IMG/VR virus record: IMGVR_UViG_3300005663_000169
Coordinates: 1-28,515 of that record
From: a virus
Length of the DNA: 28,515 nt
Reading direction: 5' to 3' (one strand)
The notes under the pieces are model-generated. The model searched no databases and was not told where the DNA came from. It saw nothing but the letters and a program-made list of their open reading frames with translations. Within the stretch, counting starts at the first letter, position 1. Every line of letters starts with the position of its first letter. The position numbers and the translations under genes were made by a program. Shown here piece after piece: positions 1 through 28,515 of this stretch.

Positions 1-503
1 ACAGCGTGGTCGTGTATCTGTTCGTAAACACCAGCCTCCGTTTCCCCAATCTTTGAGCCTTGGAAAGGGTTCTCGCCTTGTCCTATGTCCCCCAATGCGA
101 ATATGTGCGCCTTCCTGATAGGTCGGTGCAGATTGATAATAGTCATTGTGCTATCTAATAGATAATCAAACCGCTCTTTAGCTATATTGAGATTGTAGCT
201 TTCCGTTATCTTGTCAATGTGTGGGTCAGCGATAACAATTCCGATGTCCTCCTCATCTCGCCTGCTCTTTGTGACTTTGAATGGTTTAATCTTGAAGTCG
301 GGATAGGGTGTCCGTTCAATCCGGGCTTCTTGTAATGGTTCAGGACTCTTATAGTAGATGCCCCTTTCATTCATCCTTCTTGGGTATGAGTAAGTAGCCA
401 TCCCAAGCTCCCTTGCCCTTTTATCACAGTCTTCCTTTGTTGCGCTTTGAAAGAACTCAATTTCTTTATCCCATTCACAAGTTCCCAGTTTTGGTATTGG
501 CAT
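1..503 (-). CDS. Metallophosphoesterase (calcineurin-like), partial at window edge
   Basis: Open from ATG at 503 to the window edge (167 codons visible; the C-terminal part lies outside). Residues 88-95 read IGIVIADPH and residues 135-145 read FALGDIGQGEN. These match the D-x-H and G-D-x-x-x-x-G-E-N metal-binding motifs at the start of calcineurin-like phosphoesterases, seen in phage phosphoesterases and nucleic-acid nucleases. The third and fourth metal motifs would lie off the window. The first 80 residues are a poorly conserved extension. AGGAGGAG lies 7 nt upstream of the ATG and decides the start. It is the last gene visible in the leftward block. A role in DNA processing is inferred from the family; the substrate cannot be read from sequence. 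Confidence 0.75.
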   Translation of the reverse strand, partial: MPIPKLGTCEWDKEIEFFQSATKEDCDKRARELGMATYSYPRRMNERGIYYKSPEPLQEARIERTPYPDFKIKPFKVTKSRRDEEDIGIVIADPHIDKITESYNLNIAKERFDYLLDSTMTIINLHRPIRKAHIFALGDIGQGENPFQGSKIGETEAGVYEQIHDHA

Positions 504-534
504 TATTCAATCTCCTCCTAGTAATCTCCCTTAT

Positions 535-885
535 TTACTTCATTGCCCCATCATCAGACCTGAATCTAGCAAAGTTAATTGTCATTAGTTCCTTCTCTAT
601 ACTTCGGCTCAGTTGCCTTGCTAATATGTGTATCATTTCTTGGCTATCACCGTGCACAAATCCCTCATAAATAAATTCATCCGAGAAGGCTACTTGTAGT
701 TTATAGGTTCTAAAAGCCTTATCATATCCTGTCTTAATCTTGAATAGCTTTGGCAGAAACTCATCAAGCCTCTTAGTTAATTCATCTATTTCCTTATCGT
801 GCCTTTTCAAATTAGAGTTAATGGTTCCTTGCAGCCGCATAACTTCTCTGTCGTGCTTATTCCGTGATATAATTGGTGACTTCAT
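535..885 (-). CDS. Hypothetical coiled-coil protein
   Basis: This 116-residue protein has no recognised domain. Residues 8-50 are strongly charged with heptad-like spacing (KRHDKEIDELTKRLDEFLPK), suggesting a helical or coiled-coil N-terminal half. The second half is mixed alpha/beta in character and includes FIYEGFVHGDSQEMIHILARQL. AAGGAGGAG sits 5 nt upstream of the start. It lies 31 nt upstream of the phosphoesterase gene and is probably co-transcribed with it. Function unknown. Confidence 0.7.
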   Translation of the reverse strand: MKSPIISRNKHDREVMRLQGTINSNLKRHDKEIDELTKRLDEFLPKLFKIKTGYDKAFRTYKLQVAFSDEFIYEGFVHGDSQEMIHILARQLSRSIEKELMTINFARFRSDDGAMK

Positions 886-930
886 CTCACTCCTCCTTAA
901 TCTTCGTGTTTAATCTCTACTTTCCTATAA

Positions 931-1125
931 CTAACTAATATGCCCCAGTAGAGCCTTGTAAGTTTTAAACCTTTCAAGTAGCTTGTCCTTTCCATCCATC
1001 GCATCCATTCCTACTAGTGCGTGGGCGACTAATTCTTCAGGGTTCATATTGTCAAGTAACTCCTCCGCACAAGGCGCACAGATAGCGTGCCCACTCTCTA
1101 CATTACATTTAATACACTTTGGCAT
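931..1125 (-). CDS. Small zinc-binding hypothetical protein
   Basis: This 64-residue protein begins MPKCIKCN and carries two CxxC pairs (KCIKC and CAPC) about 14 residues apart, the pattern of a small treble-clef or zinc-ribbon fold. A helical, acidic tail follows (LLDNMNPEELVAHALVG). I prefer the ATG at 1125 to the GTG at 1131 because AGGAGG is 9 nt from the ATG but only 3 nt from the GTG. The start region overlaps the end of the 32-residue gene upstream. Probable regulator or scaffold for protein or nucleic-acid contact; specific function unknown. Confidence 0.65.
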   Translation of the reverse strand: MPKCIKCNVESGHAICAPCAEELLDNMNPEELVAHALVGMDAMDGKDKLLERFKTYKALLGHIS

Positions 1126-1207
1126 TTCCACATACCTCCTTAATCTCTACTTTCCCAAACGGGCAGGTGTTACAGTCTGGGTTTTTGCAGTTTAATGGGC
1201 AAGTCAT
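1109..1207 (-). CDS. 32-residue Cys-rich peptide, coupled to the HNH gene
   Basis: A short open frame starts with MTCPLNCKNPDCNTCPFGKV. Cysteines at 3, 7, 12 and 15 resemble a compact zinc knuckle; a fifth lies near the C-terminus. Its ATG overlaps the TGA stop of the upstream HNH gene as ATGA, the signature of translational coupling used throughout this window. Its 3' end covers the ribosome site and start of the next gene. Nothing else explains the 80-nt gap between those two genes. The size makes it uncertain; a function cannot be assigned. Confidence 0.5.
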   Translation of the reverse strand: MTCPLNCKNPDCNTCPFGKVEIKEVCGNAKVY

Positions 1208-1695
1208 AATAACCCCTGCTGTCTATTTCTTTCTAGAGTATATCTATTGCGGTAAAACCCTAGTTGCTCTTGTGTTAATTCTTTCAGCCACCATTTGTTA
1301 TGAAATATCGGGTGGTCTGACCTCGGAAATGCTATTATATTTTCAATTCTATCGTCTAGCCTAAACCCATTCAAATGATGTGTTACATCTCCGACTATCA
1401 GAAAGCCATAGTGCTGTTTCCAGACATATTGGGCATACAATTCCCATTTAGATGGTTCGGCAATCTTAATCCAGTTTCTAGTTCCGCTCTTCCTAGATGT
1501 TCGTTGAAGGATTGTGCCAACAGGTAAATGGTTTAGAGGTTCTTGCCCTTTTTTAAACTCCGTGGCTGGTGAAAAATGAGTGCCCTTTTTCCCCTTATTC
1601 CACGGGGTCAGCCCCTTCTTAAAAGAAGTTTGGTTAGGTTCATTACCTTTCGCAAATTGGTTGCCTATTAAATAATTATAGTTCCTGTTCATCAT
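1204..1695 (-). CDS. HNH homing-type endonuclease
   Basis: About 163 residues. The N-terminal third contains repeated basic F-x-KG units (TSFKKGLTPWNKGKKG, then ATEFKKGQEP), common as DNA-contacting modules in phage homing nucleases. The C-terminal half holds an HNH core: VTHHLNGFRLDDRIENI, with paired histidines, the Asn of H-N-H spacing and a D-x-R-x-x-N ending. The upstream frame extends to a codon at 1725, but there is no ribosome site there. The promoter at 1702-1730 ends 6 nt before ATGATG at 1695, so the mRNA probably starts on or next to that ATG. The gene sits immediately downstream of a broken methyltransferase and looks like an independent mobile cassette. Confidence 0.8.
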   Translation of the reverse strand: MMNRNYNYLIGNQFAKGNEPNQTSFKKGLTPWNKGKKGTHFSPATEFKKGQEPLNHLPVGTILQRTSRKSGTRNWIKIAEPSKWELYAQYVWKQHYGFLIVGDVTHHLNGFRLDDRIENIIAFPRSDHPIFHNKWWLKELTQEQLGFYRNRYTLERNRQQGLL

Positions 1696-1701
1696 ACCCT
1701 T

Positions 1702-1730
1702 ATTATACCACAGGTTCAGGGACAAGTCAA
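1702..1730 (-). promoter_or_regulatory. Promoter for the HNH gene
   Basis: On the minus strand: TTGACT, 17-nt spacer, TATAAT, with TGG directly before the -10 (extended -10). It lies over the last codons of the methyltransferase gene. The expected transcription start coincides with the ATGATG start of the HNH gene, so the message would have almost no leader. Confidence 0.7.
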
Positions 1731-3105
1731 GTTTGGAAATGGAGCAGTAATCCCCTCTACCCGTTTAGCCCCCAATTTACAGTATTCTAAACTCAACTCG
1801 TAGCCAATACCATTACGCCCAAGCCGTTTTGCCACGACCAATGTGGTAGAAGCTCCCGAAAATGGGTCTAATACTATACTTGGCACTTTGTCTGCATTAC
1901 ATTTACAGGTGGGTTGCCAGCCGAGAGTTTCAGTTATGTTTTTATAAGCTGGTTCACCTGGCGTTCCGAGTACCCGAGCTTTCCTATCCACTCCCCAAGA
2001 TACCCTTTGCTTGCCAACGACTTCAGTTATCCTCTCCCACGGAGCACCACACTTACTACAGCACCCTACTTCTGGTGTGGCTGCCTTAATACATATCTCA
2101 GGTAACTTCTCAGGGAATACTGCGAAATGGGCTTCAGGATATGGTTGGGTTGGAAACTCCCATACTGAACGGATGTTACGGCCAGGCATAGACTCAGCTT
2201 CTACTTGGCTTAATTTTTCCCCATAGTGGAGATTTTGCGGGCCCTGTGTCGGATAATTAGGGTCATAATCAGTAAGGTGGTTTCTTGTCATTCTATCCAT
2301 ACTCTGTTGTAATTGTTTCTCCCTCACTGCGTCAGCATCCCAATAGTATTTAGCACTCTTAGTAAGCATCAGGATATATTCGTGAGACTCGGTAGGTCTA
2401 TCAGTAACACTCTCAGGCATAGGATTGGGCTTTGACCAGATTATTATAGAACGAACCCACCAACCATCTTCTTGGGCTGCTATGGCTACCTTAAAGGGTA
2501 TGAGGCAGAGGTCTTTGGGCTTTAATATAGGATGTTTCTTTGAACTTGCTGGTGGATCCCGTGATTGCCCTTCTCGCTTGAACCATTCTGCAGTTTTCTC
2601 TCTTTGGTAGCCATTTATGCCATCTCTCTCGGGTCTATGTCCACTATCACCCCAACTGCCACTATAGCTATCCCCAATATTCCAGAATACCACGCCATCC
2701 TTTCTCAGAACTCTTCTTATCTCACGAAGTATCTCTATGGTATGCTCAATATACATCTCAGGTGTTGGCTCTAATCCGTATGAGCCTTTCCAAGCACCAC
2801 AGATAGAGCAGATGCTAGACTCCTTCCTTTCGTGTGATGATGTTCTTGCGATAGCATTACCCACACGCCCAACTTCATAATCACCAACGCCCCCACTCTT
2901 TGGGATGCTGGTATCTACCCATTCGTGATGACAATCCTTCTGACCGCCCCATATCAATTCCTGCGAACCAGAGTATTTCCTTAAACCCCAATACAGCTCA
3001 CGGAGGTGAAGTTACGACTACCTGAACACACTCGTCAGGAAGCTCTGACATAGAGCGACAATCAGAATTGTATATTGTGATGTGATTGTCTTCGTAAAAC
3101 TTCAC
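1716..3105 (-). pseudogene. DNA methyltransferase, beta-class (N4-cytosine/N6-adenine), frameshifted at motif IV
   Basis: Two frames together give one methyltransferase. The first runs from GTG at 3105 (AGGAGG upstream) through MKFYEDNHITIYNSDC to VVVTSPP and then stops (TGA, 2998-3000). The second continues in another frame from 2993 with YWGLRKYSGSQ and runs to 1716. Joined, they give the canonical motif IV T-S-P-P-Y-W-G-L-R. Motif I follows near the C-terminus (VLDPFSGASTT), the order expected for the beta class, and two Cys pairs (CSKCG, CKC) form a zinc insertion common in phage enzymes. The extra seven bases at 2994-3000 break the frame exactly inside the catalytic motif. As written, the enzyme cannot be made. 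Target sequence cannot be inferred. Assembly error remains possible. Confidence 0.8.
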
Positions 3106-3146
3106 CTCTTATTACCTCCTTTACTTGACTCCCACTATTAAGACTA

Positions 3147-3299
3147 TTACCAACGCCTTAATGCTTCAATGGCTGTTAGGTCTGGAACAATCTGTCCTGA
3201 GTATTTGCCAGCAGTCGCATTAACCATCAGGCGTATAGCAGTCCACATAACTAAACGCCTTGGCAACCTATCGGCAATCCATAACCATAACTTATCCAT
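3147..3299 (-). CDS. Small conserved-type phage protein (50 aa)
   Basis: A 50-residue frame starts MDKLWLWIADRLPRRLVMWT and ends with TAIEALRRW. AAGGAGG lies 6 nt upstream, an excellent ribosome site. The pattern of a basic amphipathic W-L-A-D-x-L-P-R start, a small central segment with NATAGKYSGQ and a closing A-L-x-R-W resembles short proteins I recall from actinophages and related phages; their function is unknown. It fills the gap between the ATPase gene and the methyltransferase gene and is likely co-transcribed with both. Confidence 0.75.
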   Translation of the reverse strand: MDKLWLWIADRLPRRLVMWTAIRLMVNATAGKYSGQIVPDLTAIEALRRW

Positions 3300-3363
3300 T
3301 TTTCCCTCCTTCTTGATTTTTATTTCTCCTCAAAATATCACCCAGGTCTCCCTCTGTAATAGA

Positions 3364-4254
3364 CTATTCGTTATCATAGCATCTCTCAATGTTCTCAAAC
3401 TTAGTTCCCTCATCGTTATAGAGGAATGTGAAAGCCATGTTTTTAGGATGTAGTTTCTTATCAGCCGGCACTTTAGCATCAACTATCTTTAGTTTATTGG
3501 AGTCCATTGCCAGATAAAGTGTTGCTGCCTTGAGTGTTCCCTCACCACCAAAGGCAATATCCCTAGTGGTGGGCTTCTGTAAACCAATAACTGCATTACT
3601 ATCCAAACCCTGCAGTTTCTGGTCAACTTTTTTAATCTGTGCCCCGATAAGATAAAAGTCAGCACCTTCGGGGGCATCAATATAATCAATCACATATAGG
3701 GTCTTATGTTCTTTTATATAGTCGTGGTAATGGTCAAAAACCGGTATAACTTTAAAGGGTGCTGGCGTAGGTATCTCAATATCCATAGCATTGAATCTAT
3801 CCCTCAACATTCCAACCCCACCCTCCAGGTTTGTTAGCAATATGGTGTTCATATTAAACATATTCATCGCTACTGTTCTATAGCAGAATCCACTCTTACC
3901 ACTAGACTTTGAGCCACCTACTACTATGGTTGTATCGGGATAGATAAAGACGTACTTCCGCAGGTCAAATGGTAGCATTAACCCAGACTCCCTCCTCAAC
4001 TCTTTTGACTGCCAATCTAATGGTAGTGCGTGGTTATCAATGGGTCTATAGTAACCATCATTCCTACCCACTGATTCACATATAGGTTCTTTCTCGTGGC
4101 AAAACTCATAGATTATCTTTCTTATTTTAGTATCATCAAAAGGTGTTAGTTTACCACTAAGCCCCAAGATGTTGCGATAATGAAACTCACCAGTGGCTAT
4201 TGTCTCTATCCAAGTTCGGATAGCGTGTCTGCTAATTTCTACTTCTTCTGCCAT
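3364..4254 (-). CDS. P-loop ATPase with N-terminal winged-helix-like region (replication-type)
   Basis: 296 residues. Residues 113-121 (GGSKSSGKS) are a Walker A loop and 185-193 (TLYVIDYID) a hydrophobic strand ending in the Walker B acidic residues, as in RecA/DnaB-like phage ATPases (RepA or AAA_25 type). Residues 5-75 alternate helix and basic turns and end VGRNDGYYRPID, which looks like a winged helix. Such a DNA-binding part fused to a RecA-like core is seen in phage helicase loaders and primase-helicase-like proteins. The 168-nt gap directly upstream holds the GAAC repeat array and an AT-rich tract, consistent with a replication role. An amber stop is followed by 22 coding-like codons in the same frame. 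The exact activity (helicase, loader, or recombination ATPase) is inference. Confidence 0.7.
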   Translation of the reverse strand: MAEEVEISRHAIRTWIETIATGEFHYRNILGLSGKLTPFDDTKIRKIIYEFCHEKEPICESVGRNDGYYRPIDNHALPLDWQSKELRRESGLMLPFDLRKYVFIYPDTTIVVGGSKSSGKSGFCYRTVAMNMFNMNTILLTNLEGGVGMLRDRFNAMDIEIPTPAPFKVIPVFDHYHDYIKEHKTLYVIDYIDAPEGADFYLIGAQIKKVDQKLQGLDSNAVIGLQKPTTRDIAFGGEGTLKAATLYLAMDSNKLKIVDAKVPADKKLHPKNMAFTFLYNDEGTKFENIERCYDNE

Positions 4255-4264
4255 TTTTACTCCT

Positions 4265-4346
4265 GAACATTACGAACTCTTAGAACATTACCAAATACAG
4301 AACAATAATGAACGGATTTGCCAGATGCGAACAATTAGAACATCGT
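4265..4346. repeat. Iteron-like GAAC array (candidate origin or operator)
   Basis: GAAC starts at 4265, 4274, 4283, 4300, 4310, 4329 and 4338, mostly 9-10 bp apart or close to twice that. Units read GAACATTAC, GAACTCTTA, GAACATTAC, GAACAATAAT, GAACGGATTT, GAACAATTA, GAACATCGT, giving the consensus GAAC-N-N-T-T-A. Near-helical phasing of direct repeats is typical of iterons bound by replication initiators or of cooperative operators. The array is non-coding and lies immediately upstream of the winged-helix ATPase gene. Confidence 0.6.
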
Positions 4347-4365
4347 GCCTGAAATCACCCAATTT

Positions 4366-4440
4366 AGTGTCATAACCGCTAAAGCGAAGTGTCATTTAGG
4401 GTATACCCCCCTATATATATATTTATTCTCTTATAGTATA
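4366..4440. other. AT-rich tract with palindrome beside the repeat array (possible unwinding element)
   Basis: A direct repeat AGTGTCAT occurs at about 4366 and 4389. A perfect 10-bp palindrome GGGTATACCC spans 4399-4408. A run of alternating TA and other A/T bases follows from 4411 to 4440. Iterons next to an AT-rich tract are the usual parts of a plasmid or phage replication origin. The AT-rich end overlaps the last codons of the neighbouring gene. Confidence 0.4.
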
Positions 4441-4764
4441 CTTAGTACCAAAAGTGCCGGTTCGAGAACTCATTAACTTATCTACTTTCTTATCAAGGTG
4501 ACGAAATTTAAAGTCTAGTTGGTTAAGTTTATCCCAATCTTTGGGAACTATGTAGGTCTTTTGGTGAACAACCCTTGCTTCAGGTTGCATTTCCTCAACT
4601 ACTTTCCTTACATCGTTCTCAAACTTATCCCTCAATGGGAACTGAATACATCCATTACAAGATGGGGGCATTAGTCTATGCGTTCTATAATCCCACTCTG
4701 GATAGCGTGGGTCAATCCCACTCCGCTTTAGTTGCTGAACGCACTCCTCACATTCCTGTCGCAT
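4423..4764 (-). CDS. Hypothetical protein with two Cys pairs
   Basis: 113 residues. CEEC at 5-8 and CNGC at 36-39 form a likely zinc site. The segment after that is helical and charged (FENDVRKVVEEMQPEARVVH, then KFRHLDKKVDKLMSS). No family recognised. The start has AAGGA 8 nt upstream. A different frame beginning at 4787 (MKIISDKEMAD) overlaps the start but stops after 15 codons, so I take it as chance or a decayed N-terminus. The gene ends in the AT-rich tract upstream of the ATPase gene. Confidence 0.65.
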   Translation of the reverse strand: MRQECEECVQQLKRSGIDPRYPEWDYRTHRLMPPSCNGCIQFPLRDKFENDVRKVVEEMQPEARVVHQKTYIVPKDWDKLNQLDFKFRHLDKKVDKLMSSRTGTFGTKYTIRE

Positions 4765-4808
4765 CAGCCATTTCCTTATCAGATATTATTTTCATTCCCT
4801 TATTATCC

Positions 4809-4988
4809 TTATGCAAGACCGTGTTCTCTTGCCATATCCCTGATTGTTTTTGCAATCCTCTCAAAGCGTTTGCAGAGCTTATCACCCTTTATAGTTAGTT
4901 CTTTAGCCTCGTTGTGTGCATTCCCAACCTCAATGATGTAATGGTCGACCTCTTCCTTAAACTTTCGCTGTTCGGGTGTTATTGCCAT
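4809..4988 (-). CDS. Small helical hypothetical protein
   Basis: 59 residues, starting MAITPEQRKFKEEVDHYIIE. It is almost wholly helical and charged, with a hydrophobic periodicity consistent with a short coiled coil. A longer frame begins at 5027, but only the ATG at 4988 has a ribosome site (AAGGGGG, 7 nt upstream). It lies between the HTH gene and the Cys-pair protein in the same leftward series. Function unknown. Confidence 0.65.
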   Translation of the reverse strand: MAITPEQRKFKEEVDHYIIEVGNAHNEAKELTIKGDKLCKRFERIAKTIRDMAREHGLA

Positions 4989-5031
4989 TTCATTCCCCCT
5001 TATTAGCTCGTTCCTTCTCTCCATCAATTAG

Positions 5032-5229
5032 TTACATTTGTGATAAATGGTGATGTATCATCCCAGCCAACTGAACGCTGGCTAACTTCTCCCGTAGAAT
5101 AATTTTAGATATGCGCTGTTTGCTTAAAGGATTACCATTTACAGGGTATAGCTTACCTATTGCCTCTAAGCTGAATTGAGGGTTGTCTAGGCGGAACTTG
5201 TATATCTCTTTGTTTCGTAGATACTTCAT
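5032..5229 (-). CDS. Helix-turn-helix DNA-binding protein
   Basis: 65 residues. Residues 3-45 (NKEIYKFRLDNPQFSLEAIG, then NPLSKQRISKII) follow the sigma-70 region 4 / LuxR-like pattern in which a positioning helix, S-L-x-x-I-G and a recognition helix with S-x-x-R-I are expected. Similar mini-HTH proteins are frequent in phages as regulators. The promoter at 5236-5264 ends 6 nt before the ATG, and no Shine-Dalgarno sequence is present, so translation is probably leaderless. It may control its neighbours; the target is unknown. Confidence 0.65.
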   Translation of the reverse strand: MKYLRNKEIYKFRLDNPQFSLEAIGKLYPVNGNPLSKQRISKIILREKLASVQLAGMIHHHLSQM

Positions 5230-5235
5230 AATTTA

Positions 5236-5264
5236 ACTCTACCACACTGTCGCCAAAAAGTCAA
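5236..5264 (-). promoter_or_regulatory. Promoter for the HTH gene (leaderless type)
   Basis: Minus strand: TTGACT, 17-nt spacer, TAGAGT, with TGG before the -10. The -10 ends 6 nt from the ATG at 5229, so the predicted transcript starts at or beside the start codon. It overlaps the stop of the upstream gene. Confidence 0.55.
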
Positions 5265-6097
5265 CACCTATTTGGTAGCTCTTGCCTTAGTTTCGCCTTA
5301 TCTGTTGCCCAGAATATATCGTCATCCCAAGCGTATGTATAGAGACAATCCCATAGATTTTGCTTAAGGAACACAGGTATTCCAGCCTTATCACAGGCTT
5401 CGACTATCTCTTTTACCCACTCTATCTTTGGCCAGTACGGTTTTTCGTATGCAACTATAGGGGTTTTCTGACCGATGATTACCCATTGAATTAATGGTCG
5501 CCCTAATAAAGTCAACCAAGATGGGTATATTGCTTGGTGTTCTAATAGAGGCTCTAAAGATAAAAACTTTACTTTGGCTTGGATTTGACCTAACCCAAAC
5601 ATAGCTTTGTTCCACATCTGTTGTTCGCCTGTAGTTGTCACACCCACCCAGCAGTTATCAGGGAACGGTGAAAATTTTGTTAAATTCTGGGGTTGCTTGG
5701 TCAGGAGATAGAAGCGGTTTTCAGGGGTTAATGAAGCTATATTTAACACCTTGTTAGTCCACTCTTCTGGTATACCGATGCCAAAGAGGTCTGACATATT
5801 ACAGGTGAAGATGCCCTTGCCCAACCTATTTCCTCTCAAGGGTTCTCCAATCTTATCTTCCCAGAAGCGAGGATAGAAGGGGTTTGTGAATATACCATTA
5901 GCACCCATATCAAAGTCAATACGTTCATCGGGTTCTGCGACATTATCATTAGCCAGATACCTTTCCTTCAACCTAGTATTAGCCAGCTTCCTAGCGTAGC
6001 AATACTCACAGCCATTTAGACAGCCGGTGATGGGGTTCCAAGTATATCCCTGTGTGCCGTCAGGATTCTTAACCCATTCTATTGATGTCCTGTTCAT
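5261..6097 (-). CDS. Phage Gp37/Gp68-family protein (DUF5131), radical-SAM-like
   Basis: 278 residues. Residues 18-34 (YTWNPITGC then NGCEYCYA) place cysteines at 26, 30 and 33, the C-x3-C-x2-C cluster motif of radical SAM enzymes. W-N-P-x-T-G-C, NMSDLFG, FYLLTKQP and FLSLEPLL are hallmarks of the DUF5131 / phage Gp37-Gp68 family, found widely in phages and prophages. The biochemical reaction of this family is not established to my knowledge; a modification enzyme using an iron-sulfur cluster is inferred. The length is usual for the family. AGGAGGAAGG lies just upstream of the start. It lies 20 nt downstream of the HNH-AP2 gene. Confidence 0.85.
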   Translation of the reverse strand: MNRTSIEWVKNPDGTQGYTWNPITGCLNGCEYCYARKLANTRLKERYLANDNVAEPDERIDFDMGANGIFTNPFYPRFWEDKIGEPLRGNRLGKGIFTCNMSDLFGIGIPEEWTNKVLNIASLTPENRFYLLTKQPQNLTKFSPFPDNCWVGVTTTGEQQMWNKAMFGLGQIQAKVKFLSLEPLLEHQAIYPSWLTLLGRPLIQWVIIGQKTPIVAYEKPYWPKIEWVKEIVEACDKAGIPVFLKQNLWDCLYTYAWDDDIFWATDKAKLRQELPNRC

Positions 6098-6117
6098 TAT
6101 TCCTTCCTCCTATAGCT

Positions 6118-6597
6118 CTAGCTAATAATATTCAGACGAGCAAACTGACCGTATTTGAGTTGTGCCACACAATTATATCTAAGGGCAGCATCTTCTTTAT
6201 TGGCGTAAACCCCATAATAAAGGCCACCACAATATACTTGCCACTTCTTTCCGCTTTTATTCAGAGCTACTCCCTTATATCCCGAAACTGTATTTCTGTT
6301 GGGGTGTCTATTAAACTGATTTTCAGCATAGGTGCATCGCCTTAAATTTGACCTACAATTATTAAGGCTGTTACCGTCTATATGGTCGGTTTGCTTTCCA
6401 TCGGATAGCGGGAGTAACATAAGGTGCATTAGGATTTTCCCTTGCCCACTATGTCCTTGTTGATTTCTTACGGCATAATAATTTCTGGGCGAATTCAGCG
6501 GTTTTGATGCTTGCCATTTCCATTGATTAAGATATTCGTAATCCCCATCATCAACTAGAGTAAATTGCCCTTGTGTTAAAGGTATGCTTTTGCTCAT
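6118..6597 (-). CDS. HNH homing endonuclease with AP2 DNA-binding domain
   Basis: 159 residues. An HNH core lies at about 55-92 (MHLMLL, then TDHIDGNSLNNCRSNLRRCT, with D-H and two Asn). An AP2-type beta-sheet DNA-binding domain follows at 105-157 (SGYKGVALNKSGKKWQVYC and the closing ALRYNCVAQLKYG). HNH-AP2 proteins are classic phage homing endonucleases. Its ATG overlaps the stop of the zinc-ribbon gene upstream (ATGA), so both are read from the promoter at 6741-6769. This two-gene unit with its own promoter looks like a mobile cassette placed between unrelated genes. Confidence 0.9.
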   Translation of the reverse strand: MSKSIPLTQGQFTLVDDGDYEYLNQWKWQASKPLNSPRNYYAVRNQQGHSGQGKILMHLMLLPLSDGKQTDHIDGNSLNNCRSNLRRCTYAENQFNRHPNRNTVSGYKGVALNKSGKKWQVYCGGLYYGVYANKEDAALRYNCVAQLKYGQFARLNIIS

Positions 6598-6719
6598 CTT
6601 ACTCTCTCTTTATCCCAATATGCGGATTTACACTTAGGGCAAATCCTTACCTCTGGCTGTTTGGGATACCAACTATACCCACATCTTTTGCAGTGGAGTT
6701 TAACCATTTCTACCTTCAT
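6594..6719 (-). CDS. 41-residue zinc-ribbon protein
   Basis: Begins MKVEMVKLHCKRCGYSWYP and contains ICPKC and a closing SAYWDKERVR. CxxC at 10-13 and CxxC at 27-30 make a rubredoxin-like zinc ribbon. The ending resembles short zinc-ribbon proteins that occur in many bacterial and phage genomes. AGGAGG is 7 nt upstream and the promoter -10 is about 20 nt upstream. The stop overlaps the start of the HNH-AP2 gene. It may be an accessory regulator of that gene; no direct evidence. Confidence 0.75.
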   Translation of the reverse strand: MKVEMVKLHCKRCGYSWYPKQPEVRICPKCKSAYWDKERVR

Positions 6720-6740
6720 ACTACACCTCCTATTTACCTT

Positions 6741-6769
6741 AGTATAGCACCTTTAGGTAAGTTTGTCAA
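6741..6769 (-). promoter_or_regulatory. Strong promoter for the zinc-ribbon/HNH-AP2 pair
   Basis: Minus strand: TTGACA, 17-nt spacer, TATACT, TGC before the -10. The -35 overlaps the TGA stop of the upstream HNH gene (ACTTGACA). The leader is about 15 nt and includes AGGAGG. Confidence 0.8.
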
Positions 6770-7089
6770 GTCCACGAAGGGTTTTCTCCATAAACGTTCC
6801 TCAGTAGGTGGTCTTTATTACTATGACATTCTGCGCACAATACCGATGTGTTGGCTTTCGTGGTTTCTCCCCCCTTACCTAAGCGCTTCTTGTGAGCCAG
6901 GTGGGGATAGTTGTCGGCTGTTACGGGGGCATTATAATCCATAAACTTACCACACTTGGGATTGGCACATTTTCCTTCCTGCTCCAGATAGAGTTCCCAC
7001 TTGAGTAGTCTGCGCCGACCCAGTTCAACTTCCTGCCCCTTACTCCTCTTGCGTAGTGGTGCTTTCCTTTTGAGTGGTGTCTTCTTCAT
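6766..7089 (-). CDS. HNH endonuclease (zinc-type)
   Basis: 107 residues. The basic N-terminus (MKKTPLKRKAPLRKRSKG) is a typical DNA-binding tail. C41 and C46 pair with LCAECH (C85, C88, H89) to form the zinc site, and YPHLAHKKRLGKGG supplies the catalytic His region. This is the compact HNH type often found as phage accessory nucleases or NinG-like proteins. TAAGGAG lies 8 nt upstream. The stop overlaps the next promoter. Cleavage target unknown. Confidence 0.8.
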   Translation of the reverse strand: MKKTPLKRKAPLRKRSKGQEVELGRRRLLKWELYLEQEGKCANPKCGKFMDYNAPVTADNYPHLAHKKRLGKGGETTKANTSVLCAECHSNKDHLLRNVYGENPSWT

Positions 7090-7186
7090 CTATTCTCCTT
7101 AGAGCTGGCTCGGTCTTTATACTGCTCTGTCAGTACGGTTCATTACTCCGCTTCCGGCCTGACCGATATTCAGGACACTAGCTATT

Positions 7187-7339
7187 TTATGGTATATTTA
7201 ACGGAATCAAATCATCGTTTGACCAGCAGATAGGGCAATGACACCCATCAATCAAATCACGGTCACATCCTTTCCATCTGCAATGCTTACACTGCAACTT
7301 GTCTATATTGGGGTCTTGTTTCTCAGCTACTTCTACCAT
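7187..7339 (-). CDS. 50-residue zinc-binding protein
   Basis: Begins MVEVAEKQDPNIDKLQCKHC and continues with WKGCDRDLIDGCHCPICW. Six cysteines and two histidines in about 24 residues indicate one or two zinc knuckles. AAGGAGG is formed by the last codons of the upstream gene, so translation is coupled. About 97 nt of apparently non-coding sequence separates it from the HNH gene. Function unknown. Confidence 0.7.
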   Translation of the reverse strand: MVEVAEKQDPNIDKLQCKHCRWKGCDRDLIDGCHCPICWSNDDLIPLNIP

Positions 7340-7340
7340 T

Positions 7341-7763
7341 TTATTCCTCCTTGAAGCTCACACCTGTAACTTCTGATAGCTTCTTATAGTATTGAACCTT
7401 GATTTTAACATGGGCTTTAGGGTAGTCCCTTTCTAATGAGCTATCGCCTATTCTGTTACCCAATTCCTTCCACCACATCCCCAACTCTTGCGGTGCTATT
7501 TCCTTCGGCTTCTCCGCCTGTTCCTTCTCGGCGATTGCTTTCTCAACACCCACTGCACTCTTAACATTCCACCAGTTCCCCTCTTTCTCTAATGATAGTT
7601 CCACCCAAAAGCCATTACTAAACAAATTCCACAGAGCCGAGTCAAAGATATTCTTCTTGCGTTCCTTGCCATCTTTGTCTGTGTAGACGACTTCTAGGTA
7701 TGGCTTATCACCTTTCCCCACTTTCTGTTCTGTGCTGATAACTTGAATAATCTCTTTAATCAT
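7341..7763 (-). CDS. Hypothetical protein with possible OB-fold N-terminus
   Basis: 140 residues. The first 70 residues are strand-rich (IIQVISTEQKVGKGDKPYLE, then WVELSLEKEGNWWNVKSAVG), with the alternating pattern and W/Y content of small OB-fold phage proteins that bind single-stranded DNA. An acidic and basic linker (KAIAEKEQAEKPKEI) follows, then a short helical end. The assignment rests on pattern only. Its ATG overlaps the end of the preceding gene by 8 nt. A replication-associated role would suit the neighbourhood. Confidence 0.6.
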   Translation of the reverse strand: MIKEIIQVISTEQKVGKGDKPYLEVVYTDKDGKERKKNIFDSALWNLFSNGFWVELSLEKEGNWWNVKSAVGVEKAIAEKEQAEKPKEIAPQELGMWWKELGNRIGDSSLERDYPKAHVKIKVQYYKKLSEVTGVSFKEE

Positions 7764-8103
7764 TTTTATCCTCCTTTAGTAATGTTTCTAGCTGTCCTAC
7801 TAGCTGCTGGGCATATTTCTTGTTGGCTTTGGGGGTTCGGGCTTGTTCCCACAAATCATAGGGGGTATCCTCGTCCTGCCCCTGACAGTCCCCAAACTTT
7901 TTTTGGTAGGGACACGCCCAACATTCGCCGTTCTTGCGGTGGGTTACAGCATATTCGCAAAAGAAACAATAATCCTGAACCTTGCTATGGATGCCACCAT
8001 TTATCTCCCAACCAGGCCAGTCACATTTGTTCTTCCCCGTTTCAGCTAACCATCGCCACAATTCTAATGTTAGTTCGATAGCTTTCTTTTCAGTTAGTTT
8101 CAC
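7756..8103 (-). CDS. Cys-rich hypothetical phage protein
   Basis: 115 residues. A helical N-terminus (EKKAIELTLELWRWLAETG) is followed by a Cys-rich centre (YCFFCEYA, then CWACPYQ and a further Cys), consistent with one zinc site. The C-terminus is helical and basic to acidic. AAGGAGG-like sequence lies upstream, and its end overlaps the OB-like gene. No known family; proteins with the same C-F-C-C/E-Y-A layout occur in phage early regions, from memory. Confidence 0.6.
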   Translation of the reverse strand: MKLTEKKAIELTLELWRWLAETGKNKCDWPGWEINGGIHSKVQDYCFFCEYAVTHRKNGECWACPYQKKFGDCQGQDEDTPYDLWEQARTPKANKKYAQQLVGQLETLLKEDKND

Positions 8104-8104
8104 C

Positions 8105-8296
8105 TTATTCCTCCTTTAGCCATTCATTATAGTCTTCACATTCACTATTATTATATTCTACTTCGCAAGCATGGTCGGATAGGTTACACCAGTAATAAGC
8201 CTCATCTCCAGCCCTAACTACCCTAAGTTCAGGGCATCTTTCAAAGCTTCTCGGTGTTACCCCTGCTTTCAGATGTTCCCCATAATGGTCAATCAT
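8105..8296 (-). CDS. 63-residue Cys-containing hypothetical protein
   Basis: Begins MIDHYGEHLKAGVTPRSFER. Four cysteines (FERCPE, YWCNL, HACEV, SECED) could bind one zinc. A longer frame begins at 8350, but the ATG at 8296 overlaps the stop of the upstream gene (ATGA), has AAGGTGG upstream and is the natural start. Function unknown. Confidence 0.65.
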   Translation of the reverse strand: MIDHYGEHLKAGVTPRSFERCPELRVVRAGDEAYYWCNLSDHACEVEYNNSECEDYNEWLKEE

Positions 8297-8553
8297 AGTT
8301 CTTTCGCCACCTTTGAGATTACTTGATAACCCTTTACGGTAGCTTCCCAAGGTATACCACTCTTTGACGGGAAAAAGGTTTTGTCTTTTATGATAAGCAT
8401 AGCAAATAGAATATCAATAGCTTCGTGCTGTGCCTTGCAAGCCTCATATAAATCTGGTGCTGACTTATGTAGTGGACAATAAGTGAGCATCACAGAACCA
8501 TTGGTAGCCACAATAATCTCACAGCCACAATCTAAGGTCTTTATTTCAGCCAC
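8293..8553 (-). CDS. Phage hypothetical protein with CPLH and LYEA motifs
   Basis: 86 residues. DCGC at 8-11 and YCPLHKSAPDLYEACKAQ at about 25-42 resemble short phage proteins in which a zinc-binding C-P-L-H is followed by A-P-x-L-Y-E-A. The C-terminal half holds FFPSKSGIPWEATVKG and a helix. The stop overlaps the next start (ATGA). Such proteins are common in phage early blocks; function not known. Confidence 0.65.
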   Translation of the reverse strand: MAEIKTLDCGCEIIVATNGSVMLTYCPLHKSAPDLYEACKAQHEAIDILFAMLIIKDKTFFPSKSGIPWEATVKGYQVISKVAKEL

Positions 8554-8692
8554 CTTGAGCCTCCTTTCTTTTCAAACATTCCTCTTCATCCTTACAGAAA
8601 TAATCGGTTGTATCCCTTTGTAGTTCCTGTGAGTAGGTAGGGTATTCGTGTACATCATTTCCTTTATGAAAGCATACCGAGCAGGTGTTCAT
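8546..8692 (-). CDS. 48-residue zinc-finger-like protein
   Basis: Begins MNTCSVCFHKGNDVHEYPTY, with CxxC at 4-7 and two more Cys near FCKDEEECLKRK. The start at 8692 is chosen because AAGGGAGGGG is 5-6 nt upstream; the frame extends to 8728 without one. It overlaps the next gene by 8 nt. Function unknown. Confidence 0.65.
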   Translation of the reverse strand: MNTCSVCFHKGNDVHEYPTYSQELQRDTTDYFCKDEEECLKRKEAQGG

Positions 8693-8693
8693 T

Positions 8694-8927
8694 TTATCCC
8701 CTCCCTTGTATTTGCTCTTCAAATTCATCAGTAAGAACTATATCCTCACCATAGAGCAAGATACCAGTCTTTCTTACCAAGTCGACAAGCACTTGTTTAA
8801 CCATAACCGAGTCTTCTAGCACATTTCTATTAGTTGGTCTCTTCAATAGTGCTTTAGTCCGGTCAATCATTCTTCTAGCTCTTTGAATTACCCCCTCACC
8901 ACTGGCCATTCTCTGTTCGTGTGTCAT
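8694..8927 (-). CDS. Hypothetical helical protein
   Basis: 77 residues, basic helical N-terminus (RARRMIDRTKALLKRPTNRN) and acidic C-terminus (YGEDIVLTDEFEEQIQGRG). It has no cysteines, unlike its neighbours. GGAGG lies 7-8 nt before the ATG. It sits 2 nt downstream of the next gene in the leftward direction of transcription. Function unknown. Confidence 0.6.
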   Translation of the reverse strand: MTHEQRMASGEGVIQRARRMIDRTKALLKRPTNRNVLEDSVMVKQVLVDLVRKTGILLYGEDIVLTDEFEEQIQGRG

Positions 8928-8929
8928 AG

Positions 8930-9136
8930 TTAAGCCTCCTTTGCTTTAGCTAATGCTTGCCTGACCTTGTTTTCCGTATAAGGGAATATCACACCTCTAC
9001 CACCCTCTAAATCTCTAGCTACTCCCTCTAGTGCCTCATATAAATCTCTATTTATAGACTCTAATTTTATGCACCTTTCGCATCCAGTCTGACCTTCGCT
9101 TGCGTTCAGCATCTGTGAGCTTGAGTTTGTATCCAT
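8930..9136 (-). CDS. Hypothetical phage protein, overlapping the HNH gene
   Basis: 68 residues. GCERCIKLESINRDLYEALE and a closing NKVRQALAKAKEA follow a pattern common in phage early proteins: Cys pair, coiled segment with L-Y-E-A-L, then R-Q-A-L-A-K-A. GGGAGGG lies about 8 nt upstream of ATG at 9136. The first 29 codons overlap the end of the HNH gene in another frame. The conserved-looking segment begins at the Cys pair inside the overlap, so the N-terminal residues may be recently acquired. Confidence 0.6.
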   Translation of the reverse strand: MDTNSSSQMLNASEGQTGCERCIKLESINRDLYEALEGVARDLEGGRGVIFPYTENKVRQALAKAKEA

Positions 9137-9284
9137 TCTTATATTCCCTCCCCTTGTTATGATTACTAGTGTGTGCTCCGTGTTCCATAAATTCCAAATT
9201 CTCCATTCGGTTGTCTGTCTTATCTCCGTTGATGTGGTGTAGCTCCTCGTTTCTTGCCAGTGGTCTGCCCAGAAACTGCTCCAT
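9048..9284 (-). CDS. HNH endonuclease, N-terminal region lacks a standard start
   Basis: 78 residues from ATG at 9284. The core reads ELHHINGDKTDNRMENLEFM followed by ..HGAHTSNHNKG, a textbook small HNH homing endonuclease. In the same frame, 28 codons upstream of the ATG (9285-9368) encode recognisable family sequence (GYIEGRVWRNGKCLRIRQHR), but contain no ATG, GTG or TTG. An ATT at 9344 has AAGGGA just upstream. The true start may be that ATT, or the gene may have lost its start. It overlaps genes at both ends, as expected for a recent insertion. Confidence 0.75.
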   Translation of the reverse strand: MEQFLGRPLARNEELHHINGDKTDNRMENLEFMEHGAHTSNHNKGREYKNGYKLKLTDAERKRRSDWMRKVHKIRVYK

Positions 9285-9307
9285 TACCCAGCGATGTTGG
9301 CGTATTC

Positions 9308-9583
9308 TTAGGCATTTACCATTCCTCCATACCCTTCCCTCAATGTATCCCTTGCCTCTTCTGATATACTAGCACTCCAACCATCATCCACTAATTTTTG
9401 CAATAGTGAAGCCATTCGTGGGCTTGATGCTATGAGGTTGGCATTGGCCGCGGCTTCCATTATAGTATGTTCAAGCCCGACATTCATTGGCACAGAAGCC
9501 ACAAAACCCCCTTCTTCTGAAAACACATTGAAACCGCGCCCTTGAAGCCATTTTGTTGGTTTCCATTCCCCTTCAGTAAACAT
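9308..9583 (-). CDS. Hypothetical phage protein with N-A-N-L-I-A motif
   Basis: 91 residues. EAAANANLIASSPRMASLLQ at about 43-62 matches short phage proteins with A-N-A-x-L-I-A-x-x-P. The N-terminus (MFTEGEWKPTKW) and strand-rich middle (FNVFSEEGGFVASVP) are also typical of these. The last dozen codons overlap the HNH frame, so the native C-terminus may have been replaced by the inserted HNH sequence. TAGGAGG lies 6 nt upstream. Function unknown. Confidence 0.65.
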   Translation of the reverse strand: MFTEGEWKPTKWLQGRGFNVFSEEGGFVASVPMNVGLEHTIMEAAANANLIASSPRMASLLQKLVDDGWSASISEEARDTLREGYGGMVNA

Positions 9584-9602
9584 TGTCTTACCTCCTATTT
9601 AG

Positions 9603-9743
9603 TTAGCTTACAAATCTTAGTTGCACTCGTTCCACATCATAGTCTAATTGCTTTAGCGCATCGTATATTGCGTCCTCAATGCCAGACTTATCGTTCTGTT
9701 CAACCTCGCCATTGATTTCAATTGTTACCTGTATTGTCTCCAT
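9603..9743 (-). CDS. 46-residue hypothetical protein
   Basis: Begins METIQVTIEINGEVEQNDKS and ends VERVQLRFVS. The pattern beta-strand, helix (IEDAIYDALKQLD), beta-strand suggests a small alpha/beta fold. AGGAGGGGTG lies directly upstream of the ATG. It fits exactly in the gap between its neighbours. Function unknown. Confidence 0.65.
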   Translation of the reverse strand: METIQVTIEINGEVEQNDKSGIEDAIYDALKQLDYDVERVQLRFVS

Positions 9744-9763
9744 CACCCCTCCTATTTAGTTTA

Positions 9764-9979
9764 TTACTTAACCTTCGCTTTTCTGTTAGGACACCATTCG
9801 GGTGATTTCTTGGGCGGGAGTCCCTCACATATATTTCGCTTTAATTCACCATATCCCTCATCACCATAGCACCTACTAGCAACTATGGTCGGCTTCGGAT
9901 TATGGATATCTGTATAGTCAATCATTTGTAAGCAATCAATACAACTCTGGCAGTTCGTGACACTCCTTTGGTTTCCCAT
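9764..9979 (-). CDS. Cys-rich hypothetical protein
   Basis: 71 residues with six cysteines: CQSCIDC near residues 10-16, then SRCYGD, NICEG and EWCPN. The clustered N-terminal triplet plus spaced singles suggests a zinc or iron-sulfur site. AAGGAGGTGG lies 6 nt upstream. It follows the XRE-type gene closely. No family recognised. Confidence 0.65.
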   Translation of the reverse strand: MGNQRSVTNCQSCIDCLQMIDYTDIHNPKPTIVASRCYGDEGYGELKRNICEGLPPKKSPEWCPNRKAKVK

Positions 9980-9994
9980 TATTCCACCTCCTTA

Positions 9995-10165
9995 TTATTT
10001 ATCAGCTAGTCGAGCCAGTGCCCGTTTAGCCAGGTTACTTATCTTACGCGTCTTACTGGTCTCCCACATAGCAACAGTCTCTCTAGCCGAGCCTATTTCA
10101 TCAGCCATTTGTTGTTGAGTCATATTAAGTTTCCTTCTAAGTTTCAGGACATCAGCTCCAGTCAT
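9995..10165 (-). CDS. XRE-family helix-turn-helix regulator (56 aa)
   Basis: Begins MTGADVLKLRRKLNMTQQQM and continues ADEIGSARETVAMWE. This is the Cro/C1 helix-turn-helix: L-R-x-x-L-x-M-T-Q-x-x-(M/L)-A, then I-G-x-x-x-x-T-V-x-x-W-E. It is only a DNA-binding domain, with no oligomerisation or peptidase part, as in Cro-like repressors. GGGGAGAG lies 6 nt upstream. It lies in the leftward early block about 1.4 kb from the divergent promoters, so control of that region is plausible but unproven. Confidence 0.8.
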   Translation of the reverse strand: MTGADVLKLRRKLNMTQQQMADEIGSARETVAMWETSKTRKISNLAKRALARLADK

Positions 10166-10185
10166 ATTACTCTCCCCAAAAGGTA

Positions 10186-10602
10186 CTATAGCTTTACCCT
10201 TAGATATGGATTGCGGTTGACCCTAAAAGCATCCCGCAGATGCGGTATGGATTGGCTATTGATGGTAATCTTACTGTGTTCCGCAACCAGCACGATTTGA
10301 TATTGTGGTATGATGTGCATCCTATTCCTTAGCCAGTCCCAGCCACATAATGGTTCCATTGATGCACCCAGCATCTGATTGTTGATACCCCTTATTGTTT
10401 TGATAAAAAGTGGATGCTTTAACCAAAAAGGCTTTTGCTTGTCCGGTATTGTTTGAGCTAGGTTCTCCAAATCATTCCAGCTAGTATATTGTTGCTTAAT
10501 AATTGGAGTAGACGCACCTATCGGCAATCTAACACGCATCCAGTTAGTTTCATATCCTAACCAGATAAACGCCAATCCTATTATTATAATTGTAGCTATC
10601 AT
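10186..10602 (-). CDS. Membrane-anchored hypothetical protein
   Basis: 138 residues from ATG at 10602 (GAGGAG upstream). Residues 1-18 (MIATIIIIGLAFIWLGYE) form one hydrophobic transmembrane or signal-anchor helix. The remainder is soluble and basic, and includes PFWLKHPLFIKTIRGINNQM. The frame opens two codons earlier with TTG, but ATG fits the ribosome site. A host-membrane or superinfection-related role is possible; nothing specific is visible. Confidence 0.6.
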   Translation of the reverse strand: MIATIIIIGLAFIWLGYETNWMRVRLPIGASTPIIKQQYTSWNDLENLAQTIPDKQKPFWLKHPLFIKTIRGINNQMLGASMEPLCGWDWLRNRMHIIPQYQIVLVAEHSKITINSQSIPHLRDAFRVNRNPYLRVKL

Positions 10603-10625
10603 CTCCAATCTCCTCTATTAAGGTG

Positions 10626-11027
10626 CTATAATCTACTAATCCTATAATTAGACTTTGGGTAGCAATTACAAGTAAGCAAGGCAAACCTTTTGGCGTAGTT
10701 CTCTGTAGGCATACCCGGCTTGAGAACTGTTTTCTGCTCCAAATGTTGTTTAAGGTGTCCTATTTCGTGAGCTAAAACATACCTAAAATCTTCTTGGTTA
10801 GTTTGTCTTCCTATCCTTACGATAACTGTATGGTAGTCCATAGTATAGTAGCCAGATGGTCCGGATGGGTTGCCCTTCTTAACCCAACAATCGCCCCTAT
10901 ATCGATTGCGCCGCTTGATTATGAGTGTTACATTTACAGGGGCAATATGAGCCTTGTGGCATAGCTCCCTGAAACTATCCTCGGTGTAATCTGGTAATTG
11001 GAGTTTAGATTTATTTATGATATTCAT
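10626..11027 (-). CDS. Zinc metalloprotease-like protein (HExxH)
   Basis: 133 residues. Residues 82-95 (RYVLAHEIGHLKQH) carry the HExxH zincin signature with a further His. The strand YTMDYHTVIVRIGR before it fits the edge strand of small zincins such as ImmA/IrrE- or SprT-like proteins. A Cys pair occurs near the C-terminus (LTCNC). ImmA-type proteases cleave phage repressors, and an XRE-type gene lies two genes downstream, so a repressor-control partnership is possible. That link is inference. TGAGGTTG lies just upstream of the start. Confidence 0.7.
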   Translation of the reverse strand: MNIINKSKLQLPDYTEDSFRELCHKAHIAPVNVTLIIKRRNRYRGDCWVKKGNPSGPSGYYTMDYHTVIVRIGRQTNQEDFRYVLAHEIGHLKQHLEQKTVLKPGMPTENYAKRFALLTCNCYPKSNYRISRL

Positions 11028-11053
11028 TTCAACCTCATCAGCTCAGACTTTAT

Positions 11054-11197
11054 CTATAGGAGACTAGCTCTAGCCTGTGCTGCTTTTACCAACTCGGCTC
11101 TTTCGTTCCACACCTTTTTGAAACACTCTTCGCAATATATCCAACCCTTCTCAGCTCTATTCTTACAATTCGTTGATGCACATTCTGCTCGTTTCAT
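11054..11197 (-). CDS. 47-residue zinc-binding protein
   Basis: Begins MKRAECASTNCKNRAEKGWI and continues YCEECFKKVW. Cysteines at 6, 11, 22 and 25 make a C-x4-C-x10-C-x2-C site, followed by a helix (NERAELVKAAQARA). GGAGGTAAGGA lies directly before the ATG. It is the second gene of the leftward block. Function unknown. Confidence 0.7.
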   Translation of the reverse strand: MKRAECASTNCKNRAEKGWIYCEECFKKVWNERAELVKAAQARASLL

Positions 11198-11262
11198 TTC
11201 CTTACCTCCAATTCATTTATACTCTAATGATAGACTGTCAATTATACCGCCTTACCAGTGCT

Positions 11263-11451
11263 TCACATCCCGATATCTGGATATTGCTTCGCTAATTCGC
11301 TGTAGTGCTTCATAATATAGAAGCATTGTTCCCGGTCAAGCCCGCTAATATCGCAGACTAAATTCACTGCAAACATATTGGTAACACCACTTTTCTGAAC
11401 AGAAACATAAGCTACAAAATCTTCTTTAGTAATTTCTGTAATAGCTTCTAT
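11263..11451 (-). CDS. First gene of the leftward block, apparent ATA start
   Basis: A 62-codon frame ends GLDREQCFYIMKHYSELAKQ plus YPDIGM. The segment ITKEDFVAYVSVQKSGVTNM resembles short phage early proteins (I-T-K-E-x-F-x-A-Y-x-x-V-x-x-S-G-x-T-N-M-F). There is no ATG, GTG or TTG before the conserved part. GAGGTG is placed 5 nt before an ATA codon at 11451, exactly where an ATG would be expected. Either ATA is used, or a G-to-A change has silenced the gene. The first in-frame ATG would cut off 25 residues. Its promoter is at 11576-11604, with a leader of about 120 nt. Confidence 0.6.
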   Translation of the reverse strand: MEAITEITKEDFVAYVSVQKSGVTNMFAVNLVCDISGLDREQCFYIMKHYSELAKQYPDIGM

Positions 11452-11570
11452 TAGTTCACCTCACTATATTTTATTTAGCAAGGCGGCATAACTCACAGCC
11501 TATCGCCACTTGCTTTATCGAGTGGCCCGTCCTTTAGTTTCTTATTCTATTGTTAAAGTTCAAATCTATA
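11452..11570 (-). promoter_or_regulatory. Structured 5' leader of the leftward operon
   Basis: About 120 nt of transcribed, non-coding leader. A hairpin GCCACT/AGTGGC (11505-11526) with a 10-nt loop is followed by GGCG...CGCC pairing within 11482-11507. The two hairpins share the GGC at 11505-11507 and so are partly exclusive. I do not recognise a known riboswitch. The leader may be only stabilising. Confidence 0.35.
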
Positions 11571-11575
11571 CTGAT

Positions 11576-11604
11576 AGTGTAGCACCTATTACATAACTTG
11601 TCAA
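11576..11604 (-). promoter_or_regulatory. Leftward early promoter
   Basis: Minus strand: TTGACA, 17-nt spacer, TACACT, TGC before the -10. It matches the 6741-6769 promoter in the block GGTGCTA around the -10, and is placed to drive the whole leftward block. Confidence 0.75.
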
Positions 11605-11621
11605 GTCCTGGTTCGTATCTG

Positions 11622-11684
11622 GCATTGCGTTTAGGGTGGTTTTTATTTCGTGCCTGATTGTTAAAAATACTACACCCCCAATGC
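11622..11684. promoter_or_regulatory. Dyad between the divergent promoters (possible operator)
   Basis: GCATTG at 11622-11627 and CAATGC at 11679-11684 are inverted copies, each followed or preceded by a GGGTG/CACCCC block. They lie between the two -35 elements, a usual place for a repressor to act on both promoters. No protein is identified; the XRE-type and HTH proteins of this window are candidates. Confidence 0.35.
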
Positions 11685-11691
11685 AAGGGAT

Positions 11692-11720
11692 TTGACATTG
11701 GTTTAATCGTTTGTTATAAT
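11692..11720 (+). promoter_or_regulatory. Rightward promoter, full consensus
   Basis: TTGACA, 17-nt spacer, TATAAT: a perfect consensus match, with TGT before the -10. Transcription is expected to begin near 11727, only a few bases before a terminator-like hairpin. Confidence 0.85.
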
Positions 11721-11731
11721 GTAAGTAATAA

Positions 11732-11780
11732 ACCCGCCAGGCCTCTGCCGCAAGGTATGCTCAACTATGGCGGGTCTTTT
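11732..11780 (+). terminator. Promoter-proximal terminator-like hairpin (attenuator or short RNA)
   Basis: ACCCGCCA (11732-11739) pairs perfectly with TGGCGGGT (11768-11775), followed by CTTTT. The 28-nt loop could form a weaker inner stem (CCT/AGG). It begins about 5 nt after the expected transcription start. It could end a 50-nt RNA or work as an attenuator or anti-termination site for the rightward block. Confidence 0.6.
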
Positions 11781-11851
11781 AATAGGGTAAAGCACAGGTG
11801 AGCGTGATGCCTGATAATAGACGGTGATAGATGATGACGGTGGTATAGAAC

Positions 11852-11881
11852 TTGACAAATCTATTATGTTAGTGCTAGAAT
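11852..11881 (+). promoter_or_regulatory. Second rightward promoter (leaderless type)
   Basis: TTGACA, 18-nt spacer, TAGAAT, TGC before the -10. The -10 ends 8 nt before ATG at 11890, and there is no Shine-Dalgarno sequence, so the mRNA is predicted to start at or 1-2 nt before the start codon. Confidence 0.65.
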
Positions 11882-11889
11882 AAGCTATT

Positions 11890-12066
11890 ATGATAGATGA
11901 TACAGAACTTAAGGATGAGCGGTTAAAGCAACGAGACAGCAGCGGAAAGTTCCTAACTGGTAATACTTTAGGTTGGCAGCCAGGTCAGTCGGGCAATGCC
12001 AAAGGAGCAACCCCCAATTCTGTGACCACACTCTTAAGGAACAAAACACAAGAAGATAACCGATAA
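11890..12066 (+). CDS. Short DUF5681-like protein (58 aa)
   Basis: Begins MIDDTELKDERLKQRDSSGK, and the centre GWQPGQSGNAKGATPNSVTT is the DUF5681 signature (W-x-P-G-Q-S-G-N-x-x-G-x-P-x-N-S). The family is common beside phage terminase genes and has been linked to small-terminase-like roles. This copy ends about 20 residues after the motif, whereas the copy at 15035 has a full helical C-terminus. So it is either a truncated paralogue or a minimal DNA-binding form. It is preceded by its own promoter with no leader. Confidence 0.65.
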   Translation: MIDDTELKDERLKQRDSSGKFLTGNTLGWQPGQSGNAKGATPNSVTTLLRNKTQEDNR

Positions 12067-12113
12067 AGCTAAATGAACTTACTTAAATATCTAATAAGGG
12101 GGAGTGGTAGGTG

Positions 12114-12411
12114 CTGCGGTGTAGGTGCATATGCGGGGTAATAGGTGAAATAGCTGAAGCCCTGTAGGAGTTGGAGCGTAACCAGCCAGCTTAAATAACT
12201 TGCGAGTGGCGGAAGTATAAGACGTAAGAAGTGTCTCAACTTGTGGCAAGGAGCATTCCAACGAGTGCCTTCGGGTATAACCCTTGTCGTCTAGGGGTGG
12301 AAGTCCTTTAGCTCGCAGTTCTTGTGTTAGAAAGTAGACAATTGGGCTAGAATCATACGATTAAATTTATAATCATACAGAATACACAAAAAGTTGATGA
12401 TTAGCTCGCAG
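12114..12411 (+). ncRNA. tRNA-like, non-coding element (nested copies)
   Basis: No convincing frame exists over these 300 nt. From 12200, TTGCGAG pairs with CTCGCAG at 12312-12318 as a 7-bp acceptor-like stem. Next come TG and GCGGAAGTATAAGACGT, like a leucine-type D-arm but lacking the GG pair. TGCC-TTCG-GGTA follows as a cUUCGg hairpin in the place of a long variable arm, and AGGGG-TGGAAGT-CCTTT as a 5-bp stem with a 7-nt T-loop-sized loop. The 3' motif TAGCTCGCAGT recurs at 12402-12412, and a possible extra 5' half (CTGCGGT) begins at 12114, so a second, outer element may surround the first. The anticodon arm is poor. It may be a decayed tRNA, a tRNA mimic or an unrelated structured RNA. 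The remainder of 12067-12434 holds nothing else I recognise. Confidence 0.45.
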
Positions 12412-12434
12412 TAAATAAACTTAAGGAGGTTAAG

Positions 12435-12590
12435 GTGCCAGCAAACATAATTAAGATTAATGGTGGTAGTGAGTTCTATGTGGGGGATTCCAAGATGCAA
12501 GACTTCCTCAAGTGGTTACGAGATAATGGATTCCCCCAGAACAAGAAGGCGAAGGCGATGTTTAAAGAAATGGGTTGGGGCAAGAAGTAA
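12435..12590 (+). CDS. 51-residue hypothetical protein
   Basis: Starts at GTG with AAGGAGG 5-6 nt upstream. Begins MPANIIKINGGSEFYVGDSK and ends KAMFKEMGWGKK. A short strand pair is followed by two helices (MQDFLKWLRDNGF, NKKAKAMFKEMG). It is basic and may bind nucleic acid. It sits between two tRNA-like elements. No family recognised. Confidence 0.7.
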   Translation: MPANIIKINGGSEFYVGDSKMQDFLKWLRDNGFPQNKKAKAMFKEMGWGKK

Positions 12591-12594
12591 ATGA

Positions 12595-12766
12595 CTGCGG
12601 GTGGCTGAATGGATAAAGCACCGAAAGGGTCTGGTCATATAGTACAAGACGATAAACTTCATCTCTGCCGTGGCTCTAGTGAGATGAATACCAGTCTAGG
12701 GTGACCGTAGCATAGGATAAAATAAAGCCACGAATGGTCTTATGTAGGCAAATCCCTAGCTCGCAG
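12595..12766 (+). ncRNA. tRNA-like element, paralogue of the 12200-12318 element
   Basis: CTGCGGG (12595-12601) pairs with CTCGCAG (12760-12766) as a 7-bp acceptor-like stem with one G-U. GCTGAATGGATAAAGC is a canonical D-arm including the GG pair. At the 3' end, TAGGCAAATCCCTA looks like a T-arm from which GTT is missing. Between them is about 110 nt with an 8-bp hairpin TTCATCTC/GAGATGAA. Its first 40 bases align with the start of the 12200 element, so the two are related by descent. The spacing rules out a normal tRNA. A tRNA interrupted by an unknown insertion, or a tRNA-derived phage RNA, would both fit. Confidence 0.45.
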
Positions 12767-12780
12767 TAATAGGAGATGAT

Positions 12781-13101
12781 ATGAACTTTAAAGCACAGAT
12801 TAACAATATTAAAAACCTGCAAAAGGGAGTGGGGAAGCGCAGGATAATTCAACAGTGGGAGGGAAGTGAATTCCGACATATTACCTATCCATATAATATT
12901 TCCCTATGCGACCATAACTGTAATGCTGGTGAAGGTTGTTGTCATATACTAAGGGAGAGTGGTATTACCTTTTGTGTGGATATACCAGATACCTGCTTGA
13001 AAGAGCACGCATATAAAAATGATTACACCCTTGAACGCCTAGTAGGTGGCAACTGGATAAAGAGACCTAGAAAAGAAGAACCCATAGAATGTTTTTGGTA
13101 A
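12781..13101 (+). CDS. Cys-rich hypothetical protein
   Basis: 106 residues. The middle (SLCDHNCNAGEGCCHILRES) carries five Cys and two His in a cluster; two more Cys follow (TFCVD, DTCLKE). TAGGAG lies 6-7 nt upstream of the ATG, just after the third tRNA-like 3' motif. The C-terminus is basic, ending EEPIECFW. It probably binds zinc. No family recognised. Confidence 0.65.
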   Translation: MNFKAQINNIKNLQKGVGKRRIIQQWEGSEFRHITYPYNISLCDHNCNAGEGCCHILRESGITFCVDIPDTCLKEHAYKNDYTLERLVGGNWIKRPRKEEPIECFW

Positions 13102-13102
13102 A

Positions 13103-13360
13103 ATGGAAACAGTAGATACTGATACGAAAACAGGAACAAACTCTGAAACCATACTCTGCTCAATGGGTAGGTGGAGGGGTGAAGATGTCTGGGTGACGCA
13201 TCAGTCAAACGAATGTCCTATAAAGGGGCATGCATTGGAGATTGTTCACCATTATGACGACAAGGGCAGGCATTACTGTCCCACCATGTATCTGATGTGT
13301 CCTTATTGTGGTGGGATTGCAGATGAATCAGAACCTTATGAGTGTCACCAATGGAACTAA
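13103..13360 (+). CDS. Zinc-binding hypothetical protein
   Basis: 85 residues. The C-terminal part has MCPYCGG with further Cys and His (HYCPTMYLMC, YECHQW), a zinc-ribbon layout. The N-terminus is polar and probably disordered (METVDTDTKTGTNSETI). It begins 1 nt after the preceding stop with only a weak ribosome site, so it is likely translated by coupling. Its end overlaps the next gene by 10 nt. Confidence 0.6.
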   Translation: METVDTDTKTGTNSETILCSMGRWRGEDVWVTHQSNECPIKGHALEIVHHYDDKGRHYCPTMYLMCPYCGGIADESEPYECHQWN

Positions 13361-13518
13361 TTGATACTGGTAGTCTAATAGCATTTGAAAGCCTTAGAAG
13401 GTGGAACTTACTCTTCTCGCTAGAGGGGGCTATTGAGTATCACGGCTGTTCCTTATTTGCCTTGAAGGTAAAAGAGTATATGAGAGTAAGATGGTTGATT
13501 ATGATGAGGGATAATTAA
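13351..13518 (+). CDS. 55-residue hypothetical protein
   Basis: Begins MELIDTGSLIAFESLRRWNL and ends KVKEYMRVRWLIMMRDN. It overlaps the preceding gene's stop and ends 10 nt before the next start, with AAGGAGGAG lying between. It is mostly helical and moderately basic. The overlap pattern supports it as a gene; function unknown. Confidence 0.55.
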   Translation: MELIDTGSLIAFESLRRWNLLFSLEGAIEYHGCSLFALKVKEYMRVRWLIMMRDN

Positions 13519-13528
13519 AGGAGGAGTT

Positions 13529-13801
13529 ATGACAACCAAGGTTAAAACACAATGTTGCTACAAGGACAAATGCATAGATGCGGGGGATTATTACAAGTGC
13601 CCCACCTGCATACACAACGAGAAGAGGAGCTACTATAGGCACTATGACCCACAACCATATTACCCGTGGTATCCTGTATATCCTTGGGACTATCAACCCT
13701 ATATTCCGCATAGCCCTTGGCCGGTAACTTATACTACTACACCAGCAGAGATAATACTCCTTGACGATGGTGTATCACAAAGCTACTATGCGAAGGGATA
13801 A
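13529..13801 (+). CDS. Protein with zinc knuckle and Tyr/Pro/Trp-rich tail
   Basis: 90 residues. CC at 9-10, KC at 14-15 and CPTC at 24-27 form an N-terminal metal site. Residues 35-66 are dominated by Y, P and W (YYRHYDPQPYYPWYPVYPWD and onward), which would be disordered or adhesive. Such aromatic-proline tails occur in proteins that bind surfaces or other proteins. AAGGAGG lies 5 nt upstream of the start. No known family. Confidence 0.65.
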   Translation: MTTKVKTQCCYKDKCIDAGDYYKCPTCIHNEKRSYYRHYDPQPYYPWYPVYPWDYQPYIPHSPWPVTYTTTPAEIILLDDGVSQSYYAKG

Positions 13802-13975
13802 TTGAGAGTAATCACTAAGAGCTGTAAGCGATGTGGTGGAGACCTCTTCACTGATGAGGAAGAAGTGAAATGCCTTCAATGCAGTCACCCTGATGGAGTT
13901 GGGGTCGTAGAGAGGGTAGTATTACCGACAATGACCAGGCGGGAATGGTTTGAGATTTATAGTAGGAGGGGATGA
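13802..13975 (+). CDS. 57-residue zinc-ribbon protein, TTG start
   Basis: Begins at TTG with AAGGGA 4 nt upstream. The sequence includes SCKRCGGDLFTDEEEVKCLQC, a zinc ribbon (CxxCG and CxxC, 16 residues apart), then a helical end (TMTRREWFEIYSRRG). Its TGA overlaps the next start (ATGA), which supports it as a gene. Function unknown. Confidence 0.65.
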   Translation: MRVITKSCKRCGGDLFTDEEEVKCLQCSHPDGVGVVERVVLPTMTRREWFEIYSRRG

Positions 13976-14310
13976 TGAAATTACACCATACTGTTAATCA
14001 TACCCCGATAGAAGAAAGGACTGATTCAATTGAGTTCACTGGGCTAATGCCACAAGTGGCTGATGCATATAAAGACTTGGTTCCAGAGGGAATAAGACAT
14101 TTGCCTGTAGTGTGGTTATCTGAGGGGATATGGCAAAGCCAAGAGCTTCCAGTCTTTGAAGTTGATAGTGGGGACTTGGACAGTGATAAGTTATACCCCA
14201 ATGCTATTGTGTATGAAGTTGATAAAGACCTGCATTGGTGGGTGTATCAAGGGCACATTCCTAGAAGTAGAATAATTAGGCTACGAATTTCTAGCAGTCA
14301 ACCGAGTTAA
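13972..14310 (+). CDS. Hypothetical protein
   Basis: 112 residues, starting MMKLHHTVNHTP; the second Met at 13975 fits the AGGAGGGG ribosome site slightly better. The sequence LPVVWLSEGIWQSQELPVFE and a later VYEVDKDLHWWVYQGHIPRS suggest a compact beta-rich fold with an exposed W-W pair. No catalytic motif seen. It may be an accessory protein of the rightward block. Confidence 0.6.
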   Translation: MMKLHHTVNHTPIEERTDSIEFTGLMPQVADAYKDLVPEGIRHLPVVWLSEGIWQSQELPVFEVDSGDLDSDKLYPNAIVYEVDKDLHWWVYQGHIPRSRIIRLRISSSQPS

Positions 14311-14320
14311 TGGAGAGATA

Positions 14321-14428
14321 ATGAAATACCTAAATGAGTGGAGATACTTCTTATATCCGATATTGGTTCTCTGGGCTCTGATAGGGATGCTCCTTTTAAA
14401 GCTCCTTGAACTGAAGGCTGGGGGATAA
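14321..14428 (+). CDS. 35-residue single-pass membrane peptide
   Basis: MKYLNEWRYFLYPILVLWAL followed by IGMLLLKLLELKAGG: one long hydrophobic helix with a basic start. GGAGAG lies 4-5 nt upstream. It is followed 2 nt later by a second membrane peptide. A holin- or spanin-like role is possible for such a pair but no lysin lies nearby. Confidence 0.55.
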   Translation: MKYLNEWRYFLYPILVLWALIGMLLLKLLELKAGG

Positions 14429-14430
14429 CC

Positions 14431-14523
14431 ATTACTAAATTATTCTGGGCTTTGATTGGGGTTCTTGTCGTTGGATTATTCTCGTTAGGCTGGATTACAT
14501 ACTGGTTAGTGAGGTTTTTATGA
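14431..14523 (+). CDS. 30-residue membrane peptide, apparent ATT start
   Basis: ITKLFWALIGVLVVGLFSLG plus WITYWLVRFL: a near-perfect single transmembrane segment. No ATG, GTG or TTG precedes the hydrophobic part. GGGGGAT lies 4 nt before an ATT codon at 14431. The stop overlaps the next ATG as ATGA, as in the other coupled genes here. This strongly suggests a real gene, with an unusual start. Confidence 0.45.
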   Translation: MTKLFWALIGVLVVGLFSLGWITYWLVRFL

Positions 14524-14801
14524 CTAAGCAAGAAGAGATAGGGGCAGGGATATACAGAATTTTAGATACACAAGGTTTCCCTCGTTGCGGAATGTGTGGG
14601 CGTGACGATTGTTTTTTATGTATGACCACTGAAATTGTCGAGTATCTCCACTCTCTAGGCGTGGTAATCAAGGTAGATAGGGAGTTGCCTAGTCTTTGCC
14701 CTGCCGTTGACCCTCACTACGAGCACATTTATAGACTTGGGCAAGCTGATTTAATTGATAGGGGTGGCTATGCAGCAGTAGAGTCATTAATAGAGGAGTA
14801 A
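14520..14801 (+). CDS. Phage protein of the MTKQEEI...VVI-x-VDRELP type
   Basis: 93 residues. It shares its N-terminus (MTKQEEI) and the segment LHSLGVVIKVDRELP with the protein at 17919, so the two are paralogues. An extra CGMCGRDDCFLC insert near residues 23-34 carries four cysteines in the first copy only. The family occurs as repeated small genes in many phages, from memory, with no known function. It is likely translated by coupling with the membrane peptide. Confidence 0.7.
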   Translation: MTKQEEIGAGIYRILDTQGFPRCGMCGRDDCFLCMTTEIVEYLHSLGVVIKVDRELPSLCPAVDPHYEHIYRLGQADLIDRGGYAAVESLIEE

Positions 14802-14805
14802 TTAG

Positions 14806-15030
14806 ATGGTAGAGCTATGCCATAAATGCGGACTGGTATACCACGGTGATTATTGCGAATGTAGTAGTTGTTCGAGTTGCGGTGTTAAATTAATGTCTAA
14901 TGAAAGTAAAATATGTGCAAGTTGCGTGTCTGCACAAGAGCATATCAGTGACCTGGGGTGGGACTTAACAGATGAAGAAAAGTATGGTAATGTGCCATTT
15001 TATAATTCATTAGAGGAGTATGTAAAATAA
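14806..15030 (+). CDS. Double zinc-ribbon protein
   Basis: 74 residues with four Cys pairs: CHKC, CECSSCSSC and CASC. This matches a double zinc ribbon. The C-terminus is acidic (DLGWDLTDEEKYGN and onward). It starts 4 nt after the previous stop. Likely a regulatory or adaptor protein. No specific family assigned. Confidence 0.65.
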   Translation: MVELCHKCGLVYHGDYCECSSCSSCGVKLMSNESKICASCVSAQEHISDLGWDLTDEEKYGNVPFYNSLEEYVK

Positions 15031-15034
15031 AGGG

Positions 15035-15382
15035 ATGAAACAGGCGAATAACAGCAATCTTAAGGCCGGGGAACCACATAGATGGAAGCCAGGCGAATCA
15101 GGCAATCCCAATGGACGCCCTAAAAACTCAGTTACAGCTATGCTTAAAAATGCATCAGAGGAAGATAGAAAGGCAATAGCTGATAAGGTTATTGAGTTAG
15201 CTAAAGAGGGCAAAATTGAAGCTATAAGAGAGTATATAGATAGAACTGACGGCAAAGTTCCCAGTGAATTAAAGGTAGAAGGGGAGATACTAATCACGCC
15301 TAATATGAGAGCTTTGGCTGCTAAAGAAATGATAGAGATAAAGGAAGAGGAGACTAAATTACTTGTAAACACTACAGAATAG
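15035..15382 (+). CDS. DUF5681-domain protein, small-terminase candidate
   Basis: 115 residues. HRWKPGESGNPNGRPKNSVT at about 20-39 is the DUF5681 signature, followed by two helical segments (EEDRKAIADKVIELAKEGKI and onward). The family is typically placed just before large terminase genes. Here only an HNH-RHH gene and an HNH gene intervene. A small-terminase role, recognising the packaging site, is therefore reasonable but not proven. It lacks an obvious ribosome site other than AAGGG overlapping the start region. Confidence 0.65.
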   Translation: MKQANNSNLKAGEPHRWKPGESGNPNGRPKNSVTAMLKNASEEDRKAIADKVIELAKEGKIEAIREYIDRTDGKVPSELKVEGEILITPNMRALAAKEMIEIKEEETKLLVNTTE

Positions 15383-15398
15383 CCCTCTTTGTTACTTC

Positions 15399-15450
15399 TT
15401 ATAGTGTAAACAGAAAGTGATTTATGGTATAATGTGGTAAACACTATAAT
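15399..15450 (+). promoter_or_regulatory. Promoter with flanking inverted repeat (probable operator)
   Basis: TATAAT at 15428-15433 is preceded by TGG (extended -10); the -35 is weak. TTATAGTGT (15399-15407) and ACACTATAA (15441-15449) are a perfect 9-bp inverted pair around it. GTAAACACTA also occurs twice as a direct repeat, at 15365 and 15437. This is a likely binding site for the ribbon-helix-helix protein encoded just downstream. Confidence 0.55.
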
Positions 15451-15462
15451 ATAAGGGGTTTT

Positions 15463-15864
15463 ATGGGAAAGTATAGAAATGGGCATTGCTTTATATGTGG
15501 GTATAATGAGACAATAGATATTCACCACGAGGGCAAGGAAAGGGTGGAATATTCCCTTTGCCCTAACTGTCATGCCTTAATAACTAGAGGGATAAAGACA
15601 CTGGCTCAATTGGTGGCTCAACAGAAGGTGAAGAGGCTCAAGCCTAAAGCTCGGCGAACAGGTAGAAATAGCACTGTGGTGAGTTTAAGGTTGCCTGATA
15701 GCGTTTACACTATAGTCAAGGAGATGGCTGACAAGAAAGGGGTAACAGTCACAGCGTTCATTAAGGCTAAGATAGAAGAGTATGCCAGGTTAGCTGGTGA
15801 TGTTCAGACCTCAGACCCTGGGTATGTGGTGATAGGTGGCCAGATGATAAGGAAGGTAACATAA
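15463..15864 (+). CDS. HNH-like zinc domain fused to a ribbon-helix-helix domain
   Basis: 133 residues. Residues 9-37 carry CFIC, HH and CPNCH (C9, C12, H21, H22, C33, C36, H37), the compact HNH/treble-clef layout also seen in small phage HNH proteins. A basic linker (QKVKRLKPKARRTGRNS) leads to residues 71-107 (VVSLRLPDSVYTIVKEMADK and on to KAKIEEYA), a CopG/Arc ribbon-helix-helix DNA-binding domain. The fusion could be a homing nuclease using the RHH for target contact, or a repressor that lost nuclease activity. The operator-like promoter upstream suggests autoregulation. AAGGGG lies 4 nt before the ATG. Confidence 0.75.
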   Translation: MGKYRNGHCFICGYNETIDIHHEGKERVEYSLCPNCHALITRGIKTLAQLVAQQKVKRLKPKARRTGRNSTVVSLRLPDSVYTIVKEMADKKGVTVTAFIKAKIEEYARLAGDVQTSDPGYVVIGGQMIRKVT

Positions 15865-15893
15865 CATTAATAGTCCGCCCCAAAGGAGACAAT

Positions 15894-16166
15894 ATGAGAT
15901 ATAATGGGGGAAAAGCATACAGACAGCCATTGGGTTTCAAGCAGATGATTCGAGAGCGGGACAATTATACTTGTCAGCTGTGTGGGGAGCCAGGCTATGA
16001 AGTAGACCACATAATACCCTACGCAATCGCAAAGGAAACTAGACCTGAGACTAGCCGTGTGCTTTGCGTGAAGTGTAATCGGGCTACTCGGTTGCCAAGA
16101 AAAGATAGCCTTCTACCACTGGATGAATGGTATAATCAGATTGAGGTAGAGCTTCAACGATATTAG
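15894..16166 (+). CDS. HNH endonuclease, terminase-associated
   Basis: 90 residues. IRERDNYTCQLCGEPGYEVD plus HIIPYA and LCVKCNRATR give the standard HNH layout with two zinc Cys pairs. Small HNH nucleases just before the large terminase are frequent in HK97-like phages, where they assist packaging cleavage (HK97 gp74 is the best-known example). The position 125 nt upstream of the terminase gene supports that role here. CAAAGGAG lies upstream of the ATG. Confidence 0.85.
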   Translation: MRYNGGKAYRQPLGFKQMIRERDNYTCQLCGEPGYEVDHIIPYAIAKETRPETSRVLCVKCNRATRLPRKDSLLPLDEWYNQIEVELQRY

Positions 16167-16291
16167 ATGTGGCTTTGAGTGCGTGTCGAAGTGGGTTGGG
16201 CATCAGGTTGGGGTTATATGATTTATTGTCTAGCTCAAGAAAATTATTTTAAAATAGCAAGTTTAGTTTTTATGTAAAGGGGGTAATATAA

Positions 16292-17926
16292 TTGAGCCAA
16301 GAGTTTGATGATAGGGTAGAAGCCTGTCTTTTAAAAGAGAAAAGAACTCCAGAAGAAGAAGGGTTATTAACTATTGAGTTTTCCAAGTGTATAGGGAGTT
16401 TCCTCCATTTCTTAAAGTGGGTAAAGATTGTAGACCCCCCAACGCTAGAAAATGTAGGTGGGGTTATTCCATTATCGCTATGGTCTCATTTAAAAGAAGT
16501 TATCAAGCAACTGTTAACAGAAAAACTTATTGCCGTAATGAAGTCTAGGCAAATCGGATTATCGTGGCTGATGGCTGCTTATGCTTTGTGGTATGCGATG
16601 TCTCATTCGGGTTCTACGGTGTTATTGTTTTCAAAGGGGGAAAGTGAGGCGTGGGAATTATTGGCTAAATGTAAAAGGATTTGGACTCAATTGCCTGAAT
16701 TTATAAAATTACCAATAAAACCCGACAGTGCTGGGGAGATGGGGTTTCCTGTGATGATGAGTTCAATTAAAGCCTTCGCTGCCACAGAAAGTGCGGGGGT
16801 TGGTTATAGTGCCTCAGTTATTATCTGTGATGAGTGGGACTGGCATCCCTTTGCCGACCAAAATTATCTTCAGTCTAAACCAACTCGTGATGCTGGCGGG
16901 CAGTTTATTGGTGTCTTTACTGTGGATAAAATGAATCCCGATACATTAGCGAAGGCGATTTGGTTAGACGGGCATAATGGAAAGAACTCTTTTAAAGCAC
17001 TATTCTTTAACTGGACAGTTAGACCAGGCAGGGACGATGAGTGGTATGAAGAAACCAAGCGGAATATCCCTGAAAGGGAACTTGCTAAATTAAGCCCTGA
17101 ACTCTATATGGAGCAGAACTATCCTGTTTCGTGGGAAGAAGCTCTGTCCAGAAGTGAAACGGTGGCAGTCTTTGATAAGAAAGTCTTGAAAGGAATGGAG
17201 GAAGATGTCAGGGGGAAGATAAATGAGGACTTTGACGAGATTGATAATGCCATCTGCAATATCTACAAAGACTATCATATGGGTAATTTCTATGTCGCCG
17301 CTTCTGATGTATCTTTAGGTGTAGGTGGGGATTATAATGTAACCTGTATTCTGGATGTTAAGACGGGGGATATTGTTGCCGATATTTTAAGCAAAACTAT
17401 TCCCCCTGAAGCATTAGCACTACATAGTGTGGCTTTACTAAAGCGATACCACAACCCGTTGTGGTGGATAGAGGCGAACTTATATGGGAGAACAGTTATC
17501 AAGAAAGCAGTTGAACTGGGATACAGAAGATTGGGGCATAGGGGGGATAAGTCGATTGATTGGAATCACATTGATGATGATTTGAAGAGAATTGGTTTCT
17601 TCACAGATGATAAGAGTCGGGGTGATTTGTTCGGTGCTTTAATCCCTGCCATAAACGATTTTCAGATTAAGATTTACAATCAGCAAGGTTTAAAGCAGTT
17701 TTATGGTATAATTAGAAATGCCAACAATAAAGGTAAAATAGAAGCGATGTCCTCAACACACGATGACTATGTGATTGCAGTCGGTATCTGCTGGTTAAAG
17801 AAAGGCGATGTCAGAACCTCATCTTCACCAATGAAACCGATTGAGACATTAACTTGGGGGCAAGAACACCCCGCAGTGATACAAAGACTAATAGATAGAC
17901 AATTACAAGGAGTAAGAAATGACTAA
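16292..17926 (+). CDS. terL: Terminase large subunit
   Basis: 544 residues; a normal length. Residues 84-91 (KSRQIGLS) are the variant Walker A of large terminases; 174-181 (ASVIICDE) is Walker B with the catalytic Glu. The C-terminal nuclease shows the first acidic site at about 337-345 (SDVSLGVGG), a central LWWIEANLYGRTVI and the final STHDDYVIAVG with its acidic pair near 490. The start is TTG, 7 nt after AAAGGGGGT. It cuts and pumps DNA into the procapsid through the portal. It overlaps the next gene by 8 nt and heads the structural module. Confidence 0.92.
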   Translation: MSQEFDDRVEACLLKEKRTPEEEGLLTIEFSKCIGSFLHFLKWVKIVDPPTLENVGGVIPLSLWSHLKEVIKQLLTEKLIAVMKSRQIGLSWLMAAYALWYAMSHSGSTVLLFSKGESEAWELLAKCKRIWTQLPEFIKLPIKPDSAGEMGFPVMMSSIKAFAATESAGVGYSASVIICDEWDWHPFADQNYLQSKPTRDAGGQFIGVFTVDKMNPDTLAKAIWLDGHNGKNSFKALFFNWTVRPGRDDEWYEETKRNIPERELAKLSPELYMEQNYPVSWEEALSRSETVAVFDKKVLKGMEEDVRGKINEDFDEIDNAICNIYKDYHMGNFYVAASDVSLGVGGDYNVTCILDVKTGDIVADILSKTIPPEALALHSVALLKRYHNPLWWIEANLYGRTVIKKAVELGYRRLGHRGDKSIDWNHIDDDLKRIGFFTDDKSRGDLFGALIPAINDFQIKIYNQQGLKQFYGIIRNANNKGKIEAMSSTHDDYVIAVGICWLKKGDVRTSSSPMKPIETLTWGQEHPAVIQRLIDRQLQGVRND

Positions 17927-18185
17927 ACAAGAAGAGATAATGGTGGAAGTAAACCACATATTATCAAAGAACACTTTCTGTTTTGGTGCTACAGGAAAGG
18001 CACTTGGGTTCAATACCCTTAATGCCACAAGGGAAGTGCTAGCTCATCTCCATTCTCAAGGTGTCGTGATAGTGGTGGATAGGGAGTTGCCTGACGACAG
18101 CGACTATGACCAATATGTAACTAAGGAATGGACTGAGGAGTTGCACAAGGCTGGCTTTCTAAATGCAGTAGAGCCACTAATATAA
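17919..18185 (+). CDS. Paralogue of the MTKQEEI family
   Basis: 88 residues. MTKQEEI at the start and LHSQGVVIVVDRELP in the centre match the protein at 14520, without its four-Cys insert. It overlaps the terminase stop. Its position between terminase and portal suggests insertion of an early-type gene into the late module. Function unknown. Confidence 0.7.
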   Translation: MTKQEEIMVEVNHILSKNTFCFGATGKALGFNTLNATREVLAHLHSQGVVIVVDRELPDDSDYDQYVTKEWTEELHKAGFLNAVEPLI

Positions 18186-18196
18186 TAGGAGGCAAT

Positions 18197-18388
18197 ATGC
18201 ATAAGAAATACTTTGAGACAATGTATTGCAAGAGAAGCAATATCACAAAGTCCTCTTATAATAGGTGGCGTGTCACATTACCTTGCGCGTGTGGTTATGA
18301 TGGTTGTAGAGGATGGGCGGCAGTTAGCAGGAACGAAGATATGATTAAAGACCATATGGAGCTTTACGCCCCTAAAGAGGAGAAATAA
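18197..18388 (+). CDS. Small Cys-containing protein
   Basis: 63 residues with TLPCACGYDGCRGWAAVSRN at about 28-47 and an earlier Cys. It is basic at the N-terminus and ends in an acidic/basic tail. TAGGAGGCAAT precedes the ATG. Its TAA shares one base with the portal start (TAATG), giving coupling. Function unknown. Confidence 0.65.
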   Translation: MHKKYFETMYCKRSNITKSSYNRWRVTLPCACGYDGCRGWAAVSRNEDMIKDHMELYAPKEEK

Positions 18389-20235
18389 TGGCTAAGAGAA
18401 GTGATAAACCAACTAAGGAATCGATTTTAGAGCAGTTTGAATTCTGCAAGAAATACTATTCAAAGCTAAGAACTTGCTATGAAACAGACGAGGAGTTTTA
18501 TAACTTAGAATTCAAGGGCAGATTAAATATCCCCGCAGAGTTTCAAAGAGACACAGTAATACTCCCAACTGCAAGGGATGTCGTAGATACGGGAATAAAT
18601 CATACTAACATCAACAATGCCCGTGTTTTCACCAACAAAAAGGGAACATCGGAAATCTCCAAGAAATCAGCGGAGATGCTTCGCAAGTTGGGTCTTGGAA
18701 TAATTCACGGCATAAATGTTGAGGCGAGGATAGCCCCAGCTCACGTTGGAGCAAAGCATTATTGGAAACACGGATTAGCAGTTTTTAAGACTATTTGGGA
18801 TGCTGATAGATGGGTGGATAAACCTAAACAGAATGGTAAATCTGACGATGATTATGCCAAGGTATTGGATGAATGGAGGGCTAGTCAGCATCTTTCTTTA
18901 CCGATAGTTATTAAGGCTATAAACCCATACCATATAATGCCCGACCCTTACACTGGGGGGGATTATTACGTCATAGAATGGTATAAGAGAAAGTTGTATG
19001 ATGTTAAGAGAATCTGGCCACATTTTAACGATAAGGGCAGAAAACCCGATGATATGATAGAGACCTTCTCCTTCTGGACAGATAAATATAGAGCCGAGTT
19101 TGTTGTAACTTCTGGTGATGGCGAGACACCTATTACAGCTGATGCTATGTTAAAGATTCCGAAAGGAGTAGTAGCTCATAAATATGGCTTTAATCCCTAT
19201 ACTTTAATTGAATCGGGGTTGGGTGATGAGGATACAGAAAACAAACCAGAGAATAGGTATGTCGGGCTTTTGAGATATATGAACGACCTTCTGGTTTCAG
19301 AGTCTGTCAATTACACCCTCAATGATATTCTGATGAAACGTGAGACAATGAAGGGCGGGTATATCACAGGGGCTGATGCTGGGACTCTTGGTGAGATTAA
19401 ACAAGAATATGGGAAATACTGGCCTGTTGGGGATAAAGAAGTAGAATTCCACGAATGGGGGTCGAAAACTCCACCCGATGCCTCTTATCAACAATTAGCA
19501 ACAACTAATCAGTATATTTCAGGTCACGCTGCACCCAGAAGTGCTAGGGGATTGTCTGAAGTGGGAGTGAGAAGTGGGGCAGATAGAAGGTTAATAATTG
19601 CCGAAGCCTCTGCGATTTATCAATATGCCACCCCTGCTTTCCAGAATGGATGGGCGCAGATTTTATCCAAATGTGCGATGTTGGTTAAAAATGTTATTCC
19701 AGGCGATTTCGAGATATGGACGAGAACACCTACGGATGAATTCGATGTTGTTGTTAAGAAGGATTTAATCAGAGAACCCTTTAATTATTATGTTGAGTTT
19801 GCACCAATATCAGAAGAGGACGAATACCGAAGACAGGACTCTCTGTTAAAGATGTGGAATGGTGGACAGGGAATTATCACTCAAGAATGGGCTTGGGACC
19901 AAATGTCTAATGTTGACCCTAAAAGAATGAGGCGACAGCAAGAGAAAGAGAATCTCAGAAGAATGCCCTCTTATAATCAAATAAAAGACCAGACACTTGC
20001 GATGTTGTATCAGCAGGCTTTACAGCAGTTTGGCTTACAGGGACAAGTTATTCAAGGGCAACAAGACCAAACGCAGGGCGCTGTTCAAAGTCAAAGACCA
20101 TTAGTGCCAGGAATTCCAGAAAGAGCACCACTCGGTTCAGCACAAGATTTAGATAATCAACTTGCGACTTTAGCAGCACAAAACCTTTCGGGAGTGAGTG
20201 GTTCGCAAGGACAGGGTGGCGGAGGTAATCGCTAA
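18388..20235 (+). CDS. Portal protein
   Basis: 615 residues. It follows the terminase and precedes the scaffold and capsid genes, as portals do. PTARDVVDTGINHTNINNAR, an early basic/acidic helix set, and NPYHIMPDPYTGGDYYVIEW are like the wing and stem parts of phage portals. The C-terminus is Gln-rich (LYQQALQQFGLQGQVIQGQQ), a usual feature of portal tails. It forms the dodecameric channel at one capsid vertex and docks the terminase. Assigned by position and pattern; no signature is absolutely diagnostic. Confidence 0.8.
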   Translation: MAKRSDKPTKESILEQFEFCKKYYSKLRTCYETDEEFYNLEFKGRLNIPAEFQRDTVILPTARDVVDTGINHTNINNARVFTNKKGTSEISKKSAEMLRKLGLGIIHGINVEARIAPAHVGAKHYWKHGLAVFKTIWDADRWVDKPKQNGKSDDDYAKVLDEWRASQHLSLPIVIKAINPYHIMPDPYTGGDYYVIEWYKRKLYDVKRIWPHFNDKGRKPDDMIETFSFWTDKYRAEFVVTSGDGETPITADAMLKIPKGVVAHKYGFNPYTLIESGLGDEDTENKPENRYVGLLRYMNDLLVSESVNYTLNDILMKRETMKGGYITGADAGTLGEIKQEYGKYWPVGDKEVEFHEWGSKTPPDASYQQLATTNQYISGHAAPRSARGLSEVGVRSGADRRLIIAEASAIYQYATPAFQNGWAQILSKCAMLVKNVIPGDFEIWTRTPTDEFDVVVKKDLIREPFNYYVEFAPISEEDEYRRQDSLLKMWNGGQGIITQEWAWDQMSNVDPKRMRRQQEKENLRRMPSYNQIKDQTLAMLYQQALQQFGLQGQVIQGQQDQTQGAVQSQRPLVPGIPERAPLGSAQDLDNQLATLAAQNLSGVSGSQGQGGGGNR

Positions 20236-20411
20236 TGCCTTATATCTGTGAAATATGTGACAGCGAAATAACTGATGGTATTGCCCTGTGGGGAATACAA
20301 GTAATGAAGGGAGCAAAGCCTGAGTTCCATTATTATTGCTCTGAAGAACACGCCAAAGAGGGAGAGGGGAAACTTGATTATAAGGTAGTTGGAGAAGTTG
20401 TAGATGCCTAA
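20235..20411 (+). CDS. 58-residue zinc-finger-like protein
   Basis: Begins MPYICEICDSEITDGIALWG; CxxC near residues 5-8 and YYCSEEHAKEG with Cys and His complete a possible zinc site. Its ATG overlaps the portal stop (TAATG). It overlaps the following gene by 8 nt. Function unknown. Confidence 0.65.
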   Translation: MPYICEICDSEITDGIALWGIQVMKGAKPEFHYYCSEEHAKEGEGKLDYKVVGEVVDA

Positions 20412-20574
20412 CGATTTAGAAATAATGCAGGAGATGGTCAAGGAAGACCTCGAATTGATGAACGAAATCATTTTGGAAGATATGCTTCCATTGATACAAT
20501 TCAGGGAACAGTTGGAAAGAAAGGAATTCGAAAAAGCGTTTAAAGAAATGAAAAAACTTGAGGAGGAAGTATAA
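20404..20574 (+). CDS. 56-residue acidic coiled-coil protein
   Basis: Begins MPNDLEIMQEMVKEDLELMN and is nearly all helical with heptad spacing, ending KKLEEEV. It is strongly acidic. It overlaps its neighbours at both ends. In this place, a chaperone or assembly cofactor for the head is possible. No family recognised. Confidence 0.65.
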   Translation: MPNDLEIMQEMVKEDLELMNEIILEDMLPLIQFREQLERKEFEKAFKEMKKLEEEV

Positions 20575-21611
20575 TGCCAGATGGAAAGTTAAGCCCACAA
20601 GAATTCAGGTTATTTGAATCATACGTCAGGCGGACAAAGCCCGTCTTTGGTGCTTTTCAAGTGCCTGCAAATAGAGAAGGTATCAGGGAAACCAGTTTAT
20701 ATAAACAATGGATTAGAGAAGAACCATTTTCCCGTTTATCGCCGACAGCATTGGCTACGTTGGAAAAGTTTGGACTTCAAGCCCCAAAGGGTGTAGTCGT
20801 GGGAGAGGAAACGCCACGAGAGATAGCGGAAAGAGCTGCTACTGCACGAGCAGAGGCAGAAGGGGTGAGTTTAGCCCCCGAAGGAGCGGCAGGAGTAGAA
20901 GTTCCTACATTTCCTACAGAACCACCCCCACAGGGCTTCAGGTGGGCGTTTGATAGGGATTTAAATAGATGGGTGCCTCAGTTCGCTGGATTGACTGCGC
21001 AACAACAGGCACAACAACAGGCATCACAACGGCAAGCTATGGCTGAAATAGACATATTGAATCGGAGATTGGAATTTGAACAGCAGCAGGCATTACCCCA
21101 ACGTATCACTCCTTTTCAGCAACAGCAGTTTGACATTCAGCAACAGCAGATAGCTCAAGGACAGCAACAGTTTCAAGCTCAACTAGGATTTCAGCAACAG
21201 CAAGCTGCGGCACAACAAGCTACACAACAAAGGCAGTTCGCATCACAATTGGCGGCTAACCCGATAAATTGGTTGCAGTATGCTTCTTTTACAGGGCAAC
21301 CCCCGGTAGTCCAACCTTGGATGGTGCCTCTGGGACAGAATATAGAGGGGTTACAGGTCGGTCAGCCAATTCCAGGTTTTCAAGGGGGACAAACAGGTCA
21401 GCAAGAAATACAAAGTTTTGCTGGTTTACCCCAATTAACAACTCCATCTGCGCAACTTCAAGCTAGATGGGGACCGACAGCCCAAGCCCAATTTTTAGGG
21501 TTTAGGCAAGCTAGAACAGGAGCTACTCCACAGGAAACCCAATTTAGATTAGGTTCACAAAGAGCACCCGCAGGAGCTTTCGGGGGATTCAGTAGATTTA
21601 GAACAGCATAA
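20574..21611 (+). CDS. Gln-rich virion-associated protein
   Basis: 345 residues. Residues about 140-225 are extremely Gln/Ala-rich (QQQAQQQASQRQAMAEIDIL and QQQQFDIQQQQIAQGQQQFQ), with helical heptads. The C-terminus is basic, Gly/Phe/Arg-rich (GAFGGFSRFRTA). It lies between portal and the giant protein, so a virion-associated or ejection role is likely. No catalytic motif. Start overlaps the preceding stop. Confidence 0.65.
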   Translation: MPDGKLSPQEFRLFESYVRRTKPVFGAFQVPANREGIRETSLYKQWIREEPFSRLSPTALATLEKFGLQAPKGVVVGEETPREIAERAATARAEAEGVSLAPEGAAGVEVPTFPTEPPPQGFRWAFDRDLNRWVPQFAGLTAQQQAQQQASQRQAMAEIDILNRRLEFEQQQALPQRITPFQQQQFDIQQQQIAQGQQQFQAQLGFQQQQAAAQQATQQRQFASQLAANPINWLQYASFTGQPPVVQPWMVPLGQNIEGLQVGQPIPGFQGGQTGQQEIQSFAGLPQLTTPSAQLQARWGPTAQAQFLGFRQARTGATPQETQFRLGSQRAPAGAFGGFSRFRTA

Positions 21612-21622
21612 GAGGGATATAT

Positions 21623-24600
21623 ATGCCAACTATTGAAGAACAAGTAAGGGCGTTAAGCCCTGCTGCATTAGATATATTTAGGAAACAGTTGCCTCAACGT
21701 CTAAAGGAACTTTCGCCTTTAGACCGAAATACTGCTTTAGACCAATTAAGGCGATTGCCCGAACTTGGATTGGAGTTTGGAGGAGTTCAACAACCGCAAG
21801 CCCAACCACAAGTTCAAGGCGTTCAACCGACACAACCCACTACCAGACAACCTGTAACGCCCATACAAGCCCCCCAAGATGTTCCTTGGTGGCAAGATGC
21901 CTTAAACTTTATAAGAACTGTAGAACAGGGTGCGGGAACATTTTTAGCTGCTCCATTTACCCCATCAGTTGCAGGCACAGAGAACTTACCTTGGTGGCAA
22001 AGAGAAAGGGCTGAATATGATGTGTGGGAATCGCCATCGGTTAAATTGGGTTTTAGTTATCCTGAATGGTTAGGTGGCGGAGAGGCTTCGCTTGGCGTTA
22101 AAGGTGCTTTGGAAGCTGTCCCTTGGTTTGCCACTGCTTTAGCTACTGCGGGATTAGGGGTGGCGGCTAATCTAGGGACAAAATTGGGTGTTTCAGGATT
22201 GACTAGGGCAGCTGAAGCGGGCACAAGGATAGTAAGACCCATTATAGCGGTAGAGAATGCTTTAGTTTACCCAATTACCAAACCCTTACAATTAGCAGGT
22301 AGGCAAGTTAAAAAGCTAATCCCTTCTGCATTACCAGCAACTTCAAGATTTATCGCCCCTGCTTCTGAAGCCATTGAAAAAACTATCACTAAAGACGACT
22401 GGCAGAGAAGGGTAGCACAGATGTTTGGCAGACAACCTCTTTTTAAATCTATCACTGAAAAGATAGGTGGTAGGGCTGCGTCTGTTACCACATCAGTAGA
22501 GGATACTACCGCTAGGGCTTTACTTGTAGGCGTAAGGGTTCAGGAAACTTTACTAAGTAAAGGTCAAACTGCATTAGCTACTTTAAGAGAACTCCATCCT
22601 AACCCGGTAAGATTATTCGGCATAGATGAGGCAACTGGATTAACCAAGATTAGAGCAAGTGTTAAGGGTGCGTCTAAACATATTTCAGATATAGCCGAGC
22701 ATCCTGCCAAGTATCAATTAACTGTTCCGCAAAGGCAATATATAGAGCAAGTCCATAGGGTAGAAGCCTGGGTGTTAGATGGATTAAAAGAAGCGGGGAT
22801 AGATGTTAAATTATTAAAGTTTGATGACTTTTCTCATTGGGTTCATAGGGAAGTTATCGGCAAGAATGTAGATGATGCTCTTTTAAAGATAAGACGGGGT
22901 GCGGGCAGGATAGGCAAGAAAGCCGCATTTGAAAAGACTAGATTTTACGAAACTGCTGCTGAGGGTGTAAAGGCTGGGATATTATACGAACCCTCTTTAG
23001 AGAGAGTTACGGAATTATACATTCAAAGTGCTGCCAAGAGAATATCAGACCAGAGGATAGCGGGTATGGTAGCTCAGTTTGGTGAGAAACCTTTAGAAAG
23101 GGCTGCTAGAATAGCTCCCCAGACTTTAGCAGAAGCCAGACAAACGGCACGAACTTTAGTAGGTGGGAGGCAACTTTTAAAGGTAATCAATCGTGCTGTT
23201 AGGGGTGAGAAGTTACCAGAAGCAACTTTACTAGCTCAAGAAAGAAGGTTTCCCGAACTTGGAAGAAGATTAAGGGAGGCTGCTAAACCCCGACTTGCAC
23301 CTAGCACTTTACCTACTGAGAAGGTATTAGGATATGAGACAAGATTTCCACTGGATAAACTAGCAGCAGCAGAACCCAAAACAATAGCAAGGCTGACAAA
23401 AGAAATTAAAGCTAAGGGCATAACTGAACCAATCGTAATTCGGGTAAGAGAAGATGGCTCAACAATTGTTTGGGATGGGATGCACAGATTGATTGTAGCC
23501 AAGAATCTAGGGATATCAGATATCCCAATCAAATACATAGGTGAAGTCAGCAAGTTACAGGTTACTCCAAGAGTTACACTAAAGGCATTAGCTAAAGAAA
23601 CTAACCAGATAATAGAAGCTGCCAAAGCACCTTTCTTTAAAGCAAGACTTGCGAGACAAGCTCTTTTAGAGAGGGCTAAAACCCCGACTTTAGGGACAGA
23701 AGCGACAATCTTTCATCCAGCCTTTCAGGGTAAAATCTATCCCAAGAATGTAGCTAGTGAGATACAAAGATACTGGGATGATGTTGGTTTCACCCCGCTT
23801 AATAAACTGGCTACTTTATCAGGTGAGATGAGAACTTTGGTAGCTGCTGCCGACTTTTCAGCGATGTTCATTCAGGGACTTCCTGGAATTGCCTTACATC
23901 CAAAAGCGTGGGGCCGGGCTGCTGCCAAGTCATTTAAGGCGTTCTTAAAGCCCCAAGAATACCAAGAGTATTTGGTTAAGAACTTAGACGATTTAATGCA
24001 AAGAGCTAATTATGGCGGATACGTGGGTGGGTTTGAGTTTATGGAAGCAATGCCCTCTTTGCAGAGAACCGCAGCTATGGCAACTAGATTGGCATTAAGA
24101 AAGCCTGCAATCGGTAAAACAGCAATCAGGCAGACTTACGGAAGGTTTGAGGCTTCGTTTGGTGCTTTCGGTGATGTGATGAGAAACGAGATGTGGAAGG
24201 GATTAAAAGGAAGTGCTAAATCTGAGGCTGACTTAATGGAGATTGCTCGTCATATAGATAGAATGACAGGTGTGATGTCGTCTAAAGGATTGGGATTGGG
24301 TAAAACTCAAAGGGATTTTGAGCAAGCGTTTTTATTCTTTGCACCGAGATATACCAGAGCTGGGTTTGCTTTAGTAGGCGATATGCTAAAAGGTGGATTT
24401 ACTGGAGACCAAGCTAGAAAAGCATTGGGTTCAATGATGGCAGCTGGAGCGGTAATGTATTCTGGTATAGCCAAAGCTCTGGGGCAAGAGCCTAATTTCG
24501 ACCCCACTTCTGGAAGGTTTATGACCATAGAGATAACCGACCCCCTAACAGGAACTACTAGACATTTCGGGGTTGGGGGTATGATGACTTCCTTTATGAG

Positions 24601-25795
24601 GTTCGGTGCTGATGTGGCTGCTTCTGCTACTGGACAAGGTTTGAACGAACCGTTAGATTTCGTCAAAATGAACAGGTTTGATAATCCTTTCTTAAAGTTT
24701 ATGTTCTCCAAGTCTGCCCCGTTGACAGGTTTTGTTGAAGGGATGGCGTTCGGACATAACTACTTTGGTGAACCATTTGAGAACCCTGCCGATTATGCTT
24801 CGTTTCTGGGTGAACAAGTTATGCCCATTGCCTTACAGTCGGCGTTTATGGAAAAGGAAGGACTGTCCCCGACAGCGATAGCAGCTGAGGAATTAGGTAT
24901 GAGGACATTCCCTCGTTCTGATTGGGAGAAAAGGAATAACATACGAGACCGATTAGCTCAAGAGGCTTATGGGGTGGATTGGCGAGAAGTAGGGTTACAA
25001 TACGGTGAACTAGCCCAATTACAATTGGAAAGAGGAAGTCCAGAATTACAGGCTGCCACAGAAGTAGCTACTGAGACTACCAGCAAAATGGTTCGTGGTG
25101 AAGGTATAGTCTGGGATATGTGGCGTAAGGAAGGTTCTGCGATAGAGGAAAGATATAGACAATCCATAATGACTGCTTCTAAGGAGTTTTCTGCTATTGG
25201 AGATGGCACTACATTCAGGGAAAAAGCAGATGAGGCTTCGGCTATTAGAAGGGCTATGTATTCACAAAGGGAACTAAGTTCTGAATATGTCGAGATAAAC
25301 CAGTATTTCAATCAGCCTTTAAGTCCAGATATAAAGATGAACCCCAAAGATGTAGCCAGAAGAGAATACTACCAATTAATGTATACCCCAGATATGTATG
25401 ACCAGTTCGGAAATTATCGATTTGATGAGGCAGACAGAAGGGAACAGTTGTTTGTCCAACAGTATGGCAAGGAAATGTTAGACTATGTAGAAGAGTATAT
25501 GGGTGCTAAATGGGACGAACCTCCAGCACTCCAAGCTCTTAAATCAGCTAGGGATGTTCTTAAACCTTATTGGGCTGTGGAGGAGCAGGTTTGGAGCCAG
25601 CTTCCACAGGGGTTAAAGCAAATATCCGACCAGATTAAGATACTAGAAAGGACAGACCCTGTTCAAGCTAAAAGGAGGCTATTTTCCTATCCCCAAATAG
25701 TGTTCGCCAGAAGGCAGATAGCGTTATTTAAGCGTCAACTTAAAGCCGTATCCCAAGATATAACAAATGCGTTAGCGATGTTTTATAGGTTCTAA
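21623..25795 (+). CDS. Giant virion-type protein with internal ParB-like domain
   Basis: 1390 residues. After a polar, Gln/Pro-rich N-terminus (to about 95) there is a hydrophobic, Gly/Ala-rich part (160-200). Residues about 570-642 are ParB/Srx-like: RFPLDKLAAAEP, then TEPIVIRVREDGSTIVWDGM and HRLIVAKNLG, with the DGxHR motif. The second half holds FFAPRYTRAGFALVGDMLK and GGMMTSFMRFGADVAA, sequence that I associate with very long internal-head or ejected proteins of phages. GAGGGA lies upstream. Delivery into the host with the DNA is a reasonable idea; the ParB-like part may be an enzymatic payload. Not the tape measure by position. Confidence 0.65.
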   Translation: MPTIEEQVRALSPAALDIFRKQLPQRLKELSPLDRNTALDQLRRLPELGLEFGGVQQPQAQPQVQGVQPTQPTTRQPVTPIQAPQDVPWWQDALNFIRTVEQGAGTFLAAPFTPSVAGTENLPWWQRERAEYDVWESPSVKLGFSYPEWLGGGEASLGVKGALEAVPWFATALATAGLGVAANLGTKLGVSGLTRAAEAGTRIVRPIIAVENALVYPITKPLQLAGRQVKKLIPSALPATSRFIAPASEAIEKTITKDDWQRRVAQMFGRQPLFKSITEKIGGRAASVTTSVEDTTARALLVGVRVQETLLSKGQTALATLRELHPNPVRLFGIDEATGLTKIRASVKGASKHISDIAEHPAKYQLTVPQRQYIEQVHRVEAWVLDGLKEAGIDVKLLKFDDFSHWVHREVIGKNVDDALLKIRRGAGRIGKKAAFEKTRFYETAAEGVKAGILYEPSLERVTELYIQSAAKRISDQRIAGMVAQFGEKPLERAARIAPQTLAEARQTARTLVGGRQLLKVINRAVRGEKLPEATLLAQERRFPELGRRLREAAKPRLAPSTLPTEKVLGYETRFPLDKLAAAEPKTIARLTKEIKAKGITEPIVIRVREDGSTIVWDGMHRLIVAKNLGISDIPIKYIGEVSKLQVTPRVTLKALAKETNQIIEAAKAPFFKARLARQALLERAKTPTLGTEATIFHPAFQGKIYPKNVASEIQRYWDDVGFTPLNKLATLSGEMRTLVAAADFSAMFIQGLPGIALHPKAWGRAAAKSFKAFLKPQEYQEYLVKNLDDLMQRANYGGYVGGFEFMEAMPSLQRTAAMATRLALRKPAIGKTAIRQTYGRFEASFGAFGDVMRNEMWKGLKGSAKSEADLMEIARHIDRMTGVMSSKGLGLGKTQRDFEQAFLFFAPRYTRAGFALVGDMLKGGFTGDQARKALGSMMAAGAVMYSGIAKALGQEPNFDPTSGRFMTIEITDPLTGTTRHFGVGGMMTSFMRFGADVAASATGQGLNEPLDFVKMNRFDNPFLKFMFSKSAPLTGFVEGMAFGHNYFGEPFENPADYASFLGEQVMPIALQSAFMEKEGLSPTAIAAEELGMRTFPRSDWEKRNNIRDRLAQEAYGVDWREVGLQYGELAQLQLERGSPELQAATEVATETTSKMVRGEGIVWDMWRKEGSAIEERYRQSIMTASKEFSAIGDGTTFREKADEASAIRRAMYSQRELSSEYVEINQYFNQPLSPDIKMNPKDVARREYYQLMYTPDMYDQFGNYRFDEADRREQLFVQQYGKEMLDYVEEYMGAKWDEPPALQALKSARDVLKPYWAVEEQVWSQLPQGLKQISDQIKILERTDPVQAKRRLFSYPQIVFARRQIALFKRQLKAVSQDITNALAMFYRF

Positions 25796-25805
25796 AGGAG
25801 GAATT

Positions 25806-25850
25806 ATGCTATATATACATAAAGGGAAAAAGAAGGGTGGCAAGAAATAA
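25806..25850 (+). CDS. 14-residue basic peptide
   Basis: MLYIHKGKKKGGKK with AAAGGAGG exactly 5 nt upstream, and its TAA overlapping the next ATG (TAATG). The ribosome site and coupling are better than chance would easily give. It may only be a translation-coupling leader for the following gene. Confidence 0.4.
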   Translation: MLYIHKGKKKGGKK

Positions 25851-25990
25851 TGCCACCCGAATTTGATTCTTGTGTGAAGCGTGGTGGTAGAGTCCGCACT
25901 AAAAAGGTGGGCAAGGATAAATTTATGCACATCTGTTTCATAGATGGCAAATCCTTTGCGGGTGAGGTTAAGACTAGAAAGGCAAAATGA
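25850..25990 (+). CDS. 46-residue basic hypothetical protein
   Basis: MPPEFDSCVKRGGRVRTKKV continues into GKDKFMHICFIDGKSFAGEV and a basic end. It resembles short phage proteins of the type F-x-x-C-V-x-x-G-G-(R/K)-V-R-T; they are common near structural genes, from memory, and have no known function. Its stop overlaps the start of the Com-like gene (ATGA). Confidence 0.65.
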   Translation: MPPEFDSCVKRGGRVRTKKVGKDKFMHICFIDGKSFAGEVKTRKAK

Positions 25991-26154
25991 TAGAGAATAA
26001 TAATCTAAGATGTGATGGGTGTGGGAAGAAGTTGGGGGAAAACTTACAGGGGCAGGTAGAGATAGTCTGCCCTCGTTGCAAACGATATAACAAATTCTTT
26101 ATTATAGGACATAACCAATATACTTGCATTAAAGGGTGCAGTGTGATAAGATAG
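25987..26154 (+). CDS. Com-like zinc-finger protein
   Basis: 55 residues. LRCDGCGKKLGENL, then VEIVCPRCKRYN, follows the phage Mu Com pattern: R-C-x-x-C-x-(K/R)-(L/K)-L with IKCPRC-x-x-x-N. Com of Mu is an RNA-binding translational activator of the mom DNA-modification gene. This copy has two more Cys (TCIKGC) at the C-terminus. There is no mom here, and the window's own methyltransferase is far away and broken. RNA binding is therefore inferred only from the family. Confidence 0.65.
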   Translation: MIENNNLRCDGCGKKLGENLQGQVEIVCPRCKRYNKFFIIGHNQYTCIKGCSVIR

Positions 26155-26158
26155 AAAT

Positions 26159-26527
26159 ATGAAAACTTTATATAAAACAAGCGAGGGGGTCAGAGCGAGG
26201 TCACTTAAGTATTACTACGCACATAGGGATGAGAGGCTTGAATATTACCTGCGGAATAAAGAAAGGTATGCTCAATTGAATAAAAACTGGTTTAATGAAA
26301 ATCGCCAACGTGGAAATGAGATTGCATATGCGTATGTTGAAAGGAATCGTGGTAAACACAACGCCCGAACTTTAGCCCTCCAGCGCTACCCCAATAGGCA
26401 AATATGTAGTGTGGATGATTGTGAGGAATTGGGGGAAAGACACCACGATGATTATGATAAGCCATATGAAGTAAGGTGGCTGTGTCGCATACACCATAAA
26501 TCACTCGTGTTGGAAAAGAATGCTTGA
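26159..26527 (+). CDS. HNH-like zinc protein
   Basis: 122 residues. The N-terminal half is rich in Tyr, Arg and Glu (RSLKYYYAHRDERLEYYLRN). The C-terminus has RQICSVDDCEELGERHHDDY and WLCRIHHKSLV: two Cys, paired His, then C-x-x-H-H, the HNH-like layout of small phage proteins. It begins 4 nt after the preceding stop, without a strong ribosome site. Its stop overlaps the -35 of the next promoter. Nuclease activity is likely but the full catalytic set is not certain. Confidence 0.7.
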   Translation: MKTLYKTSEGVRARSLKYYYAHRDERLEYYLRNKERYAQLNKNWFNENRQRGNEIAYAYVERNRGKHNARTLALQRYPNRQICSVDDCEELGERHHDDYDKPYEVRWLCRIHHKSLVLEKNA

Positions 26528-26552
26528 CAAAGTAAAATAAGTGTGGTAGGGT
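26524..26552 (+). promoter_or_regulatory. Promoter for scaffold and capsid genes
   Basis: TTGACA, 17-nt spacer, TAGGGT with TGG before the -10. GTGTGGTA around the -10 is shared with the promoter at 28343. The -35 overlaps the stop of the HNH-like gene. The -10 is weak, so the extended TG may be essential. Confidence 0.6.
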
Positions 26553-26595
26553 ATTAGTAGAACCTTAACAATTAAATAGTTAGAGCTACACAGAT

Positions 26596-26641
26596 AGCCT
26601 CATTTGAGACTCTTGAAGTCCGAATGGGGCTTTTTTATTTT
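26596..26641 (+). terminator. Terminator-like hairpin in the scaffold leader
   Basis: AGCCTCATT (26596-26604) pairs with AATGGGGCT (26623-26631) with one G-U, with an inner GACT/AGTC stem, followed by TTTTTTATTTT. It can end transcripts from upstream. It also lies inside the leader of the promoter at 26524, so it could attenuate scaffold and capsid expression. Confidence 0.75.
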
Positions 26642-26658
26642 AATAAATGGAGGTAAAA

Positions 26659-27417
26659 ATGGGAGCAGAAGATGTTTCACCAGAAGAGGGCTTAGACGAG
26701 AAGCCAGTTTCAGGGGAAGAACCGAAGGGTGATGAGCCTAAGGGTGACGAACCCAAGCCTGAACTTACAGAAGAGAGAGTTCAGCAGTTAATTGCAGAGG
26801 CTACAGCAACGGCGGTAGCCAAAGCAGAAGATGCGGGTCGGCGGAATCTACAGAGTGAACAAGACCGCAATAAAAATGCCGAAAAAAGGGCGAGACTTGC
26901 CGAATCAAAAGTCACGGGATATGAAGTAGGTTTAAGTGGGCTAGACGAGGAAACTCGTAATGCCATTGAACTTGCGAAATACCGAGAGCAAGATAAGTAT
27001 TCTCAGTCTACCGCACAAGACGAGGTACAGAGACAGCAAGATGCTGACTTTTGGGGAAGGGTCAACAGCCAAGTTCTAACCAATCTGGATAATCTTGGAA
27101 TAGCAAGAGACGACAAGAGAATAGATTGGGGTGAGGGTTCGAAGGATTTACCCGAAGCCAGAAACAGGCTTGATGCTTCTGTAGCCAAGATACTAAACGA
27201 GAACAAGAAAGTGACTGAAGACAAGATGAAGGATGATTTCAAAAACTTGGAATCTACTCTTCGCAAAGAACTTAATCTTGACACGGTAGATACCACTGCG
27301 GGTAGCGGTGGTGGGAGTGATTCCGATGCTGATTTCAAGAAGGGAATCGGTGATGGGAGTTTACCATTAAATAAAGTAAATATGGCGAGAGCCAAGAAAT
27401 TAGGTCTCGCTAAATAA
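26659..27417 (+). CDS. Scaffold / head morphogenesis protein
   Basis: 252 residues. The N-terminus is acidic and repetitive (EEPKGDEPKGDEPKPELTEE), then comes a long charged helix (ATAVAKAEDAGRRNLQSEQD and onward), and a C-terminal basic helical part ending NKVNMARAKKLGLAK. Acidic, helical, low-complexity proteins just before the major capsid gene are typical scaffolds. The basic C-terminus would bind capsid. The ATG at 26659 is preferred over 26647 because GGAGGT lies 4 nt before it. No protease domain is seen. Confidence 0.8.
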   Translation: MGAEDVSPEEGLDEKPVSGEEPKGDEPKGDEPKPELTEERVQQLIAEATATAVAKAEDAGRRNLQSEQDRNKNAEKRARLAESKVTGYEVGLSGLDEETRNAIELAKYREQDKYSQSTAQDEVQRQQDADFWGRVNSQVLTNLDNLGIARDDKRIDWGEGSKDLPEARNRLDASVAKILNENKKVTEDKMKDDFKNLESTLRKELNLDTVDTTAGSGGGSDSDADFKKGIGDGSLPLNKVNMARAKKLGLAK

Positions 27418-27427
27418 GGAGCAAAAT

Positions 27428-28306
27428 ATGGCAAATTCAGGTTGGACTACTACCTCTGCACTTGCTGATAGTTTGGATGATGTCCGTTCTTCAGCAAGGA
27501 TAGTCAGAGAATTCGAGGGTGTTATGCCACAGCTTGTGGATAATGTAACGCTAGGCGAGGGCATTGGGACTGCTTGGCAGGAAATCAAGTATGACCAATT
27601 AGTCGCACAGGCGGTAACTGAAACTACAGAACTGGATAACCCCCAACAGTTGGCTGATTCACTGATTTCAATTACTCCGACAGTGGTAGGTATTGAGACT
27701 TTTATCACTGATAGGGTAGCGGCAAGAATCAGCAAAATAGGCTTTTCTAAGATAGGCACTCTTGGGCAGAACGCAATCCAGAGAAAGAAGGACGAGGATG
27801 GGCTGGTATTATTCGCCAGTGCAACTGGAACTTCCGACCCTGGTGCGGGTGTTACCTTAACTTCAGGATATATCGCTTCGGCGGCTTACAACATTACGAG
27901 TAACACCACTGAACCTGGACACAAACCAATCCGAACAGTCTTGCATGGCTTCCAGATTAAAGACCTTTATGATGAACTGGTGGCTGGTGTGGGAACTTAT
28001 GTGGTTGATGAGGGTCCAACGGCTAGGGTATTCCAAAATGCGTTTAGTCTACCAATAGCTGGCACAGAAGTCTATGAGGATGGAAACATTACCATAGACG
28101 GAAGTGGTGATGCTACTGGTGGTGTATTCGCTATGGATGGAATCGTTCTAGTTCAAGGTCGTGCCGCTCGAATCATATCCGTAAGGAATGAGAAGAGGGG
28201 TGGGGGTGGAGAGCACGTATACCATTATGATGAATACGCCTACGGCATAAGGTTGTCTAATTGGGTTTTTTCGATGGTTTCAGATGCCACGGCTCCGACT
28301 TCATAG
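27428..28306 (+). CDS. Major capsid protein (HK97-fold type)
   Basis: 292 residues. It directly follows the scaffold gene with AAGGAGCAAAAT before the start. The sequence is rich in Gly, Val, Thr, with PQLVDNVTLGEGIGTAWQEI, a long alpha segment about residues 100-125 (RVAARISKIGFSKIGTLGQN), and a C-terminal strand region (GIVLVQGRAARIISVRNEKR). This layout fits the HK97 fold. The first 20 residues have no clear delta domain, which agrees with a separate scaffold. Assigned mostly by position and composition. Confidence 0.8.
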   Translation: MANSGWTTTSALADSLDDVRSSARIVREFEGVMPQLVDNVTLGEGIGTAWQEIKYDQLVAQAVTETTELDNPQQLADSLISITPTVVGIETFITDRVAARISKIGFSKIGTLGQNAIQRKKDEDGLVLFASATGTSDPGAGVTLTSGYIASAAYNITSNTTEPGHKPIRTVLHGFQIKDLYDELVAGVGTYVVDEGPTARVFQNAFSLPIAGTEVYEDGNITIDGSGDATGGVFAMDGIVLVQGRAARIISVRNEKRGGGGEHVYHYDEYAYGIRLSNWVFSMVSDATAPTS

Positions 28307-28342
28307 TGATTAGGGTGATTTATGAATGTAATGAGTAAGGAC

Positions 28343-28372
28343 TTGACAAACACGGTAAGGGTGTGGTACAAT
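28343..28372 (+). promoter_or_regulatory. Promoter for the LAGLIDADG gene
   Basis: TTGACA, 18-nt spacer, TACAAT, TGG before the -10. GTGTGGTA is shared with the promoter at 26524. The leader to the ATG is about 13 nt and includes GGAGGTGAAGG. Confidence 0.7.
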
Positions 28373-28391
28373 TGTCTCGGAGGTGAAGGAA

Positions 28392-28515
28392 ATGACAACC
28401 GAGACAGAGAAGGCGTATCTAGCAGGATTGGTGGATGGCGAAGGTCACATTGGGATAACTACTGCGAAATCCCGCCCAAGCAGGGTAGCTTGGCACTCAC
28501 ACTATATGATAGTGA
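28392..28515 (+). CDS. LAGLIDADG homing endonuclease, partial at window edge
   Basis: The visible 41 codons begin MTTETEKAYLAGLVDGEGHI. Residues 9-18 (YLAGLVDGEG) are the LAGLIDADG helix with the catalytic Asp. GGAGGTGAAGG lies directly before the ATG. It lies after the capsid gene with its own promoter, as expected for an inserted homing gene. Whether it has one or two motifs cannot be seen. Another frame from 28322 is also open to the edge, but has no family resemblance. Confidence 0.85.
   Translation, partial: MTTETEKAYLAGLVDGEGHIGITTAKSRPSRVAWHSHYMIV

Follow-up and report, generated by a model that had tools for sequence, protein, structure and literature searches.

Transfer RNA mimicry is known from Y RNAs, tmRNA and viral TLS. 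RNase P and RNase Z recognise the acceptor-T stack and the elbow and not the anticodon, and LeuRS uses A73 but does not need the anticodon. The closest sequence likeness of the RNA family analyzed here is to the type II tRNA-Leu (RF00005), with which it shares the 7-bp acceptor, TG at positions 8–9, the D-arm TGGCGGAATAGGTAGACGC, a CAAAT T-arm and the elbow. In contrast to tRNA-Leu, it has no anticodon arm, a T-stem of 6 instead of 5 bp, TGCAAAT in place of TTCAAAT in the T-loop, about 30–240 nt of variable sequence between D-arm and T-arm (the cargo), no encoded CCA and an unfixed discriminator, and its members fall below the thresholds of Rfam and ARAGORN.

The bacterial Y RNA-like YrlA (RF02553) also holds a non-decoding copy of the D- and T-arms. 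YrlA is circularly permuted, with the T-arm preceding the D-arm, whereas the present family keeps the order acceptor-D-P3-T-acceptor, where P3 denotes a 6-bp stem separated from the T-stem by exactly 2 nt. A search of positions 12000–12900 with E-values up to 5 gave no match to RF02553. An unannotated, circularly permuted YrlA-like tRNA mimic was observed in Enterococcus phage EFDG1 (contig L058, 1448–1548) and in L059; this Schiekvirus element lies between tRNA-Ala and tRNA-Pro genes and scores 28 bits, which is below gathering. In tmRNA (RF00023), tRNA-like ends likewise flank a non-tRNA middle, but the present family differs in having no tmRNA match, no tag frame recognised by ARAGORN, a true D-stem and another T-loop. 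Engineered tRNA scaffolds, in which a foreign RNA replaces the anticodon arm of a tRNA body, offer a functional analogy without homology, as the present elements are natural and phage-encoded. What appears to be new is not tRNA mimicry itself but a normal-order, anticodon-less mimic of tRNA-Leu with a replaceable hairpin. The family is apparently undescribed, being absent from Rfam 15 and not found in searches of open-access papers.

The window, meaning the whole stretch of DNA analyzed, is a 28.5-kb IMG/VR virus record carrying terminase, portal and capsid genes. Its positions 12067–12780 hold one 51-aa gene (12435–12590, + strand; partial homologue in contigs L031 and L032) and little besides. 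A sequence-only reading of this region had reported an 11-base motif in three copies, and TAGCTCGCAGT is indeed present, to the base at the ends named, at 12309–12319, 12402–12412 and 12757–12767, exclusively on the + strand. For this 11-mer 0.04 copies are expected by chance in the window, and any 11-mer occurred three times within 700 nt in one of 300 windows simulated with a first-order Markov model. As that reading had proposed, two of the copies close 7-bp acceptor-like stems, each pairing at 7/7 positions, in elements of 119 nt (E1, 12200–12318, + strand) and 172 nt (E2, 12595–12766, + strand) whose 5' halves run on into tRNA D-arm sequence. The poor fit to normal tRNAs also held: neither element contains an anticodon arm with a 7-nt loop, and neither is called by Rfam or by ARAGORN, the latter also when introns and relaxed thresholds were allowed. 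Two assignments changed. The UUCG hairpin placed in the variable arm sits within the replaced anticodon-arm region of E1, and the T-arm-like TAGGCAAATCCCTA is just the 3' end of a T-arm that does exist in E2. The third motif copy (12402–12412, + strand) lies upstream of the Shine-Dalgarno sequence of the 51-aa gene; a tRNA-like 5' half was sought for it and none was found. It is perhaps a remnant, or else E1 could use it as an alternative 3' pairing partner.

Sequence similarity searches of positions 11500–14500 against phages found no relatives. Portal-protein searches led to 53 related contigs, and a stem search around GTGGC-GAA led to L063 and L031. The former reads ACTGGGG-TGGCGGAATAGGTAGACGC-...-CTAGGG(TGCAAAT)CCCTAG-CCCCAGT and the latter has a 9-nt T-loop insertion. 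A descriptor combining a 7-bp acceptor, a 3-bp D-stem, a T-stem of at least 6 bp adjoining the acceptor and the loop TG..(C/G)AA(A/G)T matched E1, E2, L063 and L031 and nothing else on both strands of 795 kb, with 0 matches in reversed controls; its loop pattern was derived from these same elements, so that the result shows how specific the descriptor is without amounting to a discovery made independently of them. When viral contigs were scanned for the T-arm only (CTAGGGTGN{0,30}CAAATCCCTAG), 54 stretches were retrieved, and about 21 distinct ones also have a tRNA-Leu D-arm and a matching acceptor, neither of which was in the pattern. Six matches (L104, L123, L126, L134, L136, and L140) were excluded as another RNA, CTAGGGTGGAGT..ACAAATCCCTAG. 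A second scan, in which only TAGGTAGACGC (part of the D-arm) and GGTGCAAATCC (T-loop) were fixed, returned at least 120 stretches. Two other patterns were rejected: acceptor plus D-arm gave 23 matches in viral contigs resembling chance in GC-rich coding DNA, and both matches to the leader pattern TAGCTCGCAGTAA..AGGAG were due to chance. Another set of viral contigs (L104, L107, L116, L123, L137, L139, and others) carries a conserved RNA, CTAGGGTGGAGTCC..GGACAAATCCCTAG, in which no tRNA D-arm was seen; it lies just upstream of a Shine-Dalgarno sequence and ATG. Among GTDB genomes the T-arm pattern matched once, a result of little weight for prophages since the stem was fixed as CTAGGG. This single contig with the exact T-arm, L158 from a Patescibacteria MAG (JAHIPV010000013.1), has a 5' half that appears different (GCCAAGCAGGTAGTGG) and may represent another type of tRNA-like RNA.

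The core of the family consists of a covarying 7-bp acceptor, the D-arm TGGCGGAATAGGTAGACGC, which is of tRNA-Leu type and nearly constant across members, the variable segment, and a covarying 6-bp T-arm with the loop TGCAAAT. In an alignment of 28 cores (27 relatives and E2, with the middle and T-loop insertions removed), 98.1% of the acceptor and T-stem cells are paired as opposed to 70.7% after shuffling. The covariation score is 0.709 (0.171 shuffled; 0.05–0.12 slid), and in 10 of the 13 pairs both partners vary. The matches listed from the second scan comprise 109 distinct elements, with a T-stem of 6 bp in 98 and an acceptor pairing at 7/7 positions in 87 and at 6/7 in 15; the 94 listed elements with both stems contain 72 distinct acceptor and 28 distinct T-stem sequences. 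Also among the matches listed, 84 have CAT or TAT ahead of the T-stem, about half of the acceptors pair past 7 bp, and an A follows the acceptor in 53 of the 94. Position U55 of the T-loop is always G, and the D- and T-loops keep the tRNA elbow (D-loop GG with T-loop C56), both sides of which are lost in E1 and L090. Neither Rfam nor ARAGORN recognises the family. It is almost certainly a real structured RNA family.

The cargos are almost wholly different between members. P3 is found in 38 of 89 distinct cargos, compared to 4.4 after shuffling (z = 14.7), mostly 8–26 nt after the D-arm. An anticodon arm of the Leu type occurs in none of the 89 (0.2 expected by chance) and one of any type in two, which is the chance level (2.0 expected); the test is stringent, detecting the arm in one of three true tRNA-Leu controls, and could miss imperfect arms. 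With the anticodon arm replaced by a variable hairpin, these RNAs would not decode as normal tRNAs. A common cargo was found in LP65 and 8014-B2 (aligned over the full length) and another in phi3T and Goe3-like phages. Moreover, one cargo can be joined to several acceptors and one acceptor to several cargos, indicating that the parts are exchanged as modules.

All parts of E1 lie on the + strand. Its acceptor strand TTGCGAG (12200–12206) pairs at 7/7 positions with CTCGCAG (12312–12318) and is followed by the D-arm-like TGGCGGAAGTATAAGACGT of tRNA-Leu type (12207–12225), which matches the family D-arm at 12 of 17 positions and has lost the D-loop GG. The P3 strands GGCAAGG (12245–12251) and CCTTGTC (12282–12288) form 7 bp and leave 2 nt to the T-stem, which is the family spacing; at least 7 bp were obtained at that spot in 48 of 2000 shuffles. 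The T-arm CTAGGGG(TGGAAGT)CCTTTAG (12291–12311), with a 7-bp stem, is a variant of the family T-arm. In its 3' part, E1 has 24 of 28 nt in common with contig L090, whose T-arm CTATGGG(TGGAAGT)CCCATAG has an identical loop and differs in the stem in ways that keep the pairing. E1 appears to be a divergent form that also occurs in L090. In both, G replaces C56, and these few sequences suggest a lineage in which the elbow contact was lost on both sides.

E2, likewise on the + strand, contributes a row to the covarying alignment. Its acceptor strands CTGCGGG (12595–12601) and CTCGCAG (12760–12766) pair at 7/7 positions, its D-arm TGGCTGAATGGATAAAGCA (12602–12620) keeps the D-loop GG, and its T-stem is formed by CTAGGG (12696–12701) and CCCTAG (12754–12759). 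The strand CTAGGG is identical in about 20 IMG/VR members, although the pattern used to find them included the T-arm. Between TG and CAAAT of the T-loop lies a 45-nt insertion (12704–12748), at a point also used in L031, L121, L111, L156, and L320; apart from this insertion, E2 appears to fit the family core. A possible but weak P3 is formed by CTGGT (12631–12635) and ACCAG (12690–12694), with 5 bp and 1 nt off the family position, and is not significant alone. The first 27 nt of E2 (12595–12621) match the YrlA-like tRNA mimic of Enterococcus phages at 26 positions. At the 3' acceptor strand of E2, the sequence AATCCCTAGCTCG(C/T)AGTAA(T)AGGAGAT recurs in the relative L004 at 2241. Of an element this contig retains no more than AATCCCTAGCTCGTAGTAA-AGGAGAT, apparently the final part, and the gene upstream of it is similar to the gene preceding the L090 element.

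The sequence-only reading had suggested either tRNA-derived phage RNAs or a new structured RNA family, and both suggestions are supported: there are homologues, and acceptor and T-stem covary strongly. It had named missing covariation or a conserved protein frame as grounds for abandoning the idea; the homologues do covary, and no protein frame runs through the elements, with stops in all but one reading frame of E1 and in every frame of E2. With the covariance model R1, built from 20 other members without window sequences, E1 is the best match in the window, but with only 16.3 bits (E = 0.006). It is closely followed by a match that overlaps the portal gene's end and has to be false (15.1 bits, E = 0.015), and E2 receives 5.8 bits because of its 45-nt insertion. 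The folding free energies of E1 and E2 (z about −1.2 and −1.1) are not clearly better than those of shuffled sequences, and the case is therefore carried by covariation and not by stability. Taken together, E1 and E2 very probably belong to the family.

An alternative view is that E1 and E2 represent tRNA genes in decay, or family members in decay that have no function, and that the repeated 11-mer was left by duplication. The low R1 scores would agree with this, as would the missing D-loop GG of E1, the insertion in E2, the lone 3' end at 12402 and the partial element in L004. A truncated gene also adjoins: the DUF5681 gene at 15035–15382 has a paralogue at positions 11890–12066 that is truncated to 58 aa and is probably a decayed small packaging gene. 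Decay is nevertheless unlikely, since both elements hold perfect 7-bp acceptors and T-stems of 6–7 bp even though their acceptor sequences differ from those of other members. Furthermore, the T-arm of E1 is conserved with compensatory changes in L090, and intact relatives carry insertions at the same T-loop site as E2.

The genomic setting bears on a second alternative. A promoter-like TTGACA-18-TAGAAT (11852–11881, + strand; 11 of 12 matches to the consensus, on which alone the call is based) is the likely start of a transcript holding E1 and E2. No terminator-like site was found before 13000, so that E1, E2 and the small genes are probably in one transcript. A 106-aa gene (12781–13101, + strand) starts 14 nt past E2; relatives of it were sought in viral contigs and none were found. 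E1 and E2 might be tRNA punctuation, i.e., cis-acting cleavage signals separating the small messages of an operon. Indeed, the elements of the window, L063, L090, and L320 are located inside operons between small genes, mostly right ahead of ribosome-binding sites; in L320, a relative by its portal protein, GGATAAAG is also present in the D-loop and a Shine-Dalgarno sequence and ATG follow shortly downstream.

Blast searches with family members located the RNA, mostly unannotated, in cultured phages as well. These comprise the Lactobacillus phages LP65, Sha1, ATCC 8014-B2, phiJL-1, Iacchus, and others, the Bacillus phages phi3T, BUCT082, SPbetaL1, Goe3, and SBSphiJ, and further Hujiaoplasma phage zrk29-2, KLEB27-1, Leuconostoc Ln-9, and SPP1. 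EFDG1 also has four R1 matches. There is usually one copy per record, with several in LP65 and two in the window. In LP65, Iacchus, and 8014-B2 the element lies within tRNA clusters, in phiJL-1 at a genome end, in L031 before a terminator, and in some members upstream of terminase or scaffold genes, as in SPP1, where the 109-nt element (X89721, 3423–3531) is found between gene 9 and the scaffold gene 11. Where IMG/VR records match TerL_ATPase, the element precedes this match by 1.7–5.8 kb in 8 of 10, on the same strand and in front of an HNH gene, although several of these ten phages are related and the records are not independent. Due to these varied locations, mRNA processing is unlikely to be what the family does in general, although it may occur as a side effect. 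Cleavage signals would also need neither the conserved P3 nor the constant TGCAAAT loop, which makes punctuation an improbable explanation.

Other RNAs occur near the element in some of these phages. A second, shorter tRNA-like RNA without an anticodon arm adjoins the Leu-like element in phiJL-1 (L187, 1016–1075; RF00005, 42 bits), in L191 (just upstream of 1123), and in SPP1 (L314, downstream of 705). ROOL RNA lies a few hundred bases upstream of the Leu-like element in Iacchus (L193, 90–645) and 8014-B2 (L186, 1–536).

The tRNA likeness could also be fortuitous, with E1 and E2 representing an unrelated cis-regulatory leader that shares only TAGCTCGYAGTAA ahead of the Shine-Dalgarno sequence. 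The third motif copy and L004, which have the motif without a 5' half, would agree with this, but E1 and E2 are two of just four matches to the acceptor/D/T descriptor in 795 kb, with nothing in the reversed controls, and a chance resemblance is very improbable. That the elements are decoding tRNA-Leu genes with introns in the anticodon and T-loops, as the identity of the D-arm to tRNA-Leu and the insertions at one T-loop site might hint, is scarcely credible given the chance-level frequency of anticodon arms, the Sha1 cargo of only 31 nt with one hairpin, the invariable G at U55 and the lack of any group I or II match in Rfam.

Overall, the best explanation, held with somewhat more confidence than doubt, is that E1 and E2 are divergent phage derivatives of tRNA-Leu without an anticodon arm that are excised as tRNA mimics. 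The element would be transcribed together with its neighbouring genes and cut at the 5' end by host RNase P and at the 3' end by RNase Z or other 3' nucleases. The excised RNA would then persist as a stable, tRNA-shaped molecule whose constant body may occupy or evade a host tRNA-binding factor in trans, with the fast-changing P3 hairpin supplying the specific activity; the polycistronic message would only incidentally be cut between small genes. Such a decoy or scaffold mechanism, in which excision, stability and action in trans are deduced from sequence, is put forward tentatively. Equally tentative is the idea of a widespread class of natural tRNA scaffolds, overlooked in model phages such as SPP1, phi3T, SBSphiJ, and LP65, that display a fast-evolving hairpin and act as decoys for, or antagonists of, a host tRNA-binding factor, e.g., a tRNA-targeting defence. 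With A following the acceptor in only 53 of the 94 listed elements and no encoded CCA, charging is not a conserved feature, and the variable discriminator speaks against charging by LeuRS. The unfixed discriminator and the acceptors pairing past 7 bp also render tRNA-like 3' maturation doubtful.

If the proposed reading is true, these RNAs constitute a large class of noncoding phage RNAs that has escaped notice and extends across siphophages, large myophages and classical laboratory phages. The combination of a conserved elbow, a free acceptor and a hypervariable hairpin points to host tRNA biology and possibly to an arms race. As SPP1, phi3T, SBSphiJ, and LP65 grow on ordinary hosts, the purpose of non-decoding, tRNA-shaped phage RNAs would be directly testable.
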